64,000 nt of DNA from a bacterium (GTDB lineage Bacteria; Patescibacteriota; Dojkabacteria; GCA-002793355), in assembly GCA_020853235.1 (NCBI GenBank), contig JADYZG010000029.1:62001-126000 (forward strand), written 5' to 3'. Every line of letters begins with the position of its first letter. The first letter of the stretch is position 1. The position numbers were made by a program, and so were the translations under genes. This document shows, one piece after another, positions 1 through 64,000 of the stretch. Below the pieces are notes generated by a model. The model did not search any database and was not told the DNA's origin. It saw nothing but the letters and a program-made list of their open reading frames with translations.

Positions 1-911
1 AGATATCCAAGAATAGGGACGTCGGTTCTAGGTATCTTCCCTTTTGCATATTTGAGTATTAGTCGTTGGTTCTCTAGACTGAAAGTTTTTCGATATTCTT
101 CTAAATACTCAGTAATTAACGGATTGTTTGCGAGAACTTTCTGCCAACCTTTTTTAAATCCAGTGTCTTGCAATATTAAGAACGCGTCATATATTAGTGA
201 ATAGTTGCCGCCGCAATAGGTGTAAATATCTTTTCGCATTTTTTTGTTAAGTATTAATTTGTAACGATCTGTAAATACCTCAATCCAATAGTCGGTTTCT
301 TCTTGATTTAAATCGGGGAAATAAAGTAGTGTTTCGCAGAGAGGGTAAGTCAATTTTTGTAAAAAGCGTGACGGTGAATGTTCCATCGGATCGATGTCGT
401 CAAGTAAAAACCAGAACGAACACGCAGGTGAAGTAACGATCTTTCGAGTTCTGTATAGGGCCATAAGAGATTCTGCTGCGATTGCTGGAATATCTTTAAG
501 CCGGTCAATTTTATAAAAAATAATGACGAGGCGTCTCCCTGCATCTGATAGTGTGGTAATGTATTGTTGTAGTGATCCAAGTAGTACCGCGGTATCATCA
601 GTCACAATGTGTTTATATTCTTTATCGGTTTGCGAAATTGAGATACTTAATTGGTGAAGCCAATAATAAGGATTGTCGGATATCAATGGTGTTGGCTCAA
701 AGAAAACAATTACGGCGTTGCGAGGTAGGTATTTATTAAATACATCTCTTTTTCCAAGAACATACATCAAGAGGCCAGATTTGATTGACTTGTAAGTACC
801 AATAATACTTCCTGATTTACCTATAGATAATTCGTTAAAGAAGGGAGTAAGTCTTTTGAGTATGTCTTTTTGTGGTAGCGGTTGATGCTTCGTCACGGCT
901 AAGTATATCAT
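1..911 (-). CDS. P-loop ATPase-like protein, partial (runs off window start)
   Basis: Open frame on the minus strand from ATG at 911 to the window edge (MIYLAVTKHQPLPQKDILKRLTPFFNELSIGKSGSIIGTYKSIKSG...), with a degenerate Walker A-like segment; absent from the ORF track because it is truncated. Confidence 0.6.
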   Translation of the reverse strand, partial: MIYLAVTKHQPLPQKDILKRLTPFFNELSIGKSGSIIGTYKSIKSGLLMYVLGKRDVFNKYLPRNAVIVFFEPTPLISDNPYYWLHQLSISISQTDKEYKHIVTDDTAVLLGSLQQYITTLSDAGRRLVIIFYKIDRLKDIPAIAAESLMALYRTRKIVTSPACSFWFLLDDIDPMEHSPSRFLQKLTYPLCETLLYFPDLNQEETDYWIEVFTDRYKLILNKKMRKDIYTYCGGNYSLIYDAFLILQDTGFKKGWQKVLANNPLITEYLEEYRKTFSLENQRLILKYAKGKIPRTDVPILGY

Positions 912-973
912 AAATGTCAGAAACGGTCAGGGTGGTGTCAAGTATCCCATAGTCGGTACTGGTATATTTACCC

Positions 974-1453
974 ATGATAGAGAAAAATTTCGATAAAGAA
1001 TACATAAAAAAGTGTATTAGCCTCGCGAATCAGGCGTATAATGTAGATAAGGATGTTCCGTTTGCCTGCATAATCGTTAGGAAGGATGAAATTGTAGCAA
1101 TCGCAAAAAATCGCGCTACAAAGGGCGACATTACCAGACATGCTGAAATTCTAGCAATACAGGAAGCTCAAAAAATACTTGATTCATCAGATTTAAGTGA
1201 ATGTACGTTATACAGTAATGTAGAGCCTTGCCCCATGTGTTCGTTTATGATTCGCGAATCAAGAATAGCAAAGGTGTGTTTTTCTTTGTCCTCTCCTAAA
1301 ATGGGGGGGTATTCTAAATGGCCAATATTACAAGATGAGGCGTTGGGGCATATTTATCCTTTTAGCAAACCACCAAAAATAGTAAAGGGTATTTTGAAGC
1401 ATGAAGCAAAACGTGATTTCGAAAAACTTGGGTGGGTAGTTTTTAGTGAGTAA
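974..1453 (+). CDS. CMP/dCMP-type nucleoside deaminase (guanine deaminase/TadA-like fold)
   Basis: Zinc deaminase motifs HAEILAIQEA and PCPMC. Confidence 0.85.
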   Translation: MIEKNFDKEYIKKCISLANQAYNVDKDVPFACIIVRKDEIVAIAKNRATKGDITRHAEILAIQEAQKILDSSDLSECTLYSNVEPCPMCSFMIRESRIAKVCFSLSSPKMGGYSKWPILQDEALGHIYPFSKPPKIVKGILKHEAKRDFEKLGWVVFSE

Positions 1454-1711
1454 AATGGAAATTTTATGCGTAGTTGATGTTATACGAAGCATAGAAGACT
1501 CGTCTATACGAGTGTTGAAATACTCAATTTCTTGTTTTAACTCTAGTAGATAAGTTTATTTTTTGTATTTTCGTGTTCTGTTATTACGTGATATTTTGTT
1601 AATTCTTCTATTCGAGTCGCAGCGGGAATTTATGAAAAACTGTGGGTAGGCCCATAATGGGTCCAACGGCGGGGGGAGTAATGAACCTGCTGATATAGAG
1701 TTTGTAGATTG

Positions 1712-2413
1712 TTATTCCCTTGGTGTAAACCCTATTTTTGTGTAATGGAGATAGTGCAAATTCACCAGACCTCCGCATCGTAACTCCCTATAGTTGGTAT
1801 CATTAGTCCAATCCATTTCATAAGATAATCGCAAGGGGATCCTAATTTGTATTGGTGGAGTAGTGTCGATGTATACATACCTGAACGCAAAACGGTATTT
1901 TTTTATTCCTCCACCTATTGAACATCCTCCTGTGTAGTTATGTAACCCTTCACGTAAATCTTTGTATGCATTTATAGGTTGCAAAAGTACAAAAATACTT
2001 AATATCATTACTGCCACTCCTACAAAATAAGCAGTTTTATTAATTCTCAACCCAGCCGTAACAAATTTAGGAATTCTTGCTAATGCATACAGGAGGCTTG
2101 CAAGACAAAGGGCTGACATCAAAATATTATTTGTCAAAACTATTTTCCAGTTATACTCCGTGAGTATTTCTGGAAATACAAAAAATTGTAGAGATGCATA
2201 CATCCATGGTACTAGAATAAAAAGAGAATATAGCAACAACGATGATTTTAATGAGTATCTTCTATACATGATATATAAACACGAAAGAACAAATCCAATG
2301 GGGAATAGAACAAAAGAGAATCCTGCCATAATATTTCCTAAGTAAGAAAAATAATAAAATATACCTTCAACGACGATATTCAGGAGTGCTATATGTAAAA
2401 ACTTTCTTTTCAT
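1712..2413 (-). CDS. Multi-pass membrane protein, unknown function
   Basis: 233 aa with several hydrophobic helices. Confidence 0.6.
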   Translation of the reverse strand: MKRKFLHIALLNIVVEGIFYYFSYLGNIMAGFSFVLFPIGFVLSCLYIMYRRYSLKSSLLLYSLFILVPWMYASLQFFVFPEILTEYNWKIVLTNNILMSALCLASLLYALARIPKFVTAGLRINKTAYFVGVAVMILSIFVLLQPINAYKDLREGLHNYTGGCSIGGGIKKYRFAFRYVYIDTTPPIQIRIPLRLSYEMDWTNDTNYRELRCGGLVNLHYLHYTKIGFTPRE

Positions 2414-2581
2414 ATCGGTTCTAGGAATTTTTCGATATAACTAGATTGTACTATCAAATGTTTTAAATGTTTATGATTGGTAAGCGCCAATGTACCTTAC
2501 GAAAACCTTTTTATAGTATCTTCAAGAATTGCAAAGAGTCTAAAATGGGTCAATGATGGGAGGAAGTGATGGAACCAACTA

Positions 2582-3031
2582 CTATCCTCTTGGAGTAACA
2601 CGCTCTTTTGAGTCTTTTTCTTGTGGATCTGTTGTTATCACTTTTAATAATTCTTTATCATCTTTACCTAGGTATGCACGGACATTATTTCCTGTAAGAT
2701 CTAATACTGCCTCATTTACGGCGTTTAACATTTCTCTTTTCATCATTGGCGTCGTACCATCACCTCCTAGTGCTGACAATAGCCAGTAAGCTGTGTAATC
2801 CGGTATCTTACCCTCTTCTGTTAATTGACACATTGTGTTAAAAACTATGGCTTTTGAGTCAGGAGTCATGTTTCTTGCGTTATTTGTCAATGCAGATACC
2901 AAATTTTCTCTCTGTATACCCTCAAGTCCAATACCAGCCTTGTGATAAGGCCCTGTCCCAGCTCTTTGGAAAGTTTGTACCGCATTCATGTAGTTTATCC
3001 TTAGCTGCGCCTGTTGAGATTCGCTCGTCAT
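2582..3031 (-). CDS. Hypothetical protein
   Basis: 149 aa ORF with a TATAAT box 7 nt before ATG; overlapping plus-strand ORFs look spurious. Confidence 0.55.
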   Translation of the reverse strand: MTSESQQAQLRINYMNAVQTFQRAGTGPYHKAGIGLEGIQRENLVSALTNNARNMTPDSKAIVFNTMCQLTEEGKIPDYTAYWLLSALGGDGTTPMMKREMLNAVNEAVLDLTGNNVRAYLGKDDKELLKVITTDPQEKDSKERVTPRG

Positions 3032-3154
3032 ATAAGTAATTATAATACATTGACATTGGAGTTGTAAATAAATTAGGAAAATCCTATTTGGGGTCAGTTA
3101 TTAGCCAGTTTCTGAACCGAGCAATTGATCTAACGATGTTAGCCGAAAGCAAGG

Positions 3155-4102
3155 TTAGATTTTATCAATTATATTTCTTAGTACAGTATTTTGGTTGTAG
3201 GTGAATGCAAGTGATTTCCCACATTTCTGCTGACAAGGTTCTCCAGAAATAATAATGACTCCATTATTATTTCTGGGGTCATTTCTCGGGATGGCGAGTA
3301 CTTGTTTTTGAGCGCTGCAACCTGCACAACATGCTTGTATCCTCCCGTCTGTGATTTTGAAGTCAACGAATTGTTCGGGGTCATGTACTGCATGTTGCCC
3401 GTCCGTATCGGTCTCTTCTCGACCACGAACAACCAAAATAGCACTAAATAATTCATTCATTCGAGAATCAGAATATCTAACACTTCCTGCAAAATCCTTC
3501 ACTACAAAAGGCCGATCGAGCATCCAACGGTCTTCTTTGAGAACGCCTTCCCACTTGCCACCCTTTGTTACATCCTTCATCGTTTGGAGCATTTTCCTCA
3601 CCATGCGGAGCTGAGTTTCAGCGCTGTCCATAGCGAAGGGGAGCTGCCCAGTCGTTAGGTAACCGCTGTTCTTGTCCATTATTAAATCGACCACATTCTC
3701 GTCTGAGGCGATGGGGATTCTGTAAATATGCTCATCTACTTTCCCTTTTTGTGCCTCAATTGCTCCTCGAGTTATTGCAATATGTTTCCCTTCTTGTCTC
3801 AGTGTTTCAGGAGAGAACATGTCGATAACAAAGTCGTAACGGTTTGATAAATAATCATCCATGTCCGGATGCTCAAGTCTAAAATCTCTATCCTCTACTT
3901 CTGGACGAATTTCATCATATCTAATCGGATAAATACCATGCCTATTCAGGCTTTCGGTAATTAATTTCGCATCTTCTCTCAATCCCGGGGGATGATTGAT
4001 AAGGATTCTTGGTTTAAATAGGGCGAGTTCTGTAAATGCTTTGTTAAGTTCCGCATTCCGGACGTCAGGGGAAATGGGTAGATAGGTATTGAATCCTGCC
4101 AT
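3155..4102 (-). CDS. Hypothetical protein with C-terminal Cys cluster
   Basis: 315 aa; CCAGC...CQQKC near the C-terminus; TATAAT-N5-ATG at the start. Confidence 0.6.
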   Translation of the reverse strand: MAGFNTYLPISPDVRNAELNKAFTELALFKPRILINHPPGLREDAKLITESLNRHGIYPIRYDEIRPEVEDRDFRLEHPDMDDYLSNRYDFVIDMFSPETLRQEGKHIAITRGAIEAQKGKVDEHIYRIPIASDENVVDLIMDKNSGYLTTGQLPFAMDSAETQLRMVRKMLQTMKDVTKGGKWEGVLKEDRWMLDRPFVVKDFAGSVRYSDSRMNELFSAILVVRGREETDTDGQHAVHDPEQFVDFKITDGRIQACCAGCSAQKQVLAIPRNDPRNNNGVIIISGEPCQQKCGKSLAFTYNQNTVLRNIIDKI

Positions 4103-4494
4103 ACAGTATTATATCAAAAGATTTAATGTGAAAATTCCATATGGGGTCAATGGTGGGAAGAGGTAATGAAAAAGGTAAGAAGTTTGCAGGAAATATACTA
4201 GGTGCAGAATGTATTTTCGGGATAGGATATTGAGAATAAACTAAACATTATGAATAAATCACAATCATATATTAAAAATTAGGAAACAAAGAAAAAGAGC
4301 TAGAGATCCTAGAATGATATTTCAAACAAAAGTATTCAAGTGAATCGAATCAACTAACTCTTGTTGAAAGATTAAGAAAGCTTAAAATTTAAAGAAATTG
4401 TCACTGCTTTTCTCGGTGGCTGATGAGCATCGAAATATACATTAGTATAGATTCCGTGTATAATTCCGTATATAAAAAAACAACTTAATCATAC

Positions 4495-4668
4495 ATGTCA
4501 GAATTTGATTCCCTTAGTAATATATTTGAAGCAAGGAAATCCTCTAATACTGTTATGGAAGCCTGCAAGAGACTTGTACGAGAGAAAGATCCTCAAATTA
4601 TTATAAATTGTACTGAACGTGATAAAGCCCAAGCAGCATTAGTGGCAAAAAACGAGATGAGTTCGTGA
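4495..4668 (+). CDS. Small ORF (57 aa) preceding the restriction-like gene
   Basis: ATG...TGA overlaps the next start (GTGA); MSEFDSLSNIFEARKSSNTVMEACKRLVREKDPQIIINCTERDKAQAALVAKNEMSS. Confidence 0.4.
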   Translation: MSEFDSLSNIFEARKSSNTVMEACKRLVREKDPQIIINCTERDKAQAALVAKNEMSS

Positions 4669-5333
4669 AGATGGCAAACGATAACTTTGCTCTCGTGCCT
4701 TTTGTTATACAAGAGATACTCAAGAACGCATATAAGTATGAAGAAAAGACTGAATCTATTGAAGAAGAAATTGAACTAACAAAGCTCTTTCCGTTCAAAA
4801 TCAGCGTCCAGCAAGGCAGAAATACGCTTGTAGTATACAAAGAAGCCGAAGCAGAAGAAGGGCGAAAGGGTCATCTTGGCTTTCACATCAATCCGTATGC
4901 ATTTGATAGTGGTGATGAAAAAGATTTATTCCGATACCTCCGAGATGTGCTTGATAAGAATGAGACAGTAAAGGATGTTTATTTTACTGGAGCCCGTGTG
5001 TGTGCGGACCCTAACAGAACCGACTTCTATTTTGAATACTGGAGCCCAGAACAAAAAAGGATTGCCCGATACTTTCCCGATTTTCTCATTGAGCCAACAA
5101 AACGCTTTATTGTGGTTGAAGCTAAGGGAAGTGACGAGAAATCAGAATACGAGACAAACAAGAAGTCTTACAAAGGCAAGATTGAAAACCTTACAAACGA
5201 GATTTTAGCAAAAGAGATTGGATTCAATGAGTTCCAGAGTGTAAACAAGAACTTTGAATATCACATCATCTTTGATGCTTCGCTCCAAAGAGAACAGCTT
5301 AAGTTACGAAATATGATTGAAGAAAGCAAGTGA
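4665..5333 (+). CDS. Type III restriction (Res)-like C-terminal PD-(D/E)XK nuclease fragment
   Basis: FEYWSPEQKRIARYFPDFLI...RFIVVEAKG resembles the PD...ExK core; no helicase region is present. Confidence 0.6.
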   Translation: MKMANDNFALVPFVIQEILKNAYKYEEKTESIEEEIELTKLFPFKISVQQGRNTLVVYKEAEAEEGRKGHLGFHINPYAFDSGDEKDLFRYLRDVLDKNETVKDVYFTGARVCADPNRTDFYFEYWSPEQKRIARYFPDFLIEPTKRFIVVEAKGSDEKSEYETNKKSYKGKIENLTNEILAKEIGFNEFQSVNKNFEYHIIFDASLQREQLKLRNMIEESK

Positions 5334-5874
5334 AAAAAGGAATTCTTCTAGCTCGTGTCTCAACTCCCGAGCAACAAAAACAAGGACTTTCCATAGACGA
5401 TATACAGCTTCCTCAACTACGACAATACGCTCAAGACAACGGAGTAGAGATCGTTAATGAATTTGTATTTCAAGAGACTGCGAGTCAAAAGCTTCGGAAA
5501 AAATTTGACGAAATGGTTGCTTCCATAAAAGCAAGCAAAGATGTAACTGAGATCATTGCTTTTCGTGTAGAATTACTCAGGATGAATATGACAATTACAG
5601 AAAAAAGTGTAGAGCCGAACAACAAGATTACAAAGACAAACTAGCTAGGCTTGAGCAGGCAGACGAAGAGTACTATGTCACGGTATCTCTGCTACTTGAG
5701 CTTGCTTCCAGAAGTTACGAATTGTTCTTAGGTTCAGAACCAGATGAAAAACGTGAGATTATTCAACTCACACTTCAGAACCTGTCATTGAAAGATGGAA
5801 AGCTCCAATATACCTTACAAAAGCCCTTAGATAGTATCTTCAAAACTGCAAAGAGTCTAAAATGGGGTGGCTGA
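5330..5874 (+). pseudogene. Serine recombinase with internal deletion
   Basis: N-terminal resolvase domain (LLARVSTPEQQKQGLS, 5330..5644) followed in another frame by a recombinase-like C-terminus (DEYDNYRKKCRAEQQDYKDKLARLEQADEEYYVTVSLLLELASRSYELFLGSEPDEKREIIQLTLQNLSLKDGKLQYTLQKPLDSI...WGG*). Confidence 0.8.
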
Positions 5875-5938
5875 TGGGATTTGAACCCACGACCACCTGC
5901 TCCACAGGCAGGCGCTCTACCACTGAGCTACAGCCACC
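5866..5938 (-). tRNA. tRNA-His (GTG)
   Basis: Cloverleaf; anticodon loop CTGTGGA on stem CCTGC/GCAGG; G-1 opposite C73 as expected for tRNA-His. Confidence 0.93.
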
Positions 5939-6045
5939 ATAACATCGGATTATAGCAAGAATCGCCACACGGGTAAATATTTGTGACTAGAATTTGCTAG
6001 ATTCCGGATTCTCGACTTCATTTCTTTTTTCTTCTATAATTCCGA

Positions 6046-6522
6046 ATGAAAGTTGCATTGGAGATATTTTTCATTAAGCTCGTTGGCGAGGAAGTTAGTT
6101 ATCAAAAAACTATAACGGATATCAGTAGCACGTCTCTGGATCCAACAATAGCGATTAACGAAGCAATTTCAAAAACTTTTTTAGGAGGCAATGTGCCCAT
6201 TCAAGATCACTACATTGTCCATTCAACGAGTTGGCGGTTTGACGAAGGTACAGTAATTCTAACGTATATTGTTTATTCGGAAAAATTCCAATTTCCCCAC
6301 AAAGACACAAATGTTTTGCCCTTAAGTAATTTACGCATCGAACCTGTGAGGTTTCAACACGGTAATACGGTGATTGGTGAAGTGAATGTTATATCGCACG
6401 CAATCAGACATTTAGGCTTTTTAGTTGGTCACGACTCCGAAGGAAAGTACGTTCAGGCTACGAGCCCCGAAACCATTGAGAAATTAAAAAAGATTTATCC
6501 AGTGCTTGCAGGAAGGATTTGA
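6046..6522 (+). CDS. Hypothetical protein
   Basis: 158 aa; TATAAT-N5-ATG; abuts the MFS gene. Confidence 0.65.
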   Translation: MKVALEIFFIKLVGEEVSYQKTITDISSTSLDPTIAINEAISKTFLGGNVPIQDHYIVHSTSWRFDEGTVILTYIVYSEKFQFPHKDTNVLPLSNLRIEPVRFQHGNTVIGEVNVISHAIRHLGFLVGHDSEGKYVQATSPETIEKLKKIYPVLAGRI

Positions 6523-7719
6523 ATGTATCGATTATTCTTAGAAAACTTTTCGAAACTATCTGTCGTCAGGCAATATTTTTTTGCTCGTACTTTTTATGAT
6601 TGGGGGATTTACATATTCGATGCATTTTATTTGACGTATGTTTTCAAAGAGAGTGGTGATGTGAGTACGGTAGTATCAAATGCATTAGTAACACTAGTCG
6701 CCATATTTTTTGGGTTTATTCTTGGTTCGATTCTTATGAATAAAATAGGAGTAGAACGAAACTTACGCTTCAGTTTCGTATTATTTATCCTCACTGGAAT
6801 GTTGGGGGTCTATCTTCTCTCAATAGGGGCAATGTCGTTTCTGGTTATTTCGTTAGCTCGAGGAGTCGCAGAAGGGTTCTTTTGGGCATATGCGAATATT
6901 ATAGAATTATCGGGACTACCATTTGTTTCACGAGGGAAGTTTTACAGTATTTCTCAGGGTGTGAATGGTATTTTTAGTATTGTTGCGCCGGTTACCTTGG
7001 GATATTTATTAACGAAAGCAAATTCATTGATACCTTCATTTATTATTTTTTCCTGTATTTGCATAGTCGCCGTACTAGTTCCGTATAAGTTCGATATGAA
7101 CGAGAGGTTATCCATTGATTTTTTGAAGTTTGAACGGTTTATAAGGAGACAAACAATAGGTAATTACATTACAATTAAGATGGTTTTGTCTGCTATCTGG
7201 ATGATTGATTGGCTTATTTTGGCGATGATTCCCTTGGTGATTCTTGGTAACGAACTCAACATCGGGGTTTACCTGACAGTTTCGTCTCTTGTTGGCGTGG
7301 TGATTGCATTTATCACTCGTGCTGCGACTATTAAAGAAAAAGTAAAGTTTGGTGGACCTTTGGTTATAATTAGTGCGTGTGCAAATTTACTTTTTGCATT
7401 TCAATTTACTCCGATAATGCTTTATGTCAACTCACTCGTGGTGACGATCGCCAGCTCTATAACTTCGCCAATGGAGTTGGATTTGTCGGTAAGAATAACA
7501 AATAGCATAGATACCAATAACAGTATGGGTGTTGAGTTAAACTTGTTCCAGGAATTTGTCTATACAGTAATGCGCGTCATAGTTGGTGTCTCGGTTATCT
7601 CTATATTCACTGTTGGATTGTCAGTTACTGCGGTACTCAAGCTACTAGTTGTAGTGACTGCGGTGCTCAAATTAGTAAACTTCTTCTTGTCGGTGAGGTA
7701 TTTGAAACTTGTTAATTAA
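6523..7719 (+). CDS. MFS-type transporter-like membrane protein
   Basis: 398 aa with about 12 hydrophobic segments. Confidence 0.65.
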   Translation: MYRLFLENFSKLSVVRQYFFARTFYDWGIYIFDAFYLTYVFKESGDVSTVVSNALVTLVAIFFGFILGSILMNKIGVERNLRFSFVLFILTGMLGVYLLSIGAMSFLVISLARGVAEGFFWAYANIIELSGLPFVSRGKFYSISQGVNGIFSIVAPVTLGYLLTKANSLIPSFIIFSCICIVAVLVPYKFDMNERLSIDFLKFERFIRRQTIGNYITIKMVLSAIWMIDWLILAMIPLVILGNELNIGVYLTVSSLVGVVIAFITRAATIKEKVKFGGPLVIISACANLLFAFQFTPIMLYVNSLVVTIASSITSPMELDLSVRITNSIDTNNSMGVELNLFQEFVYTVMRVIVGVSVISIFTVGLSVTAVLKLLVVVTAVLKLVNFFLSVRYLKLVN

Positions 7720-8437
7720 ATCCCGTATATTTCGTCCCGTTTTGGTCCTTGGAGAATCCCGTAAGTATCAACGTTCCGTCTTCTGCAAGCGAAAAGTTAA
7801 GGTATCGTGTTACGCTTTCTTCTGAAAACGGTGTGTCTGGTGTTTCAACTCTTCGCTTTTCGATAACGGTTTGCTGGCATCTTCGTGTCCCTCTAATTTC
7901 TAGATGGTTTCCCTTGTCGATTAGCGAACCTGCAAATTCGAAATCCACAGTTTTGTAGATTGTACTGGTTGTTGCGTACAGTCGGGGGCTGTTATCGATG
8001 TCAGTTCCAAGCCAGGAGTCTAGAGATTCTCTATCATCTTGTGATTCCGGTGCAGATAGTAAATTGAGTACTGAAATATCCTTTGTTTTGTGCTTATTCA
8101 TAAATTGGTTTGCCAGAACTTTGCTTTTTTGAACAACGGAATTGGTATTGCAGGTAAATTGCTGTGTCTTTGTCTCTGTTGGAGTTGGCATTTTTGAAGG
8201 TGTTACGGTCGGGGTAACGGTTACAGCGGGGGATTTAAGTAATGGTGGAGTTGCCGAAGCTGTTGGGGTTATAAGTTGTTGTTTGTTCGTATCATTCTCA
8301 CCTAAAACAAAAGTGTTGGGAATCGCATTATTCTCACTAAGTTTTAGTGAAGTGTTTTGACTAGAAGAAATAGCAAAAATACTGACCACAAGGATGAGTC
8401 CTATAATTCCGATTGTGACTGAAATGTCTCGTTGCAT
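7712..8437 (-). CDS. Exported/membrane-anchored hypothetical protein
   Basis: N-terminal TM, then a VLGEN motif and a Thr/Pro-rich linker. Confidence 0.6.
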   Translation of the reverse strand: MQRDISVTIGIIGLILVVSIFAISSSQNTSLKLSENNAIPNTFVLGENDTNKQQLITPTASATPPLLKSPAVTVTPTVTPSKMPTPTETKTQQFTCNTNSVVQKSKVLANQFMNKHKTKDISVLNLLSAPESQDDRESLDSWLGTDIDNSPRLYATTSTIYKTVDFEFAGSLIDKGNHLEIRGTRRCQQTVIEKRRVETPDTPFSEESVTRYLNFSLAEDGTLILTGFSKDQNGTKYTGFN

Positions 8438-8520
8438 AGCGAATTATACCCCAATTTACTTTGACAGCGGTAGTTCCTATCTGTTACAGTACCGAGAGTA
8501 ACATAACAAAACTGTAGCGC

Positions 8521-9423
8521 ATGGAAAAGACAAAAAAGCTAGGGATTTCTAAGAAAAAAACACAAAAAACTCCCGTAAAATCAGTATCAAAAATAACACC
8601 AGAAAGTGAATATGTAACTTTGAGTATGAAAGGACTTTCACTGCCATGGGCAATTCTTTTGGGTGTCTTTATCTTTACTGCAGGAATCGGTTCCGCAATC
8701 TATTTTGGCTTAAAAGCCCGTCCTGTTACTACAACAACGACTGATACGAATGCTGCTCCTACATATGCAGCGAATGAGTTTGCTGAGGTTTCAATTCCTT
8801 ATGTCGCCGGCCCACTTCAAGGCGATAAAAATGCAAAAGTTGTTATCCTTGAATTCAGTGATTTGGTTTGTCCCTATTGTCAGAAATTCCATAACGAGTC
8901 TTATCAGGATATCCTTCAGAATTATATAAATACAGGAAAAGCAGCTCTTCTTTACAAACATTATCCACTCTCGTTCCATAACCCAGCAGCGACAATTGCA
9001 GCCAAGGCTTCTTACTGTATTGAATCGTTGTATGGAGATGAAAAAATGTTTGAATTCAATGATGCATTCTTCTTAAATAGTGGCACAATGACGCAAAATG
9101 CGTACGATAAGAGTAATAATCCTGTTATCAACCTTAAAGATAAAGAATTTTATGCGCTTATTGGAAAAATCAGCGGGGTTGATTCAGGCAAAGTTAAGAC
9201 TTGTATGAATTCACAAGCGGCACTCGACAGACTCGCAAGCGATGAGAAAGAGTTAACCGATTTTCAGACTGATATTACCTCGAAAGGTCTGTCACAAGGC
9301 CTTGGGACTCCATCATTCGTGATTGGAACAGTTAAGGATGGAGTATTGACAGGACGGCTGATAGAAGGTGCCTATCCAATGATTGCCTTTACCAACGTCA
9401 TCGAAGAACAACTAAAGAAATAG
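8521..9423 (+). CDS. DsbA-family thiol-disulfide oxidoreductase (membrane-anchored)
   Basis: N-terminal TM; VILEFSDLVCPYCQKFH (CPYC) active site; GTPSFVIG cis-Pro region. Confidence 0.88.
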   Translation: MEKTKKLGISKKKTQKTPVKSVSKITPESEYVTLSMKGLSLPWAILLGVFIFTAGIGSAIYFGLKARPVTTTTTDTNAAPTYAANEFAEVSIPYVAGPLQGDKNAKVVILEFSDLVCPYCQKFHNESYQDILQNYINTGKAALLYKHYPLSFHNPAATIAAKASYCIESLYGDEKMFEFNDAFFLNSGTMTQNAYDKSNNPVINLKDKEFYALIGKISGVDSGKVKTCMNSQAALDRLASDEKELTDFQTDITSKGLSQGLGTPSFVIGTVKDGVLTGRLIEGAYPMIAFTNVIEEQLKK

Positions 9424-9465
9424 CGACACTTTTGGTTCTTACTACTTAGTTCATACTGAGCTATC

Positions 9466-9942
9466 ATGAGAATAAAGTTCGGCAAGCCAAGTATTCCTGT
9501 CCTTATGTTTACTAGTGGTCTAGTAGGAATGTTACTCTCACTATTTCTGTGGTATTCCCATTTGAATGCTGCAAAAGTGATTGGTTGTTTAACAGGTGGT
9601 TGCGAAGTCGTTCTTTCTAGTCCGTACGCAAAGACCTTTGGTGTTCCTATCGCAGCATACGGTTTTGCATATTACGCTGTACTTAGTCTTGTCAGCTATT
9701 TTCGTATGGTAGATGACCGTGTTGGTATTGTTCGGATATCAAGCTGGGTACTTGCAAGCACAGGAATTTTGGCAAGCATATATTTTTTCTATCTTGAATT
9801 GTACAAGATTCATGCAATTTGTTCGTGGTGTAAAGTTTCTACGGTACTAACGGTGTTTCTTCTGGTTCTCGCTGTTCAAGAAATTCGCAAGTTTGGTGGT
9901 TGGAAGAATTTTCTTAGAGAAATTAAAGAATTAGCGAATTAA
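9466..9942 (+). CDS. VKOR-family protein
   Basis: Four-TM protein with GCLTGGCEVVLSSPYAKTFGVPIAAYG and CSWC motifs. Confidence 0.9.
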   Translation: MRIKFGKPSIPVLMFTSGLVGMLLSLFLWYSHLNAAKVIGCLTGGCEVVLSSPYAKTFGVPIAAYGFAYYAVLSLVSYFRMVDDRVGIVRISSWVLASTGILASIYFFYLELYKIHAICSWCKVSTVLTVFLLVLAVQEIRKFGGWKNFLREIKELAN

Positions 9943-10003
9943 GTGCTACTATTCTATAACGACATTAATTCTTTATTCCTTTAATAAGATAACTCGCTAA
10001 ACT

Positions 10004-10471
10004 ATGATTTCGCAACAACAGGCAACTGCATCTGTTTCTGTTATCGGCATAGTCTTGTTTTATGTCCTTTGGTCTATGGTACAGACAGGATCGTTTCTTC
10101 CCTATGTCTCGGAGGGCACGCCTGCTATTGGTAATGTGATGGTTTTTTTAATCCTATTCTCGCTAATTTGCGGTGCTTTGTGTGCAGTGTTCGGATCGTT
10201 TGGTGTTACGGCAATTTCTTGGATACGGAAACGAGAACTTCGACTCGAAAGTTATGCAATTTTTTCTTGGTTTATTTTTGCCACAGTGCTTATCTTTATT
10301 ACCTTGATACTTCACGTATTCAAGCTCATATCTTTGCAGGTTAGTTTGTTGAGTTATGCGTTTGTTTGGGGTATAGTCATGTATGGCAGAATCAAAGGGA
10401 AAAATCGTTACGCAAAATACCTTGCAAGAGGTTCTAGCCCAGGAAAAGGCGAAAATCCCCTCAAAATTTGA
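10004..10471 (+). CDS. Membrane protein, unknown function
   Basis: 155 aa with four hydrophobic segments. Confidence 0.55.
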   Translation: MISQQQATASVSVIGIVLFYVLWSMVQTGSFLPYVSEGTPAIGNVMVFLILFSLICGALCAVFGSFGVTAISWIRKRELRLESYAIFSWFIFATVLIFITLILHVFKLISLQVSLLSYAFVWGIVMYGRIKGKNRYAKYLARGSSPGKGENPLKI

Positions 10472-10997
10472 TTTTAATAAAACACTTTTTTCGTGGGAAG
10501 CGAATGATCGACCGCAGTACTTTCTGTCAGGAACTCAAAAACTTGGCTTCACGAGTTTGGTTATTCTACTTGGGCTATATTTTCTCTGGGTTGGTCAACC
10601 ATTACTGACCTTTGTCGCTGCATCAGTATTTTTTATCCTATTCGTCATTGTTAGCGTCCCACCGATGCGTGTAAAACATCATATAGAAAAAGTAGGAATC
10701 CGATCGAGTGAGGTCTTGTATGAGTGGGAAAACATGAGAAGATTTTGGATGGCAGAAAAAGACGGTCATATCGTGCTGTATATTGAAACAAGGCTGAGAT
10801 TTCCGCCCCGATATATTTTTATGATAGAAAGTTTTGAAGAAGCACTGGAGATTTCTAAATACCTGATCGAAAAGATGGAATATAGATACTTAACAAGTTC
10901 TCAGTCATCGTTGGATAGAACCCTAGAGGGAACGTATATAGACCCAGTCATCTTTTTTGGGGAAGAGAAACTTGTTGAAAAAGAGGAACAAAAATAA
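10383..10997 (+). CDS. Membrane protein, unknown function
   Basis: 204 aa with two TM helices; coupled to the following gene. Confidence 0.6.
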   Translation: MAESKGKIVTQNTLQEVLAQEKAKIPSKFDFNKTLFSWEANDRPQYFLSGTQKLGFTSLVILLGLYFLWVGQPLLTFVAASVFFILFVIVSVPPMRVKHHIEKVGIRSSEVLYEWENMRRFWMAEKDGHIVLYIETRLRFPPRYIFMIESFEEALEISKYLIEKMEYRYLTSSQSSLDRTLEGTYIDPVIFFGEEKLVEKEEQK

Positions 10998-11704
10998 TGA
11001 CAACAATTCAACATAAACACTTAAAGATTACAAAATACGAACACGATACTGTTGTTATTACTAGCGAATCGCCAGATTTAACTTTTGTTATCGATCCCTT
11101 TCAATCGACTGGTGTATTTAGGCCGGGAGGGAAGGTTGATATTGTCTTTATTTCTCACGATCATTTTGATCATTTTTCGCCAAAGGATATTCAGACACTT
11201 GCAGGCAGGGAGACTGTTTTTGTTTTTCCAGCATCGATACTTGATAAGGTACAGACTTTTCTCGATGTCGCGCCAGAACGACTAATTCCTGTAGTGCCAT
11301 TGGAGGAGTATAAGATTCCTGTGAAGAATACTGAAATTACGGTCATGGCTGTACCTGCATACAACGTAGATAAACGTTCTCCGCAGGGCAATTTGTACCA
11401 TCGCAAAGATAAAGAATATGTCGGATTTTTGCTGGATATTGGTGGTTCACCAATCTATTTTGTTGGTGACTCGGATCCAATTCCAGAAATGGAAGCACTC
11501 GCGGGAATGGTAGAGGTACTTTTGATTCCTGTTTCTGGCGTTTACGTGATGGACGTTGAGGAGGCAGTGGAATTGACGCAGCGATTGCAGCCACAGTTGG
11601 CAATTCCATTGCATTATGGTTCGGTTGTTGGCGATGCAGGAATGGGTGAACGGTATAAACAGCGGGTTGGCGAAGAGGCACCACAGATTCACGTAGAGGT
11701 GTAG
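10997..11704 (+). CDS. MBL-fold metal-dependent hydrolase (UlaG-like)
   Basis: HDHFDHFS, GDSD and a late His region (PLHYG). Confidence 0.85.
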   Translation: MTTIQHKHLKITKYEHDTVVITSESPDLTFVIDPFQSTGVFRPGGKVDIVFISHDHFDHFSPKDIQTLAGRETVFVFPASILDKVQTFLDVAPERLIPVVPLEEYKIPVKNTEITVMAVPAYNVDKRSPQGNLYHRKDKEYVGFLLDIGGSPIYFVGDSDPIPEMEALAGMVEVLLIPVSGVYVMDVEEAVELTQRLQPQLAIPLHYGSVVGDAGMGERYKQRVGEEAPQIHVEV

Positions 11705-11719
11705 TGGCTGTTGACGACA

Positions 11720-11748
11720 TTGACTTTATCACAATCCCCGTGTATAAT
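11720..11748 (+). promoter_or_regulatory. Sigma70-type promoter
   Basis: TTGACT-N17-TATAAT, 10 nt before ATG 11759. Confidence 0.75.
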
Positions 11749-11758
11749 CCATTCAGCC

Positions 11759-12664
11759 ATGTCTATTCACACCAACGCAATTCCCGAAACATCGAAAATT
11801 CGGGATCAAAGTAAGTTGCGCCCGGCGGATATGACTCCCCGTAAATCCAACGAGTCGGTCGAACTAGAGATTAGCTTACCAATGCTTCTTGTATTTATTG
11901 TAGCTATTGGTGTTTTGGCGTATGGTCTTTTTAGCTTTTTCGGCAACAAAGACAATTCAAATACAATTTCAAAAAAACCACCAACAGTTCTAGTCGATGG
12001 AATGGTTGACGTTACCTTATCAACAGAATATCTTACGATTTTAGAAGATTCTAAAAATGCAAAATATGCGTTTGTTGAGTTTAGCGATTACGAGTGCCCC
12101 TATTGCAAGGGCTTTACCGTAGGATTCGATGGTGAAACTGTTTCTTCGTATGCCGAAATTAAAAAGCGTTACGTGGATTCTAAGGTTATGAAGCATATGT
12201 TCGCTCCGTATATTGCTGTTCCTAGTCATAAACCAGCAGCAACGAATGAAACACTTGGATTTTATTGTGCTGCGGCTCAAGGTAAGGCAAGAGAATATCA
12301 TGAAAAAGCATTTCAGAAGACTACAGGAAACGGATTGGGTATCGACAAAAAGGGTGCAGAAAGAGGAGCAATTCTAAACCTCGCAAAAGAAATAGGAGTG
12401 AATGAAGCTGAATTTGCTGCTTGTTACGATAAACGAGATATTGTTGCGATAGATCGAATACAAGAAAAAATTGAAAAAGATGTTAAAACACCGTGGGGTG
12501 ATAAGTTCGGAAGCCAAAATTTTGGTACTCCGGCATTCGCGGTATGTAAAATCTCTGCAGATAATCCAACAACTTGTGTTGGGAAGGCCTATGTTGGTGC
12601 TTGGCCTTATGCGGACATGAAGGGAGTATTAGATACATTTTTAGGCGCTGATGCACCTAAATAA
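11759..12664 (+). CDS. DsbA-family protein (second copy)
   Basis: TM followed by FVEFSDYECPYCKGF; start moved to ATG 11759 because the track start at 11711 overlaps the promoter. Confidence 0.85.
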   Translation: MSIHTNAIPETSKIRDQSKLRPADMTPRKSNESVELEISLPMLLVFIVAIGVLAYGLFSFFGNKDNSNTISKKPPTVLVDGMVDVTLSTEYLTILEDSKNAKYAFVEFSDYECPYCKGFTVGFDGETVSSYAEIKKRYVDSKVMKHMFAPYIAVPSHKPAATNETLGFYCAAAQGKAREYHEKAFQKTTGNGLGIDKKGAERGAILNLAKEIGVNEAEFAACYDKRDIVAIDRIQEKIEKDVKTPWGDKFGSQNFGTPAFAVCKISADNPTTCVGKAYVGAWPYADMKGVLDTFLGADAPK

Positions 12665-12691
12665 CAATTAACTTGACGCAGGACTAGTCAC

Positions 12692-15600
12692 ATGGCAAAA
12701 GTAAGACAACGTCTCAACCTTGCGAAAAATAAGTTCGAATTTGCATTTCCGGACTTTTTTGAATCGCATCACCGCTCCTATAATTGGTTTTTAGAAGAAG
12801 GAATTAAACAACTTCTCGCAAGTGTAAATCCAATCAAGGATAGCCTTGAGAAGATGTGGAGTTTGGAACTTCTTGATTATTACTTCAAAGAGCCAGAATA
12901 CACGCTCAACGAAGCATTGGAATACGACCTCACGTACAGCAAGCCAATGTTTGTGAAAGCAAAATTGACTAACCTTAAAGACAATGAAGTTAAAACACAG
13001 GATGTTTACTTCATGGATGTTCCAGTTCTTACCGAACAAGGACATTTTGTCATTAATGGAGTCGTCAGAACCGTTCGACATCAGTTAGTTCGATCAGAAG
13101 GTGTTATCTTCCAGGAAGAAAAGAATCCATTACTCGTTTCCGCAGGAGAAGTTAACAAAGTAGTCGCACGATTGATTCCATCACGAGGTGCATGGTACTT
13201 ATTCGATGTTAACAAGAAGAATGTTATTACTATCCGATTGATTAGACAGCGCGTTAAAATTCTTGTTACCACATTACTCCGAGCACTTAAGGGTTACTCA
13301 AATGCACAGATTGTCGAACTCTTTAAAGGTGTTGATCCAAGTGGTAAATATATTAAGGCGACTCTCGATCATGACCGAACAACAACAAGGGAAGAAGCAG
13401 TTATGGATATTTATTCCAAGCTTCGACCAAATGAAGTCGCAACCTATGATCGTGCAAACCGTTATGTTCGAGGATTCTTCTTTGACTCACGACGATTTTA
13501 CCTTGGACCAGTTGGTCGATATCAACTGAACCAGAAATTGGGGTCATCGTTTAAGAAGCCAAAGTTGTATACTAAAGATTTAATCGCAATTCTCAGACAA
13601 TTAGTATTAGTAAACGAAGGTAAAGAAGCAACCGACGACGTCGATAGCTTGATGAACCGACGTGTTAAGAGTGTTGGTGAAATCTTGTTTGAAGTTGCAA
13701 ACGATGCAATGACACGATTCGAAAGAAACGTTAAAGATCGTATGAGCCGACTCGGAAACGAGAAAGGTGTCATGCCAGCAAGCTTGATGAACACAAAGAC
13801 AATCTCAGCGCAGCTCGAATCATTCTTCAGTATGTCACAGTTGTCGAAATTCATGGAACAGCAGAACATTTTCGGTCAGATCGAAGAACTCCGCCGAATG
13901 ACTGCAAAAGGACCTGGTGGTCTGCAAACGAAGAACGCAGGCTTTTCAGTTCGTGACGTTCACTTCTCACACTACTCACGTATCTGCCCTGTAACTTCTC
14001 CAGAAGGTATTAACGCAGGTTTGGTTACTCACTTCTCGGTTTATGCACGATTGAATAAATATGGATTTGTTGAAGCACCATTCCGAAAACTCCAGAGCGA
14101 AGTAGAGAATAAAGAAAAGCTTTTGGTAAACAAAATTCTTCGAGAAGACGTAGAAATCGGAAAGAAGAAACTTGAGAAGGGAACTTTCATTGATGAAAAA
14201 GTTGCAAAAGAACTTGCAAAAGCAAAACTTGAAAAAGTTGCAGTATATCCATTCTTGACTGATGTTGTTGAATATTTCAGCTATCATGAAGAAAAAGGTA
14301 AATACATCGCAATGTTCAGCGCAGCACACGACGAATTTGGTAACTACCTTCCAGGTATTATTACCGCACGTCACGATGGCGATTACCACTTAGAATCATC
14401 AGAAAAGATTCAGTATGTTGATGTTCACGGTTGGCAGATCGGTTCACTCGGTTTGGCATTGATTCCGTTCGCAGACAGAACCAACTCATACCGTACAATG
14501 ATGGGTTCAAACATGCAGAGACAGGCGTTACCATTGGTATTTCCAGAGGCCGCCTATGTCGCAACCGGTGTTGAAAAAGAAATTGCTCGACAGAGCGGAA
14601 TGGCAGTATACGCAGAGAAAGATGGTGTCGTAGATTATGCAGACGCAAACTACATTGTTGTTAAATATAAGGATGGAGAGAAGAAAGAGTACAGACTCCA
14701 GAACTTCTTCCGAACAAACGACAACACTGTTATGACACAGAAAGTTTTGGTTACACCAGGCGAAAAAGTTGCTAAAGGTGACTTACTCGTAGACGGTCCA
14801 TCAATGGATCAAGGTGAACTTGCACTTGGACGAAACGTCTTGGTCGCGGTACTTTCTTATGAAGGATATAACTATGATGACGGTTTTGTTATCTCAGAAA
14901 AGATGATCCAGAACGATATGTTCAGCACAGTCCAATTGAAACTTCACACACAGGACTTGCGAGAAACAAAGACTGGTCCAGAAATTTTGACCTCAGATAT
15001 TCCAGGTCTCAACTACAAACTTCTTCGCAACCTTACAGCAGATGGTATTGTTCGAACTGGTAGCGTTGTTCGAGGTGGTGATATTCTTGCAGGTATTATT
15101 TCTCAGAAAGCAGAGAAACAACTTTCACCAGAAGAAGCACTTCTCCACGCAGTATTCGGAGAATCAGCAAAAGAAGTTAAGAATAACTCACTTCGAATGC
15201 CATATGGCTCAGAAGGTATTGTTGTAAAAACACAAATTCTCTCACGAGAAGATGGGTACAAACTTCCAGCTGGCGTTATCCGACGTGTTAAAGTTTGGAT
15301 TTCAGAACTGAAGCGAGTTAACTATGGAGATAAATTCTCTGGGTACTATGGAGACAAAGGTACGGTATCAGCAATTCTTCCTGTCGAAGATATGCCTTAT
15401 CTCGAAGATGGTACACCAGTAGACGTCGTTATGACTCCATTGTTGGTTAAGCGTATGAACATGGGTATTCTTTACCAAATGTATTACTCAACACTTGCAA
15501 AAGAAGCAGGCGAAATGCTTGAGATTCCAAACTTCGAAGATCTAGATCAAGAACAAATTGACAAGCTCTTAGAAAAAGTTGGTGTCGAGAAGCTTGGTAA

Positions 15601-16147
15601 ACAAACACTTTACGATGGACGAACCGGTGAAGCATTGCAAAACAAAGTTGCAGTCGGTTGGAGATACTTCATTCGATTGAAGCACATCGCAGCAGACAAG
15701 ATGCACGCACGTTCAACAGGACCATACTCAGTCGTGACACAACAACCAGTCGGTGGTAAAGCGCAACTCGGTGGTATGCGATTCGGAGAAATGGAAGTTT
15801 GGGCATTGCAGGCACACGGCGTTCCATACACACTTCAGGAAATCTTGACCATTAAGTCAGACGATATCCGAGGTCGAACACAAGCCTATAAGTCGATCAT
15901 TCAGGGAGATCCAATCAAGATGGTTAACATTCCGGAATCGTTCCACGTCTTGGTTAAGGAATTGAACTCACTTGGTATTAAGGTCGAGCTTTTGAAAGGT
16001 GAAAAAGAAGAATCAGCAGAGGAATTAATCCACGCAGAAGCACAAGCAGATGAAGAGGATGTCGTTCCAATGTCAGAAAACAAGGAAGTTCTCATTTCTG
16101 ATGAGCAACAGCCTGAGAATGAAGTTAACATGAAGGAGGAGGGTTAA
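12692..16147 (+). CDS. rpoB: RNA polymerase beta subunit
   Basis: 1151 aa with canonical RpoB motifs (SPEGINAGL, GNMQRQALP-like, YGDKFSGYYGDKG). Confidence 0.98.
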   Translation: MAKVRQRLNLAKNKFEFAFPDFFESHHRSYNWFLEEGIKQLLASVNPIKDSLEKMWSLELLDYYFKEPEYTLNEALEYDLTYSKPMFVKAKLTNLKDNEVKTQDVYFMDVPVLTEQGHFVINGVVRTVRHQLVRSEGVIFQEEKNPLLVSAGEVNKVVARLIPSRGAWYLFDVNKKNVITIRLIRQRVKILVTTLLRALKGYSNAQIVELFKGVDPSGKYIKATLDHDRTTTREEAVMDIYSKLRPNEVATYDRANRYVRGFFFDSRRFYLGPVGRYQLNQKLGSSFKKPKLYTKDLIAILRQLVLVNEGKEATDDVDSLMNRRVKSVGEILFEVANDAMTRFERNVKDRMSRLGNEKGVMPASLMNTKTISAQLESFFSMSQLSKFMEQQNIFGQIEELRRMTAKGPGGLQTKNAGFSVRDVHFSHYSRICPVTSPEGINAGLVTHFSVYARLNKYGFVEAPFRKLQSEVENKEKLLVNKILREDVEIGKKKLEKGTFIDEKVAKELAKAKLEKVAVYPFLTDVVEYFSYHEEKGKYIAMFSAAHDEFGNYLPGIITARHDGDYHLESSEKIQYVDVHGWQIGSLGLALIPFADRTNSYRTMMGSNMQRQALPLVFPEAAYVATGVEKEIARQSGMAVYAEKDGVVDYADANYIVVKYKDGEKKEYRLQNFFRTNDNTVMTQKVLVTPGEKVAKGDLLVDGPSMDQGELALGRNVLVAVLSYEGYNYDDGFVISEKMIQNDMFSTVQLKLHTQDLRETKTGPEILTSDIPGLNYKLLRNLTADGIVRTGSVVRGGDILAGIISQKAEKQLSPEEALLHAVFGESAKEVKNNSLRMPYGSEGIVVKTQILSREDGYKLPAGVIRRVKVWISELKRVNYGDKFSGYYGDKGTVSAILPVEDMPYLEDGTPVDVVMTPLLVKRMNMGILYQMYYSTLAKEAGEMLEIPNFEDLDQEQIDKLLEKVGVEKLGKQTLYDGRTGEALQNKVAVGWRYFIRLKHIAADKMHARSTGPYSVVTQQPVGGKAQLGGMRFGEMEVWALQAHGVPYTLQEILTIKSDDIRGRTQAYKSIIQGDPIKMVNIPESFHVLVKELNSLGIKVELLKGEKEESAEELIHAEAQADEEDVVPMSENKEVLISDEQQPENEVNMKEEG

Positions 16148-16149
16148 AC

Positions 16150-19100
16150 ATGCAAGACTTTTCAGCAATCAAACTACTTCTTGCCTCACCAGAGGACATT
16201 CTCTCTTGGTCATACGGAGAGGTCCAAACCGCAGAAACAATTAACTATCGAAGCCTTAAAGCTGAACCAGCTGGCTTGATGTGTGAAAGAATTTTCGGTC
16301 CTATCAAGGATTACGAATGTTACTGTGGAAAATACCGCAAGAAGAAATATAAAGGAATCGTCTGTGATAAGTGTGGAGTCGAAATTGCACCAGCAAAAGT
16401 ACGACGAGAAAGAATGGGTCACATCAAGCTTGCAGTTCCAGTCGTTCACGTCTGGTACGCGTACGGTGTTCCAGCAAAACTTGCAATTCTTTTGAACATT
16501 CCATCAAAGAAATTGATTTCAGTTATCTATTACATTCGTTACGTTGTCACTGAAGTTGATAAAGAAAAACAGGCAGAAGCATTAGTCGAAGTTGCAGATC
16601 TTTTGAAGACAGAACTCGAACAGGTTGATAACGACTATGCAGAGCGACTACAGGATCTTGGCGGAAAACTTGCAGCAGCAAAGAAGAAGGCGGAAAGCAA
16701 GAAACTCGCAGATGCAGATCGTGTTGAAGTCGAAAAAGAAGTTGATCTTCTCTCGAAGCAGAACGCACTTATGAAAAAGGAAGTCGTTGATGCAAAAGAA
16801 GAAATCACCAAGAAATACGAAAACCTTAAGGCTCTTGTTGAAGAACTTCACTACAAATCAGTCGTCTCAGAAGAAAGCTATAGGGAATTGGCTCAACTTG
16901 GAACAAAATTCTTTACCGTCGATATGGGTGCTTCAGCAGTTGAAAAATTGCTAGGTGACCTTGATCTTGGCGCTCTTAAGACTCAACTCGAAGATCAGTA
17001 CAACACCACAAAAGGTGCAGCACGAATTCAAGTTGAACGACGACTCAAACTTGTCGAAGGATTCCACAGAAACGGACTTAATCCACAGTGGTTGGTCTTT
17101 AAAGTTGTTCCAGTTCTTCCAGCAGACCTCCGACCAATCGTTGCATTAGCAGGTGGACGTTTCGCAATCTCAGACGTAAACGATCTTTACCGACGAGTCA
17201 TTAACCGAAACAACCGTCTTAAAGAACTTATGGAAATCGGAGCACCAGATATTATCCTCCGAAACGAAAAGCGAATGTTGCAAGAAGCGTTTGACGCATT
17301 GATCGACAACCAGCACCGCTTTAACAAACCAGTTCTTAACCGAATGGGTATTCCTTACAAGTCGCTTACAGAAGGACTTCGAGGTAAAAAAGGACGATTT
17401 CGACGAAACTTACTTGGTAAGCGAGTCGACTACTCAGGACGTGCAGTTATCATTCCAGATACAAACATGTCACTTGAGCAGTGTGGTCTTCCAAAACTTT
17501 TGGCTCTTGAAATGTTCAAACCATTTGTTGTTCACAAAATGATCGCAAAGGGTATTGCAGCAACAATCAAAGAAGCAAAAGATCTGATCGAAGCATACGA
17601 CAGCCGATTGTGGGATATTCTTGAAGAAGTTATCAGCACTCGAACTGTTCTCTTGAACCGACCTCCAACGCTTCACAAATACAACATTCAGGCATTCAAG
17701 CCAATCTTGGTAGAAGGAAGCGCAATCCGTATTAACCAGTTGGTTGGTCCAGGGTATAACGCAGACTTCGACGGTGACCAGATGTCAGTATTCTTGGTCC
17801 TCAGTGATGAAGCACTTGCAGAAACAAAAGATCAAATGCTTTCACGATATAACCTCTTGAAAGTCGCAGACGGTACACCAATCATTTCCTTTGCAAAGGA
17901 CATGGTTCTTGGGTTGTACAACTTGACTACCTTTGATGTGCAATATGTCAAAGATAACGAAGAGGAATATCAACCATACGCAACTCGTTACGATGCAATT
18001 CGAGCTCATTACATGGGAGAATTGCCACTCCGACAACCAGTTCGTGTCTTTATTGATGCAAAGGTTGGAACTGTTGTAACTAGTGCAGGTCGTTTAATCT
18101 TCAACGAATTACTTCCTGATGGATACCGATTCGTAAACGAAATTATGACCAAGAAAGCAGGAAACAATATCTTGCAGGAAATCGTTATTAGCCACACACT
18201 CGAAGAAGCAATTAACTTCCTCGATGAAGCAAAGCGATTATCATTCAAATATGCAACACTTTCTGGATTCACAATGTCTACTACGGATTTGGTAACTTCT
18301 AAGCAAAAGAAAGAAATTATCGAAGAAGGTAAGCAGAAAGAACTCACAATCCAAGAGCAATATCTCATGGGTATGTTAGATGCAAAGGAGAAGGGACGAG
18401 CAGTTATTAAACTCTGGAAGGATATTACAGAAAGACTCTCAAACATGGTTTGGGAAGACCTTACAGAAGAAAACCCATTGAAACTCCAGGTTACTGCAGG
18501 TGCAAACGGAGACAAATCACAGGCAGCGCAGATCCTTGCTATGCAGGGTGTCGTCACTGATCCTATGGGTAACTACGTTCAGTTCCCAATTATTGGTAAC
18601 TATGCAGAAGGTCTGAACTCATACGAATACTTTGTTTCAGCTCGTGGAGCTAGAAAGGGTGCGGTAGACACTGCACTTAAAACAGCACAATCTGGGTATA
18701 TGACTCGTAAACTTACCGATGTCTCACAGGATGTTATTGTCCGAATGGAAGATTGTGGCTACGTTGGCGAAGGTCACGTGGTTAGCAGAACCGATGTTCG
18801 AGACATGCCATTCGACAAGCGAATTATTGGTCGATACCTCGCGCAAGATGTTACCGTAGGTAAAAAGAAACTTGCAGACGCAGGCGATGTTGTCACCGTT
18901 GAACTCGCAGAAGAAATTGACAAAGCTAAAGTCGATGAAATCTGGGTACGCTCACCAATGTTGTGTAAAGCACCAGTTGGTATGTGTGCAAAATGTTACG
19001 GCTATGACTTTGGATTGTATAAAACCGTCGAACTCGGAAAGGCAGTCGGTGTTATTGCAGCCCAATCAATTTCAGAACCTATGACACAGATGACTCTTCG

Positions 19101-20019
19101 AACCTTCCACGCTGGTGGAGTCGGATCTGACATTACTTCTGGTATTCCTAGAATTGTTGAATTGATTGAAGCTCGAGAACCAAAATTCCCAGCATTACTC
19201 GCATCAATTTCTGGAAAAGTTCAGGTTACTGAAAAGAACATCATCATTGCTGGTGAAAAACAGCAAAGAAAAGGCTATGTTGTCCAGGAAAACGACACCG
19301 TTCATGTCGAAGACAAGAAAGAAGTGTCACTTGGCGAAGTTATCTTTACCATGGGTAATGGCAAAGAAGTAAAGGCACCGTTTAGCGGAGAAGTTCAAAT
19401 CAACGGAAATGCAATTTATGTTGTTGGAACGGTCAAGGCACAGGAAACGTTAACAATCCCACCATATGGTGAAGTTTTAGTCCAAAATGGCGACTCTGTT
19501 GAGAGAGGGCAACAACTAACTAGTGGAAGCGTTGATCCAAAGGTTCTTTCAGACTTGAGGGGACTCTATATTGCGCAAAAATATGTCTTGGACGAATGTC
19601 AGCGAGTATTCCTCGATTATGGTGTTAACCTTCGAGATATTCACTTGGAGATTATTACTCGTCAAATGACTAAACTTGCAAAAATTGTTGATGCAGGTGG
19701 CACTGGTTATACACGAGGAACATTTGTTAATAGATTCTTAGCTGACTTCCACAACGAACAACTCGAAAAGAATGAGAAAAAAGCCATGACGTATGTAACG
19801 AGATTGCTCGGTGTTACCGTTATTTCTTTGAATGCAGAGAGTATTCTCGCATCTATGTCCTTCCAAGAACAGGTAAAGGTTCTTTCTGAAGCAGCAGTCG
19901 TCGGACGAACTGACTTCCTCCGCGGTCTGAAGGAGAATGTCATCATTGGACGCTTGATTCCTGTAGGAAAAAGGGCTATAATCAGCGAGATAGATAAACT
20001 TGAAGAACTATCGGTCTAA
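16150..20019 (+). CDS. rpoC: RNA polymerase beta' subunit
   Basis: 1289 aa; NADFDGDQM catalytic motif; [20 protein letters not shown] zinc motif. Confidence 0.99.
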
Positions 20020-20441
20020 TGCCAACAATTAACCAACTCGTGCGAAAGGGTAGATCCCAGAAACGCGTCAAAAAATCTAAGCGACCTGCATTGGCCTTCT
20101 CGGTCAACAAATTGACGAATAAAATCGTTAAGACAAAGTCACCCTTTAAAAAAGGTGTTTGTTTAAAGGTGTATATTCAAACTCCGAGAAAACCAAACTC
20201 AGCGCAACGAAAAGTAGCAAAAATTCGTCTTTCAAACGGTGCACGCGTTATTGCGTATATCCCAGGTGAAGGACACAACTTGCAGGAACACTCGGTTGTT
20301 ATGATTCGTGGTGGACGACGACCAGACTTACCAGGTGTTAAGTATACGATTGTTCGAGGTACATTTGATACTCAGGGTGTAAAGGATCGAAAACAAGGTC
20401 GCTCACTCTATGGTAAGAAATCAGATAGGGCAGAAGATTAG
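20019..20441 (+). CDS. rpsL: 30S ribosomal protein S12
   Basis: [12 protein letters not shown]...[17 protein letters not shown]. Confidence 0.98.
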
Positions 20442-20456
20442 TTTAGTATTGAAAAC

Positions 20457-20927
20457 ATGAGAGGAAAAAAAGTATCACTCGCAAGAAAAACCCAACCAGA
20501 CCCACGATACGGCTCTGCAACGATTACCAAGTTTATCAATTACATGATGCTTGATGGGCAAAAAGCAACCTCAACGAAAATTGTTTACGAAGCGCTTGAA
20601 GATGCAGCAAAAACACTCAAAGTTGAAGTCAAAGACGTTATGGATCAAGTAATCGCAAATGTTATGCCAAAACTTGAAGTTCGTTCACGCAGAATTGGTG
20701 GCGCAAACTATCAAGTCCCAGTACCCGTTCCAGAACACCGTGGTGTTGCACTCGCACTCAAATGGATTGCCACTGTCGTTCGCGAAAAACAGGGAAAACC
20801 AGTTGCAAAATTTCTTGCTGAAGAATTAATGGCCGGATACAAAAACGAAGGTGCAGCAGTAAAAAAACGAGAAATGATAGAGAAGATGGCGGAAGCAAAT
20901 AAGGCATTTGCACAATTTAAATGGTAG
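20457..20927 (+). CDS. rpsG: 30S ribosomal protein S7
   Basis: DPRYGSATITKFINYMM...VRSRRIGGANYQVPVPV. Confidence 0.97.
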   Translation: MRGKKVSLARKTQPDPRYGSATITKFINYMMLDGQKATSTKIVYEALEDAAKTLKVEVKDVMDQVIANVMPKLEVRSRRIGGANYQVPVPVPEHRGVALALKWIATVVREKQGKPVAKFLAEELMAGYKNEGAAVKKREMIEKMAEANKAFAQFKW

Positions 20928-20984
20928 AGTTTGCATTACGAGCTACGAGCTAAGTAGCTAAAATAAAGAATTAAAGCAAAAATT

Positions 20985-21644
20985 ATGATTGAACTAAAAG
21001 CACAAACAAGAACAGTCGTTGGAAAAAAGAACCGAGGACTTCTTGCACAAGGTATTGCTCCAGGGAGCATTAGCCGAGCAGGGGCAGAAACTGTTCTTAT
21101 ACAAGCTGATCAAACAGCATTACTTGCTTTATCTCGTGCGTCAAACTCAGAAGTAATCAACCTTACTGTGGACGAAAAAGATACCTATACTACAGTTGCA
21201 TCAGAGTTGTATGTTAACCCATTGAACAATAAGGTTGAAGCCTTTTCTTTGACAGAACTTACGCCAAAATCACACGTTACTGTTCGAGTTCCTATCGTTA
21301 CCGAAGGAGTTTCTCCAGCAGTAAAGAACAACCTCGGTGTTTTGATTATGAACTTACCAGAACTTCGAATCACCGCAAATAGCGAAAATATCATTGACAA
21401 GATTGTTATTGATATCTCAACATTAGCAGATGTCGGTGCACGTGTCTTGGTTTCAGAATTGCCAGGAATTGAGAAAATCAAACTTGCAAGTGAGAAAGAT
21501 CGAACATTAACCGTTGTTACCGTCCGACCACTCCAGAAAGTTGAAGTGTTTTTGAGAACAGAAGCCGACGCAGCAACACCTGTAGAAGGTGAAGCAGGCG
21601 CAACTCCAGAAGGAGAAACGACTCCAGCGGAAGAGGCGAAATAA
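20985..21644 (+). CDS. rplY: 50S ribosomal protein L25/CTC family
   Basis: L25-like N-terminal domain with TL5-type C-terminal domain. Confidence 0.85.
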   Translation: MIELKAQTRTVVGKKNRGLLAQGIAPGSISRAGAETVLIQADQTALLALSRASNSEVINLTVDEKDTYTTVASELYVNPLNNKVEAFSLTELTPKSHVTVRVPIVTEGVSPAVKNNLGVLIMNLPELRITANSENIIDKIVIDISTLADVGARVLVSELPGIEKIKLASEKDRTLTVVTVRPLQKVEVFLRTEADAATPVEGEAGATPEGETTPAEEAK

Positions 21645-21670
21645 AAGATTCAATTTTTGTTATCGAAACA

Positions 21671-22069
21671 ATGTCAGCGAGTCGAATACAAAAAATCGGT
21701 GTTTTCTTGGGTGATCCAGACGCAAATGGCGGGATAATCGAAGCACTTGAGAAAGAATTTCCTGGTGCGACTTTAAATATATATGGTCCAGATAGAGCTT
21801 TGGAAGCAATGAGGTTTGTAGTCCAAGTCTTTTTGGGGAAAGAGAAAGTTGATTTTTTTATTCATGATAGTGGTGGTAGGCAGCCAGTATCGTTTGCTAA
21901 GAAACAAAAGGGCTTGCAAAGGTTAGGTGTTCCGCTTTTTCTGCTTGGTACAGGTGAACTCTCAGATTTAGGAATTCCAGTAGAAGGTGAGAACATGAGC
22001 GAAATTGCTGGCAAGATTAGAGTAAAGATGGGTTTGCCTGCGAGAAATAGTGGTCCGGAGAAGGAGTAA
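21671..22069 (+). CDS. Hypothetical protein
   Basis: 132 aa ORF in gene-dense context. Confidence 0.55.
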   Translation: MSASRIQKIGVFLGDPDANGGIIEALEKEFPGATLNIYGPDRALEAMRFVVQVFLGKEKVDFFIHDSGGRQPVSFAKKQKGLQRLGVPLFLLGTGELSDLGIPVEGENMSEIAGKIRVKMGLPARNSGPEKE

Positions 22070-22183
22070 AAGTAGAGCAATGCTTGTTCTAGGGGTTTAT
22101 AATAAATCTACTTAATCCGCCACCATTTTTGTTTCTTTTCACGTGATGCTTTAAAATGGTTTGCCTGTAAGATATACTTGTCT

Positions 22184-22213
22184 CGAGTCAGGTCCAGTAC
22201 CCTCTCTGACTCG
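22184..22213 (+). promoter_or_regulatory. 5'-leader stem-loop
   Basis: CGAGTCAG-N14-CTGACTCG just after a TATACT box (22173..22178). Confidence 0.5.
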
Positions 22214-22238
22214 TTAATTCTTTATTTCGGTAAATATT

Positions 22239-22834
22239 ATGGCAAGTTTCGACAAAGAAATCTTCTGTATAAAGAAAGCTGTTTTTTTCGTGATACTAAT
22301 TGGCGGGGTTTTTATAGCGAAGATAAGGAGCTTTATTACAATCGTCTGCTCAACGAATCTGAATTTCGACTTCGCGCGATTTTAGAAGAAGATAAAACGT
22401 ATCTTCAAGTGATTCCACAAGTAATATTGCGACATGAAGGTAAGTATTTTCTCCACAGGCAAGTCAAGCGAAACGAAGCTCGTTTGAATTCGCTTTGCCC
22501 GTTGTTTTTGGGTGGTCATGTTGCTGAAGTGGAGTTAGACAAAAACTCTTCAGAAGATTATATTCAACAAGCATTGAATCGAGAAATTGCCGAAGAAGTC
22601 ACGATGAATGCGAAAATCATAAATAAAACGTTTCTTGGCCTTATCTACCTTGACGATAATGAGGTAAATAGCGTTCATATTGGGGTTGCATATATCTTTG
22701 ATGTTGATGGCGAAGACGTCAAAGTACGCGAAGAAGGTTTGGAAACAATCGGCTGGGTTGATAAAAAGTACCTACAAGAACACATCGAAGAGTTGACGTA
22801 TTGGTCGAGGATTGTTGTTGATTCATTAGAGTAA
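22239..22834 (+). CDS. Nudix-family hydrolase, apparently requiring a -1 frameshift at a T7 run
   Basis: GGHVAEVE...ALNREIAEEV Nudix box in the downstream frame; ATG 22239 frame (MASFDKEIFCIKKAVFF) joins it at T_TTT_TTC 22283..22289. Confidence 0.65.
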
Positions 22835-22881
22835 ATCTTCTAGGTAAATTCAGGAAAAATGGTATAATCCCTTACGTTATT

Positions 22882-22955
22882 GGGCCTGTAGCTCAGTTTG
22901 GTAGAGCACTTCATTCGCATTGAAGGGGTCAGGGGTTCGACTCCCCTCAGGTCCA
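22882..22955 (+). tRNA. tRNA-Ala (CGC)
   Basis: Cloverleaf; anticodon loop TTCGCAT; G3:U70 acceptor wobble; TATAAT box about 14 nt upstream. Confidence 0.93.
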
Positions 22956-23155
22956 TTGGCTGTGTACTCTGGTGCAGCCAGAGAGTACAGCCAAAGAAAC
23001 AGAGAGTCGAGCCGTAGGTTCTATTTCGAACCCATTGGATTCGCGATAAAAAAAGTGAGAAATATAAGCCATTTAAAGAAAAGAAGTAGTCGTCATTCTT
23101 CCCTCAGGTCTATGTTACTCCCTGTGCCATTAATTGTGGGAGGTAAACGCCATTT

Positions 23156-23752
23156 TTATTTAATCGAAGAACCTGATTTTTTGGCGCCGAATTTGAATTG
23201 AACGAGGCCAAAAATGAGCGCGTTCACGACTAAAATGTAGATAATAAACCCACTATTAGCAAAGGTTAATGATGACATAGTCAACAATGTAAGAATCACG
23301 CCAATAGAGGTAGCTAGCCACGGCCATGCAATTTCTGTTTCAGGATACTTATATGCTTTGATTATTGTAGGCAAAGCTGCCAAACCATCTGCGACAATAC
23401 TAAAGAATATTGCCACATTCCCGACTTTAGTTATTAGCCATATAATTAGGCCTAAAATCGAAAGGATTCCACAGATTAAATCTTGTCTTGTAATTTTCCA
23501 TTCCGCTTCTTTGTTCACAAAAGATGCAGCAAAGATAAGCAATGGTAGGAAGCCCACACTAAACGTCATTAATGATTCAAGCCCAACTCCCTGTTTCATC
23601 TGTGCAAAAAAGGCAATAAATGGCGCAATCGACCACAGAAGAAATGAAACTTTATTAGGCTTAACTTTTCCTTTTACTGTATCCACAAGATACGCGAGAG
23701 AACCGATTGTTCCTATTAACGTCCCTATAATAATGAAGTTCTGATGTAACAT
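23156..23752 (-). CDS. Membrane protein, unknown function
   Basis: 198 aa multi-TM; TATAAT-N5-ATG. Confidence 0.65.
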   Translation of the reverse strand: MLHQNFIIIGTLIGTIGSLAYLVDTVKGKVKPNKVSFLLWSIAPFIAFFAQMKQGVGLESLMTFSVGFLPLLIFAASFVNKEAEWKITRQDLICGILSILGLIIWLITKVGNVAIFFSIVADGLAALPTIIKAYKYPETEIAWPWLATSIGVILTLLTMSSLTFANSGFIIYILVVNALIFGLVQFKFGAKKSGSSIK

Positions 23753-23842
23753 GTGGAATTATATCATTGATCGTATACTTGTACGATCAGACAGGTACAA
23801 ATGATACTCAAAACAGAATTTCTCTGCCAGCTCTTTCAATGG

Positions 23843-24605
23843 CTAGACCCCTTTTGTCTCTTTCTCGAAAAACTCAAAAATTCTCAGCAATGTTCCTTGC
23901 GTGAATGTGTGCCCAATATCTGGAGGACTTTCTAAACGGTAAGATGTTTTATGGTCAGCGAGGTATTGCGCATAGTTTAGAAATCTTTCATAGGCAGTTT
24001 TTCCTAATACCGATTTGAAAGTGCCTAGTTTATTTGCGTTGAATACTCGTACCTCATAGAACAAAGGATCATTTTCGTCTTTGTTATCGAGGATACCTTT
24101 GTACAAATAGGTTGGTATCTTCAGAAATGCCTCCTTGTTAAAGTGATTACCAGTTATGTCATTAATCTTTCCAATGCCAAACGGATAGGGAAGCTCGACA
24201 CCGTCTATTTGTTCCTCTGGATAAATGAAATTGCCGCACAATGTTACTGCAACGGCAGCAGTCATATCTGGATAGAGCAGTGCAAACCGATTGCTAGTGC
24301 GCCCCCTGCTGAAACACCTCCAACGAGGAATTTTTCCATGACCTTGTACTGTGATTTCCTCAAGACAGTTTGTACGTGCGTGAGCATTTTATCTCGTCCG
24401 CAGTTCCCTGTTTGATGTTTGCAATCATTTCGTCGTAAGTGATATCTCGTTCACTTCCGTGCCCCCAAAGCAAAATTTTGTAAGTAATATTTTTTTCTAG
24501 ATTATTTGGAAGGACTACGTGATAGGCAAACCGACTAACTCTTTGTAACTCAACTTCAGGTGATACGTGAATATTATTTTTGTACACGGTTTCTATTGTT
24601 GCCAC
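23843..24605 (-). pseudogene. Alpha/beta-hydrolase-like protein broken by two frameshifts
   Basis: Frames join as ...CGRDKMLTHVQTVLRKSQYKVMEKFLVGGVSAGGALA/RFALLYPDMTAAVAVTLCGNF..., giving a GxSxG nucleophile elbow. Confidence 0.7.
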
Positions 24606-24653
24606 TACATATTATCTCTGTATTTTCAGATAATAACAATGCTATAATCGATT

Positions 24654-25328
24654 ATGAAAACAATAGACTATGCAAAAGCACTCTCTTGGTATGTGAACGA
24701 CAAAAAGTTCTGGCCAACGGTTTTAACAATTTCTTTGTATATCTTCTCATGTGTTTTGTTATTGCCTGTTTTTTACGTTTTGCCAGTACTAACAGGTTAT
24801 TCACTCAAACTTATCCGTAATATTCAAGAGGGTAAGTATGAATTACCTGAACTCGAAAGTGGTTATTGGAAAGAGGGAGTAATGGTGCTTCTTGTAACAT
24901 TCGCATTTTATCTTCTGGTAGGCATTGTAGTAAGTGGTGTTATCGCAGTTTCTCAGATAACGACTCATGTGGTAAGAGAATATTCTCACTTCGGTGGTGC
25001 TTTATTGAGATTGGGCACGTATATGGTGAGTCTAGTGCTGCAATCGACAGTATCTCTTGTTTTCCCATTAATTTCGTTTGTTGCATATAGCATTTATGCT
25101 AAAACTCGCAATCTGAACAGCATGTTTATGGCAAGTAATTATAAGCAAATTTGGGAGAGTAACAGATGGAATGTTGTTATCTCTTATGGGCTTTATTTCA
25201 CTGCAACTTCTGCACTTGGGGCAATTGGCCTGCTTGCTTGCTGTGTTGGTATACTTCCGGCTCTGGCCATTTCAATGTTTCTTATGGCAGGCTTTGCTGG
25301 GCAGTTGGATACAAAAGGCGTTAGTTAG
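24654..25328 (+). CDS. DUF4013-like membrane protein
   Basis: 224 aa with DUF4013-like pattern (GYSLKLIRNIQEGKYELPE); TATAAT-N5-ATG. Confidence 0.65.
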   Translation: MKTIDYAKALSWYVNDKKFWPTVLTISLYIFSCVLLLPVFYVLPVLTGYSLKLIRNIQEGKYELPELESGYWKEGVMVLLVTFAFYLLVGIVVSGVIAVSQITTHVVREYSHFGGALLRLGTYMVSLVLQSTVSLVFPLISFVAYSIYAKTRNLNSMFMASNYKQIWESNRWNVVISYGLYFTATSALGAIGLLACCVGILPALAISMFLMAGFAGQLDTKGVS

Positions 25329-25851
25329 AAGTACGTTCAATTCTAATTCTTGCGATGGCGATAGTTGAGCTCACTTCAGTTACTTTACCATCACTATAAT
25401 TATGCTGATTAATCGTACTATCTCCTCTTCTTGTGATACCAAATGCCGCATCGCCGATTTGTGGAAATAACCGAACAGGGTAATAGGCTCTGTCGTTTGG
25501 TTTGCCTACAGGGGGAAAATACATCAAGCACGTTTGGTAATCATACTTCCATATTTCACCGTAAGTAGCAAAAGATTCTGGTTCACTGAAGACGCCATGA
25601 AATGGTAATTTTACAATACGAATATTATCTCGAGGCTCTTGCATTGCAAGAGTAAGAAAATTTGATGTAGTAGTATCCGTTATTGAATTAAAAAATGTGA
25701 TTACTCCTATTTTTCGCCCGTCTGCACCAGTTTTTTTATAGCGGTAAGTGTTTTCTTCATGATCGAAAGTAAAAAATCTTGTATCCTCTGGACGATTCCC
25801 AGAAATCGTAAATGAATTTGGAAGTTCTAGTTCACTCGATCTGTTTGGCAT
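25321..25851 (-). CDS. Hypothetical protein
   Basis: 176 aa; TATAAT-N5-ATG; 8-nt convergent overlap with the neighbour. Confidence 0.6.
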   Translation of the reverse strand: MPNRSSELELPNSFTISGNRPEDTRFFTFDHEENTYRYKKTGADGRKIGVITFFNSITDTTTSNFLTLAMQEPRDNIRIVKLPFHGVFSEPESFATYGEIWKYDYQTCLMYFPPVGKPNDRAYYPVRLFPQIGDAAFGITRRGDSTINQHNYSDGKVTEVSSTIAIARIRIERTSN

Positions 25852-25905
25852 TACGTATTATACCATTCTCTCGTAATTTCTAATAATCTAGTGCGGAAAT
25901 CCTAC

Positions 25906-26502
25906 CTACGCTGCTTCTATCCTTTCGGCTACTTCTTCCCAATTAATTAATTCGGTAAACCACTTATCGACATAGGTACCGCGATCGTTTTTGTAATCGA
26001 GGTAATACGCATGCTCCCAGACATCTAGCGCAAGAACAGGATGATAACCTGGTAAATGATTGAGATTATGTTTCTCAATAGTCATAATCAGGAGCTCTTT
26101 TGTTGGGGTTGCGTACATAACTGCCCAACCAGATCCTTCCACAGCTTTAGCAACGCCAATAAACTGTTTTTGCATCTGTTCGTAACCACCAAAAGATTTT
26201 GTCACCGCATCTTCTAGTGATTGGATTGGCGTGTATTCCTTGCCTGGAGGTTGCATAATTTGCCAAAAGAGCTCGTGCAGTAAATGTCCTGAGACATGAA
26301 ATGAAAGGTCGCGTAACGTTGCTTTGAGGTCTAGGTCGGGTAATTCGCCTGCTCGATTTTTCTCAAGTTTTTCAAGTGCTGTATTTGCTCCTGCAACATA
26401 AGCAGCGTGGTGTTTATCATGGTGCAATGCCATGACCTCTTTTGAAATTATAGGTGCTAAAGCATCGTATGCGTAGGGAAGTTGCGGAAGTTCATACTTC
26501 AT
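25906..26502 (-). CDS. Superoxide dismutase (Fe/Mn)
   Basis: YELPQLPYAYDALAP...HHDKHHAAYV...DVWEHAYYLDYKNDRGTYVD. Confidence 0.97.
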   Translation of the reverse strand: MKYELPQLPYAYDALAPIISKEVMALHHDKHHAAYVAGANTALEKLEKNRAGELPDLDLKATLRDLSFHVSGHLLHELFWQIMQPPGKEYTPIQSLEDAVTKSFGGYEQMQKQFIGVAKAVEGSGWAVMYATPTKELLIMTIEKHNLNHLPGYHPVLALDVWEHAYYLDYKNDRGTYVDKWFTELINWEEVAERIEAA

Positions 26503-26519
26503 TGTCTATGAAAATTAAT

Positions 26520-28313
26520 TTAATTTTTTGGTCTCCAAGCTTTTAGTGAGTTCAAAAATGAAACGCGTTGGTTTCCTGTCGTGATGTAGGTAAGAAGATC
26601 ACTATCATAAATAGTTGTGGTGATGCCTGTACCAAGATATTTACCTTTGTACATATAGTGAGTGAGGATAAGTCCCTGTCTTGTCCCTAACTGCTGAGTT
26701 TGGTCAAAATAGAGATTGCCAAGACCATAGAAAATTGATTTTCCTTTATAAATTTCATAAGTTTGTGGTTGATGTGCTTGTGTTCCGATAACAATATCTG
26801 CTCCTGCATCAACTGCTTGTCTAAAATCTTTCTTTTGATTTGGTGAGGTGATCGGCCCATAACATTGTTGAACTGTTGCTCCTGTGTCGGTATAACTCCA
26901 ACATTCTTGATACTGAAAATCAACGACAACTACATCCGCGCCATTTTTTCTTGCTTCTGCAACGTCGCGAGTTATTTTTTCTGCTGACCAGGAGTTTGCA
27001 CCCGCCCTTGATTTACCTGCTAATGCACCAGTTCCTAAAATCGTGTCATAAAAATTATACCCAAGAAATGCAATTTTTGTTCCTTTCACTTCTTTGTACA
27101 GAATTTTCGATGCATCTTCTGCGTTTAGCCCTCCACCAAAGTAACTCCAGCCAAGATTTTTGTATTGTTGAATAGTTGCAGTATTGTATGTAGAGCCTTT
27201 GTCATTATTGTGATTGCCGGTTAACTCAACAATATCAACACCGCTTTTCTTGAGAGCCTCTATATGGGATGAGACCATACAAAAAGAAACTCCGCCGGCA
27301 GGAGCACAATGTGGAACCATAGAGATTTCATTGGAAACATGGGTCAAATCTGCTTTGCTTAAGAATGCGCCGATTTTCCGTGATGCATAAGCAGGATCTC
27401 CTGACGCATTTGTTTTAATTCCTAACCCGCGGGTTATTGCGGTGACACCAGTCATACGAAGAGACAACAGATTATCTTTCGAGAATGATTCTGGGAACTG
27501 AGCAGCTGCTCGTGCAGCAACAATATTTTTCGAAGCTACTGAGTCTCCATGAATAACGAGATAATAGGGAATTCCACCATTTGGAGCGTCTTCGAAGAAA
27601 TACTTTCCGTCAAGTTTGAGTAACTTGTATTGACCGTTTAGGTCGAAAAAATCGATCATTGCAAATGACTTTTCTTGATTTTTTAACGTGCTTGATACGT
27701 CTGAGGCTTCTCTCAGTTTTACTTCCTTTCCTGCGTACTTACTCAAAATTTCGTTATATAAAATCCGCTTTCCTGTTGGAACAATAATTTCATCTTGTAA
27801 TACATTTGTCTTGGAAATATCATCTTTAATCCAATATAAATGACCTACTGGAACGAGATAAAGTTGTGAAAGAACGAGATCATTCTTTTGTTTCTCTGCC
27901 GAATATTTAATAGTAACTTCGGGATTCTCCGTAACGAATGTGAATCGTTTTGTCCCATTAAATTCTATTGATTCGAGTTTCTTTTGAATTTCATTTCTTG
28001 TTGTTTCAGGGATTTCCGAAGCAAGTTGCAGTCGAATGGTCTTGTAAGAAATGGTTGGCAGTTGTGATCCTGGCCTTGTGATGTAATCGATTGACCAACG
28101 GACAATAGGAAAGTTTATCAAGTACAAGACGAGAATTTCCACGAGAAAGACGAGTACAGTAGTTAAAAGCACGCGTGTTGGGTCAAATTTTTTGAGTTTT
28201 GTTTCCTTGGCTTTGGTAATCTGCTCCTGCGTTTGTTGGTTGCCTTTTCTGACGCCTTCGAGTGGTTGTTTCTTTGATAAATTGCTCTTTGAAACGCGGT
28301 AAGTAATTTTCAT
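26520..28313 (-). CDS. CapA/PgsA-like protein (poly-gamma-glutamate capsule synthesis family)
   Basis: ELTGNHNNDKG, GADIVIGTQAHQPQTYEIYKGKSIFYGLGN; start moved to ATG 28313 because the track start lies in tRNA-Arg. Confidence 0.85.
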   Translation of the reverse strand: MKITYRVSKSNLSKKQPLEGVRKGNQQTQEQITKAKETKLKKFDPTRVLLTTVLVFLVEILVLYLINFPIVRWSIDYITRPGSQLPTISYKTIRLQLASEIPETTRNEIQKKLESIEFNGTKRFTFVTENPEVTIKYSAEKQKNDLVLSQLYLVPVGHLYWIKDDISKTNVLQDEIIVPTGKRILYNEILSKYAGKEVKLREASDVSSTLKNQEKSFAMIDFFDLNGQYKLLKLDGKYFFEDAPNGGIPYYLVIHGDSVASKNIVAARAAAQFPESFSKDNLLSLRMTGVTAITRGLGIKTNASGDPAYASRKIGAFLSKADLTHVSNEISMVPHCAPAGGVSFCMVSSHIEALKKSGVDIVELTGNHNNDKGSTYNTATIQQYKNLGWSYFGGGLNAEDASKILYKEVKGTKIAFLGYNFYDTILGTGALAGKSRAGANSWSAEKITRDVAEARKNGADVVVVDFQYQECWSYTDTGATVQQCYGPITSPNQKKDFRQAVDAGADIVIGTQAHQPQTYEIYKGKSIFYGLGNLYFDQTQQLGTRQGLILTHYMYKGKYLGTGITTTIYDSDLLTYITTGNQRVSFLNSLKAWRPKN

Positions 28314-28391
28314 GCAACAGTATACAACAGATTTTAGTTTCTGTGCCACAGGTTGGCAATGATATGCAGATTTGTAGTATAATTCTTTACT

Positions 28392-28465
28392 GCGTTCATA
28401 GCTCAATTGGATAGAGCATCAGTCTTCGGAACTGAGGGTTGGGGGTTCGAGTCCCTCTGAGCGCA
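28392..28465 (+). tRNA. tRNA-Arg (TCG)
   Basis: Cloverleaf; anticodon loop CTTCGGA on stem TCAGT/ACTGA. Confidence 0.93.
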
Positions 28466-28642
28466 TTTTTGTGTTTACGCAGAATGCGTAAATTCAAAAA
28501 TCTTATGTTTTTGGGCTCGAAACCCAAGACAAATGTAAACACTTACATTTGGCGAAGTGGCGGGCCCGATGTAGTAACACCTTAGTACGCGTAGCGCCAA
28601 TAAATTGTTACAAAGTGGGCGAGTCCCTCTGAGCGCATTTTT
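28448..28642 (+). repeat. Direct repeat of the tRNA-Arg 3' end flanking a hairpin-rich spacer
   Basis: CGAGTCCCTCTGAGCGCATTTTT identical at 28448..28470 and 28620..28642. Confidence 0.85.
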
Positions 28643-28648
28643 ATATTT

Positions 28649-28978
28649 ATGCCATTGGTGAATACTAATATAAGGAACAATCTTATACTTTTGAGTATAT
28701 TTGTTATAGTCGTATTATTCCCTATTCTTCCGAGTATTTTTCTCGTTCCTCTGATAAATAAATATGGTTGTACCGTGAATGAGGGAGGGGCATATCCTTG
28801 TATAATATTCGGAGGTCTTGACATTGGTAACTTAGTTTATGGGTTGGTCGGTGTTTTGCCCTGGCTTCTGTTACTTACGCTTCCAATAGGGATTGTCTGT
28901 ATATTCCTATGGATTATTTTCATTACTTTCCGATTTGTTGTGCGGAGATTAAGTCGGAAACCACCCGTGCTTGAGTAA
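28649..28978 (+). CDS. Small membrane protein
   Basis: 109 aa with two TM segments. Confidence 0.5.
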   Translation: MPLVNTNIRNNLILLSIFVIVVLFPILPSIFLVPLINKYGCTVNEGGAYPCIIFGGLDIGNLVYGLVGVLPWLLLLTLPIGIVCIFLWIIFITFRFVVRRLSRKPPVLE

Positions 28979-28985
28979 ACAACAA

Positions 28986-29486
28986 TTAGAAACGCATTCG
29001 CTTGTTTGCTTCTGCCTGAGTATTAGTTAGTGGTCCGAATATAGCAATTTCATTATGTTCCGCACCGCCAAAAGCTACCTTGCTTGATTTCGCTCTAAGT
29101 ACTATTGCACATTCACCGTTTTTGAATCGCGTTTTTCCAAATCCAAGTAATACAGTTTTAGTAATCGAACCGCCTACCTTTTGGGAGATAGAAATCTGAA
29201 GATTTTCATATGGATCAATTCCAGCGCTAGATCTAGTAGAAACTCTTCCACCTTTTGCTGTCTTCGTAACTCGGAATTGCCAAGAACCATCGTCGTATTT
29301 TGGATCTCTCATTGCTTCTTCGATGTTTTCTAATGTTTTTTTATCAATAAAAACCATGATTCCAGTAAGTTTGTGTAATAATATATCTGAAGAGTCAGGA
29401 CTTTTTTCTATTTGAGCAATAGTTATATGATCACCAATAACTAAAACAGTGTTTTCCTTGGTTTTATAAAGTTGAGACTCTGACAT
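28986..29486 (-). CDS. Hypothetical protein
   Basis: 166 aa ORF. Confidence 0.55.
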   Translation of the reverse strand: MSESQLYKTKENTVLVIGDHITIAQIEKSPDSSDILLHKLTGIMVFIDKKTLENIEEAMRDPKYDDGSWQFRVTKTAKGGRVSTRSSAGIDPYENLQISISQKVGGSITKTVLLGFGKTRFKNGECAIVLRAKSSKVAFGGAEHNEIAIFGPLTNTQAEANKRMRF

Positions 29487-29569
29487 TTTCTAGATAGTAT
29501 GTTTATTAATATCCCATTATAACAGTTTCCTGATAATGCTACAATATAATTAATTTCAGAATAGGCACT

Positions 29570-30655
29570 ATGAAAAATCCTTGGTACAGCTATAAAGTCG
29601 ACTACAAATGGTTAAAGACTTCTCAAAAAACGGGTAAAACCTACGATTTGGATTCAGTTGCTGGTCGAAGGACATATTATCAGGAGAAAATTGGTAAAGA
29701 AATTGAATATTTACGCGAGTATTTCAAAAAACAAACATTTTTGGGTTATTGGCTCGCCCCAAAGCAGTCAGGAAAAGGGACATTCATGAATGGATTAAAG
29801 GAGATTTTTGGAACTGATTTATTCACTCATATTAGCGTTGGTGACCTTGTTCGTAAAATTGACATTGAATTTAAAGAGGGTGGCAAGAAATCGGATATTT
29901 ACAAATATGCTTTGCAGCACTATCGTGGAGATATGCATATCGATGGTGCATTCGAAGCCTTAAGTGGAAGGAGTACAGAGAAATTAGTTCCAACCGAATT
30001 AGTTATGGTATTTCTTCGTCGAGAGATAGAGAAGTACGATAAAAAGTCATTATTTATTGACGGTTTCCCGCGTAATCTTGACCAAGTTTCGTATGCGTTA
30101 TATTTTAGAGAATTGGTAAACTATCGCCAGGATCCAGATGTTTTTATTTTGATAAATGCGCCTTTGACAGTCCTCGATGAACGTATGAAGCAGAGATTGG
30201 TATGCCCAGTTTGCGGAAATTCTCGGAGTCTTACTTTGTTACCAACTGAAAAAATCGAATACGATCAAAAAGAGGATAAATATTTTCTTATTTGTGATTT
30301 ACCGGGCTGTACAGGTGGGAGAATGATAGCGAAAGAGGGTGATAACCTTGGAATTGAAACAATTAAAAGCCGTATTCTTATTGATATTGAGGTAATGAAT
30401 CGGGCACGAAACTTGTATGGTATTCCGAAAATTGAACTGTATAATGCACTCGAACAAGAAAAAACACTCGATTATGTCGATGAATATGAGTGTACTTCGG
30501 AATGTGTCTATGCCCACGATACAAAGGGGAATGTCACCATTTCGAAAAAGTTATGGCTAGTAGAAGAAGGCAAGAATAACTATAATAGTTTATTGCCTCC
30601 AGCAGTAATTACGCAGTTGGTTAAGCAGTTAGCAAAAGTGTTGGGCTACGAGTAA
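29570..30655 (+). CDS. Adenylate kinase-like nucleoside monophosphate kinase with Cys-containing lid
   Basis: APKQSGKGTF P-loop, LFIDGFPRNLDQ, CPVCGNSRSLTLLP...CDLPGC lid. Confidence 0.8.
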   Translation: MKNPWYSYKVDYKWLKTSQKTGKTYDLDSVAGRRTYYQEKIGKEIEYLREYFKKQTFLGYWLAPKQSGKGTFMNGLKEIFGTDLFTHISVGDLVRKIDIEFKEGGKKSDIYKYALQHYRGDMHIDGAFEALSGRSTEKLVPTELVMVFLRREIEKYDKKSLFIDGFPRNLDQVSYALYFRELVNYRQDPDVFILINAPLTVLDERMKQRLVCPVCGNSRSLTLLPTEKIEYDQKEDKYFLICDLPGCTGGRMIAKEGDNLGIETIKSRILIDIEVMNRARNLYGIPKIELYNALEQEKTLDYVDEYECTSECVYAHDTKGNVTISKKLWLVEEGKNNYNSLLPPAVITQLVKQLAKVLGYE

Positions 30656-30697
30656 GTAAACATTCGCACCGAGTGGTACTATAGGGTATAATTAGCC

Positions 30698-31618
30698 ATG
30701 AGAAATAGTGCTTCAAAGCAAGAGGTCTCCGGGGGTACAAGCGCGCAAGAAGAAAGAGACAATTTTTGTAATTTAGCAGATGTCTTCAGAGCTGTTTCGG
30801 AGATGTACTCAAACAATAGTGGTGTCACTCTGTTAAGTAACCTTTTGAAAAAATATTCCGAAGGGAGTATTCCCGAAGATGCAATTTTCTTTTCAAATTA
30901 TGAAAACAATAATATTTTTTCGGTAGGGAAATTTACTTGTTTCTGTGATGAAGAATTACAAGCCTGTGTCTTGGTATCAGTTGATGAGAAACGATGTCAC
31001 GTTCGAATGATATCAGGAGCGAAATCTCGGGTGGCTGTAAAATACGGTAGTAACTTTCTTCAATATAAGGGCGAAGATGACCTTATGAATTTAGCAGAAC
31101 GATTTTTAAATGCAAAAACGAAAATATTTGTTAACCTCGAAACAAGTGAGATTGAATGGCAGATAGAAGGAAGTGGACAACAAAAATTTAACCTTAAGTC
31201 GCTTACCGAAGACGGAGCATATCCGTGCTCCAAATCAACTCCATCTGATGATTCGGTCAGGTTTAATACCGAAGATACCAAGATGCCATTTGAAAAATTC
31301 TTCCAGAAAAGAGATTTAGCGGTTCTGCAAAATGTATATAAACGATTACTGCTACTTGACGAATTTACAGATGTAGGGGTTCGGTTTGCCGTAAATCAGC
31401 TAACCGCATTGTTAGGAAATATTATGGCTGTCGAAAAAACTAAGAGTGTAGTGTTGTCTCACGGCTCGATTGAAATTGGCGAGCTGAGGCAAAGAGAGAT
31501 AACAGTAAAGGAGGTTAATTCGGAGCTTGAATTTCGTGTTAGGTACACCCCTCCGGCAGAAAAAAGTGAGGTGATGATTTTATTGCCGGATGGTAAGGAA
31601 TTCCAGGTTACTATCTGA
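30698..31618 (+). CDS. Hypothetical protein
   Basis: 306 aa; TATAAT-N5-ATG. Confidence 0.6.
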   Translation: MRNSASKQEVSGGTSAQEERDNFCNLADVFRAVSEMYSNNSGVTLLSNLLKKYSEGSIPEDAIFFSNYENNNIFSVGKFTCFCDEELQACVLVSVDEKRCHVRMISGAKSRVAVKYGSNFLQYKGEDDLMNLAERFLNAKTKIFVNLETSEIEWQIEGSGQQKFNLKSLTEDGAYPCSKSTPSDDSVRFNTEDTKMPFEKFFQKRDLAVLQNVYKRLLLLDEFTDVGVRFAVNQLTALLGNIMAVEKTKSVVLSHGSIEIGELRQREITVKEVNSELEFRVRYTPPAEKSEVMILLPDGKEFQVTI

Positions 31619-31669
31619 AGTTCGCTGCTGTAGGTCAGAGCAAAATTGAGTAGTTATGAGCGCCGACAC

Positions 31670-31697
31670 TTGACACGGGTAAAAATTGCGTTATACT
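31670..31697 (+). promoter_or_regulatory. Sigma70-type promoter of grpE-dnaK
   Basis: TTGACA-N16-TATACT. Confidence 0.7.
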
Positions 31698-31698
31698 A

Positions 31699-31725
31699 TT
31701 AGCAGTCTTATATTATGACTGCTAA
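31699..31725 (+). promoter_or_regulatory. CIRCE-like operator (putative HrcA site)
   Basis: TTAGCAGTC-N9-GACTGCTAA, perfect 9-bp arms with CIRCE spacing, upstream of grpE-dnaK. Confidence 0.9.
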
Positions 31726-31727
31726 AA

Positions 31728-32237
31728 ATGAAAAAACAGACAGGTAACCATACGAAACAGGCGGAATTGGAAGTTCAGGTTCAACAACTTTTAGAAAAAG
31801 TAACTGATTTGGATACAAAACTTCGCACAGCCCTTGCCGATTACCAAAACGTTCGAAAAGAAATTGAAAAACAACAGGAATTACGTGAATCAATGCTGAA
31901 AAAATATGTATTTAATGACTTGATTGACATTTTCTCAGATTTATTTTTCGCAGTTGAACAAATGCCTGAAGAAGCAAAAAAAGATAGCAATATACAGGGT
32001 ATTGTCATGATTATGGCAAAATACAAGGACTTGTTGCGAAATCACGGGGTGACAGAAATCACTTTTAAAGAAGGTGACGATTACGATGCGAGATTCGCTG
32101 AAGTTCTTGGCGTAGTACAGCATGCGACCTTAGATAGCAAAGTTGCGCAAACCATACAACCAGGGTATAGGATCGGCGAGGTACTTATAAAACCTGCACG
32201 AGTTATGATATACAAAAAGCAAATAACTAATTCATAA
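31728..32237 (+). CDS. grpE: GrpE nucleotide exchange factor
   Basis: Coiled-coil N-terminus and GrpE C-terminus (VAQTIQPGYRIGEVLIKPARVMI). Confidence 0.93.
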   Translation: MKKQTGNHTKQAELEVQVQQLLEKVTDLDTKLRTALADYQNVRKEIEKQQELRESMLKKYVFNDLIDIFSDLFFAVEQMPEEAKKDSNIQGIVMIMAKYKDLLRNHGVTEITFKEGDDYDARFAEVLGVVQHATLDSKVAQTIQPGYRIGEVLIKPARVMIYKKQITNS

Positions 32238-32262
32238 TTACTAATTTATTATTTATAACAAC

Positions 32263-34173
32263 ATGGGAAAGATTTTAGGAATTGATCTTGGAACAACTAA
32301 CTCCGCAGTTGGAGTTATGAAAGGTGGTTCGCCAACTATAGTTCCGAACCAGCAAGGTTCTAATTTGACGCCATCTGTTGTTGCAGAAGGCAATGATAAA
32401 GAGTCTATTGTTGGTGTTACTGCAAAAAATCAGGCAGTACTTAACCCAGAGAATACAATTTATTCAGTAAAACGACTCATCGGACGACGATGGAAAGACG
32501 AAGAAGTACAACGAGACATAAAACTGTTTCCGTTCGAAATGCGTGAAGACAAGTCCGGCGGTGTAGAAGTGAAAATGAATGATAAGTGGTACAAACCTCA
32601 AGAAATTTCAGCACGAGTACTTCAGAAACTTAAGCAAGATGCCGAAAGTTATTTTGGAGAAAAAGTCACAGAAGCAGTTATTACTGTTCCTGCGTATTTT
32701 GACGACTCGCAACGACAGGCGACCAAAGATGCTGGAAAGATCGCAGGATTGAATGTTCTTCGTATTGTCAACGAACCAACTGCTGCAGCATTGGCCTATG
32801 GATTTGATAAAAAGAAAGATGGAAAAATTGCAGTGTTCGACTTAGGTGGTGGTACGTTTGACGTATCTATTCTCGAAGTAGGTGATGGTGTTTTCGAAGT
32901 TCTTTCGACCAATGGTGATACTCACCTTGGTGGAGATGACTGGGATCAAATGCTTATCGATATGCTTGCAAAAGAATTCAAAGATAAAGAAGGTATCGAC
33001 CTTAAGAGCGATAGTGCAGCTTTGCAACGCTTGAAAGAAGCAGCAGAAAAAGCAAAAATTGAACTTTCGCAGTCACAGGAAACAAACATTAATATTCCTT
33101 ATATTACTGCGACGAAGGAAGGTCCAAAGCACTTAATGCGAAAACTTACTCGATCAGAGCTAGAAAAATTAACAAATCCATTAATCGAAAGAGTTGAGGC
33201 ACCATGCAAAAAGGCTCTTTCTGACGGAAAACTTTCAACATCAGATATTGATGAAGTTATTTTGGTTGGTGGTATGACACGAATGCCAGCAATTCGGGAA
33301 AAAGTCGCAAAAATTTTCGGTAAAGAACCAAAGCAAGATGTTAACCCAGATGAAGTTGTTGCACTTGGTGCAGCAGTTCAAGCAGGTGTTTTGAAGGGCG
33401 AAGTTACTGACATTACCTTGTTAGACGTCACACCATTGTCATTGGGTATTGAAACAATGGGTGGTGTTATGACTGTTCTTATTGCACGAAACACAACAAT
33501 TCCAACGGAGAAAAAGCAAACATTCACGACTGCATCGGATAATCAACCATCGGCAGAAGTGCATGTCTTGCAAGGTGAACGACCAATGGCACCAGACAAT
33601 AAGACACTCGCGCGTTTCGTGCTTGATGGTATCCCACCTGCTCCACGAGGAGTGCCACAGATTGAGATTATGTACAAGATCGACGCAAATGGTATTTTGA
33701 ATGTTACTGCAAAAGATACAGCAACAGGTAAGGAGCAGAAAGTTACAATCACAGCATCAACTGGATTGACTGATGCAGAAGTCACCAAACTTGTTGAAGA
33801 AGCTGAGAAGCACGCAGAAGATGACAAGCAACGAAAAGAAATGGCAGAGATTCGCAATAATGCAGACTCTTTGACCTTTATTGCAGAGAAGACGATGAAC
33901 GACCTTAAAGACAAAGTTACCGAAGATGATAAAAAGTCTATCGAAGACAAAGTTAAGGAAGTTCGTGAATTACTTGCTAAAGATGTCGCCCAGCTCGACA
34001 AAGAAGAGCTTAAAACAAAAGCAGAAGACCTAAGCAAGGCACTGCAAGAAATTGGTGAACGAGCATATAAGGCAAGTGGTGCTTCTCCAGAGCAGTCAGC
34101 AGAATCAACAACCGATGCTTCTACTGCAGAAAATACAGAACAAGGTCCAGTCGAAGGGGAAGTCGTTAAATAA
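32263..34173 (+). CDS. dnaK: Chaperone DnaK
   Basis: [18 protein letters not shown]...[20 protein letters not shown]. Confidence 0.99.
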
Positions 34174-34221
34174 CGACTTCCTGCCTTGGCAGGTGTTATC
34201 ATAAATCTGCTATCATGGAGT

Positions 34222-34452
34222 ATGGGTTTATTGAGCTGGTTTAATTGGAAAAGGAAAATATCCGAACGAGTTGAGGGCACTTTGTCGTATATCCCTGGTA
34301 GTAAGACTCCAAATCAAGACGAACCAATTGTTGTGCAATCTGGACAGTTGGTTAAACGGATGTATGTACAACCAGAAGAACGATCTTTGTTAGAACATTC
34401 AAATATCAGAATCTATACAGGGAATCCTTTTAGGGCAGAAAATCTTTCTTAA
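34222..34452 (+). CDS. Small hypothetical protein
   Basis: 77 aa from ATG 34222 after TATCAT-N5. Confidence 0.45.
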   Translation: MGLLSWFNWKRKISERVEGTLSYIPGSKTPNQDEPIVVQSGQLVKRMYVQPEERSLLEHSNIRIYTGNPFRAENLS

Positions 34453-34780
34453 GAAGTATTGGTTTGTTTCGTATTTACGAGTCTCGCGGAAAAATCGTAT
34501 CCAGCGACCAACACATCATTGGTGATTGGAGTAACGATTATTTCGGTTTTTGGTAAAAGTCCCAGGTTGTTTTGTTTTGCAGAAGCATGAATGGCTGCTT
34601 GTATCGCTAGAAGGGGAGGAAATTGGAAACCAGGAACTTTCTTCCTGTGAGTAGGTAGTAATCATCGAATTCATCAACTCTGAGCATACTTGATTCGTTC
34701 CCTGTAAGAATCTGTAATTTTTTTATAAGAAGATTCGTAAAATTATCAATTGGAAAGAGCTTTAAATATTGTATTTCCAT
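34449..34780 (-). pseudogene. Small protein (about 110 aa) with one frameshift at a CCCC run
   Basis: MEIQYLKLFPIDNFTNLLIKKLQILTGNESSMLRVDEFDDYYLLTGRKFLVSNF + PPLLAIQAAIHASAKQNNLGLLPKTEIIVTPITNDVLVAGYDFSARLVNTKQTNTS in shifted frame; its ATG abuts the previous stop. Confidence 0.55.
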
Positions 34781-35377
34781 TTATAGTGGATTTTTAAATA
34801 ATTTTCCATGACCAGGAATAATCCATTTTGCTCCAGACTCAAGTACTTTTTTACGAGATTCCAAGAGCGCAGCGTGGTCCGACATAAAAGGATCCTTACT
34901 TGCCAGTAATTCCTCAACGGTATTGCTAGTCTGTTTCCCATCTTCCCACCAAAAAACATCTTGTACAATACAGGCCAACCCGAGATTTTCGGTATCGATT
35001 AATAAAGAGAATTGTTCTCCAGCATGGCCAGGCGTTGCGAGAAGTTTAAATTCTGGAATTAGCCAATAATCGGTATAAAAGATTTCTTTATCCTGATCCC
35101 ACTGCATATTTCCGTCATAAATTGGTGTGCTTGGAAAGAGCCGAATATTAAGCACGTGATCAAGATGATAGTGCGTGAGGAAAATTGCGGTAATATCTTC
35201 TACCTTAAGACTGTATTCTGCCATCTTTTCTAGAAGTAATTTCTCATTACAACCTGGATCAATAATATAATTTTTTCCGTTAAATCTAAGTAATGACGTT
35301 GTTGGTGATGCGGTGTAGCTACCGTCTTCGTTTGGATGTGCGTATCCCTCAATAAGAATCGTAAGTGTTGGTTTCAT
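34781..35377 (-). CDS. MBL-fold metallo-hydrolase
   Basis: THYHLDH, TPGHAGE, IPGHGK motifs. Confidence 0.88.
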   Translation of the reverse strand: MKPTLTILIEGYAHPNEDGSYTASPTTSLLRFNGKNYIIDPGCNEKLLLEKMAEYSLKVEDITAIFLTHYHLDHVLNIRLFPSTPIYDGNMQWDQDKEIFYTDYWLIPEFKLLATPGHAGEQFSLLIDTENLGLACIVQDVFWWEDGKQTSNTVEELLASKDPFMSDHAALLESRKKVLESGAKWIIPGHGKLFKNPL

Positions 35378-35384
35378 AGTATTC

Positions 35385-36215
35385 TTATTTAAATAAGATA
35401 GTGTGCGTTATAACGTTATTTTGGCTATATCCGTACTCATAGGCAATGGCAAAAGTGTCAGAATCACGTTGCACAGTAAACGGACTGTACAGGAGTGTTC
35501 CCAATGTATTATCTAGCGCATGGCGAACGAGGATATGAGTATTTTTGCTAATTTTTGGTAGTAATGTAGAGAGTAATTTGTGCTTTGCTTCGTTGGTGTT
35601 TCCTACAGAAGCAAGGAGGTAAATGACATCGTATGATTCTATTCCATCGAGATACTCCAATTCTGAACTTGGAAGCACAGTAATAGTACCGTTTAAGTCT
35701 GAAATTCCCAGTAACTTCTTAGCTAATGTTGTTGATTCTTTGTCGTTATTCAAAGAAGAGATTTTGCAACTTGGAAAATGGTGTAAGATGCCAAACGCTG
35801 TTATGGGTAACGCTCCTGAGCCAACAATCAAAACATTTTCTGGAGATTTGCCTGTGATCCTTACAAGCGATCCTGATTCAATTTGCGCATGGGTAATGTA
35901 AGCATTTCTGTATGAACTTTGCCAATTTTCGAGAGAACCTAGATTACCTTCTAAAATCTCTTCTGCAGACTTTTTCTCCATAAGGTTTTGAACCTGGACA
36001 TATGCTTCTCGAGATTCTTCTATAAACAGAGAAAGCATATTCATAAGTGACGGGATGAGGGCTGAAGGAGTCGTTTTGGTTGTTGTAGCAATGAGTTCGT
36101 AATAATTCGTGAGAGTATTGGCAATTTCTGCAGTAACGTAGGAATTGCTATCACTTAGAATCATTTTCATCGTACCTAGATTCTCGAGGATTTTGGAAAG
36201 AGTTGAGTCTATCAT
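35385..36215 (-). CDS. Nicotianamine synthase-like protein
   Basis: ENVLIVGSGALPITAFGIL...YDVIYLLASVGNTNEAKHKLLSTLLPKI...ILVRHALDNTLGTLLYSPF matches the NAS family layout. Confidence 0.72.
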   Translation of the reverse strand: MIDSTLSKILENLGTMKMILSDSNSYVTAEIANTLTNYYELIATTTKTTPSALIPSLMNMLSLFIEESREAYVQVQNLMEKKSAEEILEGNLGSLENWQSSYRNAYITHAQIESGSLVRITGKSPENVLIVGSGALPITAFGILHHFPSCKISSLNNDKESTTLAKKLLGISDLNGTITVLPSSELEYLDGIESYDVIYLLASVGNTNEAKHKLLSTLLPKISKNTHILVRHALDNTLGTLLYSPFTVQRDSDTFAIAYEYGYSQNNVITHTILFK

Positions 36216-36217
36216 GC

Positions 36218-38047
36218 TTATGCTTCAGGTTGTGGATTCTCTAGTGCCTTAACTAATTTATTGTAAAGCTTTTCAATAAGGTTTATAAGTTCAGGACCGA
36301 CTTCTTCCAAAGGTACACCGTAGTATCTTGCGATTACGTCAATAGTTACTTTGTCTGGTTGCATTGTGTATCCAATACCAAAAGCTAGATCTTTGTTAAA
36401 AGACGGAGCGGTACCTGCAGGTTGTTGATTACCAAGGTTTGAGGTTGTAAAGGTTGGTAAGAGAACATGTTTAATCGCTTGAGAGTTTTGAGCAATCATA
36501 ATACTGTAATGGAAAAGAGTTTTTGCTATAGATTGGAAGTATGCCTTTGGCATTGTTGTGGCTCCAATAAGTAACTCAAGGGGGTCAGTGCCGAGCTTCG
36601 CAATATTTATGAGTAATTTATGTAGTTGACCAAACTTAGTGAGCGCATTATTTACATTAATTGCTTCAGCCATATAATCGATCATGACATTGTCACTATC
36701 CTTAGTCCTAATGTGAGGGAATGCTATCCTTCCCTTAGATCCGCGGGTATCGGTTACTTCGACCATACTGAAGTTAGCAGGGAGTTGACTGGCTTTAACG
36801 TTACAAAGCGTATGTAGAGAATGCAGTAGGAGAAATTGAAATACAGCGTCTTTGCTTATTCCTGCAAGCTCGCTTAATTTTTTAATATTAATGGGAATAT
36901 CTTTTCTAAAATATTGATTGGCTTGCTTTTCCTGTTTTATGATTTTATGGATTTCTTGTTCAGCATTTTGGTCGCTTATCTTCCAACTATGTGATGTATA
37001 TTGAGTATCAATTGTTGGCGTATTGTTTTGATTTTTATCGTAATTCTGGATGTTATTGACGAGTCCTTCGTATACAAATTGTAGCACATGTGCCCCATCA
37101 AATCCTGCGTGGTTGGATACCATGATTCCTTTTCCATTTTTTCTGACCATAAAATTAATCAGCGCATGTGAATAGATGTTGCCAATTGGTCTACCAATTT
37201 CTGCATCTGTCTTTATATCATCAGAGTGATCGAGGTTTACAATAAACGGAGCCTTATTTAGTGCCATCATATATTCTTTATTTTTTTCACGGTTTTTATT
37301 ATGTTTCTGAAATTGAGATGCAGAAACTGCCGTGAGTTCTAGTCCCATTGCCGAGCAAGGGACCTGTTCCCCTTGCTTAATCTTCCTTAAAATCTCGTAG
37401 TAAGTTTTTATAGATTGGCCCTTTGGCAGCACATAAACAATGTTATTGTTAATGACAACAGGACCCCCTGGTTCTCTTTCTTCTAAAATAAATGTAGGAA
37501 TAGTACCTTCGTTTACTCTCTCAACATGGTTGCCAATCATCTTTCGATATGCTCGCATGTCGAGGAATACTCCTTTCGATTCTTCTGGGTCCTTAGTTCT
37601 CCTCATTGTTTCATATTTAAAGTTTTCGTTCTTTAAGTTCAGCGTTCCTTTTGGGATGTTCTCATTAATCCAAGTTTGTTCTTTTTGTGTTGCCCAAAGT
37701 AGTTTTGCTGCTGTATACAGCTGCAGATCAGGGTTTTTGATAACCTCATTCGGTAGTACGAGTTCAGGCAAATCTACTGGAAAGGCAGTTCGGGTAGGAG
37801 GTTCATCTAAAAAATAGCGTTCAATACCTTCGCGTCTGGCACTCCCTTCCGTCGCAGACCGATTAAGGAAGTTGTGGGGGATAGAATATTCAAAAAGTAA
37901 TGCAAGGATCTGGGTTTTCCATATTTCGGTCTTGTCTTTTGTTACTTTTGCGAATTCAATCGCGAGTTGAGCAACATTTCTGACTACTTGTCTATAATCT
38001 AGGTTGGCAGATGTCTGTGAGATTTCTCGATTTTGTTGGCTCAACAT
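36218..38047 (-). CDS. Carnitine/choline O-acyltransferase family protein
   Basis: Catalytic-His region GIMVSNHAGFDGAHVLQFVYEGLV; TDTRGSKGRIAFPHIR; GIGYTMQPDKVTIDVIARYYG. Confidence 0.8.
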   Translation of the reverse strand: MLSQQNREISQTSANLDYRQVVRNVAQLAIEFAKVTKDKTEIWKTQILALLFEYSIPHNFLNRSATEGSARREGIERYFLDEPPTRTAFPVDLPELVLPNEVIKNPDLQLYTAAKLLWATQKEQTWINENIPKGTLNLKNENFKYETMRRTKDPEESKGVFLDMRAYRKMIGNHVERVNEGTIPTFILEEREPGGPVVINNNIVYVLPKGQSIKTYYEILRKIKQGEQVPCSAMGLELTAVSASQFQKHNKNREKNKEYMMALNKAPFIVNLDHSDDIKTDAEIGRPIGNIYSHALINFMVRKNGKGIMVSNHAGFDGAHVLQFVYEGLVNNIQNYDKNQNNTPTIDTQYTSHSWKISDQNAEQEIHKIIKQEKQANQYFRKDIPINIKKLSELAGISKDAVFQFLLLHSLHTLCNVKASQLPANFSMVEVTDTRGSKGRIAFPHIRTKDSDNVMIDYMAEAINVNNALTKFGQLHKLLINIAKLGTDPLELLIGATTMPKAYFQSIAKTLFHYSIMIAQNSQAIKHVLLPTFTTSNLGNQQPAGTAPSFNKDLAFGIGYTMQPDKVTIDVIARYYGVPLEEVGPELINLIEKLYNKLVKALENPQPEA

Positions 38048-38126
38048 AGTTTGATGTTAGCATGAATTAGCACTAGTTGGGAAAGGTTGTGTAGTTTTGT
38101 TGAATAGATTCGAGATTTTTTATGAA

Positions 38127-38216
38127 TGGCGGAGGGGGAGAGATTCGAACTCACGGTAGGGAAAACCCTACATTAGTTTTCAAGACTAACGCCATCAACC
38201 ACTCGGCCACCCCTCC
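38127..38216 (-). tRNA. tRNA-Ser (TGA), with encoded CCA
   Basis: Class II tRNA with long variable arm; anticodon loop CTTGAAA; 3' GCCA. Confidence 0.93.
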
Positions 38217-38272
38217 TGACGCGTATTATAACAGTTGTAGCCTGACTTTTCGAGAGTATTGACTAGATACTT

Positions 38273-39118
38273 TTAGTTTTCTCTAGAGACTTTGATTTCG
38301 CCTGAAGTTCCTAAAAGACTGAATAAAGTAAACTTTTTTACACCTGTAGAAAGTACTTTTCCTGAAGAAACACAGAGGGCATCAATTATCACAGAGTCAG
38401 AATTCTTTGCTTCAAAATATGCTGAATAATCGGAGGTTCTGATTTTATTGAGCGAGAAAGACCAATTTGCTGTGGTGGTAACGACGGTTGCATAAGCAGA
38501 ACTTTCTTCGCCTCGAGAGAGCACCACACGGACAATACATGTACCGTTTGCATCTTTGATAACGCCTGAAATGTTCTTTTCCGGTGCCTTGTTTGCAGGT
38601 AACGATACTGGTGTTGTAAATGAGTCGACAATTGGGGCGTGACCCGTGTAATAGTAGAGTGTATTCGCAGATAACTGATCTATCGTTGCCTCGTGAAGAT
38701 AAACGGCCTCTGTATTTACAGAAGTTCTGGTCAGTCTATTTTCAGCAGTTCCAAATTTTAAGTTGGTTTGTTGGGGAGCTTCTGTAATCCATAATATATT
38801 TACAGAGTTAGAAGAAAGGTTACTAATAATTCCTTTGCTGGTGAGTTCTGTATACAGATACGAATGCTCCTTTTGATTATCGACACTACCAAGAACCTTT
38901 AAGGGAACATCTTGGTTTCTTGCGCGTAAAAGTGTAGGTTCTGTTGTAGGTGTTGGTACTGGCAATTCCGTGACAATTGGAGTGGTTATAATTGTTGCTG
39001 CTTGAGATTTTTGGGTGGTTAGATCACGCTTGCTCGAGAGAAGTGTAAAGCCGATAACTAAAACTAAAAGTAAGCCTGAAACTGTTGCAATGGTGTAGAT
39101 CTTTGATTTAAAGTTCAT
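38273..39118 (-). CDS. Exported protein with fibronectin-like segment
   Basis: N-terminal TM, Pro/Thr linker, KVLGSV motif. Confidence 0.6.
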   Translation of the reverse strand: MNFKSKIYTIATVSGLLLVLVIGFTLLSSKRDLTTQKSQAATIITTPIVTELPVPTPTTEPTLLRARNQDVPLKVLGSVDNQKEHSYLYTELTSKGIISNLSSNSVNILWITEAPQQTNLKFGTAENRLTRTSVNTEAVYLHEATIDQLSANTLYYYTGHAPIVDSFTTPVSLPANKAPEKNISGVIKDANGTCIVRVVLSRGEESSAYATVVTTTANWSFSLNKIRTSDYSAYFEAKNSDSVIIDALCVSSGKVLSTGVKKFTLFSLLGTSGEIKVSREN

Positions 39119-41016
39119 TCACTTCCTTGTTCAAAAACTAACGCTCCTTCTGAAATTTCTTCTTCGGAGAACTCGGTTTGAAGTGCCTTCATTTTTGCTA
39201 ATTCTTTCGGATTTGATGTAATTAGTCGATGCTCTGCACGACTTGCAATAATTGATACCCCGACGTGGCTACGACCGGCAAAAAAGAGCCCCTCACCTGT
39301 TTTTGCACTCAACACAAATGATTTTTCTCCGGATGAAAGGTTAAAGGTTTTTACAATCAAATCAACGGCAGCAGGGCTCTGTTTCAGGAGTAGCGACAGG
39401 CTGGAGTTTGTAACGACTGCTTTTCCATATTTCGAAGTTAAAAATTCATCAACATCTTGGCTGATTGTCGTTAATCCGAGGTAATACTTTCGCCCTCGTT
39501 TTGCGATACCGTAAATAAATCGAGCTGAGTCTTCGAATTGCATCATGGTCCAGGCTTCATCCACGACTAAAATTCTTGGGCGAATATCTTCACGAACACG
39601 GGTCCAGATGAAATCAAGAATCATATACATCGCGATTGGTCGTAGGTCATCTTGTAAGTCACGGATACTAAACACGGTGAACTTATTCTTGATATCAATG
39701 TTTGTTTCTTGATTGAAAACCCCTGCTGCGCTTCCAAAAACGTACTTTTCAAGTCGACCAGATAGTGCTCGAGCTTCTGGTTCTGCCATACCCTTAAGTA
39801 TCTTGTATAGGTCCTCAAGAAGTGGTGGTTTGTTATTCCAGGTTTCTGGGTCGTTGTTAATGCCTTTTTCGTTATAAGTCAGAATAAACGCCCGATCAAG
39901 GATTGAGATTTCGACATTTGATAGTTCCCCAAGCAAAAGTTTAATGAAGGAGTGCAAACTCAACACTTTATCCCGTAGGACATTCTTGGTGCCATCTTTT
40001 GAAGCTTTCAAAAATTCAAATGGATTAACTTTTGCACCTTCGTCTTGCGTGAACGTAATGTATTCACCATCAACCGATTTTGCGAGTTTTTCGTACTCAT
40101 TCTCGGGATCGATAATCATAACCTGAACACCAGTTAACAAGTATCGCAGAGCTTCAAGTTTAACGAAATACGATTTACCAGCACCAGAGGTTGCGAAAAC
40201 CACTTCATTTAAGTTAGGCATACTAAATCGGTCGAAAATAACCATACTGTTGTTGTGCATATTAACGCCATAAAGAATGCCACGATCCATGGTAAGGTCC
40301 GAAGTTACAAAGGGGAACGTCATTGCAATTGAAGTGGTATCCATATTCCTGACGCGGTAAATTCTATCAAGTGCCAAGGGTAGCGTTGTATCAAGCCCTT
40401 CATCCATTTTGAGCGTTAATGGAACACACGAGAGCCCAATGGCTTTGAGAGTAGAAACGATATTTTTCGAGATATTTTCGAGTGTTTTGGGGTCATCTGC
40501 ATTTAACCTGATATACATACTCATGTTAAAGAATTTTTCTTTTCCAGAGGCTACATTATCGATTAGTTCTTGTGCGTCTTGGTATGCTACTTTACTTTTT
40601 GGATCAAGAATGAGTCCTTTGGATTGTTGAGTCGATAAAGTCGCTTCTAGCTCAGCAATTTTCTTTTTTAATTTATCAATAACTTCATCAGAATCAACGA
40701 TATAATAGAATGTGCTAATTGCAAGAGAGGTTTCAAAGTTAACGAGCGGAGATAGCCAAGTTGAACGTACAACACGCGGAAAATCAGTAATCATTAGCAT
40801 TTTGTAGTACCTTTTGTTAACCTGGACGTGGTTGAAGTCGATTTCGTAGTACTGTGGTGCGAGTAAATCTTGGATGGTGTATTCGGGGCTTTGGCTTGAC
40901 GATTCTTGGGTTACCTTTTGCAAGTTTTGCGTTTGAATAGCTGCTGACATAGTTGGGTCACCAGGAGGGGCTGGCTTCTTAAAAATGTTTTTTATTGCAT
41001 CAAGTGGTGACGGCAT
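39115..41016 (-). CDS. VirB4-like type IV secretion ATPase
   Basis: ATSGAGKSYFVKLEALRYLL Walker A; ILVVDEAWTMMQ Walker B. Confidence 0.9.
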   Translation of the reverse strand: MPSPLDAIKNIFKKPAPPGDPTMSAAIQTQNLQKVTQESSSQSPEYTIQDLLAPQYYEIDFNHVQVNKRYYKMLMITDFPRVVRSTWLSPLVNFETSLAISTFYYIVDSDEVIDKLKKKIAELEATLSTQQSKGLILDPKSKVAYQDAQELIDNVASGKEKFFNMSMYIRLNADDPKTLENISKNIVSTLKAIGLSCVPLTLKMDEGLDTTLPLALDRIYRVRNMDTTSIAMTFPFVTSDLTMDRGILYGVNMHNNSMVIFDRFSMPNLNEVVFATSGAGKSYFVKLEALRYLLTGVQVMIIDPENEYEKLAKSVDGEYITFTQDEGAKVNPFEFLKASKDGTKNVLRDKVLSLHSFIKLLLGELSNVEISILDRAFILTYNEKGINNDPETWNNKPPLLEDLYKILKGMAEPEARALSGRLEKYVFGSAAGVFNQETNIDIKNKFTVFSIRDLQDDLRPIAMYMILDFIWTRVREDIRPRILVVDEAWTMMQFEDSARFIYGIAKRGRKYYLGLTTISQDVDEFLTSKYGKAVVTNSSLSLLLKQSPAAVDLIVKTFNLSSGEKSFVLSAKTGEGLFFAGRSHVGVSIIASRAEHRLITSNPKELAKMKALQTEFSEEEISEGALVFEQGSE

Positions 41017-41018
41017 GG

Positions 41019-41648
41019 TTAGACATAAATTTGAGGTAAGTTTTCTAGTTCGATGGTTGAGGCAGGATTATAAATCGAGTAAAAATATTTCACAATTTCT
41101 GAGGTCGTCATTTGTTCTCCATCCAACCCCATTCCTTTGAGCATTTTTATTATGTGATACTTCTTAGGGTACAGGTAATTTGCCGAGTTTTCTACCATTT
41201 GTAGTTTCTGCTCTGTAGTTGTATTTTTGTCAATTGGTTGCATTGTTCGGTATGGAATAACGATCATGAATCTTTTGTCAAGGATTTCTTTGTTTGTGAT
41301 TAGATTGCGGATGAAATGTTTATAAATGGAAAACTGTCGTTTTAATCCAGGACTTAAATCGGGGGTATCAAGTGTATCCAGGTAATCAGAATATTTGCTA
41401 ATGTTTATTTTCTTTGTCTCTATAAGCACCTGCAATTGAAAATCCAACGAGTTGACCATAGAACCAAAAGACATAATTTTTACATCTTGCTCATCTTCAG
41501 ATAACAGATCAAAGTTTACTGAAGAAGTTTTAACAATAAGACATACGGTCCCGTCCCTTGTGAGCAGCAGGTCGCTAATGACGTCAACTACCTGTAATAG
41601 ATCTTGGCTAGCGTGTGATATTGGGCTTTGTCCTGGTCCAGTTGCCAT
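41019..41648 (-). CDS. Hypothetical protein in the VirB4/PrgI operon
   Basis: 209 aa ORF tightly coupled to both neighbours. Confidence 0.65.
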   Translation of the reverse strand: MATGPGQSPISHASQDLLQVVDVISDLLLTRDGTVCLIVKTSSVNFDLLSEDEQDVKIMSFGSMVNSLDFQLQVLIETKKINISKYSDYLDTLDTPDLSPGLKRQFSIYKHFIRNLITNKEILDKRFMIVIPYRTMQPIDKNTTTEQKLQMVENSANYLYPKKYHIIKMLKGMGLDGEQMTTSEIVKYFYSIYNPASTIELENLPQIYV

Positions 41649-41649
41649 A

Positions 41650-42453
41650 TTATGCGATTGACGAAATATTAAGTAACGGATATGTATTACCTTGAAATGT
41701 AATTTTTACTTTTGGAATTGAAATGGCATCAGGAGATTGGAAATCAATTTCATATGCACCCTCTTTGAAACTTTGATTAAAGTAAATGATACCATCTTTG
41801 TTTGAACGAAGTGCAGTAACGACAGTTTGTGTTTGGTCTTTTACGTAAGCAACGACACCTTCAAGCGGCAATCCATCTTCTTGGAGTCTGAAGGCTACTG
41901 TGTTTGGGATTGCGGGAAGGGTAACACCGGCTTCTGCAAAATCAGCAGTATTATCGGGAGAAATCGAAAGTGTTTGTTGAATTTGTGGTGTAATAACTTC
42001 TTGTACAGTTGTGACAGCACCTACAGTTTGTTGTGGTAATTTTTGGCCATTTAGAGCTTTCTTAAATTCATCATGGGTCATAAAATAAGCAGCCAAATAG
42101 GTAGGTAATTTTTGTGGTTTGGTTGTGAAGAAGTTGTCTGCTTTTACAGCTTTTGCATCTTTTTTCCAAACACGACGGAGAACAAGAGTATTTGCTCGCG
42201 CGAAAGATGTGAACCAATCTTCCATGGTTCTTCTTTGATAGACACCTAGCCCAAGAGTGATGCCAACCAAGAGAATTACGGGAATCGTTAACCACGCAAA
42301 AAAAGCAGGGAATACACCAGCTCTGTTAAGTTGGTATAATCCAAATGAAAGTCCCCCTGCACTTGCGACATAGATAAATTGTTTGAGCGTAAGCCCCGCA
42401 AAGAGCTTGAACTCATACTCCATGATGTTTTGTGGAATTGCGTGTTCATACAT
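41650..42453 (-). CDS. PrgI-family membrane protein
   Basis: YEHAIPQNIMEYEFKLFAGLTLKQFIYV, two TM helices. Confidence 0.8.
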   Translation of the reverse strand: MYEHAIPQNIMEYEFKLFAGLTLKQFIYVASAGGLSFGLYQLNRAGVFPAFFAWLTIPVILLVGITLGLGVYQRRTMEDWFTSFARANTLVLRRVWKKDAKAVKADNFFTTKPQKLPTYLAAYFMTHDEFKKALNGQKLPQQTVGAVTTVQEVITPQIQQTLSISPDNTADFAEAGVTLPAIPNTVAFRLQEDGLPLEGVVAYVKDQTQTVVTALRSNKDGIIYFNQSFKEGAYEIDFQSPDAISIPKVKITFQGNTYPLLNISSIA

Positions 42454-42491
42454 GCTAGGCTTAGTGTAGCAAAAAACTTGCGAAACTTCGA

Positions 42492-43310
42492 GTGATGACT
42501 AAAGAATTACAATTATTACAAGAGATTAAGTCAGGCTTTAGGTGGCCAGTAGATACAGTGCGTTATGCTATTCTGTCAAAGGAGAGATACTTTGCAGGTT
42601 CTCATTATTCAAAGACATTGCCGCAAGAATTAGTGGAAAAAGTCCGAATCTCGCTGAGTAAATTGAAATTCGCCTCAGTAAGCCTCAAACTTCTTACATA
42701 CATCCCATGGATTCAAATGATCTTTATCACTGGTTCCGTAGCCTCTCTCAATGCAAGCGGGGACGATGACATCGATGTTTGGCTTGTTGTTGACCCAAAA
42801 AGAATATGGATCACAAGAACAGTTGATTTTTTTGTGTATACACTATGTGGTCTTCGTCGCGTGTCGAGTGATGGAGTGGAATCTGAAAAAGTTAGAGATA
42901 AATTTTGTTTTAATTTTTATCTTACTACCGATGGGCTTGAGTTGTCGCAAAAAACAGCTTCTTACGCCATGCAATTCGTAGACGCTATTCCAGTTTTCAT
43001 TAGGAATTCGTTACTTTACAAAGAATTACTCGAGAGTAATAATTGGATCTCCGATTATTTCCCCAGTTGGCAAAACAAAACATTAGAACTACTACAAGAA
43101 ATTCCACTAGATAATAGGAAACGTCATAAAAACCCTCTCGATTCGTTGATTGATGGAATAGAATATGTAGCGGGATTCCTTATGATTTTAAAGGCAGAAA
43201 AACGTTTGCAGTTCAAAAAAACACAAATATATCGAAAAATATTTACAACTTGGGGCACAAACCGTATACTATCACGATATGATCAGGAAACTTTCACCGA
43301 AAGAAGTTAA
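42492..43310 (+). CDS. Nucleotidyltransferase-fold protein
   Basis: FITGSVASLNASGDDDIDVWLVV resembles the GS...DxD motif. Confidence 0.7.
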   Translation: MMTKELQLLQEIKSGFRWPVDTVRYAILSKERYFAGSHYSKTLPQELVEKVRISLSKLKFASVSLKLLTYIPWIQMIFITGSVASLNASGDDDIDVWLVVDPKRIWITRTVDFFVYTLCGLRRVSSDGVESEKVRDKFCFNFYLTTDGLELSQKTASYAMQFVDAIPVFIRNSLLYKELLESNNWISDYFPSWQNKTLELLQEIPLDNRKRHKNPLDSLIDGIEYVAGFLMILKAEKRLQFKKTQIYRKIFTTWGTNRILSRYDQETFTERS

Positions 43311-43791
43311 GAGAAGAAATAAAGATTTTGAACAAACCCGAGATATTGTTCTTATTGCAGAAAATATGACATATGCTCGCAATGTAGGAAGTCTTTTTCG
43401 TATTGCTGATGCATTGCGAGCAACAAAGGTTTACCTAACAGGGGAATCTCATAGACCGCCGTTTGGAAAAGATCTTAGTAAAGTTTCTCGAGGTAAAGAA
43501 AAAGTCGTTACTTGGGAATATATGCAATTGACGCTCGATACTATAGCGAAATTAAAAGACGAAGGTTACACCATCATTGCAATTGAACAGTGCGAAGGAT
43601 CGGAAGTATACACAGACATTGAATATCCAGAAAAGATAGCACTCCTTGTTGGCAGCGAAATGTTTGGCCTAGCGAAGAAAAGCGCAGAATCTGCCGATCG
43701 GGCAGTTATTATTCCAATGTATGGTAAAGGCGGATCGATTAACGTTCATGTTGCACTGGCAATCGTTGCTTTTTATGCAAGTGCAAAATAA
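43279..43791 (+). CDS. SpoU/TrmH-family RNA 2'-O-methyltransferase
   Basis: NVGSLFRIADA...IALLVGSEMFGLAKK...IPMYGKGGSINVHVALAIVAF. Confidence 0.88.
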   Translation: MIRKLSPKEVKRRNKDFEQTRDIVLIAENMTYARNVGSLFRIADALRATKVYLTGESHRPPFGKDLSKVSRGKEKVVTWEYMQLTLDTIAKLKDEGYTIIAIEQCEGSEVYTDIEYPEKIALLVGSEMFGLAKKSAESADRAVIIPMYGKGGSINVHVALAIVAFYASAK

Positions 43792-43844
43792 GGTAATTTT
43801 ACACGCCCTGTTGTATAATATCCCATAAAGTAAATTGTTGATCA

Positions 43845-44186
43845 ATGATTACAGATACCAGATACCAGACACCAGACACCAGACACCAAAGTTTCTTAGC
43901 TAATTTGGATCGGTTACTAAACGAACCGAGAGACCCCTCTTATTCAAAGCAAGAAAATCTTGGTGCATATTTATGTAATGCAATTTCATCACTTGACCCA
44001 GAGGGATACAAGAAATTACAAAATTATTGCATGAATGGGTTGCAATGCAAACAAGAACTCATTTGGTCTCCAGAGCATGTTTATAAAGGAATCAGGGAGG
44101 TGAGACTTTATGGATTTGAGAAAGCGGAACAAGAAACAATCAAATCGAGAGCATTAGATTTTGTAAGAAAGGTTATGTATAGTTAG
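43845..44186 (+). CDS. Hypothetical protein beginning with a heptanucleotide repeat tract
   Basis: 113 aa; TATAAT box about 25 nt upstream. Confidence 0.5.
   Translation: MITDTRYQTPDTRHQSFLANLDRLLNEPRDPSYSKQENLGAYLCNAISSLDPEGYKKLQNYCMNGLQCKQELIWSPEHVYKGIREVRLYGFEKAEQETIKSRALDFVRKVMYS
43853..43887 (+). repeat. Tandem 7-nt repeat, 5 units
   Basis: (AGATACC)x2 (AGACACC)x3. Confidence 0.95.
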
Positions 44187-45985
44187 TTGGTGTTAATAAT
44201 TTTCAAAAATGCCTCGCTTGGGATTCTGACTTTACCTGTTATTTTCATTTCTCGCTTTTTCTTTTGTTGATTGTTCCGGAGCTTCATTTTCCGAGTAATA
44301 TCTCCACCGTAAAGTTTTGCTGTAACGTCTTTTTTATATGCAGCAATATCCTCGCGAGCAAGGACTTTTCCGCCAACCATCGCCTGTAATGGAATAGAGA
44401 AAATGTGTGGAGGAATAGATTTCTTTAATGTTTCGAGCATGCTCACCGACCGATCTCGTGCACGTTCTGGAATTTCTAAAAATGAGAGTGGAGCAACAAT
44501 TTCGTGGTTTACATAAACATCGACTTTAACGAGTTCTGTTGGTTTGTAGGTGAAGTTCCCATATTGTAAAGAGGCATACCCATGACTGGCACTTTTCATT
44601 ACTGAGAAGAATCCTTTCAACAACTCAGCATACGGCATGTCAACTTCTAAAGTCACGTAATTCAAATTACTTGCATGGGAAGTAAAGGTGTCTTTGGTTG
44701 TCATAATGACACCACGATGATCCATAATAATGTCATAAATCGATGAAATGTGATCACTCGGGGTAAGAATTTCTGCTTTAATGAAGGGTTCTTCTAACAG
44801 TTTGATTGCTTGTAAAGGAGGTAAGTCAAAAGCAGATTTTACTTCAATCTTTTCACCAGTATTTAGTGTTGCATGATATTCTACGCTAGGAATTGTGACG
44901 ACGGTATCAACCAGAAATTCTCGCTCTAATCGTTCTTTTGTAATTTCTAGATGAAGTAGTCCTAAGAACCCAACGCGATATCCTTGTCCGAGGAGTGGAG
45001 AATAATCTTCTAAAATACTCAACGAAGCGTCGTTTAATGCAAGTTTTTGAATACTTTCTTTGAGTAAGACGTAGTCTTCTTTGTTTTCTGGAAAAAGAGA
45101 GGCGAAGACTTTTGAGGAGGGTTTATCGAAACCTGGGATTGCTTGGTCTGTGTGCTTCAACGAGATTGTGTCGCCGATTCTTACTTGTTTGACATCTTTG
45201 ATTCCTGTTGCGATATATCCGACCATTCCTTCTTCAAGGATTCCTGTCTCTATCATTTTTGGGGAAAATGTCCCGACACTTTTTGCGAGAAACTTTGTTT
45301 GCGTATTAATAAGTGCATACGAATCACCTTTAATAATATTTCCAGAGAATACACGAATTGCTGCAATAATCCCTTTGTGTTCGTCAAAAATTGAATCGAA
45401 AACTAATGCCTGTGTCGTGTGTAACTCTGACTTTTTCGGTGCAGCAACTTTCTCTACTACGAAATCGAGAATGTCTGAAACCCCTTGCCCTGTTTTACCC
45501 GATGCAAGAATAATTTCTTCACGTTTGAACCCTAGAATTTGTTCAATTTCTTCGAGCCTTTCTTCAATCAAGTGCTCACCAATATCAACTTTGTTTAGAA
45601 TCGGGATAATCTTGAGATCAGCCTCCATTGCTAAAAGCATATTTGAAATGGTTTGTGCTTGGACTCCTTGGGTTACATCGATTAGGAGTAATGCACCTTC
45701 ACAAGCTTTCATAGATCGAGAAACTTCGTAGGTAAAGTCGATATGACCAGGTGTATCAATAAGGTTTAACGTGTGGCCTTTCCAGGGCATTGTTGCCGGT
45801 TGCAATTTGATGGTGATACCTCGTTCTTGTTCGATTTCGAGTACATCTGTTAAACGGTCTTGTTGTTCAAGCTGTCGCTTCAGATGGGTTGATGTCAATT
45901 CGAGTATGCGATCGGTTAACGTAGTTTTTCCATGATCGATGTGCGCGATGATACAAAAATTACGGATTGTTTTTAATGCGGTCAT
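44183..45985 (-). CDS. lepA: Elongation factor 4
   Basis: IAHIDHGKTTLTDRILE, QERGITIKLQ, full-length LepA. Confidence 0.97.
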   Translation of the reverse strand: MTALKTIRNFCIIAHIDHGKTTLTDRILELTSTHLKRQLEQQDRLTDVLEIEQERGITIKLQPATMPWKGHTLNLIDTPGHIDFTYEVSRSMKACEGALLLIDVTQGVQAQTISNMLLAMEADLKIIPILNKVDIGEHLIEERLEEIEQILGFKREEIILASGKTGQGVSDILDFVVEKVAAPKKSELHTTQALVFDSIFDEHKGIIAAIRVFSGNIIKGDSYALINTQTKFLAKSVGTFSPKMIETGILEEGMVGYIATGIKDVKQVRIGDTISLKHTDQAIPGFDKPSSKVFASLFPENKEDYVLLKESIQKLALNDASLSILEDYSPLLGQGYRVGFLGLLHLEITKERLEREFLVDTVVTIPSVEYHATLNTGEKIEVKSAFDLPPLQAIKLLEEPFIKAEILTPSDHISSIYDIIMDHRGVIMTTKDTFTSHASNLNYVTLEVDMPYAELLKGFFSVMKSASHGYASLQYGNFTYKPTELVKVDVYVNHEIVAPLSFLEIPERARDRSVSMLETLKKSIPPHIFSIPLQAMVGGKVLAREDIAAYKKDVTAKLYGGDITRKMKLRNNQQKKKREMKITGKVRIPSEAFLKIINTN

Positions 45986-46018
45986 TGTGCGAATTATGCC
46001 ATATTTTCAGCAGAAAAT

Positions 46019-46600
46019 CTAACGAACTTCTGTGAATCCCAAAACAAGTGTGACTGGAGTCATGAGCCTTGCGACTGGTTGGATTGTTACCACGAGTTCA
46101 GAAGCGGAAGAAGGCGGAATTTCTAAATCGAGTGGAGTGAGGAGTCCATTTGTGCTAACAATTTCTGTTGTCTGCCCAGCATAGGTAAGTTTGATTGACG
46201 TGTATGAACCTTCTAATGAGTAACTTGGGTTCAGTCGCAACTTCTTATAATCGTTCGAAGAGTTTTTAATAGTGACTGCGGTAAAATCGTAGGTCGTTGC
46301 TTCGAGTGGAGTAAACCTCATGGTAATATCTGTATCTGCCGAAACTCCCGAGACATCTGACATGGTGTAATCTTGCAGGAAGGGGAGGGTAGCAGCATTT
46401 ATGGGGAAATATCTGATAAGCTGTTGTTTAGTGGAAACGCCGAGGACTGCTGTATCGTTACTTGCGGTTATAGTTTGGGTACGTGGTGTTAAACCAGAAA
46501 TACTCACAAATGTTAGCCCGACGATACCAACTGCAACGACAGTCAGGAAAAAATCCTTAACAATGCTATCAACTTTAGGAGATTTTTCGTTTTGAGCCAT
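46019..46600 (-). CDS. Exported hypothetical protein
   Basis: N-terminal TM, TAVLGVS motif. Confidence 0.6.
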   Translation of the reverse strand: MAQNEKSPKVDSIVKDFFLTVVAVGIVGLTFVSISGLTPRTQTITASNDTAVLGVSTKQQLIRYFPINAATLPFLQDYTMSDVSGVSADTDITMRFTPLEATTYDFTAVTIKNSSNDYKKLRLNPSYSLEGSYTSIKLTYAGQTTEIVSTNGLLTPLDLEIPPSSASELVVTIQPVARLMTPVTLVLGFTEVR

Positions 46601-47129
46601 AAATATAGCTTATCATATCTGAAATATGTGTATCCAAAAAACTGAATACTTGATAGGTATACACCATTGCAAAAATACCGGCAACTAGTGGGAGGGCAAG
46701 AGAGATCCCTGTAGCGAAATAATCTTTAGCAATGAGTACGGCTGAGAGCCAAATAAAAGTTCCCCATGCAAAAAGTTTTGGGTACATATCTTGTCCATCC
46801 TCAAGCCATCCGGTGAGGTTGTAGTGAATCACTTTTACCATTACCCGTGGATGGCGAGTTAGATCGTTGAAAAGGAGTGTTTTGACGAGGACAAAAGTTC
46901 CCATAACTACTGTTGCAGCAACAAAAATTCCGTCAGCGATTGTTGTAATTTGTTTGACTTCTGCAATCGTCGAGACTGAAATATAGGTGAACAATTCAGG
47001 GGAAGTTGCCATAATAAATGATGATTTTGTGTAAGCCAATGCAAACCACAAACCCGCTAATTTTACGAAGATAAGAAGCGTTGCTGCGAGCAAGGCAGCT
47101 TCAATAAAACGTTTGAGAAACTCACTCAT
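46575..47129 (-). CDS. Multi-TM membrane protein
   Basis: 184 aa with four TM segments; TATACT-N5-ATG. Confidence 0.6.
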   Translation of the reverse strand: MSEFLKRFIEAALLAATLLIFVKLAGLWFALAYTKSSFIMATSPELFTYISVSTIAEVKQITTIADGIFVAATVVMGTFVLVKTLLFNDLTRHPRVMVKVIHYNLTGWLEDGQDMYPKLFAWGTFIWLSAVLIAKDYFATGISLALPLVAGIFAMVYTYQVFSFLDTHISDMISYIYGSKRKIS

Positions 47130-47172
47130 AAAACAGTATACCGTACTTCAGGAGAGTGTGCTACACTTTAGA

Positions 47173-47904
47173 ATGAAGTCTGCCATGAAAATTGTGATTG
47201 TCGTATTAATTCTCATGGTCACTTTTGGTCTTCCGGTTTTGTTACAACAAATAATTACGCCACATCAAACAAAAACTACTCCAACTCCTACAATCACCGT
47301 GGTTGTAGACGATATAAGATTTTTATCAATTCCACCTGTTATTGTGCCGGCTGGTACGACTTTCATGTATAAGATTATGACGACCTCATTATCAGGGGAA
47401 GAAGTAACTGTAATCGACTTAGCGAAGCCAGAATGGATGTCTTGGGATGCGACGACAAATCAACTTTCTGGAACTGTTCCAGATATTGGAGGTGTATTTA
47501 CCGTAACGATGCGAGCTTCTGTTCCTGGCGGAGATATTGAAGATCAAACATTTACGGTCACTATTGATAAACAAGAAGCTGTGAAAGGTGCAAAAACTGT
47601 TGCCCTCTGGAAAGATCCTTTTCATCCAAATCCAGGGGATATTCAGAAAGAGCAAATGTTGTTACCCGAAACGGAGGCTACAGATAAAGCAATGGTAACC
47701 TTGCAATCGGATACTTCAGTACTTGGGGAAAAGACTGTTGCAAGAGATTTTTTAACTCCAGAACGACAGAAATATTTACTGATTGGAGTGGTAGTTTTAC
47801 TGGGAATTGTAATTATCAGTATTGTTGGAAAAATTATCCACAGTATCCTTGCCGACAAATCAAAACTACCAAAGGGAATTGTTATTGAACGTGGGAGTAG
47901 ATGA
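47173..47904 (+). CDS. Membrane-anchored protein with putative Ig/cadherin-like domain
   Basis: N-terminal TM, LSGTVPDIGGVFTVTMRA, C-terminal TM; start set at ATG 47173 (TACACT-N5-ATG). Confidence 0.65.
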   Translation: MKSAMKIVIVVLILMVTFGLPVLLQQIITPHQTKTTPTPTITVVVDDIRFLSIPPVIVPAGTTFMYKIMTTSLSGEEVTVIDLAKPEWMSWDATTNQLSGTVPDIGGVFTVTMRASVPGGDIEDQTFTVTIDKQEAVKGAKTVALWKDPFHPNPGDIQKEQMLLPETEATDKAMVTLQSDTSVLGEKTVARDFLTPERQKYLLIGVVVLLGIVIISIVGKIIHSILADKSKLPKGIVIERGSR

Positions 47905-48314
47905 AACAACTACTGAAGAAGTTAGCGATTACTTTCGGTATCCTTTCTGTGATATTACCAATTGTAATTGTGACTTTGTGGTATCGATATCTGCGGGAAC
48001 AAGAATCACTGTACGGAAACGAAGTTAGCGCAAAAAAAGGTTGTGAACCATACGAAATGTTAGTAAGTCGTGAATCAGAAAAGCTAGTTATTTCTTGGCA
48101 AACAAAAGAAGTATGTCCTGGTTTCTTGCTATTGGGGACCTCGTTCGGAGATTTTTCAAATTTACCCTACAAAGTGCTCTCAGAGCAGGGAGAATCGCCA
48201 ACGACCATACACAATATTACCGTCCTGAAGCAAGACGAGATTAAGTACAAATATGCGATTGTTGTGTCTGATGGAGAGTGGTTTGGAATCGGCGGAAACC
48301 CATTTAAATACTAG
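47901..48314 (+). CDS. Exported hypothetical protein
   Basis: 137 aa with N-terminal TM; ATGA overlap with the previous gene. Confidence 0.6.
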   Translation: MKQLLKKLAITFGILSVILPIVIVTLWYRYLREQESLYGNEVSAKKGCEPYEMLVSRESEKLVISWQTKEVCPGFLLLGTSFGDFSNLPYKVLSEQGESPTTIHNITVLKQDEIKYKYAIVVSDGEWFGIGGNPFKY

Positions 48315-49234
48315 TTCGTTGCAAGAAGCACTTCAAATCCGAAACTTTCATCTTCAAAACGCCCAGATTTTAATGCCAATTCCAAATTCATTAGCCGGGT
48401 GAGAATCTTTTCGGCTTTCTCGTATGTAATTTTCTGCAACTCTGTTGTTTTAAGAAGTGAACCAACATAAAAGGGGTGTTTCCCGATTTTTTTTGCGATT
48501 GATGCCGAATCGATTCCTTCTTGTCTTCCTTTGAGAATGGCCATGACCAAAAGGAGTGTCGATTTTGCCATCGACATAATTTCGTAAGGCGACATGGTTT
48601 CTGCTAATGCGACAAAATAATCTTTCTGTCGTACCTTGTTCGTAGTGAATAATTGAGCGAGTATTTCCCACTGACTTGCTTTGCCTTCTTGTAATCCAAG
48701 GAGAATCATAAATGATTTCTGAACTTCTTCTGGGGTACTGCCTGAAATTGTTTCTACTTGACGAAGAAAAGTTAAGCATCGCAATGGAGAAAGGCGCTCT
48801 TTACCCATATAATCATCGATGGTTAACGGAATATACAGACGAACCGTCTGATCTCGGTCGAGAGCTATAGAGAGTTTTTTAAGTGTATCGGCTATGAGTA
48901 GTTTGAGAGTTGTATCAGTTATTTTCTCTGTGATGACTGTAATTTCTCTTGGCAGTTTAGGAAGCTTCCCAGTTGGAGAGATGATGAAAATATTTTCGGT
49001 ATAGGAGGTAAATAAAGCGAGTATTGTTTCGGAAATCTCTGGATAATGGCAGACAAGTGGAGTACTCTCTGATAAAAGCGAAATCGTTTCTAGTTTTTGA
49101 AGTAGTCTTTGCAATCCGTTTTCTGTCGTACAATCAATTGAAGGTATATTTTTTAGCTCAGGATCTTTTTTGGTAATTCCCGTCCAATAGTATAAATCTG
49201 ATTCTCGGTCACCAGTCGCGATAACTGTAATCAT
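48311..49234 (-). CDS. DNA polymerase III delta-like protein
   Basis: C-terminal AKKIGKHPFYVGSLLKTTELQKITYEKAEKILTRLMNLELALKSGR resembles HolA domain III. Confidence 0.6.
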   Translation of the reverse strand: MITVIATGDRESDLYYWTGITKKDPELKNIPSIDCTTENGLQRLLQKLETISLLSESTPLVCHYPEISETILALFTSYTENIFIISPTGKLPKLPREITVITEKITDTTLKLLIADTLKKLSIALDRDQTVRLYIPLTIDDYMGKERLSPLRCLTFLRQVETISGSTPEEVQKSFMILLGLQEGKASQWEILAQLFTTNKVRQKDYFVALAETMSPYEIMSMAKSTLLLVMAILKGRQEGIDSASIAKKIGKHPFYVGSLLKTTELQKITYEKAEKILTRLMNLELALKSGRFEDESFGFEVLLATN

Positions 49235-49236
49235 GC

Positions 49237-50688
49237 CTATTTACCCAAAACCATAACTATAGCAGCTCCTTTGGGCTTCGGAACGCTCGTTGTCGAATCA
49301 GCTTCGACAAGTGGAATTCTGTAGGTTGTTGCAAGGTATTGTGCAGCAGATGCAGATGATTTGCCACCAATATTGTAAACACCAGTTTTTGGTAATCCTT
49401 TCGCAGATCCGCCGTTGTAGAAATCTGTGTAGTAGAATCGGTTTCTGATATTCGTGAATACTGCGCTGTAGTTTTCTTTTCCGTTATTGTAAACATACAC
49501 TGACTTCTGTAACGTAACTAAACCAGGAGCTGCGGCATAATCTTTTATAAATGCCCTCACTTGTGTCCAATTGTTTCGTCCGGCTGACGGCTCAAGTGTG
49601 TATAAGTAACCTGCGCCCCTTCTGATGAGTCGAGCATAGCCTCCTGCTCCTGGATCTAGAACCATAGAGAATGTCGTTGGTTTACCTTTCTCTTTAAGAA
49701 TCAGAAGTCCGGCCTCAACATCCTCAGGGGTAACGCGGTTTATTTTAATATTGTTTGCAACGGTTCCCATGATTTCGAAAATCTTTTTTGTATTTTGCAG
49801 GGTTTCGACCTTGGTTGCCTTGTCAATAACTCCCTGAATTACTTTTTGTTGTCTTCTGGCTCGAGCAAAATCAGATGCTTCGACACCAGGGTAGGCATGA
49901 CGAATTCGAGCAAATTGCAATGCTCTGTTCCCGTTCATATGGTCGTTACCTTTTTTGAAGTTGACCGTAATCCACCCAAATTTCTCTGTAGGGTAATCTC
50001 CGGTGAAAGCAGTATCAACAGTAACGTCTATTCCTCCTAGTTGATCAATTATAGTTGTAAATCCTTTGAGATCGACCATGACGTGATATTGGATTTTTTG
50101 ACCGGATATGGATTCGATGAGTTGGCGAAGGTATTCCATGCCTGAACCACTTTTCTTGATTTCACCGTAGGCGTAGGTCGCGTTTATTTTCCCAATACTA
50201 GGAGTATTAGGATAGTTCACGTTAAGGTCTCGAGGGAATGAGACCATAGCAACTTCATTCGTTTTGTGGTTATATGTCGCAAGAATTATAGTATCGGTAT
50301 TGAGCAATCTTGAACCTTTTGTTCGAGTGTCAATACCAATAATAAGAATATTGGTCATTCCGTTTGCATCTTTTCGCAGTGATGGCTCGCGCTTTAAGCT
50401 GTTAAATGCCGTCGATTCACCGTTAACGGTAAAGTTTGCCGCTTTGAAAAACGGCTGTATAACACTCGCGCTGACCGTTAATCCGTACGGAACTATCGCA
50501 ATAATAATCACTACGGGAATAAGAACGGTAACTGACTTAAGAAGGAGACCCAAAAAAGTAAATCCTTTCTCTGTGCCACGAGCTGTTGCTTTCTTATCTA
50601 CAAGTGTATGGTCATCTGGTGCGAGGTGCGTTGGATCGATATTCTTTTTTTTGCGAAAGGTGAAGTTCATGGGGGCATTGTCGCACAA
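49237..50688 (-). CDS. LytR-CpsA-Psr (LCP) family protein with LytR_C-like domain
   Basis: NILIIGIDTRTKGSRLLNTDTIILATYNHKTNEVAMVSFPRDL...FARIRHAYPG..DFARARRQQ. Confidence 0.93.
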   Translation of the reverse strand: MCDNAPMNFTFRKKKNIDPTHLAPDDHTLVDKKATARGTEKGFTFLGLLLKSVTVLIPVVIIIAIVPYGLTVSASVIQPFFKAANFTVNGESTAFNSLKREPSLRKDANGMTNILIIGIDTRTKGSRLLNTDTIILATYNHKTNEVAMVSFPRDLNVNYPNTPSIGKINATYAYGEIKKSGSGMEYLRQLIESISGQKIQYHVMVDLKGFTTIIDQLGGIDVTVDTAFTGDYPTEKFGWITVNFKKGNDHMNGNRALQFARIRHAYPGVEASDFARARRQQKVIQGVIDKATKVETLQNTKKIFEIMGTVANNIKINRVTPEDVEAGLLILKEKGKPTTFSMVLDPGAGGYARLIRRGAGYLYTLEPSAGRNNWTQVRAFIKDYAAAPGLVTLQKSVYVYNNGKENYSAVFTNIRNRFYYTDFYNGGSAKGLPKTGVYNIGGKSSASAAQYLATTYRIPLVEADSTTSVPKPKGAAIVMVLGK

Positions 50689-50695
50689 TTACGCT

Positions 50696-51808
50696 TTACC
50701 GTAAATATAAAGAAATATTCCGTAGGTGCTCCTCATTCGTACGACCATAACGGATAACACCGTCTGTACCATGCAAATAGAACCAGTAAGGACTTTCTTT
50801 GGGATTAAGTACTGCTCGAACACTATCCAACCCTGGGTTGTCTATTGGCGTTGGTGGCAACCCCATATGTTTGTATGTGTTATATCGTGAATTATTGGAC
50901 TTATCTTGTATGGTTATAGGTGCTTTCCAATTTTTTTTCTCGTATAAAAATGTCGCGTCAACTTGGAGTAACCAGCCATTTTTAATTCTTTTTTCGAGAA
51001 TCCCTGCAACAGTTTGCTTCTCTTCGTACGATTTCCCAGCCTCCTTCTCAATAATAGAAGCCATAATAATCACTTGATATGGTGTGTATGTGCCAGATGA
51101 TACAAATCTTGGTTGTGATGCGATTTTTTGAGTAAATGTGGTCGTTAAAAGATCCACTATTTCTCTGGCAGAAGCATTTTTAGCAACGTCATAGGTGTCT
51201 GGGAAAAGGAATCCCTCGATTGATTGCTTACCTTTGGTATACTCGAAAGTATTGAGATATTCTTTGTCAGTTGTTAATGCAAGAAATTCTTGTTTAGAGA
51301 ATTTCTTGATTGTGTTTTCAGTTCCCATGGCAGCACCGATCTTTTCGGCGATTTCATCCATGCGGAGACCTTCAGGCAACACGATTCTTGTTGTTGGAAT
51401 TCTTGCACTTTGGAGCATTGGAATGAGCTGTTCAAGGGTGACGGGAAGTGAAATCTCATAGTACCCGGCTTGGATCTTACTTCCAGCATTAATCTTACGG
51501 ACATAACAAAGAAAATCGTTCGCACTTGAGATAACTCCTTTTTCTTGTAGAAGTTTTCCAATTGCATGAGGTTCGAGACCGGGTGTGATGGTAACTGGTT
51601 GAGTTCCAGCGGAGGTCGAGGTTTGTTGAGACACAATATGTGGACTCCAATAACATCGATAGAGCAATAATCTATTAGCAACTTCTTTGTTTGAGAGAAT
51701 AATGGCGATACCAACACCAATCAGAGTAATCGTCGCAAGTATTATTGGAAATACCTTTGATTTTTTCTTGATCGGTTCTTTAATTGTTTTTCCAGAGTAA
51801 AATGCCAT
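50696..51808 (-). CDS. mltG: Endolytic murein transglycosylase MltG
   Basis: IEGFLFPDTYDV...IMASIIEKEAGK...YNTYKHMGLPPTPIDNPG. Confidence 0.95.
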   Translation of the reverse strand: MAFYSGKTIKEPIKKKSKVFPIILATITLIGVGIAIILSNKEVANRLLLYRCYWSPHIVSQQTSTSAGTQPVTITPGLEPHAIGKLLQEKGVISSANDFLCYVRKINAGSKIQAGYYEISLPVTLEQLIPMLQSARIPTTRIVLPEGLRMDEIAEKIGAAMGTENTIKKFSKQEFLALTTDKEYLNTFEYTKGKQSIEGFLFPDTYDVAKNASAREIVDLLTTTFTQKIASQPRFVSSGTYTPYQVIIMASIIEKEAGKSYEEKQTVAGILEKRIKNGWLLQVDATFLYEKKNWKAPITIQDKSNNSRYNTYKHMGLPPTPIDNPGLDSVRAVLNPKESPYWFYLHGTDGVIRYGRTNEEHLRNISLYLR

Positions 51809-51824
51809 AATTCCAGTAATAATA

Positions 51825-52199
51825 TTATCTTGTTTGGGTCAACCACTGTTCAAGGATAGCGATAGCACTGTATGAGTCTAAATTCTGTTGTTGTTTGTGA
51901 GTTATGAGATCTTTTTTGATGCTTAGCGAGGTATTGTCTTCATTTACATAGGTTGTCGTTACTGAAAATCGTTTTTGCAGTGTCTCCGTAAACGTTTTAA
52001 CTTTCTTTGCGGTATTCTCGTAGGAAGGAAGCCCGATTATGACATGCTGAAGTCGATAGTCAGCAATAATTTTTCCTAGTGATTGCCAGAGGAATTGGTC
52101 ATTTTTTACTAACGGTAACGGACTTATGATCTCTGAACTATCTTCAAGAATCGCAATCCCGAGCTTCTTTGTTCCAAAATCTATACCTAGTATGTACAT
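51825..52199 (-). CDS. Putative Holliday junction resolvase YqgF/RuvX
   Basis: ILGIDFGTKKLGIAI...VIIGLP...YVNEDNTS. Confidence 0.88.
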   Translation of the reverse strand: MYILGIDFGTKKLGIAILEDSSEIISPLPLVKNDQFLWQSLGKIIADYRLQHVIIGLPSYENTAKKVKTFTETLQKRFSVTTTYVNEDNTSLSIKKDLITHKQQQNLDSYSAIAILEQWLTQTR

Positions 52200-52259
52200 G
52201 TATTTACTTGTTAGTTACCACATTTGATTATCGCACATTAATTGTTAACGGATTACTAA

Positions 52260-54071
52260 TTACATGAGTTCACCTTTGATGCGGATAATGCCGTTACCAA
52301 TTTTTTCTTGATGAGTGATCTTGAATACACCTGAAATTTCGCTAGTATTGTTCATGTGAGGTCCATTACACAGCTCCTGTGAGAATGGGTCTTTCTGTGT
52401 TCCAATGGTGTAAACTTTTACAACATCTGCATATTTTCCTTCGAAAGCTGCAAAGGGTACGAGTTTCAGCGCAGATTCACGATCCATTTCTACGAATGAT
52501 ACCGAAAGTCCAGCTTTAATTTTTTCATTAATCAATTGTTCTACAGAAGAAACTTGCTCTGGAGTAAGTTTCTCTGGATTTGGAAAATCAAATCGCAATC
52601 GTTCAGGAGTGATATTGCTCCCTTTCTGATAAATATGGTCCCCAATTAATTTTCGAAGCGCAGCCAAAAGTAGGTGAGTTGTTGTATGGTATTGTTTTGA
52701 TTTTTCTGATGTATCGGCTAATCCACCTTTGAACAATCCTTTTGTCGCAGTTCGTGATTTCTCTTGATGTTCTTCGTTTTTCTTTTTATGGTTACTCCAG
52801 AAGCTCTTTGTATCGACAGTGATTCCGAGTGTGTTGAGTTCTTCAATAAACATTTCTGGTGGAAATCCGAATGTCTCGTAAAGTGAAAAGGATTCGCCAT
52901 GTTGGTTCGTAAAGGTTATTCCTTTGTAACGCTCTGCAACTTTTGCAACTTGAGAAATTCCATCTTTGAGTGTGTTCCTGAATTTTATTTCTTCTTGTTC
53001 AAGAGTATGGAGGATATATTCTTTTTTTACTCCGAGTTCCGGGTAAATAACACTAAATTGGTTTATTGCGACTTCCCCAATTTCTCGTACGAAGGGCTTT
53101 TCAATGCCCATGATTTTCCCGTGGCGAATAGCTCTTCGGATGAGTCTCCGAAGTACATATTCTTTTTCCGTTTTTCCAGGTTCAACCCCATCCATAATAA
53201 TCCATGTCGCAGACTTAATGTGATCGACGATGATACGTTCTGATTTGATGTTGTGGTTTGTCGCTAAAGCTCGTGTTGCATCTGCAATTGGGCGATAAAT
53301 ATCCGTATCGTGATAACTTTCGACTCCTTGCATGAGGATGACAATGCGATCGAGTCCACCTCCAAAATCGACGTTCTTTTTCGCAAGTGGAGTGAATTTT
53401 CCATCTTTATTCAAAAATTCCATGAAGACGTTGTTCCCAATTTCAATGTATTTTCCGCAATCACAGTTAACGTGGCAGTCTAGTCCACAAGCTTCTTTTC
53501 CTGTATCGTAGAAAATCTCTGAAGTTGTACCACAAGGACCACCTCCAGCAAGTCCCCACCAGTTCTTCTTTTTATCATAAAGTTGGATTTTCTCACCTTT
53601 TCCTGTTTTTGCGTTAATTCCGTATTTTTTGAAAATATCTCTTAAAATTTCGATAGATATAGTATCGAGTGGAGCATCTTGATCACCTTCGAATACTGTT
53701 CCATATAGTTTCTCGATGGGAATTCCAAGTTTCTCAACAAAAAATTCATAAGTTTGCTCGAGAGCTTCTTTCTTAAAATAGTCTCCAAGTGACCAGTTAC
53801 CAATCATTTCGAAGGCAGTTGCATGAGATATATCTCCAACTTCCTCGAGATCTTCTGTTCTCACGCAACGCTGAATATTTACTAAACGTACCCCAAGTGG
53901 ATGGGTTTCTCCGAGTAAGTAAGGAACGATCGGAAACATTCCTGAATTAACGAAGAGAAGTGTTGGGTCATTCTCTGGCACCAATGATGCATTCGGAATC
54001 TCATTGTGATGTTTACTTTTCATAAAGCTGAGGTACGCATTACGAACCTCAACATATGTCATCTGTTTCAT
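52260..54071 (-). CDS. alaS: Alanyl-tRNA synthetase, short form
   Basis: FVNSGMFPIVPYL, VNIQRCVRTEDLEEVGD, CNGPHMNNT editing motif; 603 aa. Confidence 0.93.
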   Translation of the reverse strand: MKQMTYVEVRNAYLSFMKSKHHNEIPNASLVPENDPTLLFVNSGMFPIVPYLLGETHPLGVRLVNIQRCVRTEDLEEVGDISHATAFEMIGNWSLGDYFKKEALEQTYEFFVEKLGIPIEKLYGTVFEGDQDAPLDTISIEILRDIFKKYGINAKTGKGEKIQLYDKKKNWWGLAGGGPCGTTSEIFYDTGKEACGLDCHVNCDCGKYIEIGNNVFMEFLNKDGKFTPLAKKNVDFGGGLDRIVILMQGVESYHDTDIYRPIADATRALATNHNIKSERIIVDHIKSATWIIMDGVEPGKTEKEYVLRRLIRRAIRHGKIMGIEKPFVREIGEVAINQFSVIYPELGVKKEYILHTLEQEEIKFRNTLKDGISQVAKVAERYKGITFTNQHGESFSLYETFGFPPEMFIEELNTLGITVDTKSFWSNHKKKNEEHQEKSRTATKGLFKGGLADTSEKSKQYHTTTHLLLAALRKLIGDHIYQKGSNITPERLRFDFPNPEKLTPEQVSSVEQLINEKIKAGLSVSFVEMDRESALKLVPFAAFEGKYADVVKVYTIGTQKDPFSQELCNGPHMNNTSEISGVFKITHQEKIGNGIIRIKGELM

Positions 54072-54086
54072 AGATAATTATATCAC

Positions 54087-57000
54087 CTAGAGCTTGGGAA
54101 TGGATGGCGATTCTGGCGGTAATGATTGAGCGGATGCTTGGGTAGCAACGGGAAGCTTTATCTCTGGTAGCGGCGGTGGTTTCTGCTCTGGTAATTTTAC
54201 TGGTTCCGATGACTTTGGCACGATCATATTTCCTGGAACGGTTGCAGGTGGTCTTGGAGATTCGTGTTGTTTAAGTGGCGTTGCGGGTAGTGTTGGCCTT
54301 TGTTCAGTCATCGGAAGTTTTTGAGGGAATGCTTCAGATGCAGGTTTCACTTGCTGTGGAATCGAAGGCAATTTAATTACTGGTTTCTCCTCTGTTGGTT
54401 TTGCGATAACAGGGCTATAATCTGGCTTCGCGGGTAATTGACTGTGAGTCTGTGCACTAATTGGCATAGGAGTCGTAGTTACCTCTCGTCTTACTTGTTG
54501 CACAAAAGTATTCATTGCTTGTGGCGAAGTAACTTTTTGAGTTTCTGACACAACAGGCCTTGTTTCGGGCAAGGCAGTGGGAGTAACTGGCTCTTTTGGT
54601 TTCAAAATTGGGGTATAAACTGTTGCTTTACTATCCGCAGTGCCGATGGTTGGGTAATTTGTAGTCGTAGGTGGTGTTGCTACCCCTACAAAAGAAGCTG
54701 TTGGAGTTTTTAGTGTTGGAGGATTTGTTACTGGGGTTGGTTGCTTCGGTTGCTGATTTTGTAAATCTTTGTCTGAGTTGCGGAACGCGAAATACATGAT
54801 AATTGGGAGGAGAACAAGAATGATAATGAGTATCATTGCGGCAATAAAATAAGTGTAGTATTTCTTATTAATATAAATACCGAAAAAATCGACAAGGTTC
54901 TCGTCAGTCTCAGAATTTTCAGTTATTGTAAAGGATAGTGTTACTTCTTTTGTTTTATCTTTAGTATCTTTGGCAGTAACCTTTAGCTGATGGACACCCG
55001 GTTCTAGGAGTGTGTTGGGTTTATAGGTCGCGGTTATTGCCTTTCCTGAATCAGCAGAAAAAGTGTATTTGTCTGTGATATCAGTTCCATCTAATTCGAT
55101 AGAGAGGAGACTTTTTGAAAGTATGCCATCTCTCGATGCGCTAAACGAGATCACCGATTGAAAATCAGGAGGTGAAATTTCGTCTTGGTTTTTTGGTGAG
55201 GTGACTTGAATCGAGAGTTCATCAAATTCGGGAGATGGCTCCTCAGTGGGAGAAGGTGTTATTGTTGGTGTAGTCGTTGGGATTGGTGTCGTTGTTTTTG
55301 TCGCAGTTACAGTCGGAGAGGTAGTTGGTTTGGGAGTAATTGTTGGTTTTGGTGTTGGCTTAGGTTTTGGGAGTATCCTCACGAGTGCTGTATATCCAGT
55401 TCCGACTGCGGGGGGAGAGAAACCGTCGGTTGCTGTGACAATAAAATAGTAGTCGCCAGGCGCGAGTGAGTTTGTATTTACTGTAATCCCGCGAGTATTG
55501 TAGGAAATGTTATTGTTGTATGTCGAACGAGAAGAAGTACTTAAACTCTTGGTATAGTAAACGCCAAAAGAAACAATTTGATGTCGATCTGTGACGGTCC
55601 ATTTTAAAAGAAATGGACTTCCTTGATAGCGAGTAATGGCTTTTGTTGGATCTGTAATGGTCAAGCGTGGAATATCATTGTTTGGATAATCAACATTTAT
55701 TACCCATGTCCTTGTAATGTAATGACCGTACCCATCGTTGACTGAGACAGAAAAAAGATTACTTCCCGCATGTTTAGCTGCCGGTGTTCCTGTGAACTGA
55801 ATACTGTAGTTGGTTTCACCGCCAGAAGTAGTCGTTGAAGAAACGGCAACGTTTGCCCATGATGGCTTTGCAACGATTGTGTGTTGTAAGGGATCGCCAT
55901 CGATATCTTTTGCACGAAGCGTGAATGAATAGGCAGTACCGTAGACAAAAGAAACGGATGGGGAAGACCCTCCATCGGCAGGAATAGACATGGGATCAGA
56001 GGTGAATGAAGGCACGGCATTTGTTGCAACTGAGACCTGTGCATTAACCGTTGAGAGGAAACTTTTTGCCATATTCGCAACAGCTAGTTGTATAAGTAAT
56101 CCTAGTGAAACGGTTGGGTTTTTGAGTTCACAAATAAATTCTTTTCCAGTCGTTGAGGTAAAGATTGCTTGACCATTGTACGTGCCTTTATTAAATTGAT
56201 AACTGAGAGAGGGATTGCTGGTTTTGTCGAGAATTACCCTCTTTGGCGTTGCTGTGAAAGTATAGTCAAATGTTTTTTCTAACTTACCATCTTTTGTTAA
56301 CGCAATCTTCGCTCGAGCAAGTTGTTCTGAACTTTCTGCAACGATGACAAGAGGAGTTTCTACTCTGTAGTCCAAGATTTTTACTGAAATTGCAGGGGTG
56401 AAAGTACAGGTAAAGTATGCGGTATCTTTTTGGAGTACTTGAAGGGTGAATGTCTGTGTCGAGACACTTTTCCCATCGTTTGCGTAAACGGTTATTTGAT
56501 AGGGCCTTTCTTGATATTTTGAATTCTCCCAAATAACTTGGTTATCTTCGAGTCTAACACCTTCTGGAGCTTTTTGTTCTTTAGTACAAAACGCTGTATC
56601 AGGGCAAGTAAGACTGTAGGTAATCACATCAGAATCGGCGTCTGAAGTCTCGACAGTATACCTAAAAGGTTCTCCTTCTGTAACATATTTCTGGGGTTCC
56701 GAGTAAAACATTGGCGCACTATTTTTCACATATTCCCCTAGTTTCAATACGGGTAGTACTAGTTTTTCATTCCAAATAGAAACAGACGTTGTATCTGCCG
56801 CGCCAAGAAGTGAGATCTTAATCGGTCTTTGTTGTTCTGTAAGCTCCGCACTAAGGATACCATTGATAGTAAAGGATATTGCCGAAGAGGAGAATTCACT
56901 AAAATCACAGGTGTTGTCTTCTGAACACCTTTGTGGGAGTAGTGCATTGTACTCGGTTGGGGTAACCATTGTTGCTGGGTAGACCAAGAATCCATTTTGA

Positions 57001-57335
57001 TATCCAATAACTTTAAGTAATTTTGCATCTTGGATTTGAATAGATTTGATATCAACCTTGGTTTTGTCGAACTCAACAAATGCTGCGAAGTGTTTCAGGG
57101 GGATTGTTTTTGGAGATGTTGTGGTTACTTTTACTGAAAACGATCCACCTTTGGCAATATTACTCGAACTTTCAGTTGTAACGACAAAGGTCGATTCTTC
57201 TTTTTGGAATGGTTTTGTAAAAGCTTTGTTCACTAATTGCGCAAAGTTTCCATATCCAACAATTGCGGTTGGTAGTACCAAAAGCATAAATAAAGAAAAA
57301 ATACTCAATATCTGGCGAATTCTTTGTTTTTTCAC
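54087..57335 (-). CDS. Giant surface protein with Ig/cadherin-like domains, Thr/Pro linker, TM and Pro-rich tail
   Basis: 1082 aa: signal TM; cadherin-like segments (TSDADSDVITYSL, AKDIDGDPLQHTI); linker KPTPKPTITPKPTTSPTV; TM YTYFIAAMILIIILVLLPIIMYFAF; Pro-rich C-terminus. Confidence 0.8.
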   Translation of the reverse strand: MKKQRIRQILSIFSLFMLLVLPTAIVGYGNFAQLVNKAFTKPFQKEESTFVVTTESSSNIAKGGSFSVKVTTTSPKTIPLKHFAAFVEFDKTKVDIKSIQIQDAKLLKVIGYQNGFLVYPATMVTPTEYNALLPQRCSEDNTCDFSEFSSSAISFTINGILSAELTEQQRPIKISLLGAADTTSVSIWNEKLVLPVLKLGEYVKNSAPMFYSEPQKYVTEGEPFRYTVETSDADSDVITYSLTCPDTAFCTKEQKAPEGVRLEDNQVIWENSKYQERPYQITVYANDGKSVSTQTFTLQVLQKDTAYFTCTFTPAISVKILDYRVETPLVIVAESSEQLARAKIALTKDGKLEKTFDYTFTATPKRVILDKTSNPSLSYQFNKGTYNGQAIFTSTTGKEFICELKNPTVSLGLLIQLAVANMAKSFLSTVNAQVSVATNAVPSFTSDPMSIPADGGSSPSVSFVYGTAYSFTLRAKDIDGDPLQHTIVAKPSWANVAVSSTTTSGGETNYSIQFTGTPAAKHAGSNLFSVSVNDGYGHYITRTWVINVDYPNNDIPRLTITDPTKAITRYQGSPFLLKWTVTDRHQIVSFGVYYTKSLSTSSRSTYNNNISYNTRGITVNTNSLAPGDYYFIVTATDGFSPPAVGTGYTALVRILPKPKPTPKPTITPKPTTSPTVTATKTTTPIPTTTPTITPSPTEEPSPEFDELSIQVTSPKNQDEISPPDFQSVISFSASRDGILSKSLLSIELDGTDITDKYTFSADSGKAITATYKPNTLLEPGVHQLKVTAKDTKDKTKEVTLSFTITENSETDENLVDFFGIYINKKYYTYFIAAMILIIILVLLPIIMYFAFRNSDKDLQNQQPKQPTPVTNPPTLKTPTASFVGVATPPTTTNYPTIGTADSKATVYTPILKPKEPVTPTALPETRPVVSETQKVTSPQAMNTFVQQVRREVTTTPMPISAQTHSQLPAKPDYSPVIAKPTEEKPVIKLPSIPQQVKPASEAFPQKLPMTEQRPTLPATPLKQHESPRPPATVPGNMIVPKSSEPVKLPEQKPPPLPEIKLPVATQASAQSLPPESPSIPKL

Positions 57336-57337
57336 AA

Positions 57338-58687
57338 TTAGCGTTTCAAAGTTAAATTGTTAATTCGTGTCTGAATAGATTGTAGATCATCTGCAGACAC
57401 GGAACCTCGCTCTTCTGATGCGAGTAATTCTTTTCTTAACGTTTCTTCCCAAATGCCATAATCATACAATGGCCAACTTTTCATCTTCGGAGCCATTTCT
57501 AGTATTGGTCCGATGTAAGGGGCATCTTTTTGTTCGTCTGCCATATCTTTTCTTGGATATGGATTGCCAATAAGTCTCTTTTCCGTTTGTGCCTTGTAAA
57601 TACGTCTCATTTGTTCTGGCTCACTTAACCATTTCAGGAAAGCCCATGCTTCTTCTGGATGTTTCGATTTTTTTGATACAACATCAATCCAAAATGATCC
57701 AAGATATTGGGGAACATCTGGATTTGCACCTGGAAGTACGGGTAATGGTAATGCTTCGAATCGAAGTGAGGAATTCATACCTACTAAATCGATAATTCTC
57801 CAGCTTGGAGCAATCATCATTGCGAGCCTGCCACTAGAAAACGCTTGGAGATCATCTTCCATACGTGAAGACCAGGCGCCGAGTTTTGAGAATTCATAAA
57901 ATCTATTAATTGCTGCCAAACCTTGTGGTGTTGCAAATGATGCCGAAATCTTTGCTGTGGATGGGTCAACAGTAACAACGGGTACTGCTGATTGTGTCAT
58001 CATAGTAAGAATAATTTCAGGAGAACTTCTGACATTGGAAAAACTTCCCATATTGATGCCAGCAATCTTGATTGTTCCATTCGCATTCTTTTGAGAAAGT
58101 TTCAGCGCGGTTTGTAAAGTAACATCCCAGTCTTTTGTTGCAGTTCTTGGATCGGTAATATTCGCCTTATCAAATATATCCTTGTTATAAAGGAGAACTA
58201 ACCCGTCAATAATCTGTGGCGAACCATAGACGAGGTTGTTTGATGTTGTGATGGCTTCGTAAATTGCGGGATAATAAAGCTCCTTCGCTTGAGCTCCAGT
58301 CAGAATGCTTGTTGGCGCTGCTACAAGAGAGGGAAGTAATTTTGCAATCCATGTTTGGTGTACCCGAATGATATCAACGCTTCCGTTTGCGATTCTTTCT
58401 TCGGCATCGGTTTGATATACCCCTTTATAAGTCAAACCGCTTTGGTTGATAAAACTTGCTTTTGTGTATGTAATGGAAACGTTTGGATTTTGTGCCTGAT
58501 ACTCGGCTATGAGCGGTTCGTAAATTTCTTTTTGATCCCACAACCCAATATAGTTTAGTTCGACTTTCCCATTCGTACTACCGGTATTGCCTGAAAGAAA
58601 TCTTGATACGAGAAGCGCAATAACGACAACGATAACAACCACTCCAAGGAAGAGTAAGACAATTACGGGACCTTTTTTATTATTCAT
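57338..58687 (-). CDS. Extracellular solute-binding protein (ABC family 1-like)
   Basis: N-terminal TM; LLYNKDIFDKANITDP, KWLSEPEQMRRIY; start moved to ATG 58687, which overlaps the sortase stop. Confidence 0.85.
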   Translation of the reverse strand: MNNKKGPVIVLLFLGVVVIVVVIALLVSRFLSGNTGSTNGKVELNYIGLWDQKEIYEPLIAEYQAQNPNVSITYTKASFINQSGLTYKGVYQTDAEERIANGSVDIIRVHQTWIAKLLPSLVAAPTSILTGAQAKELYYPAIYEAITTSNNLVYGSPQIIDGLVLLYNKDIFDKANITDPRTATKDWDVTLQTALKLSQKNANGTIKIAGINMGSFSNVRSSPEIILTMMTQSAVPVVTVDPSTAKISASFATPQGLAAINRFYEFSKLGAWSSRMEDDLQAFSSGRLAMMIAPSWRIIDLVGMNSSLRFEALPLPVLPGANPDVPQYLGSFWIDVVSKKSKHPEEAWAFLKWLSEPEQMRRIYKAQTEKRLIGNPYPRKDMADEQKDAPYIGPILEMAPKMKSWPLYDYGIWEETLRKELLASEERGSVSADDLQSIQTRINNLTLKR

Positions 58688-59496
58688 CAGATTCTGTCTG
58701 CAATAACAATTAATCTCTTTGTTCCAATTCCAAGTGGCCAACAGGTAAGAAGAACGGCGCGTTCTTTATCTGTCTGTTCGCTCATAAAACTTAGATCTTG
58801 GGCTTCGATTATTTTCTTTCCTGAGATGATATAGCGAAGCTCTTTGCCATCCCTCTCTATGGTCATTGTATCACCAATAGAAACGGTATCAAGCCGAGAA
58901 AAGACGATTTGAGGACTACTTCGTCCAGCAAAAAAACCAGCAACTCCACTGTGTCCGTAAATGACGCTTAATCCTTCGTCACCAGGGACGGCTGTTCCTT
59001 TAAGGTGAGCGACACCGTGTTTAAGTGCCTTGTCGTAGATAGCTGCATTGTTACCCGGGATGTTCGCCGCAAGATTGACTCGGGTGATTCCTGATTTTTC
59101 AATGGTAATTTTCATCGTTTTTTTATATTCTGTGTCAATCTTCGACGTGTGATTTTGAGCAACTACGGCTTCAAACCATGCAGTGCCTGGATCGACATAA
59201 TTTACTGCACTGAGCTTTTGCATGAAGGATTCAGGTACGGGCAGAAATATTGAACTATTCGAGGTTAGAGAGTATCCGGTTATAAGGGACCAAGTAAGCG
59301 GTAGTATCTGAGAAAGAATTAAGAGAACGCCAAAAAAAACAAGAATTTTTGGTAAAAACGGCCCAATAATTTTTTCTATATTTTTTTTCTTCTCAGTATG
59401 GGGCGCTGCTGTAATATGTTTGGTAATTACCTTAACGGGAACTTTCTTCTCAATTACTTGAATTGTCGGTTCAATTTTTGGTAAAATCGGGAGCAT
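58687..59496 (-). CDS. Sortase family protein
   Basis: YGHSGV, LLTCWPLGIGTKRLIV (catalytic His, Cys, Arg). Confidence 0.9.
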   Translation of the reverse strand: MLPILPKIEPTIQVIEKKVPVKVITKHITAAPHTEKKKNIEKIIGPFLPKILVFFGVLLILSQILPLTWSLITGYSLTSNSSIFLPVPESFMQKLSAVNYVDPGTAWFEAVVAQNHTSKIDTEYKKTMKITIEKSGITRVNLAANIPGNNAAIYDKALKHGVAHLKGTAVPGDEGLSVIYGHSGVAGFFAGRSSPQIVFSRLDTVSIGDTMTIERDGKELRYIISGKKIIEAQDLSFMSEQTDKERAVLLTCWPLGIGTKRLIVIADRI

Positions 59497-59523
59497 TAAC
59501 TAGTATAAAGAAACAACGAAACT

Positions 59524-60648
59524 ATGTCAAAATCGGGAAGAAATTATTATGATATCCTTGGAGTTTCAAAGTCTGCATCAGCGGGGGAAATTAAAAAAGC
59601 ATACCGAAAACTTGCAGCAAAATACCACCCTGATCGGAACAAGGAATCGAACGCAGAAGAAAAATTTAAGGAAGTAGGCGAAGCATACGAAGTGCTTTCC
59701 GACTCGAATAAACGACAAATGTATGATCAATACGGGGAAGCAGGTGTCTCTGGTTCATCTGGACCACGAGGGGGAAGCGCGACAACAGGGGATTGGTCAC
59801 AATATTCTCAGGTCTTTGATATGGGTGATATGTCTAACCTTTTTGGTGGAATGTTTGGTGATCTTTTTGGAACTGGAAGTTCTATGGGCGGTCGTCGTAG
59901 GTCACAACGAATTAATGAATCAGAACCTGGTGAAGATAGAGAGGTAACAATTAAGATTAAGTTCGAAACCGCAAATAACGGTGGTGATGTGACAGTTGAA
60001 TATGATAGGTATGGTGTATGCAAACCATGTAAAGGTACTGGAAGTTTGTCACAGAAAACAACGACGTGTTCGAAATGTAATGGGTCGGGATACGTTCACT
60101 ATCAGCAAGCGACACCATTAGGAAGCTTCATGTACCAGTCACCTTGCCCTACGTGTAATGGTTCTGGAAAGACTATTACCGATCCTTGCCCTCATTGTAA
60201 AACAACAGGTCGAGTTGCCGAAAAGATGCATTTGGATATAAAAATTCCGCAAGGTGCGTACAATGATTTAACCCTCAAATTTAGGGGTGGTGGGAACATA
60301 GGTAAACATAATGGCGAAGCAGGTGATCTCTACATTACATTAAGCGTTCCGAATTTTAAAACATATAGGAGAGAGAGAGAGATTCTTTACGGTGAATTGG
60401 AGTTGCATCCGGTTAAGGCGGTACTCGGTAGTGACGTAGTGATAGAAACGCCATACGGAGATATTAAAGTCATGATTCCTGCAGGAACTCAGCCAGGGGA
60501 TACTATTACAGTAAGGCAGGCTGGCGCATACAAATTAGGTACTTCAATAAAAGGCGATATGAAATTATTCGTGAAGATTGTCATTCCGAAGAAATTATCT
60601 CGTACAGAAAGACAGGATTGGGAGGAATTAAGGAAAAATGTCGTTTAA
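59524..60648 (+). CDS. dnaJ: Chaperone DnaJ
   Basis: J domain with HPD; four CxxCxGxG-type zinc motifs. Confidence 0.97.
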
Positions 60649-60751
60649 AACTCCTCGTGGCCACATCAGCAGAGAGTCGAAGTAGCGAGATATTAATTGG
60701 GTACTGATTTGTGCTATAATTCCCCTGTAACTAATATCACACCATTTCCTC

Positions 60752-61885
60752 ATGGGTAATGACCTTATTACTGCCGTTAATCAAATTTGTGCAGAACGCG
60801 GAGTAGATCCAACAATTGTTTTTACTGCATTACAAACTGCAATTGCAGATGCATATAAGAAAGAGAATGGAGAAGAGACAAAAGTTAAGGTTGAAATTGA
60901 TCGACTTTCTGGGAGCTTCCATATGTACATTATCAAGGAAGTTGTTAAAACCATTGAGGATGAAAAAAATCAACTGTCACTTGCAGAAGCGAAAAAATTT
61001 TCTAATGAAGTGAAAATAGGAGACGAACTCGAAATAGAAATTCCTGTCGGATCATTAGGTCGTATTGCAGCACAAGTCGCCAAATACACTGTTTTAAGCA
61101 AAATCCGAGATGCAGAACGAGAAGCAGTGGTTGAATTCTATTCTCAGAGACTTGGTGAAATTGTTACTGGAAAAGTACAAGGTGTCCGAGCAAATCTTGT
61201 TTTGGTTGAACTTGAAAAAGGTGTCGGAGAAATGCCAGAAGAGGAGCAAATTAAAATGGAATTCTACGAAATTGGTAAGCGATATCGATTCTTAGTTAAA
61301 GAACTTATCAACGAAGAGAACAATCGACATGTGATTCTTTCTAGAAGCGATGAAGGATTTGTTAAAGCACTCTTCGCAATGGAAGTTCCAGAAATTTCAA
61401 ACGATCAAGTAGAAATTAAAGGCATTGCACGATTCGCAGGAATGCGATCGAAAGTTGCAGTTGCATCAAACCAAGAAGGATTGGATCCACAAGGTGCCTG
61501 TATTGGTCAGAGAGGTATGCGTATCAATGCAATTATGAATGAACTTGGTGAAGAGAAAGTAGATATCGTTCGTTGGGATTTTGACATCATTGAATACATT
61601 AAAAATTCCTTATCACCAGCTACGGTAACGAAAGTTCTTTATAATCATGCACGAGCAGTAGCAGTTGTCGTTGTTCCCGAAGATCAGCTCTCACTTGCAA
61701 TCGGTCGAGAAGGAACGAATGTTCGATTGGCATCGATCTTAACTGGCGTCGAAATTAGCGTTGTTCAGGAAGGCGAAGAACCAAAAGAGAAAGCAGAGCT
61801 TCCAAAGAAGGAAAAGGTAACCAAAGAAGAAAAGCCAAAAGCGGTAAAGAAAGTAGTTAAGAAAAAAGCAGCAGCTAAGAAATAA
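60752..61885 (+). CDS. nusA: Transcription factor NusA
   Basis: S1/KH layout; DPQGACIGQRGMRINAIMNELGEEKVDIVRWD; Lys-rich tail. Confidence 0.96.
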   Translation: MGNDLITAVNQICAERGVDPTIVFTALQTAIADAYKKENGEETKVKVEIDRLSGSFHMYIIKEVVKTIEDEKNQLSLAEAKKFSNEVKIGDELEIEIPVGSLGRIAAQVAKYTVLSKIRDAEREAVVEFYSQRLGEIVTGKVQGVRANLVLVELEKGVGEMPEEEQIKMEFYEIGKRYRFLVKELINEENNRHVILSRSDEGFVKALFAMEVPEISNDQVEIKGIARFAGMRSKVAVASNQEGLDPQGACIGQRGMRINAIMNELGEEKVDIVRWDFDIIEYIKNSLSPATVTKVLYNHARAVAVVVVPEDQLSLAIGREGTNVRLASILTGVEISVVQEGEEPKEKAELPKKEKVTKEEKPKAVKKVVKKKAAAKK

Positions 61886-61903
61886 TCTGAGTTAAACCGA
61901 ACC

Positions 61904-63445
61904 ATGGCAGAAACACCAAAACTTCCACGAAACCCAATTGTCGTCGTACTTGGTCATGTAGACCATGGTAAGACTTCGCTTCTTGATGCTATTCGGAATA
62001 CATCGATGCAAAAAAGCGAGGCAGGAGGAATTACCCAGAATATTTATATTTCGAATGTTGTATGGAAAGGCGATACAATTACTTTTGTTGATACGCCGGG
62101 TCACGAAGTTTTCAGTTTAATGCGTGTTAATGGAGGAAAGGTCGCCGATATCGCTTTTTTGATCGTTGCTGCCGACGAAGGTGTTCAGCCACAAACTTTG
62201 GAATCGATTGATATCATTCAGTCGAATCACATGAAGTATATTGTTGTTATTACAAAATGTGACAAAGAAGAAGCAAATCCAGAAAAAGTTAAAACAGAGT
62301 TGATGACGCGTGGTGTTTATCTAGAAGGTTTCGGCGGTGATGTTCCTTTTGTTGAAGTTTCAGCAGTTACAAAGAAAGGTCTAGACACGCTCTTGGATCT
62401 TGTATATCTCTATGCTGATGTTGAAAAGCTTCTCGATGATGATCACGAAAAGGTCAAATTGTTCGAAGCTTTCGGTGAAGCAAGTACCGAAGTTAAGGTT
62501 CACGGCGTTGTTCTAGATAGTTCTGTCGATAAAGCACTAGGAAAACAAGCATTCTGTGTCTTACGAATGGGAACTATTAAGAAGGGCGACACTCTGCTTT
62601 TTGGTCCAGTAAAAGAACGGGTAGGATTACTCTTTGATGCAAACAAGAAACCAATTTCAGAAGTTACGCCGGGTATGGCATTTATTGCTACAGGACTTTC
62701 GGAACTTCCAATGACGGGTGTTGATATTGTTGATATTAATTCCTCAGAAGTTGTGTCTATTGTTGAAAAGAAATTCACACTCACACAAACAGTTGAGAAA
62801 AAATCATCTCAAGAATTACTTGACGATTTATTCAACGAAGGCACAGAAACCGTTATTCCTGTTATTTTGAAGACTGATGTTAATGCATCATTGTTCTCTA
62901 TTCTTCCAACTTTCGAAAAATTTAACAAAGACAACATTAAAGTAAAAGTTATTTCTAGTGGTGTTGGTGCAATCTCAATGAGTGATGTCGAGACAGCAAA
63001 GACATTTAAGGCTTTATTGATTGGTTTCAGAGTAAAAGTTCCAAATGATGTTACCGATTACGCAAAACAGCAAGGTGTAACACTCTCGACCTTTGATATT
63101 GTCTACCATCTATACGACTTAATCGAAAAATTTGTTAAGAAAACCGCAGGTGGAGACGAAGTTCAAGAAACAATTATCGGTACAGGTAGGGTTAAGAAAG
63201 TATTCGTACTTTCCGATGGCGAAACAGTTATTGGTAACGTTATTACTGACGGAGAAGCGAAGCGAAACTCGATTGTTCGCGTAACTCGAGAAGGCGAGGT
63301 TGTTGGTAACTTCCAAGTTCAATCTCTTAAGATTCTTAAAGAAGAAAAGAAAGTTGTTAAGAAAGGGTCAGAATGTGGAGTTAACATTGGTAAAATCTCT
63401 GTAGAAATCAAAGAAGAGGATTTATTGACCTATATTGCGAAATAA
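61904..63445 (+). CDS. infB: Translation initiation factor IF-2, short N-terminus
   Basis: RNPIVVVLGHVDHGKTSLLDAIR...FVDTPGHEVFSLMR. Confidence 0.97.
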   Translation: MAETPKLPRNPIVVVLGHVDHGKTSLLDAIRNTSMQKSEAGGITQNIYISNVVWKGDTITFVDTPGHEVFSLMRVNGGKVADIAFLIVAADEGVQPQTLESIDIIQSNHMKYIVVITKCDKEEANPEKVKTELMTRGVYLEGFGGDVPFVEVSAVTKKGLDTLLDLVYLYADVEKLLDDDHEKVKLFEAFGEASTEVKVHGVVLDSSVDKALGKQAFCVLRMGTIKKGDTLLFGPVKERVGLLFDANKKPISEVTPGMAFIATGLSELPMTGVDIVDINSSEVVSIVEKKFTLTQTVEKKSSQELLDDLFNEGTETVIPVILKTDVNASLFSILPTFEKFNKDNIKVKVISSGVGAISMSDVETAKTFKALLIGFRVKVPNDVTDYAKQQGVTLSTFDIVYHLYDLIEKFVKKTAGGDEVQETIIGTGRVKKVFVLSDGETVIGNVITDGEAKRNSIVRVTREGEVVGNFQVQSLKILKEEKKVVKKGSECGVNIGKISVEIKEEDLLTYIAK

Positions 63446-63462
63446 ATTGTCAACTGCCTTAA

Positions 63463-64000
63463 ATGCTCGCGGAGACTGCAATTGATGAGACTGGAAGGCA
63501 AAAGAATCCATTGACTCGGTTCGGTTATATTGCACCGTCTGCTAACAAAACAGATGCAAATAAGGCAGTATCTGAACTGAAAAAATCACTCGTTAGCCAA
63601 TCTTTGGAACAAGTGATTGAAAAAAACAAATTTTACGTTGAGAAAACTACAATAGATGGGCGGGATATCGTTCTTTGTTCATGCGTACCTAAAGAAGCGA
63701 GTAGAATAATAGGAGTGACCGGTGTAAATGTGGAAGGATTTTCTTCAATCCACGATGTAAGATCGATATACAAAAAAATCGCTAGTACTAGGCCATATGT
63801 AGAAGTCGACGACAAAAAGAAATCAATCTATATTTTCCAAGGATTGGATCCGAACGCTTTTTACACACAAAATGAAATTGAGTTTCTAGAAGGTAGAGGA
63901 GACATTGCTTTGGGTTATACTGAGCATGGATTCAGTTCATATTTGATCGCTCTAAACGCACAAAATCCTAAGACTGAATTAGCTCACGAGCTCGCCCATA
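63463..64000 (+). CDS. Putative zinc metalloprotease-like protein, partial
   Basis: Open frame from ATG 63463 to the window edge ending ...KTELAHELAH, an HExxH motif. Confidence 0.6.
   Translation, partial: MLAETAIDETGRQKNPLTRFGYIAPSANKTDANKAVSELKKSLVSQSLEQVIEKNKFYVEKTTIDGRDIVLCSCVPKEASRIIGVTGVNVEGFSSIHDVRSIYKKIASTRPYVEVDDKKKSIYIFQGLDPNAFYTQNEIEFLEGRGDIALGYTEHGFSSYLIALNAQNPKTELAHELAH

Follow-up and report, generated by a model that had tools for sequence, protein, structure and literature searches.

The carnitine/choline acyltransferases are most familiar as eukaryotic enzymes, and some fungal polyketide synthases carry carnitine-acyltransferase (cAT) domains as release domains. Among the nicotianamine synthases (NAS), E81 and Y107 are the catalytic residues of the archaeal enzyme MtNAS (PMC10491745), and E77 and Y106 are those of AtNAS1 (PMC10248798). 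Some Patescibacteria are reported to possess SAM-derived azetidine enzymes, for which a role in host adaptation was suggested (PMC11794875). Patescibacteria are described as lacking lipid synthesis, and they may use the lysolipids of their neighbours (review, PMC11665869). The window, a stretch of 64,000 nt from a bacterium of this phylum, holds a gene of each of the two enzyme families side by side. The acyltransferase gene was found here in one genome of a phylum mostly lacking CoA and lipid synthesis.

Table 1. Features of the locus and of its edges (positions in the window).
Feature	Position	Strand	Basis
Carnitine/choline acyltransferase-family protein, 609 aa	36218..38047	-	PF00755 profile match
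Nicotianamine-synthase-family (NAS-like) protein, 276 aa	35385..36215	-	PF03059 profile match
Metallo-beta-lactamase (MBL)-fold hydrolase, 198 aa	34781..35377	-	PF00753 profile match
Small reading frame broken by a frame change	34449..34780	-	ORF list and translation
tRNA-Ser(tga), conserved edge of the variable interval	38127..38216	-	ARAGORN
dnaK, opposite conserved edge of the variable interval	32263..34173	+	dnaK 92%/89% identical at this edge of G002/G003
grpE, beside dnaK at the same edge	31728-32237		
Small gene, beside dnaK at the same edge	34186-34452		

As shown in Table 1, the acyltransferase, NAS-like and MBL genes are consecutive ORFs on the minus strand, separated by gaps of 2 nt and then 7 nt. 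The earlier note had counted four such ORFs with gaps of 0-7 nt. The first three stand; the fourth is not intact. The ORF directly after the MBL gene (34607-34780, minus strand) has 57 codons, and from there down to 34449 the stretch is open in another frame, so that 34449-34778 translated straight through contains five stops. No family in Pfam or NCBIfam matched the 57-codon ORF. Orthology of the fourth frame with the small genes that follow MBL/HAD in the same-genus genomes G002 and G003 is not supported (phmmer E 0.2-0.4, not significant). The tRNA-Ser precedes the start of the acyltransferase gene by 79 nt, with no sigma-70-like site in between, and the MBL gene is probably co-transcribed with the acyltransferase-NAS pair.

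The assignment of the first gene to the carnitine/choline acyltransferases was confirmed. Its product matched PF00755 far above chance (E 1.7e-13, 50.5 bits, cut-off 22.3), with residues 143-572 on profile positions 114-555 of 574, and it also passed the cut-off in a whole-genome profile search. The motif NHAGFDG is present and aligns with EHAAAEG, EHSPFDG and EHSWGDG of the family (pattern EHxxx[ED]G), H313 being the predicted catalytic His and D317 the ChAT-type Asp. Both the His and the acid were aligned by hhalign to mouse CrAT plus ChAT plus CPT2 (E 6.9e-5, probability 63%). A phmmer search against the carnitine/choline acyltransferases in PDB gave no match. AlphaFold2 without an alignment gave no usable model of the fold (pLDDT 32.6, pTM 0.20; pLDDT of the two enzymes, 33 and 40). 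Beside the CoA-binding GKxFxK region there is a gap in all alignments, with only KK 389-390 at its place, and TTSN at 534-537 stands where the family has STSQ/STST, its placement varying among alignments. Because neither the GKxFxK lysines nor the TYES/STSQ substrate motifs are more than partly recognisable in this divergent sequence, something other than CoA may serve as the acyl donor. Such divergence, together with a genome in which no CoA synthesis is detectable, would also suit a relic or repurposed protein that performs no acyl transfer, next to a NAS-like enzyme that alone matters. We consider this unlikely, since the 609-codon frame is full-length without a stop, the His-Asp pair is kept and the match extends across almost the whole domain.

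The second gene likewise proved to belong where it had been placed, among the nicotianamine synthases. The protein matched PF03059 far above chance (E 3e-17, 63.3 bits, cut-off 27.1) and contains the SAM-binding motif GSGALPIT at residues 132-139. Its E80 and Y106 correspond to E81 and Y107 of MtNAS, the Glu-Tyr spacing being 26 residues in both, and the protein thus retains the catalytic residues known from aminocarboxypropyl transferases. A NAS profile of this phylum matched the MtNAS structures 3fpe/3fpf at 1.7e-28 with the Glu column aligned.

The two enzyme genes lie within a variable interval bounded by tRNA-Ser and dnaK. Both edges are conserved in G002 and G003, where the same tRNA-Ser is found at the same edge. 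A contaminating or misbinned contig was rejected: the contig is native, because both flanks are syntenic with the two same-genus genomes and the G+C content is equal. In the syntenic interval of both genomes the acyltransferase and NAS-like genes are absent and unrelated gene sets are present. We infer that the pair was acquired by transfer; a recent transfer is not supported, because the G+C content and codon use of the pair are the same as those of its surroundings. An integration scar was sought and rejected, no repeat of at least 12 nt of the tRNA-Ser 3′ end being present elsewhere in the window. Nothing specific was found for defence or phage families.

Of 384 genomes of the phylum, one contained the acyltransferase; of 337 genomes of another class, none did. 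Four other genomes of the phylum carry a NAS-like gene without the acyltransferase, and neither set contained a second genome in which the two genes adjoin. Phage, plasmid and viral collections yielded no relative of the acyltransferase, tblastn with the NAS-like protein of the window gave no match in plasmids or phages, and animal CrAT gave none in plasmids. Pattern searches of larger genome collections, which were weak (a single protein, then acyltransferase-only patterns), revealed no relative. The lack of a conserved neighbourhood had been named by the earlier note as a result that would refute its proposal; as far as searched, the outcome went against the proposal, no second pair being found. 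Only a single genome is known to carry the pair, and conserved co-occurrence of the two genes is not supported. The proposal that both enzymes serve one pathway fared unevenly: the 2-nt gap and the shared absence from relatives speak for it, the single genome and the missing conserved neighbourhood against it.

The same distribution bears on whether the genes are chance neighbours, with the NAS-like enzyme making a free metal chelator alone and the acyltransferase separately handling host acyl groups (for instance carnitine/choline esters, or the acylation of scavenged lysolipids). This is quite possible, though we would not call it probable. It agrees with the unrelated genes that fill the interval in the sister genomes, with the NAS-like genes that occur without an acyltransferase, with the single genome carrying the pair and with the possible use of neighbours' lysolipids (PMC11665869). 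However, the 2-nt gap and the joint presence of genes where sister genomes have neither are more natural for a jointly acquired unit.

The MBL-fold hydrolase matched PF00753 (E 2.8e-15, 57.2 bits, cut-off 22.7) and carries the metal-binding motif HxHxDH as HYHLDH at 69-74. An ortholog with 67% identity occupies the same interval in G002, without the acyltransferase or the NAS-like gene. The MBL gene is a resident gene of the genus, and since its ortholog occurs without the pair, its role as a dedicated pathway enzyme was rejected as the primary reading. We regard as very unlikely an acyl-homoserine-lactone (AHL)-like or acyl-azetidine pathway in which the NAS-like enzyme, rather than taking up an external amine, would cyclise SAM to a product that the acyltransferase acylates and an AHL-lactonase-like MBL degrades. 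SAM is known to be cyclised to AZE or homoserine lactone (PMC10491745), AZE synthase homologues were reported in Patescibacteria (PMC11794875), and the MBL does obtain hits to AHL lactonases (36.4 bits with the AiiA model, E 2e-5 to 8e-5 with AiiA structures). But that score is far below the AiiA cut-off of 375, TM0894 and MBLAC1 are better matches than AiiA, the hydrolase is present in G002 without the pair, and the NAS-like protein contains neither of the AzeJ signatures, PFNxxGN and RxxYYxxC (PMC11794875).

CoaE, ACP and bacterial or archaeal MetK (SAM synthetase) were not detectable in any of the eight genomes of the order. RsmH/MraW, a SAM-dependent methyltransferase, is present. Since MetK was not detected yet RsmH/MraW is there, SAM must reach the cell. 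This gene content indicates that acyl-CoA and SAM are probably imported. The bacterium is tiny and probably host-dependent. PROSITE-like patterns, which are insensitive regexes, detected no ORF for an acyl-CoA synthetase or PlsC in the genome. A scavenging pathway, offered earlier as an alternative, gains some support from the lack of detectable CoaE, ACP and MetK.

Tentatively, we read the acyltransferase and NAS-like genes as a lineage-specific two-gene cassette, which may make or remodel an acylated SAM-derived amino acid with outside cofactors. The two genes lie in the variable interval of this reduced and probably host-dependent bacterium, with the resident MBL gene immediately downstream. 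In the NAS-like enzyme, with E80/Y106 as the base, an amine nucleophile would displace MTA from imported SAM, and an aminocarboxypropyl group would thereby be added to an amino acid or amine. With H313/D317, the acyltransferase-like enzyme could in turn exchange an acyl group, a thioester (acyl-CoA from the host) being one partner and a hydroxyl or amine of the NAS product the other. The outcome would be an acylated aminocarboxypropyl compound whose synthesis or remodelling depends on external cofactors. We infer the activity of both enzymes, their common pathway, their substrates and the cofactor import. More doubtful is the wider proposal of an undescribed two-enzyme pathway whose product, an aminocarboxypropyl amino acid in acylated form, would be built wholly from host SAM and acyl-CoA and act as a chelator, a signal or a metabolite in host interaction. 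As an example of specialised chemistry that an ultrasmall bacterium would run with borrowed cofactors, the pair is concrete and open to testing. Should the enzymes act in sequence, their product would represent a new class of small molecule in a group for which very few metabolites are known.

The earlier note had considered an acylated metallophore; one of the staphylopine type is disfavoured because no homologue of an opine dehydrogenase or histidine racemase was found in the whole genome. Across 845 kb of the genome, tblastn/phmmer recovered the NAS-like gene as positive control but no opine dehydrogenase, DapF-type/histidine racemase or matching permease. Elsewhere the genome does encode a distant family-5-type solute-binding protein. 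On plasmids of other bacteria, NAS-like genes often lie beside opine dehydrogenase, racemase and metal ABC transporter genes. Together with the weak similarity to CntL (NCBIfam model, 18.9 bits), these two observations would fit an opine-type metallophore (staphylopine/pseudopaline-like) made by the NAS-like enzyme, with the other genes serving its assembly. We judge this most improbable: the CntL score is far under the cut-off of 350, the opine genes were not found, and no described opine metallophore pathway is known to include an acyltransferase of this kind.

The staphylopine-type opine loci (CntKLM) share with this locus a NAS-like aminobutanoyltransferase; here, however, the racemase, opine dehydrogenase and dedicated transporter are lacking and the CntL equivalog cut-off was missed. 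AZE synthases AzeJ/VioH, reported in Patescibacteria (PMC11794875), are likewise SAM-consuming small-molecule enzymes of reduced symbiotic bacteria, whereas the protein here lacks the AzeJ signatures and belongs to the PF03059 family. With CrAT, ChAT, CPT2 and CrOT (PF00755), the acyltransferase shares a near full-length profile match, a catalytic His with the ChAT-type Asp and a similar C-terminal FGIGY region. It differs in its identity of only ~16-23% to the animal enzymes in alignments, in TTSN for STSQ and in poorly kept GKxFxK and TYES motifs. As in fungal polyketide synthases with cAT domains, a domain of the carnitine-acyltransferase type would take part in small-molecule biosynthesis, but the protein here is stand-alone in a genome without detectable ACP. 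With the thermonicotianamine synthase MtNAS and other PF03059 enzymes, the NAS-like protein shares the family match, GSGxLPxT and the Glu/Tyr pair with identical spacing; it is ~20-23% identical to other NAS-like proteins of the phylum, and its gene, unlike theirs, adjoins an acyltransferase.

As shown in the table below, the acyltransferase-like gene, the nicotianamine synthase (NAS)-like gene and the gene of a metallo-beta-lactamase-fold (MBL) hydrolase lie head-to-tail, all intact, with intergenic gaps of 2 and 7 nt. The earlier note had described four consecutive ORFs; three of them hold, and the fourth changes frame within positions 34607-34660. Its 57-codon part had no family match in Pfam or NCBIfam, and the ORF could represent a small gene that is broken or frame-shifted, or else an assembly error.

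Features of the tRNA-Ser to dnaK interval and its edges (window positions)
Feature	Position	Strand	Remarks
VirB4-like ATPase operon	38273-42453		conserved
tRNA-Ser(tga)	38127-38216	-	interval edge
Acyltransferase-like ORF	36218-38047	-	609 codons; PF00755 (Carn_acyltransf) 50.5 bits, cut-off 22.3
NAS-like ORF	35385-36215	-	276 codons; PF03059 (NAS) 63.3 bits, cut-off 27.1
MBL ORF	34781-35377	-	198 codons; PF00753 (Lactamase_B) 57.2 bits, cut-off 22.7
Small fourth ORF	34607-34780	-	57 codons; open stretch to 34449 in other frame
dnaK	32263-34173	+	interval edge

Both flanks were syntenic in two genomes of the same genus, G002 and G003, which marks the contig as native. One conserved flank comprises tRNA-Ser, a 281-aa gene and the VirB4-like operon, the second dnaK, grpE and a small gene. 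The interval between the two flanks varies in content within the genus. That of G002 contains an alpha/beta hydrolase, a histidine phosphatase, a HAD hydrolase, an MBL ortholog (67%) and a small gene; that of G003 contains other genes and a HAD hydrolase. Both the acyltransferase and the NAS-like gene were absent from the two intervals. Judged from these sequences, the MBL gene is a resident gene of the genus, and the pair of acyltransferase and NAS-like genes is lineage-specific. In G002 the histidine phosphatase and HAD hydrolase genes precede the MBL ortholog (L017:8658-10779), and a HAD relative (42%) is found on a different contig of the window's own genome. G+C and codon use of the pair were unremarkable relative to the surroundings. 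Since the acyltransferase is absent from 7/7 relatives of the order, its gain appears favoured over repeated loss, a distinction made without certainty.

In a phylum-wide sample of 384 genomes, PF00755 was detected in 1 and PF03059 in 5. PF00755 was detected in 0/337 genomes of another class, and the acyltransferase protein itself in 1/89 genomes of its own class; these samples overlap, and the sole positive control for PF00755 was the window's own genome, the family being absent from 14/14 control genomes. All four other NAS-bearing genomes were negative for PF00755, and no acyltransferase lay near the NAS-like gene at the three of these four loci that were read (18-19 kb each). The conserved co-occurrence that the earlier note had proposed as a check thus did not emerge, and no second pair was found. 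Searches of phages, plasmids, viral contigs and GTDB contigs recovered no acyltransferase relatives; the pattern-based scans among them have little sensitivity when the query is a single divergent protein.

The other NAS-like genes have neighbours of their own. In G279, of the same phylum, the gene stands beside two CobW-type GTPase genes, a Fur-like regulator and a permease (L007:3516-9604; named by eye, not by profile), an arrangement that resembles an operon for metal limitation, perhaps of zinc. In G175, also of the phylum, a D-Ala-D-Ala-ligase-like ATP-grasp gene follows within a few bases (L009:8653-10489; PF07478, E 6.7e-46), possibly a different two-enzyme pairing. On a viral contig of IMG/VR (L024:1-1887), lysozyme-like and phage-like genes adjoin the gene of a 628-aa protein that carries the NAS-type motif VGSGALPLT.

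A profile of the NAS-like proteins of this phylum matched Methanothermobacter NAS (MtNAS; 3fpe/3fpf) at E 1.7e-28, and likewise CntL. At the aligned Glu column, chains 3fpg and 3o31 have Q and are taken here for E81Q variants. The window protein has E80 at this position, and Y106 follows 26 residues downstream, the same spacing as E81/Y107 of MtNAS and as in two more of the phylum's NAS-like proteins. E81 and Y107 are reported to form the catalytic pair of MtNAS, and their AtNAS1 equivalents are essential (PMC10491745, PMC10248798).

The window acyltransferase retains the His and Asp of choline acetyltransferase (NHAGFDG). It has TTSN in place of the family STSQ and its CoA-binding GKxFxK stretch adjoins an alignment gap, so that its catalytic type can be assigned with more confidence than its acyl donor. 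Comparison by hhalign of mouse CrAT and ChAT (segments of the PDB chains) and CPT2 (an approximate segment) with the single window protein gave E 6.9e-5 at a probability of only 63%; the Pfam match is the stronger evidence for family membership.

Dephospho-CoA kinase, acyl carrier protein and both bacterial and archaeal SAM synthetases were undetected in 8/8 genomes of the order, while control genomes gave the expected results. The 0.84-Mb genome of the window encodes an RsmH/MraW methyltransferase (E 1.7e-58); with no SAM synthetase detected, SAM is therefore presumably imported, and acyl-CoA or another thioester would likewise have to be. The size of the genome, the genes missing from it and its overall gene content suggest that the organism is a member of Patescibacteria/CPR.

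Plasmid-borne NAS-like genes of Paenibacillus, Priestia and Vibrio are accompanied by an opine dehydrogenase, and in Priestia and Bacillus a racemase stands beside them. Because the 845 kb of this genome yielded no counterpart of either, a staphylopine-type metallophore is unlikely. Contig C26 of the same genome encodes a family-5-type (nickel/peptide) solute-binding protein (L078:17088-18800), 24% identical to a nikA-annotated protein; its permease partner was not found. A product resembling an acyl-homoserine lactone, or the azetidine (AZE) of AzeJ-type SAM-cyclising enzymes, is possible chemistry without specific support, and the window NAS-like protein had no AzeJ-type motifs. Our best single account, held tentatively, is a two-enzyme cassette, in which an aminocarboxypropyl transferase would consume SAM, the acyltransferase would draw on a host thioester and both might act on one product. 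Two enzymes each useful independently receive the same weight, because adjacency and joint absence, and nothing more, link the genes. For the pairing, its host and its cofactor situation we found no description in the searchable literature; the two enzyme families themselves are already known.
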